9,692 bases of DNA from Nitrososphaerota archaeon (GTDB lineage: Archaea; Thermoproteota; Nitrososphaeria; Nitrososphaerales; UBA183), in NCBI GenBank assembly GCA_027886925.1, contig JAPCJN010000084.1:1-9692 (forward strand), in the 5' to 3' direction. Positions 1 through 9,692 of the stretch are shown here, in pieces. Made by a program: the position numbers and the translations under genes. The notes beneath the pieces were generated by a model, which ran no database searches, was not told the DNA's origin, and saw nothing but the letters and a program-made list of their open reading frames with translations. The number at the start of each line of letters is the position of its first letter. Positions within the stretch are counted from its first letter, which is position 1.

Positions 1-539
1 GCGCTCCTTCCCAAAGCCAGCTGCTTTACGGGAGGATCCGCCCCGGGTTCTCCTTGAGGGATTCGCCTCTCGACATAGCCCAGGACCCTTTCAGCCAGAC
101 TTTCCGCGGGAACGCTCGGGTTGGCGAACATCTTGAGCCACTGCGCCCAGTCGCTCGTGAATTCCGCATTTGAGCGGTCGGCCGCCGCAGAATAGAGGGT
201 GGAGGCCTGGTCGAGCTTCTCTGGTAGCTCGCCTAGGGCCTTGAGAGACAGCGCAGGTGACGTGAACGCCTCCCAAACCTCCGTCTCAGTGATCGCGGCA
301 TCAAACCAAGCCACGCTTCCGGGGTCGCCTGTTTCCGCGATTGTTCTCCCCTGCAGGAATGCGAATCTCGCTTCGATCCAGTTACCCTGCTCCAACGCGA
401 CCACTCCTTCCCACTTTCGAACCGTGGCCCTCAGGTATGGTTGGGACCTGGGGTCCAGGTCGAGCAGTTTCTTCAACGAGTTGGTGGCTTGCTTTTGCAT
501 CGCGACCCTCTCAGGGCCGACCTTTTCGTGCGAGCTCAT
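1..539 (-). CDS. Hypothetical protein, 3' end cut by the window edge
   Basis: An open frame on the minus strand runs without a stop from ATG at 539 off the left edge (about 179 codons seen). Codons after the ATG are mostly GC-ending, as in the neighbouring genes, which supports real coding. The visible protein begins MSSHEKVGPERVAMQKQ and is rich in Ala, Glu, Leu, Trp and Arg with no membrane helix. Repeated helix-like stretches (around residues 14-45, 50-75 and 105-150) suggest an all-alpha, possibly TPR-like, cytoplasmic protein, but no family motif is recognised. The frame stays open upstream to an in-frame TTG at 581. Those 14 extra codons are poor in GC at the third position, so ATG 539 is preferred. 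It is divergent from the methyltransferase at 714. Confidence 0.7.
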   Translation of the reverse strand, partial: MSSHEKVGPERVAMQKQATNSLKKLLDLDPRSQPYLRATVRKWEGVVALEQGNWIEARFAFLQGRTIAETGDPGSVAWFDAAITETEVWEAFTSPALSLKALGELPEKLDQASTLYSAAADRSNAEFTSDWAQWLKMFANPSVPAESLAERVLGYVERRIPQGEPGADPPVKQLALGRS

Positions 540-618
540 CCAAAGATGAAACGCCTCTCTTTCAGGTCCAGAAACGCTCAAGGAAGAATCACGAGTCGAC
601 TCCTTGACCGAGGAGCAT

Positions 619-630
619 GACTAATTAGTC
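619..630. promoter_or_regulatory. Perfect 12-bp palindrome GACTAATTAGTC between divergent genes
   Basis: GACTAATTAGTC is its own reverse complement and lies between the divergent starts at 539 and 714. Its AT-rich core (TAATTA) could serve as a TATA-like element for the minus-strand gene; a start site about 26 bp downstream would fall near 598. It could also be an operator for a dimeric regulator. A related CTAACTAG lies at 651-658. The sequence is seen; the role is inference. Confidence 0.35.
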
Positions 631-682
631 TACCTACGGGAAGGAACGCAGCTAACTAGATTTTACAGTGATCGACGCAAGG

Positions 683-690
683 CTATAGAG
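683..690 (+). promoter_or_regulatory. TATA-like box for the methyltransferase gene
   Basis: CTATAGAG is centred about 28 bp before TTG 714. This matches the leaderless spacing seen elsewhere in the window and supports the TTG start. The box is short and not a strong consensus. Confidence 0.35.
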
Positions 691-713
691 ACTCGACGCG
701 AAGGCGAACGGGC

Positions 714-1352
714 TTGTACTACAAGGGAGAAAAGATGGGGGAGACGTCCTCCAACACTGACCTCCATGGGTTCGGACCGCAAATCAGAAGCGAACTTGCG
801 GCGCGCATCCCCTTTGACAGGAAGCTGAGGGTACTGGACGTCGGCACCGGCTTCGGGTTGAACGTCGGTTTCCTGACTGGGCACCTCTCGAGGAGCAGCA
901 AGATATGGACGGTCGATCCCTCGAGCGAGGTTCTCGACAAGGTGAAGTCGGATCTGGGAAGGAAGGCTGCTTCGACGGTCGAGTTCGTGAAGGCTAGCGC
1001 CGATAGACTAGACTTTGAAAACGGCTTCTTTGACTTTGCTGTCTCCGTGATGGTCATGCACCACATAGACTCTATCGAGCCTGTCCTGGAGGAACTTGTG
1101 AGGGTGGTAAAGGGAGGCGGAGGCCTGTTCATCGTCGACTTTTACCCGAAGGCGGCGCGCACCCTCGAGTTTCAGACCAGGCACAAGGAGCGCGACTTTT
1201 TCGAACCCGCGACGATAAAGAAGCAACTCACGAAGGCGGCAACGGATGTCAAGACTGTTGACTTTGGCCTCTGGTACCTGGTCGAGGCGACAAAACCATC
1301 GCGAAGGGAAATGTCTCCAAAGTCAGCTAGTAGAAGACCGGGTCCTTCTTAG
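714..1352 (+). CDS. Class I SAM-dependent methyltransferase
   Basis: A 212-residue Rossmann-fold methyltransferase. Motif I is VLDVGTGFGL (residues 40-49), the SAM-binding glycine loop. The acidic residue ending the second strand is D68 in TVDPSSEVL. FFDFAVSVMVMHHI (105-118) is the motif IV/post-motif segment, and VVKGGGGLFIVDF (131-143) is the strand before the C-terminal half. The acceptor substrate cannot be told from sequence; the closest resemblance is to the broad UbiE/ArsM-like group. Start: TTG 714 lies about 28 bp after a TATA-like box, which fits a leaderless transcript. ATG 735, with GGGAG five bases upstream, is a real alternative that removes only seven residues. The basic tail (SRREMSPKSASRRPG) overlaps the 3' end of the convergent nucleotidyltransferase gene by 26 bp. 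Confidence 0.88.
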   Translation: MYYKGEKMGETSSNTDLHGFGPQIRSELAARIPFDRKLRVLDVGTGFGLNVGFLTGHLSRSSKIWTVDPSSEVLDKVKSDLGRKAASTVEFVKASADRLDFENGFFDFAVSVMVMHHIDSIEPVLEELVRVVKGGGGLFIVDFYPKAARTLEFQTRHKERDFFEPATIKKQLTKAATDVKTVDFGLWYLVEATKPSRREMSPKSASRRPGPS

Positions 1353-1890
1353 TGTCCTTCCCCCTCGTCTCAGGGGGCTTGTATTTCCAGTCCAGAATCC
1401 TTGCGACGTCGAGCTCGGTCCGCGCGGGCACCAGCCGCGGAGGCTCCTCCCTGGTCCAGATGCCCTGCGAGTTGATGAGGAGCCCCTTGTTTCTGGCCTT
1501 GATCGTCATGCCTATCGTGTGCCCCTTCGGCCCGGTGGCCCACATCAGGGTGACACCCCAGGAATCCTCGCTAGGGCAGATGAACAGGTTTACCTGGACG
1601 CCCTTGTACATGAAATCTGAGATCACCGCCCCGAAGGATATCACCATGCCGCCTATCTCGACGACCCGCTTCTCGACCTTGTCCTTCCATCGCCCAAAGT
1701 CGCCGTTGGGTATCACCGCGAAGTCGATGTCGTGGACTATCGGCTCGCTCCTCCTAAGGCTTCCACCCAGCTCGCACCTCTTGTGGAGGCCCTTCGTCTT
1801 CCTCGAAAAGTCGTCTGCGATCTTCTTCGCAAACTTCGGGTCCAGGTCCTTTTTCAGCGACCTTCCTACTTTAGCTGAGACAGGAGGCAT
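1327..1890 (-). CDS. DNA polymerase beta/X-type nucleotidyltransferase, putative NHEJ polymerase
   Basis: A 187-residue protein with the Pol X palm signature. GGSLRRSEPIVHDIDFAVIP (42-61) is the GS-RR...DxD motif, with metal ligands D54 and D56. KGVQVNLFICP (96-106) is the strand that normally carries the third catalytic Asp, but here it is N101 (codon AAC). WGVTLMWATGPKGH (111-124) and KGLLINSQGIW (135-145) match the conserved TGS-H and LN-G segments of the Pol X thumb. The 8-kDa lyase, BRCT and PHP domains of larger Pol X enzymes are absent, so this is a bare catalytic core. The expected role is gap filling or end processing with the adjacent Ku and ligase. The Asn substitution makes normal polymerase activity uncertain; a structural or altered-specificity role is possible. 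ATG 1890 overlaps the ligase gene by 25 bp and has AAGGTG eight bases upstream, indicating translation as the last operon gene. Confidence 0.82.
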   Translation of the reverse strand: MPPVSAKVGRSLKKDLDPKFAKKIADDFSRKTKGLHKRCELGGSLRRSEPIVHDIDFAVIPNGDFGRWKDKVEKRVVEIGGMVISFGAVISDFMYKGVQVNLFICPSEDSWGVTLMWATGPKGHTIGMTIKARNKGLLINSQGIWTREEPPRLVPARTELDVARILDWKYKPPETRGKDTKKDPVFY

Positions 1891-2693
1891 TCGCTCGGCA
1901 CCTTGTCGTGTCTAACGCGGAGTATGAAAGGCCCGCGGAGCTTCGTGTCTTCGGTGACCTGGTTGAACCTTACCTCGACCACCGTGCCTATGGTCACCTG
2001 GCGAGGGTCGACCCTCTCGACGAACGCCCCGACCTTTCCTATGTCTACGCGCTGGCCGTTGTCGTCGTAGACCGCAATGAACCACGACCTCGGCACCCCC
2101 GTCCTCTTCATCTCTTGGGTCTCCTCGTAGCCGGTGACGAAGCAGTCTATGGTGTCGAACCTCTTCACCTTCAGCCACGAGTTGGGCTGACCATAGGTCG
2201 AGGCGGGGTTCTTCACTATCATTCCCTCGCGCCCCCGCTTGATGAACCTCTCTTTGAGCAGCAGTATCTGCTCGAACGACTTTGCTAGCGTAGACTTGAC
2301 TTCCAAGTTGTTTCCTCGAAGGATCTGATGCAGGATTTTCTTCCTCTCTGTGAGTATCAGTGGACGGACGTCCCTGTCATCGACCTGAAGCACGTCGAAC
2401 AAGAACATGCCCTCTTTTGAGACGTACTCCCCGTCGAGTATCATCCTGTGAGGGGCGTGGATGAACTCCGGGACTGTCGTGAATACCTTGGGACTGCTCT
2501 TCGGCGTATACATCTCTCCGTGCTTGCTCGAGACCACGAGCTTCTCGCCGCTTTTGAAGAGGAAGACCCTGATGCCGTCGAGCTTCGGCTCGCAAATCGA
2601 GGGGAGAGGATTCGTCGCGAGCCAGGTCCCTAGGTCGGTCTTCACTGCGTGGGAGAAGTTCTCGAGGACGTAGTTCGAGAGCTCGTCGCTCAT
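1866..2693 (-). CDS. Minimal ATP-dependent DNA ligase, LigD-like core
   Basis: A 275-residue ligase with all nucleotidyltransferase motifs in order. Motif I is EPKLDGIR (35-42), K37 being the adenylated lysine. The SSKHG element is at 55-59. Motif III is LDGEY (86-90), IIIa is FLFDVLQVDD (97-106), IV is EGMIVKNP (156-163) and V is WLKVKR (173-178). An OB-fold follows, ending in motif VI-like LRGPFILRVRHDKVPSEC (252-269), which closely resembles the R-P-FLR-R-DK-P-EC ending of LigD ligase domains. There is no N-terminal DNA-binding domain, so it is far shorter than the replicative archaeal ligase (about 550-600 residues). This form typically seals breaks in bacterial NHEJ. Start ATG 2693 has GGTGAG eight bases upstream. 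It lies 46 bp after the Ku stop and overlaps the downstream nucleotidyltransferase gene. Confidence 0.93.
   Translation of the reverse strand: MSDELSNYVLENFSHAVKTDLGTWLATNPLPSICEPKLDGIRVFLFKSGEKLVVSSKHGEMYTPKSSPKVFTTVPEFIHAPHRMILDGEYVSKEGMFLFDVLQVDDRDVRPLILTERKKILHQILRGNNLEVKSTLAKSFEQILLLKERFIKRGREGMIVKNPASTYGQPNSWLKVKRFDTIDCFVTGYEETQEMKRTGVPRSWFIAVYDDNGQRVDIGKVGAFVERVDPRQVTIGTVVEVRFNQVTEDTKLRGPFILRVRHDKVPSECLLSQLK
1899..1904 (-). promoter_or_regulatory. Ribosome binding site of the nucleotidyltransferase gene
   Basis: On the minus strand AAGGTG lies inside the ligase coding region, eight bases before ATG 1890. It fixes that start and shows the third operon gene is translated from an SD site within the overlap. 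Confidence 0.6.
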
Positions 2694-2701
2694 CGGCCCT
2701 T

Positions 2702-2707
2702 CTCACC
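2702..2707 (-). promoter_or_regulatory. Ribosome binding site of the ligase gene
   Basis: On the minus strand GGTGAG lies eight bases before ATG 2693, in the 46-bp gap after the Ku stop. This is the usual archaeal signal for an internal operon gene and supports co-transcription with Ku. Confidence 0.65.
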
Positions 2708-2739
2708 AAGACCCGAGTGATGCGGCTGCGACATCTGGA

Positions 2740-3585
2740 TTACTTTGAGATTGTGACCTTTGGCTTCTTCTTTGCGGTCGGCACCGGCGCAAGCTTACCC
2801 CCTTTCTCTTCTTCAGCCTCAAGGGCCCATGCTTCGTCGAGCTGAAGTATCCCCTCGCTCATCCCCATCAACAACCACAGCCTTCCGTCTTTCCTCTCGT
2901 ATGGATAGACCACGGCCGTGTAGAACTGATACCCCCTGCCCCAGGAGAAGAATGCGACCAGCGCTGTCTGCTTCTCGAGAAGGTATCTCGCGAGCTGTTT
3001 CACCCTCGAGACCGTCTCCTTCACCTTCTTGTCGGTGTCGGGCCCCAACTGGTATACCTCCTTGAACTTGTACTCGGCCAACCTCTCGAGCGGGACGAAA
3101 CCGTCCTTGTCGACCTCCACCCGGGTGGTCCTGTCGAAAGGCTCGATCTCTTCCCCGTCCTGCTTGTCGATGACCTCGGTGGCCGGAATCTCAATCCACT
3201 GACCCGAGACCTCCAGTTCCTGCTTCAGGAAATACCTCTTTTCCGTGCGGACCGAGACCAACCACTTTCCGTCGTATCTCACCTTCTTCTTCGCGTCGTC
3301 TGGAGAGATCTCTTCCATGTCCACTCGCTCGCCGCTAGGACCCAGCTTGTAGCGGTACATCCTTGGTACCTCACGAGAAACGACCTCTTTCCCAGTCTTC
3401 TTGTCTACCTTCATGTAGTGGACGGGCTTCAGGTCGCCGTGCGCCTTTGCAGCCCGCATGTGGTACTCGACAGCCCCTAGGCCGAGAGTCGGGATGTTGA
3501 GGCTGAGGACCCCTCGCCAAGAGGCCCTAGCAGCGGCTGCGCTGTCGGCCTGCTTCTCGACCTCAGCGAAGATGTTCTTTGCCAA
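2740..3585 (-). CDS. ku: Ku-family DNA end-binding protein (NHEJ)
   Basis: Predicted to bind double-strand break ends as a homodimeric ring and recruit the ligase and polymerase encoded just downstream. From TTG 3585 it is 281 residues, the usual size of prokaryotic Ku. RASWRGVLSLNIPTLGLG (20-37) matches the conserved Ku start (R-A-W-G-S-FGLV-P). GFVPLERLAEYKFKEVYQLG (163-182) matches the Ku core pattern (hydrophobic-P-L-E, then F-K-Y-L-P-D). YLLEKQTALVAFF (201-213) and VVYPYERKDGRLWLLMG (225-241) match later Ku strands. A Lys-rich tail (AKKKPK, 271-276) resembles the basic tails of bacterial Ku. The frame stays open to ATG 3774, but codons 1-63 of that longer version are AT-ending and include a TATA-like box. 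The extension is therefore probably promoter DNA. TTG 3600 is another possible start. First gene of the operon. Confidence 0.78.
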   Translation of the reverse strand: MAKNIFAEVEKQADSAAAARASWRGVLSLNIPTLGLGAVEYHMRAAKAHGDLKPVHYMKVDKKTGKEVVSREVPRMYRYKLGPSGERVDMEEISPDDAKKKVRYDGKWLVSVRTEKRYFLKQELEVSGQWIEIPATEVIDKQDGEEIEPFDRTTRVEVDKDGFVPLERLAEYKFKEVYQLGPDTDKKVKETVSRVKQLARYLLEKQTALVAFFSWGRGYQFYTAVVYPYERKDGRLWLLMGMSEGILQLDEAWALEAEEEKGGKLAPVPTAKKKPKVTISK

Positions 3586-3632
3586 AAATCTCTCTGCCAA
3601 AATTTCCGAGCCATCCTTATTTAATTTTGCCA
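3580..3632. repeat. Repeats TGCCAAAAAT / TGCCAAAATT / AATTTTGCCA around the Ku promoter
   Basis: Three copies of a TGCCAAAA-type element occur. TGCCAAAAAT (3580-3589) and TGCCAAAATT (3595-3604) are direct repeats 15 bp apart. AATTTTGCCA (3623-3632) is an inverted copy of the second with one mismatch. They bracket the TATA box and the expected transcription start, a typical position for an archaeal repressor site. AT-rich sequence gives chance matches easily, so the regulatory role is inference. Confidence 0.35.
3618..3625 (-). promoter_or_regulatory. TATA box for the Ku-ligase-nucleotidyltransferase operon
   Basis: On the minus strand the AT-rich run AAAATTAAATAAGG (3615-3628) contains ATTAAATA. 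A start site about 26 bp downstream falls near 3595, leaving roughly 10 bases of leader before TTG 3585. The box lies inside the longest possible Ku frame, which argues against the long version. Near-identical TGCCAAAA-type repeats surround it. Confidence 0.5.
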
Positions 3633-3808
3633 CCGTTGCTCCGATAGGAGAGGAGCCTGTGATTTTCTCTGGTTTTGAGGAATTATGTGCAAGATATTGA
3701 ATCAAGTCATCGCGGGGTTGGATTTCGGCGCTTCGTTGGTCCGTCGCACCGACTAATCGAAACCGTATCACCATACTCCTGGCTGTATCAGAATCGTTTC
3801 ACCGAACC

Positions 3809-3816
3809 GATATAGT
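3809..3816 (+). promoter_or_regulatory. TATA-like box for the four-helix membrane protein gene
   Basis: GATATAGT is centred about 28 bp before GTG 3840 and 40 bp before ATG 3852. It favours a leaderless GTG start, or a transcript with a 12-base leader to the ATG. With the Ku promoter it makes 3586-3839 a divergent promoter region; nothing else was recognised there. Confidence 0.4.
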
Positions 3817-3839
3817 TGCACCGCTCGCATACATCGCCA

Positions 3840-4340
3840 GTGATTCAAGAAATGACACAGCAAAAGGAAACTTTTCCGAACACGGCATCGGTGCTCGCGA
3901 TAATCGCGGGCTCCCTCATGATCGCGGCAGCGGTCATCATCCTCATTTTCTCTGCCTATGTCGTCCCGTACATGAACAACTTCATCTCCCAGGGCATCCG
4001 CTCGGGCGCTTTCAACGTGACCTCGCCTCATTTCAATGGGAGCTTCATCAACCACATCAACGGCACCACCTTCTCCCCCTCTCAGATTCCGGGCTTCGTG
4101 GCGAGCCTAATGCAGGGGATAGGGCTGTTCGGGCTGATATCGGGAATCATCGTCCTCGTCTCGGGAGCGATGATCAGGACCAATCCAAGTCAGCGCACCC
4201 TTTGGGGAGTGCTCATTCTGGTCTTCTCGGTCCTCAGCTTCTTCGGGACGGGAGGGTTCGTCATAGGCGCAATTTTGGGGATACTGGGCGGCATAATGAC
4301 CCTCACATGGAGAGCGCCGACGGCGACGACGGCGGCCTAG
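3840..4340 (+). CDS. Four-helix integral membrane protein of unknown function
   Basis: A 166-residue protein (from GTG 3840) with four predicted membrane helices at about residues 16-42, 88-111, 120-136 and 138-158. Between helices 1 and 2 is a loop of about 45 residues that must be extracellular if the N terminus is inside. It carries three N-glycosylation sequons (NVT at 59, NGS at 66, NGT at 74), consistent with an exposed archaeal surface loop. Helices 2-4 are rich in Gly and Ile/Leu (GLISGIIVLVSGAMI; GAILGILGGIM), as in small four-helix archaeal membrane proteins of unknown role. No catalytic motif is visible. ATG 3852 is an alternative start. It lies 71 bp upstream of, and on the same strand as, the membrane-anchored regulator at 4412, so the two may form a unit. 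Confidence 0.8.
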   Translation: MIQEMTQQKETFPNTASVLAIIAGSLMIAAAVIILIFSAYVVPYMNNFISQGIRSGAFNVTSPHFNGSFINHINGTTFSPSQIPGFVASLMQGIGLFGLISGIIVLVSGAMIRTNPSQRTLWGVLILVFSVLSFFGTGGFVIGAILGILGGIMTLTWRAPTATTAA

Positions 4341-4411
4341 GCCTACGAGCCGTTCAAGGACGGACAAGGTAAAGAGCCGACGAGCCTAGCGGGAGCGCGA
4401 GGTCCGAGCCG

Positions 4412-4942
4412 GTGCAGAAGCTCAAGATACTGCTGATACTGCTTCTGGTCGCGACGTCCGGCCTCGCGGTCTCGATATACTTGCTCGCGCTGATCTTCGC
4501 GCGGACAGGGTCGCCGCTATCCGTCCTCTATCAGGTGCTGACCGGCGCGTTCCCTCCAGGCCTGTCTTTCTTCATACCGCTATCCTCTCTCCTTTTCCTC
4601 AGCACCGTCTTAGCAAGCATGGTTGGCGTGATCTATTTCCTTGTGCTGCCTGAGATGAAGAACTACTACTACGAATCCGAGCCCGGGAATGGCGCGAGCG
4701 CGATGGTCATGAGGACCTTGAAGCCCGAGGAGAGGAAGGTCGTCGGAGTTCTCAAGGTCCACGGAGGTACATACCTCCAGAAGTTCATCACACAGGAGAC
4801 AGGCATGTCGAGGCTGAAGACCCATAGGGTCGTCGCCACGCTCTCGGAGAGAGGGATCGTCCACATCGAGAAGAAGGGGAACACCAACGAGGTGTCGCTC
4901 GTGAGATGGTTCATCGACGGGATGGGCAGCTCAGACACGTAG
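4412..4942 (+). CDS. Membrane-anchored winged-helix transcriptional regulator
   Basis: A 176-residue protein with two membrane helices (about 5-30 and 53-80) and a C-terminal DNA-binding domain. From about 103, LKPEERKVVGVLKVHGG begins a winged helix-turn-helix. TYLQKFITQETGMSRLKTHR (120-139) is the helix-turn-helix core, and VVATLSERGIVHIEKKGNTN (140-159) is the last helix and wing. This arrangement is known from predicted membrane-associated regulators of the COG2512 type. The short loop between the helices (31-52) would face outside and the DNA-binding domain the cytoplasm, suggesting a one-component membrane sensor. GTG 4412 has GAGGT eight bases upstream; an in-frame TAA a short distance upstream leaves no other good start. 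Target genes are unknown; the preceding membrane protein is the obvious candidate partner. Confidence 0.82.
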   Translation: MQKLKILLILLLVATSGLAVSIYLLALIFARTGSPLSVLYQVLTGAFPPGLSFFIPLSSLLFLSTVLASMVGVIYFLVLPEMKNYYYESEPGNGASAMVMRTLKPEERKVVGVLKVHGGTYLQKFITQETGMSRLKTHRVVATLSERGIVHIEKKGNTNEVSLVRWFIDGMGSSDT

Positions 4943-4963
4943 CGACCGGAAGGGAACGAGCCT

Positions 4964-5968
4964 CTATCTTATGCCGGTGTCGATCGAGACCGTGACGCCA
5001 GAGGCGACGCCCGAGACGACCGTGAAACCCTTTGGCAGGGCTGAGCCGCAACCCAGGAAAGTGCAATTTGACAGGTTCAAAGAATAGCTCCCGGGAGCCA
5101 AAGAAACCTTCAGCGACCCTGACACCTCGCACCCATCGGAGAGCCAATCGACCGGGAGCGCCAAGCTATGGCCTGCTGAAATCGTTATGATTGCTTCGAT
5201 GGAAGAATAGGGCGACGGTGCTGGACCTTTGGTGGCGTTTGCCCTGCAAACTGGGACGATGGGTCCGATGTCGGCTTGCAGTGCTAGAGTCCCGTTCCCT
5301 ACCGCCGCTGTCGTGGCAGTTGTCTGCTGCCCTCCGACCGAGAATTCCAGAGTCGCAACTGCTCCCCATTCGTCTCCGGCCACCACCGTGTAGACTCCGG
5401 GGCTGAGCGCCTGGAGGGATGACGAGTCCGAATATTCCCCGCTCACGGTGACGTTGGCTGACATCGACGTCGGTGACGCGTTGCTGCCGGGAAGCACCGC
5501 TGCCAAGTCGCTCGTCGGTTGGAAGAGATAGGCGGTCACGAGCCTGATCAACAGCGGGCATGGGACGACCGGATAGATCCGCAGCGGTTGAGCCTGCGAG
5601 GCGTTTCCTGGCCTCCACGGCCCCGGAAACACCGCGACACCGAACGGGTAGGCGCCTGTCCCGCAAGCGCCGAGTGAAAGGCTGTCGACCTTCCATAGTT
5701 GCGCGACGGTGACGTTGTTGGCCGTCGCCTCGGCGTTATACTCACTGACGGTTATCCCGAGCCTGCTTCCAGAGGTGAGGTTGGTTGTGTTGAGCGCCAG
5801 CCGGAGCTGCAGGCCGTTGGACGCGGCCGTCGACGTACTGCCAGTCTCGGAAGCGCCTGTGGAAGTAGTCGAACCTCCCTGCGAGGGGGCCTTGAAGACG
5901 AGCAGGGACGCTCCCGCCAAAAGAGCCGCCACCACGACGACCGCAGCGACTGCCTGCCAGGGCTTCAT
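4964..5968 (-). CDS. Secreted, membrane-tethered protein with a C-terminal beta-sandwich-like domain
   Basis: A 334-residue protein. Residues 5-25 form one hydrophobic helix (anchor or signal), followed by a Ser/Thr/Gly linker (28-50), so the rest is outside the cell. It contains many N-X-S/T sequons (for example N59, N63, N85, N122) and six cysteines (102, 137, 241, 280, 302, 307) that could form disulfides. The outer part looks like two beta-rich domains: about 52-212, and 224-334 after a QQTTATTAA linker. The second has GPIVPVC (235-241), SLKVSLAPGSYSLNLSNC (285-302) and the ending VSIDTGIR. This resembles the GP-CPV...L-PG-Y...D-GIR pattern of a secreted transthyretin-like fold. No enzymatic motif is seen. 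ATG 5968 lies 26 bp after a TATA-like box, fitting leaderless initiation. Convergent with the regulator gene, 21 bp apart. Confidence 0.82.
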   Translation of the reverse strand: MKPWQAVAAVVVVAALLAGASLLVFKAPSQGGSTTSTGASETGSTSTAASNGLQLRLALNTTNLTSGSRLGITVSEYNAEATANNVTVAQLWKVDSLSLGACGTGAYPFGVAVFPGPWRPGNASQAQPLRIYPVVPCPLLIRLVTAYLFQPTSDLAAVLPGSNASPTSMSANVTVSGEYSDSSSLQALSPGVYTVVAGDEWGAVATLEFSVGGQQTTATTAAVGNGTLALQADIGPIVPVCRANATKGPAPSPYSSIEAIITISAGHSLALPVDWLSDGCEVSGSLKVSLAPGSYSLNLSNCTFLGCGSALPKGFTVVSGVASGVTVSIDTGIR

Positions 5969-5989
5969 TGAGGGTTGGCAGTGCGGATA

Positions 5990-6003
5990 CTAGATAACTC
6001 TAG
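5990..6003 (-). promoter_or_regulatory. TATA-like box within an inverted repeat upstream of the secreted-protein gene
   Basis: On the minus strand TTATCTA (5991-5997) is centred about 26 bp before ATG 5968, the spacing of a leaderless archaeal promoter. It lies inside the inverted repeat CTAGA-TAAC-TCTAG (5990-6003), so a dimeric protein bound there would compete with TBP. The repeat is short and chance cannot be excluded. Confidence 0.42.
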
Positions 6004-6066
6004 ACGCTAGAACAGTCGTTTCGAAGCCCGGACGCACGCCCGATTTTGCGGAATCGACTCGACTTC

Positions 6067-6072
6067 TTAAAT
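6067..6072 (+). promoter_or_regulatory. TATA box for the DUF72 gene
   Basis: TTAAAT within CTTCTTAAATCTC is centred 27-28 bp before TTG 6097. This supports leaderless initiation at the TTG rather than at GTG 6106. Confidence 0.55.
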
Positions 6073-6096
6073 CTCCCGAGGTAGCCTGTCGCGGCG

Positions 6097-6954
6097 TTGC
6101 CCGACGTGAGCATAGGGACATCGGGTTGGTCCTACAAGGAATGGGAGGGCGTGTTCTATCCGCCTAATGAGAAGAGCAAGCTCTCCTTCTACTCGAAGTA
6201 CTTCAAGACCGTAGAGATCGACTCCACCTTCTACGCGTACCCAAAGCAGGGGATGGTCTACGGGCTCGCCAGGTACACGCCTGACGATTTCTCTTTCACC
6301 GCAAAGCTCCCGAAGCTAATCACGCACGACAAGAAGCTAGACCTCGACAAGGGGGTGCACGCAGACCTGATGAGGTTCCTGGGACTGATGAAGCCCCTCA
6401 TGGACAAGAGGAAGCTGGGCCCTCTGCTGATCCAGCTGCCTCCGAGCTTCACCTACGAAAAGGACGCGAAGAAACTCAGAGGGTTCCTCGGAGGGCTCCC
6501 AGGCGACGTCTCCTTCGCTGTGGAGTTCCGGAACCGTACTTGGCTGAGGGCCGAGACGTGGGACATGCTCAAGAAGAACGGCGTCGCGAACACAATCGTC
6601 GACGAGCCCTTGCTCCCGCCGGAAACGAACGTCACGGCCGACTTCTCGTTCGTAAGGTGGCACGGGCGAGGGGAGAGGCCGTGGTACAACTACAGGTACA
6701 AGGAGGCAGAGCTCGACCCTTGGGTCACGAAGGTGAAGGACGTCGCCTCGAGGGTCAAGAAGACCTACGGTTACTTCAACAACCACTTCCGTGGGTATGC
6801 GATCGAGAACGCCCTCCAGATGCTGGGGAAGCTCGGCGCCGCGAACGCCGAACAGAATGAACTCCTAAAGGCCGTGAGCAAGAGGATAGATGGGCAGCTG
6901 AAACTCAAGTCGGACAAGAAGACAGCAGGCGCGACGCTCCTGGACTTTGGTTGA
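6097..6954 (+). CDS. DUF72 (YecE-like) family protein
   Basis: A 285-residue protein with the full set of DUF72 motifs. GTSGWSYKEW (7-16) opens the first strand. FKTVEIDSTFYAYP (36-49) carries the conserved E-x-x-S/N-T/S-F-Y. FSFTAKLPKLITH (65-77), LLIQLPPSF (110-118) and FAVEFRNRTWL (140-150) follow. FVRWHGRG (185-192) and YFNNHFRGYAIENA (226-239) complete the pattern. DUF72 proteins adopt a TIM-barrel-like fold and are widespread in bacteria and archaea; their biochemical role is not established. The conserved Glu, Arg and His residues suggest an enzyme active site, possibly on nucleic acid or sugar substrates (inference). Length is normal. TTG 6097 is preferred because the TATA box lies 27-28 bp upstream; GTG 6106 would lose three residues. 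The next gene has its own promoter. Confidence 0.93.
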   Translation: MPDVSIGTSGWSYKEWEGVFYPPNEKSKLSFYSKYFKTVEIDSTFYAYPKQGMVYGLARYTPDDFSFTAKLPKLITHDKKLDLDKGVHADLMRFLGLMKPLMDKRKLGPLLIQLPPSFTYEKDAKKLRGFLGGLPGDVSFAVEFRNRTWLRAETWDMLKKNGVANTIVDEPLLPPETNVTADFSFVRWHGRGERPWYNYRYKEAELDPWVTKVKDVASRVKKTYGYFNNHFRGYAIENALQMLGKLGAANAEQNELLKAVSKRIDGQLKLKSDKKTAGATLLDFG

Positions 6955-6960
6955 AGACGC

Positions 6961-6967
6961 TAAATAG
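6961..6967 (+). promoter_or_regulatory. TATA box for the coiled-coil protein gene
   Basis: TAAATAG begins six bases after the DUF72 stop and is centred 25 bp before ATG 6989. It implies a separate, leaderless transcript for the following gene. Confidence 0.5.
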
Positions 6968-6988
6968 CCGCTCGGGCGGCAAACCTCA

Positions 6989-7441
6989 ATGGTCGCGGCA
7001 TCACAGGAGGATGAAGCTCGCATAGACGAACAGCTCAAAGAGATAGAGAAGTCGATCGCAGAGCTGCAGAAACAGAGGGCGGAGCTTCTCAGGGCGAAGG
7101 GAGCCATCAGATGGGCGAAGACGACGGCATCTACTGCGAAGAGCGGATCTCCGCATCCGGCGTCGCCTGCGACCGACACGACGCCCCCGTCAGCTCCAGT
7201 CACCGCCGCCCCTTCCGAGGCCTTGGAAAAGACCCTGAATTCGCTGGAGTGGTCGAGCTTCAAGAAGAAGGAAGGCGAGTGGACCTTCCTGAGGAATAGA
7301 GACGGCTCACTCGTAGACACGCTCACGACTGAGACCGATTTCGTGAACCAGCTGAGGAAGGGGAAGGAGCTGGTGGTAGGGCGGTATCGCTATGTAGTCT
7401 CTGACGACAAGTTCCTTAACAGGTACTTCGTCGAAGCGTAG
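6989..7441 (+). CDS. Coiled-coil protein with a disordered linker and unknown C-terminal domain
   Basis: A 150-residue protein in three parts. Residues 6-38 form a charged helix with heptad spacing of Ile/Leu (EARIDEQLKEIEKSIAEL), predicted to be a short coiled coil and probably a dimerisation element. Residues 45-77 are a Ser/Pro/Thr/Ala linker, expected to be disordered. Residues 78-150 form a compact domain with several aromatic residues (LEWSSFKKKEGEWTFLRNRD at 86-105, then GRYRYVVSDDKFLNRYF at 131-147). That domain also contains a conserved-looking TTETDFVNQLRKGKELVVG (113-131). I do not recognise a family. There is no signal peptide or membrane helix, so it is cytoplasmic. ATG 6989 is supported by a TATA box 25 bp upstream. 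A function cannot be named; a scaffold or adaptor is possible from the architecture only. Confidence 0.75.
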   Translation: MVAASQEDEARIDEQLKEIEKSIAELQKQRAELLRAKGAIRWAKTTASTAKSGSPHPASPATDTTPPSAPVTAAPSEALEKTLNSLEWSSFKKKEGEWTFLRNRDGSLVDTLTTETDFVNQLRKGKELVVGRYRYVVSDDKFLNRYFVEA

Positions 7442-7464
7442 GATAGAGGATTCCACCATCAACG

Positions 7465-7472
7465 CCTTAAGT
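7465..7472 (+). promoter_or_regulatory. Weak TATA-like box before the small acidic protein gene
   Basis: CCTTAAGT is centred about 35 bp before TTG 7504, which would give a leader of roughly nine bases containing AGGT. It is a weak match, and read-through from the upstream gene is equally possible. Confidence 0.25.
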
Positions 7473-7503
7473 CGCCCATGAGCCAAGGGTACAGGTTCCA
7501 GAC

Positions 7504-7749
7504 TTGACCGGGCCCGTATCGTCGCTCATAGATGACGTCAGGCACTCGTTCAGAGGCAAAGGCCTAGAGTTTGTTTCCCTCACAGAATCGGTGACGGATG
7601 AAAAGAAGTCGGTTCTGACCTACAAGGACGGCTCTGGACAGACCCTGACGAAAGAAATCGCGATTCCGCTTTCAGAGCTAGAAGACACCGTGGCGGAGAT
7701 CGAAGCGCTGGACCCAGACGACCTTGCAGACTACCTCCTAAAATCATAG
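7504..7749 (+). CDS. Small acidic hypothetical protein
   Basis: An 81-residue, strongly acidic, soluble protein from TTG 7504. The centre has an alternating pattern (KSVLTYKDGSGQTLTKEIAI, residues 35-54) that looks like a beta hairpin. The C terminus (LSELEDTVAEIEALDPDDLADYLLK) is an acidic helix followed by an LDPDDLADYL tail. Codons are GC-ending and like the neighbours, supporting real coding despite the small size. No family is recognised. AGGT lies about seven bases before the TTG, and a weak CTTAAG element lies about 35 bp upstream. The ATG at 7479 is in another frame and stops quickly. The following GNAT gene starts 36 bp downstream, so the two may share a transcript. Confidence 0.62.
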   Translation: MTGPVSSLIDDVRHSFRGKGLEFVSLTESVTDEKKSVLTYKDGSGQTLTKEIAIPLSELEDTVAEIEALDPDDLADYLLKS

Positions 7750-7765
7750 AAGCTCCGCAGTCTGG

Positions 7766-7783
7766 GTGAAAACCTGTTTTCAC
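7766..7783. repeat. Perfect inverted repeat GTGAAAAC-CT-GTTTTCAC before the GNAT gene
   Basis: Two exact 8-bp arms, GTGAAAAC (7766-7773) and GTTTTCAC (7776-7783), flank a two-base centre and end two bases before TTG 7786. As DNA it is a classic operator shape. As RNA it could form a 7-bp stem with a CCTG loop and hide the GGTGA at 7765-7769. Eight matched pairs in so small a gap are unlikely by chance. Operator, attenuator and terminator of the upstream gene cannot be told apart from sequence. Confidence 0.5.
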
Positions 7784-7785
7784 AG

Positions 7786-8229
7786 TTGGGCGATTTCGAT
7801 TTGCGGACCTGCAGGCTCGATGACTTGGGGGACCTATTGAGAATAGAGAAGGTCGCCTTCCCGGACGACGCATATAGCAAGGCGGTCTTCTTGTTCTACC
7901 TGATGACCGAGCGCGACGGTTTCATCGTGGCTCTCAAGGGCGGCTCGGTCGTTGGATATGTGATCGCGACAAACCACGGTGGGCAGGGATTGATCCAGTC
8001 GATAGCCGTGTCGCCAGAGTTCAGGCGGAGAGGGATCGGTGCGAAGCTGATGCAGGCGGCCATAGCTCGCCTGGCGGTGAAGTTCGATCGCGTATTCCTT
8101 CAGGTCGACGCCAAACAAGAGTCCACCATCCGCTTCTACCGCGCTCTCTCCTTTCGAGAGACTGGCAAGGTGCTCAAGAGGTATTATCGTAACGGAGATG
8201 ACGGCATAGAGATGGTGAGGGAAATCTAG
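7786..8229 (+). CDS. GNAT-family N-acetyltransferase, RimI/Ard1-like
   Basis: A 147-residue acetyl-CoA-dependent N-acetyltransferase. The N-terminal GDFDLRTCRLDDLGDLLRIE resembles the (D)F-LR-A---DL--I--IE opening of archaeal Ard1/RimI proteins and supports TTG 7786 over TTG 7801. Motif A is IQSIAVSPEFRRRGIGAKLM (70-89), with the acetyl-CoA pyrophosphate loop R80-x-x-G83-x-G85. Motif B follows: LQVDAKQESTIRFYRALSF (105-123) has the usual S-x-x-FY-x-x-x-F pattern near Y118. GDDGIEMVREI (137-147) ends the protein. The relatives acetylate protein N termini or ribosomal proteins, but the substrate cannot be assigned, and this gene may not be the main archaeal N-terminal acetyltransferase. No TATA box is seen at leaderless spacing; a perfect palindrome lies immediately upstream. 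Probably co-transcribed with the preceding small gene. Confidence 0.88.
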   Translation: MGDFDLRTCRLDDLGDLLRIEKVAFPDDAYSKAVFLFYLMTERDGFIVALKGGSVVGYVIATNHGGQGLIQSIAVSPEFRRRGIGAKLMQAAIARLAVKFDRVFLQVDAKQESTIRFYRALSFRETGKVLKRYYRNGDDGIEMVREI

Positions 8230-8359
8230 TCAGGAAATGCGTCCCTGAAGGTTTTCCATGGATATTAGGCACCATGATTAGCAAACTACCTCTTACGCCC
8301 TCGAGTCTCTGGGAAGGTTCCAACAGTTTAGCCGCTGCGATGAATCCTTGGCGAACTTC

Positions 8360-8367
8360 TAAATATA
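8360..8367 (+). promoter_or_regulatory. TATA box for the secreted protein gene at 8398
   Basis: TAAATATA is the best TATA match in the window. A start site about 26 bp downstream falls near 8390, leaving a leader of about eight bases before ATG 8398. The rest of the 168-bp gap after the GNAT gene shows only a weak TCAGG/CCTGA pairing (8230-8248). Confidence 0.6.
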
Positions 8368-8397
8368 CCAGTTCCTTGAAGGCATCGAAAGTCCAGA

Positions 8398-9132
8398 ATG
8401 AATCCCAAGAGAGGCCTCTCTTCCGCCGCCAAGGCGGGGGTCGTCGTCCTCGTGATCGTCATCGTGTTGGGGGGAGCTTACCTCATCCCTTCGTTGTCGA
8501 AGGGTAGCGGCACCAGCACGACCTCCTCTCAATCGTTGGCGTCTGGCTCGAACCCTGGCGGGGGCAACCAGACATTAGGACTTCTCTCGCTCTTCGGATA
8601 CTTCCATCAGATGCAGATGATGGACATTGTGAACACCCTCTCCCAACAAGACGGCTCCGTCCAGCAGCAGACCCTCTCGTATATCGTCCTGGGGACGGCC
8701 ACGTTCAACTCCACCCAGCATACCAAGGTCCAGTTCTCGGAAACAGGAGTGGCCAACGAGGTAGTCGCCTGGTTCAACCCGACAGGCGTGGTCGACAGGC
8801 TGGACATCATCGGAGCGAGGAACTACACCGGACCGGGCGCGGCCATCCTGGCACAGACCTACACCACGGCATTCTCGGTCATCACGGCTATAACGAACAA
8901 CTCGACGCTTCTTTCGTTCCTCAGCAAGACGTCTGAGAACACGACGACCATTGGGTCAACGCAGCTGGACGTCGCGACATACCATCTCGCAGTGCCGACC
9001 CCGCCGTACAAGACCATCACGGTGGAGTATGCGACGATCCCCGGGACCAATCAGAAACTCGCCGTCTATCTAGACGAGAAGACGATCGACGGGGCAGAGA
9101 CGACCGTCCAAGTCTTGAGCCTTACAAAGTGA
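8398..9132 (+). CDS. Secreted, membrane-tethered protein of unknown function
   Basis: A 244-residue protein with a basic N terminus (MNPKRG), one hydrophobic helix (12-32) and a Ser/Thr/Gly linker (36-57), so residues from about 58 are predicted outside the cell. The outer domain is Thr-rich and has several N-X-S/T sequons (N57, N104, N142, N168, N181), consistent with a glycosylated archaeal surface protein. Its first part is helical (LLSLFGYFHQMQMMDIVNTL, 62-81); the rest looks beta-rich, ending TTVQVLSLTK. There are no cysteines and no catalytic motif. I do not recognise a family. The anchor-linker layout matches the 334-residue protein at 4964-5968, but the outer domains do not look alike. 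ATG 8398 is supported by a good TATA box. Convergent with the PfpI-family gene, 31 bp apart. Confidence 0.82.
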   Translation: MNPKRGLSSAAKAGVVVLVIVIVLGGAYLIPSLSKGSGTSTTSSQSLASGSNPGGGNQTLGLLSLFGYFHQMQMMDIVNTLSQQDGSVQQQTLSYIVLGTATFNSTQHTKVQFSETGVANEVVAWFNPTGVVDRLDIIGARNYTGPGAAILAQTYTTAFSVITAITNNSTLLSFLSKTSENTTTIGSTQLDVATYHLAVPTPPYKTITVEYATIPGTNQKLAVYLDEKTIDGAETTVQVLSLTK

Positions 9133-9163
9133 GCAGACACCAAGGCTCTTGGGGCGACCGGCC

Positions 9164-9692
9164 TTATCGTCGAATTCGAGTAGGGGTCGTCTTTGCGGTA
9201 GTTGACAACGCTGAGATTATCTCAGCGCAGAACGCAGGGAGGTCGTCCGGGACTCGGGAAGTGATCAATCCACCGTCTCTCACCACGGCCTTGTCGACGT
9301 AGATGCCCCCAGCGTTTGTGACGTCATCCTTTATCGACTTGTAGCAGGTGACCGTCTTACCCTTCAACACTCCCGCTGAGACGAGCATCGACCCGGCGTG
9401 GCAAATCGCACCGATGACCTTCCCCTCGCCGTAAGCGTCCTTGACGAACCTTACCATGGCCTCGGACCTTCTCATGTAGTCAGGTGCGAACCCGCCAGGG
9501 ATGACCACCGCGTCGAATTGTCGCGCTTTGGCATCCTCGGCCGACATGTCGGCCTTGACCTCGAGACCGTGCTTGCTCTTGTATGTCGCACCGGCCGTGG
9601 GGGCGACCACCGAGACCTCTGCCCCGGCCTCCCTCAGCCGGATGAGCGGGTACCAAAGCTCCAAATCTTCATACATGTTCTCGGCGAGCACG
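9164..9692 (-). CDS. DJ-1/PfpI-family protein, 5' end cut by the window edge
   Basis: The frame is open to the right edge, with about 176 codons seen. Comparison with archaeal PfpI suggests only a few N-terminal residues are missing: the visible LAENMYEDLELWYPLIRLRE aligns with the PfpI start just after its first strand. The GTG at 9691 is therefore probably an internal Val. Counting it as residue 1, the conserved acidic residue is E8. FDAVVIPGGFAPDYMR (59-74) is the oxyanion-side strand. GAICHAG (94-100) is the nucleophile elbow, with C97 and H98. KDDVTNAGGIYVDKAVV (121-137) and SRVPDDLPAF (145-154) are typical of PfpI. Family members include hexameric intracellular proteases and glyoxalase or deglycase-type stress enzymes; which activity applies cannot be decided here. 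The Thr/Arg tail is not part of the fold. Confidence 0.9.
   Translation of the reverse strand, partial: VLAENMYEDLELWYPLIRLREAGAEVSVVAPTAGATYKSKHGLEVKADMSAEDAKARQFDAVVIPGGFAPDYMRRSEAMVRFVKDAYGEGKVIGAICHAGSMLVSAGVLKGKTVTCYKSIKDDVTNAGGIYVDKAVVRDGGLITSRVPDDLPAFCAEIISALSTTAKTTPTRIRR

Follow-up and report, generated by a model that had tools for sequence, protein, structure and literature searches.

A conserved gene module for a probable, divergent Ku, a minimal ATP-dependent ligase and a small PolX-fold protein with an altered catalytic triad in Nitrososphaerales archaea

The window analyzed in this work is a stretch of 9,692 nucleotides from a Nitrososphaerota archaeon (GCA_027886925.1, contig JAPCJN010000084.1). 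It carries three consecutive minus-strand genes, encoding a Ku-type protein, a minimal ATP-dependent DNA ligase and a small protein of the PolX fold, as well as a more distant DUF72 gene (Table 1). The three open reading frames (ORFs) lie where a preliminary description, made from the letters of the sequence, had placed them, with a 46-bp gap between the Ku and ligase genes and a 25-bp overlap between the ligase and PolX genes. That description had also put GGTG-type Shine-Dalgarno sites eight bases before the second and third genes, which is correct for the ATG of the PolX gene, whereas at the ligase ATG the distance is 10 bases.

Table 1. Features of the module and its surroundings (coordinates of the window)
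Feature	Position	Strand	Remarks
Ku-type gene	2740-3585	-	281 aa, TTG start
Minimal ATP-dependent DNA ligase gene	1866-2693	-	275 aa; PF01068
Small PolX-fold gene	1327-1890	-	187 aa, palm + thumb only
GGTG, possible Shine-Dalgarno site	2704..2707	-	10 bases before ligase start; presumed function
GGTG, possible Shine-Dalgarno site	1899..1902	-	8 bases before PolX start; presumed function
Ligase motif I lysine codon (K37, KLDG)	2583..2585	-	by alignment; lysine in 12/12
PolX first catalytic Asp codon (D54)	1729..1731	-	D in 132/132 rows
PolX second catalytic Asp codon (D56)	1723..1725	-	D in 132/132 rows
PolX Asn codon (N101), third catalytic Asp site elsewhere	1588..1590	-	N in 132/132 rows
DUF72 gene	6097..6954	+	PF01904, 220.6 bits; ~2.5 kb from Ku gene

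The genes are genuine: the Pfam match of each exceeds the cut-off, and eight pairwise comparisons across the Ku, ligase and PolX genes gave dN/dS values of 0.06-0.20, so that chance ORFs can be dismissed. The Ku reading frame stays open upstream to an ATG at 3774; the stretch above the TTG is missing from most of the listed relatives, in which Ku begins at the position equivalent to the TTG at 3585 (relative P0158 is longer). In the case of the ligase, the match to PF01068 reached 76.2 bits (cut-off 26.2) and the motif I lysine is kept; the enzyme could be upheld as a complete minimal ATP-dependent ligase, a component that archaeo-prokaryotic NHEJ also has. Its top NCBIfam row was NHEJ_ligase_lig, at 96 bits, below the cut-off of 227.75.

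The Pol X fold of the 187-aa protein, proposed in the preliminary description, is secure. The protein matches the Pol beta thumb family PF14791 (38.5 bits in Pfam, cut-off 25), and its structure model comprises a palm and a thumb followed by a short, low-confidence tail, without a PHP domain. The small Repair DNA polymerase X chains of PDB (174-178 aa), which we take to be the African swine fever virus enzyme, gave a strong profile match to the module PolX and resemble it in their palm-thumb size, but they have Asp at the third catalytic position; we know of no Ku partner of this enzyme.

An active Pol X has three catalytic carboxylates. In the module PolX the triad reads Asp, Asp, Asn in all 132 rows, i.e., 12 Asn-bearing rows and the best 120 of 694 matches to the profile built from those 12, several of the 120 being the same loci as the profile rows. 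The N101 column aligns with Asp in T. thermophilus PolX and in the small Repair DNA polymerase X chains, and the third position is Asp in all 40 full-length PolX controls (chosen proteins with frames of 516-640 aa, some near-identical) and all four small PolX controls (those giving a tblastn match out of five tried). Counted over module loci, Asn was found in 27 of 28, the exception being a decayed copy with stops (L050); in this count two fragment rows are gapped, ten of the 28 are the genomes of loci L002-L011, and L012 is left out. The codon is AAC in 20 and AAT in 10 of 30 loci, and dN/dS of the PolX gene alone was 0.09-0.19. The Asn had been overlooked in the preliminary description. Two explanations of it were tried and rejected: no nearby acidic residue appears to stand in for the third Asp, as none of the invariant acids (D27, D54, D56, E159, and E174) lies in the N101 strand, and the Asn is not a general trait of archaeal PolX, given the Asp of the 40 full-length and four small controls.

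The Ser of the GS motif (S44) and the second Arg of the RR pair (R47) are fixed in 132 of 132 rows, like D54 and D56. From the motifs and general knowledge of the enzyme, we presume that N101, S44, and R47 correspond to D256, S180, and R183 of Pol beta. As reported in the cited sources, changing D256 to Ala abolishes synthesis by Pol beta (PMC3753620), and S180 and R183 hold the triphosphate (PMC13105415); a literature search found no paper on D256N. With Asn in place of the catalytic-metal Asp, but both other Asp residues and the triphosphate-binding Ser and Arg retained, the PolX subunit would have mainly an alignment or gap-sensing role, with attenuated or no synthesis. The earlier placing of Pol X in the polymerase slot presumes a working polymerase and, as worded, does not stand, since the third catalytic Asp is Asn in all subfamily rows examined. 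We lean, at somewhat better than even chances, towards a minimal end-joining module of a distinct kind, in which the PolX subunit serves to align ends or gaps and synthesis is attenuated or absent.

The main rival, to which we give about half that weight and which we thus regard as rather unlikely, is that the subunit is an active gap-filling polymerase with an Asp-Asp-Asn triad, in which the carbonyl of the Asn binds the catalytic metal, perhaps Mn2+. The operon would then be an NHEJ machine of three parts in which Pol X carries out the synthesis, in line with the preliminary description. The intact PolX fold agrees with this, as does the invariance of both remaining Asp residues, the GS-motif Ser and the second Arg, but no intact row examined retains the third Asp, which is kept in 44 of 44 controls, and the loss of Pol beta activity in D256A argues in the same direction. 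Moreover, the steric-gate pair is WA in the module PolX and not YF as in the controls, and Thr occupies the position of the base-contacting Asn in 27 of 28 module loci (controls: N 26, G 9, and S 5 of 40). An Asn can still bind metal, so the loss of synthesis stays a prediction of the aligner reading. Furthermore, 9 of the 11 relatives' genomes also have a full-length PolX, which could supply synthesis and lessen the need for a second polymerase; this counts against the reading that we prefer.

Noncanonical prokaryotic PolX proteins with 302 triad variants were described by Prostova et al. 2022 (PMC9226535). According to that account, they share the altered Asp triad and are statistically linked to NHEJ genes, but they keep the PHP exonuclease, absent from the module PolX, and are much larger (mean 573 aa, with only 10 of 2935 below 400 aa, against 187 aa). 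They are also said there to lose dNTP-site residues often, whereas the module PolX keeps the phosphate-binding motif residues and has Ku as its operon partner; this difference from a known inactive group speaks for the rival of an active polymerase. The PolX2 group (PMC12926913) similarly comprises PolX proteins without N-terminal and PHP domains, archaeal ones included, but, as described in the source, with an intact active site and an extra helical C-terminal domain, and no Ku link is mentioned in that description; the module PolX ends at the thumb and a short tail and has the Asn in its triad.

The order and strand of the Ku, ligase, and PolX genes are the same in 11 of 11 Thaumarchaeota/Nitrososphaerales loci. 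In a sample of 300 genomes of the order, the PolX subfamily occurs in 29, the module Ku in 24, and both in 23 (Fisher p 7e-28, kinship ignored). The complete module was found in 21 of the 29 genomes carrying the module PolX, five more being cut by contig ends and three (G474, G438, and G414) being exceptions; among the 21, the Ku frame is broken in G001 and a stop lies inside the PolX match in G004. The synteny and the Pfam matches, that of Ku included, uphold this part of the earlier view: the Pol X-fold protein, the complete minimal ATP ligase and the Ku, divergent as it is, belong to one conserved module. The module-bearing Nitrososphaerales are soil archaea, as read from sample names. No relative of the module was confirmed in viral contigs, and there was no match to PADLOC defence models, which argues against the genes serving some other DNA transaction. 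Small PolX proteins and small ligases elsewhere work in base excision repair, and the three genes might likewise act in nick or base-excision repair rather than in the joining of double-strand breaks. However, a Ku gene, whose known role is end binding, is present in the 21 complete modules, and we therefore consider this very unlikely.

The 281-aa protein is probably, rather than certainly, a very divergent Ku. It matches PF02735, as the preliminary description had led us to expect, at 31.2-32.4 bits (cut-off 25), against 146-169 bits for the canonical Ku of the same order (n=3). This Ku component of archaeo-prokaryotic NHEJ is therefore present, weakly. Within the module Ku family, 43 of 46 members match PF02735 at E 0.01; when the relatives' genomes were searched, matches appeared in only 7 of 11, five of them above the cut-off. 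It should be stressed that several results would fit another beta-barrel protein, not Ku: the Ku_bact model gave 17.5 bits (cut-off 150), hhalign gave no profile match to the bacterial-type Ku of the order (2%, shallow profile), and the structure predicted by AlphaFold is of low quality (pLDDT 50.7). Similarly, a sequence search of PDB returned no Ku and only chance matches, e.g., ADP-sugar pyrophosphatase, while the same kind of search with the canonical Ku alignment recovered three PDB Ku sequences. Even so, the first 34 of 50 listed structure matches of the model are Ku or DNA-PK/NHEJ complex entries (supporting only, the model being poor), and we see just a slim chance that the protein is not Ku.

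Neither the 11 relatives' genomes nor the 29 sampled genomes of the order that bear the module yielded a LigD-type AEP polymerase, so that a complete AEP-type NHEJ set elsewhere in the organism of the window, with the operon as an accessory, has a very low probability. Among Ku_bact genomes of the order, 35 of 40 have a strong AEP match too. These bacterial-type Ku and LigD sets resemble the module in combining Ku and ligase for end joining, but in none of the 300 genomes do the two occur together, and the canonical Ku/LigD genomes form a set separate from the module genomes. According to a 2021 review (PMC8708640), a complete NHEJ set is known among the archaea from Methanocella alone; in a 2020 survey, 10 of 243 archaea were reported to combine Ku with a LigD-LIG domain (PMC7719229), and another study of 2020 assigned the bacterial NHEJ complex to Nitrososphaerales (PMC7554672).

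The archaeo-prokaryotic NHEJ of Methanocella paludicola (Ku, Lig, AEP Pol, and PE), as presented in PMC4797286, is similar in that Ku, a separate ligase, and polymerase-type proteins are joined in an operon, and a LigD-type PE is also present in most module genomes. It differs in that the module relatives are without an AEP match, the third protein is of the Pol X fold with an Asn in the triad, the PE is encoded elsewhere, and the module Ku has no profile match to the bacterial-type Ku of the order. The preliminary description had placed the system closer to the eukaryotic arrangement. This stands for the parts list only, i.e., a Pol X fold alongside Ku and an ATP ligase, as in eukaryotic NHEJ (Pol mu, Pol lambda, and TdT); by sequence, the module PolX is nearest to T. 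thermophilus PolX, and the module Ku has a single core. In eukaryotes, Ku forms a heterodimer and carries vWA domains. The eukaryotic Pol X enzymes have, besides a full triad, BRCT and 8-kDa domains (in part after PMC9226535), unlike the module PolX.

A LigD-type 3'-phosphoesterase is encoded away from the module in 24 of the 29 module genomes, compared with 8 of 28 hand-picked non-module genomes, and none lies within the window. The DUF72 protein of the window is a possible associate, because DUF72 genes adjoin the module, at 250 bp or less, in 10 of 29 other genomes and in four arrangements; given the copy number and the genome size, chance would yield about 0.02 such genomes (Poisson, kinship ignored).

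In the end-joining module that we favour, a homodimer of the divergent Ku would thread onto broken ends and gather the ligase. The palm-thumb PolX subunit may dock at paired ends or a short gap and bind nucleotide there, the ligase would then seal the break, and the separately encoded phosphoesterase probably cleans 3' ends, with the DUF72 protein as a candidate associate. More tentatively, and at somewhat less than even odds, this archaeal lineage may possess its own end-joining machine, in which a pseudo-polymerase Pol X core that has kept the nucleotide/gap site and lost the catalytic-metal Asp has a role in sensing or aligning ends that replaces, or far outweighs, synthesis, Ku forms a branch of its own, and DUF72 is an unrecognised partner.

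A search of the open-licence literature (subscription papers, preprints, and supplements being outside its scope) found no paper on a Ku-ligase-PolX operon. The operon represents a different, AEP-free set within the same order, none of the sampled genomes carrying it along with the canonical set, and its neighbourhood gives a first hint at the function of a DUF72 protein, as a candidate associate. The module would constitute a prokaryotic partnership of Ku and Pol X, otherwise known from eukaryotes, and a three-protein system in which it may be asked whether polymerase chemistry is required for end joining or an aligner of Pol X shape suffices.

Three consecutive minus-strand genes had been proposed to form an NHEJ operon, and their arrangement was confirmed: they follow one another in the order Ku, ligase, PolX, with a 46-bp gap and then a 25-bp overlap. 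All three products, including the proposed Ku, gave Pfam matches over the cut-offs (see the table), and their NCBIfam matches were below the respective cut-offs. GGTG sites had been placed eight bases before the second and third genes, which is correct for PolX, while the ligase site lies 10 bases from the start. The ligase motifs are complete, as claimed, i.e., 12/12 ligases carry the motif I lysine and the remaining motifs align, with KxEG in place of KxDG in the relative at locus L004. Pairwise dN/dS values (eight comparisons) were 0.06-0.20. Elsewhere in the window (714-5968 and 7786-9691), ordinary-looking neighbours are encoded, i.e., a methyltransferase, a DUF6114 membrane protein, a DUF7343 winged-helix protein, a RimI-like acetyltransferase and a PfpI/DJ-1 family protein.

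Coordinates of the module genes, DUF72 genes and an inserted ORF (L, loci of relatives; Pfam scores are over the cut-off)
Feature	Location	Coordinates	Strand	Pfam match
Ku	window	2740-3585	minus	PF02735, 31.2 bits
Ligase	window	1866-2693	minus	DNA ligase PF01068, 76.2 bits
PolX	window	1327-1890	minus	Pol beta thumb PF14791, 38.5 bits
DUF72 gene	window	6097-6954		
Adjoining DUF72 gene	L004	490-1236		
Adjoining DUF72 gene	L009	8595-9254		
Adjoining DUF72 gene	L010	4813-5457		
Adjoining DUF72 gene	L036	771-1430		
Adjoining DUF72 gene	L040	1051-1710		
Adjoining DUF72 gene	L108	2503-3240		
190-aa ORF	L010	7300-7869		

Scanning the GTDB species collection by pattern with the 187-aa PolX yielded 11 loci, eight titled Thaumarchaeota and three Nitrososphaerales, whose soil origin was deduced from sample names (e.g., palsa, AcS, 40cm). 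The synteny is conserved in these relatives, with Ku, ligase and PolX in the same order and on one strand at 11/11 loci, the Ku frame being broken in L001. In one relative only (L010), an extra ORF separates ligase and PolX; its product matched nothing in Pfam or PADLOC and nothing significantly in the PDB, and its stretch FDYLA...YMVEIT may resemble a PD-(D/E)xK nuclease core.

Of 300 sampled genomes of the order, 86 matched the PolX profile at all, 29 of them with the short subfamily and the remainder mostly with full-length PolX frames. Inspection of the neighbourhoods revealed all three module genes in 21 of the 29, counting G001 (Ku broken) and G004 (stop within the PolX match). As for the others, a contig end cuts off the Ku side of ligase and PolX in three (G476, G493, G425), PolX is situated at a contig end in two (G497, G430), Ku lies on a different contig from the ligase-PolX pair in G474, and G438 has a lone PolX with a broken Ku elsewhere. 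In genome G414 (L050/L103) the PolX copy is decayed, with stops in it, and adjoins a ligase remnant; the module is undergoing loss in this lineage. In a phylum-wide sample, 10/398 genomes had any match and two the close subfamily. A module-type Ku was also found at a contig end in G495 (C58:2-730), a genome in which the short PolX was not found. Protein P0176, with 77% identity to module Ku, is filed under a Rhabdochlamydiaceae bacterium, likely a misbinned contig.

The LigD-type AEP polymerase (PF21686) was found in none of the genomes of the 11 relatives, although the search controls were detected. Across the order sample, 54/300 genomes matched the AEP model (42 strongly and 12 weakly, the latter of which may represent replicative primase), 40/300 encoded Ku_bact (TIGR02772), and strong AEP and Ku_bact occurred together in 35. 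No AEP match and no Ku_bact occurred in the 29 genomes of this sample with the PolX module or in the 24 with module Ku (for module versus Ku_bact, Fisher p 0.02, kinship ignored), and this disjointness indicates two different end-joining sets in one order. A bacterially acquired Nitrososphaerales set is reported in PMC7554672, and the list in PMC11936186 names four thaumarchaeal Ku proteins (Nitrososphaera, Nitrosocosmicus); we infer that both are probably members of the canonical set.

Away from the module, the genomes of 9/11 relatives and 15/18 further module genomes encode a LigD-type phosphoesterase (PF13298), compared with 8/28 hand-picked non-module genomes of the order (Fisher p 5e-5). 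The 23 full-length matches in module genomes cover 363-372 bases for 107 model positions, whereas of the eight non-module matches six cover 291-303, one (G467) covers 369 and one is partial; the longer form may go with the module.

A DUF72 gene (PF01904) lies 34-247 bp from the module in 10/29 module genomes. Some of these genes are located downstream of PolX, either co-oriented (G430, G493, G517) or convergent (G009, G445), and the others upstream of Ku, either co-oriented (G459, G509, G004) or divergent (G010, G491). Pfam recovered DUF72 in 6/6 neighbouring proteins tested. In the window and L005 the distance is about 2.5 kb. DUF72 occurs somewhere in 29/29 module genomes (95 matches in total), and chance placement near the module would be expected in about 0.02 genomes, kinship ignored. 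With four different arrangements, a functional link is favoured over a single inherited neighbourhood, and the DUF72 protein is a possible unrecognised module partner.

The first and second Asp of the triad and the Ser/Arg residues are conserved in the module PolX; matching to Pol beta by motif, we take its Asn to replace the metal-A Asp by a neutral yet metal-capable amide. The full Asp triad is present in other stand-alone small PolX of the phylum (L014, L015, L016, L019; frames 156-205 aa), within about 1.5 kb of which module Ku or ligase was not matched. In Pol beta, metals are bound by D190, D192 and D256 and the triphosphate by S180 and R183 (PMC13105415), and D256A abolished synthesis (PMC3753620). 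Inactive PolX proteins were tied to NHEJ genes by Prostova et al. 2022 (PMC9226535); those proteins, with a mean length of 573 aa, retain the PHP exonuclease and have often lost dNTP-site residues, whereas the module PolX lacks a PHP domain and retains the phosphate-binding motif, and is therefore a different kind of altered PolX. Putatively attenuated or absent synthesis, with a role in alignment or gap sensing, is ranked above an active Asn-triad polymerase.

The NHEJ-operon interpretation is supported in part. The module differs from archaeo-prokaryotic NHEJ in lacking AEP, as judged on relatives, and from active Pol X enzymes in lacking the full triad. By composition, it represents a novel form of prokaryotic NHEJ-type system, and its mode of action may well be that of NHEJ.
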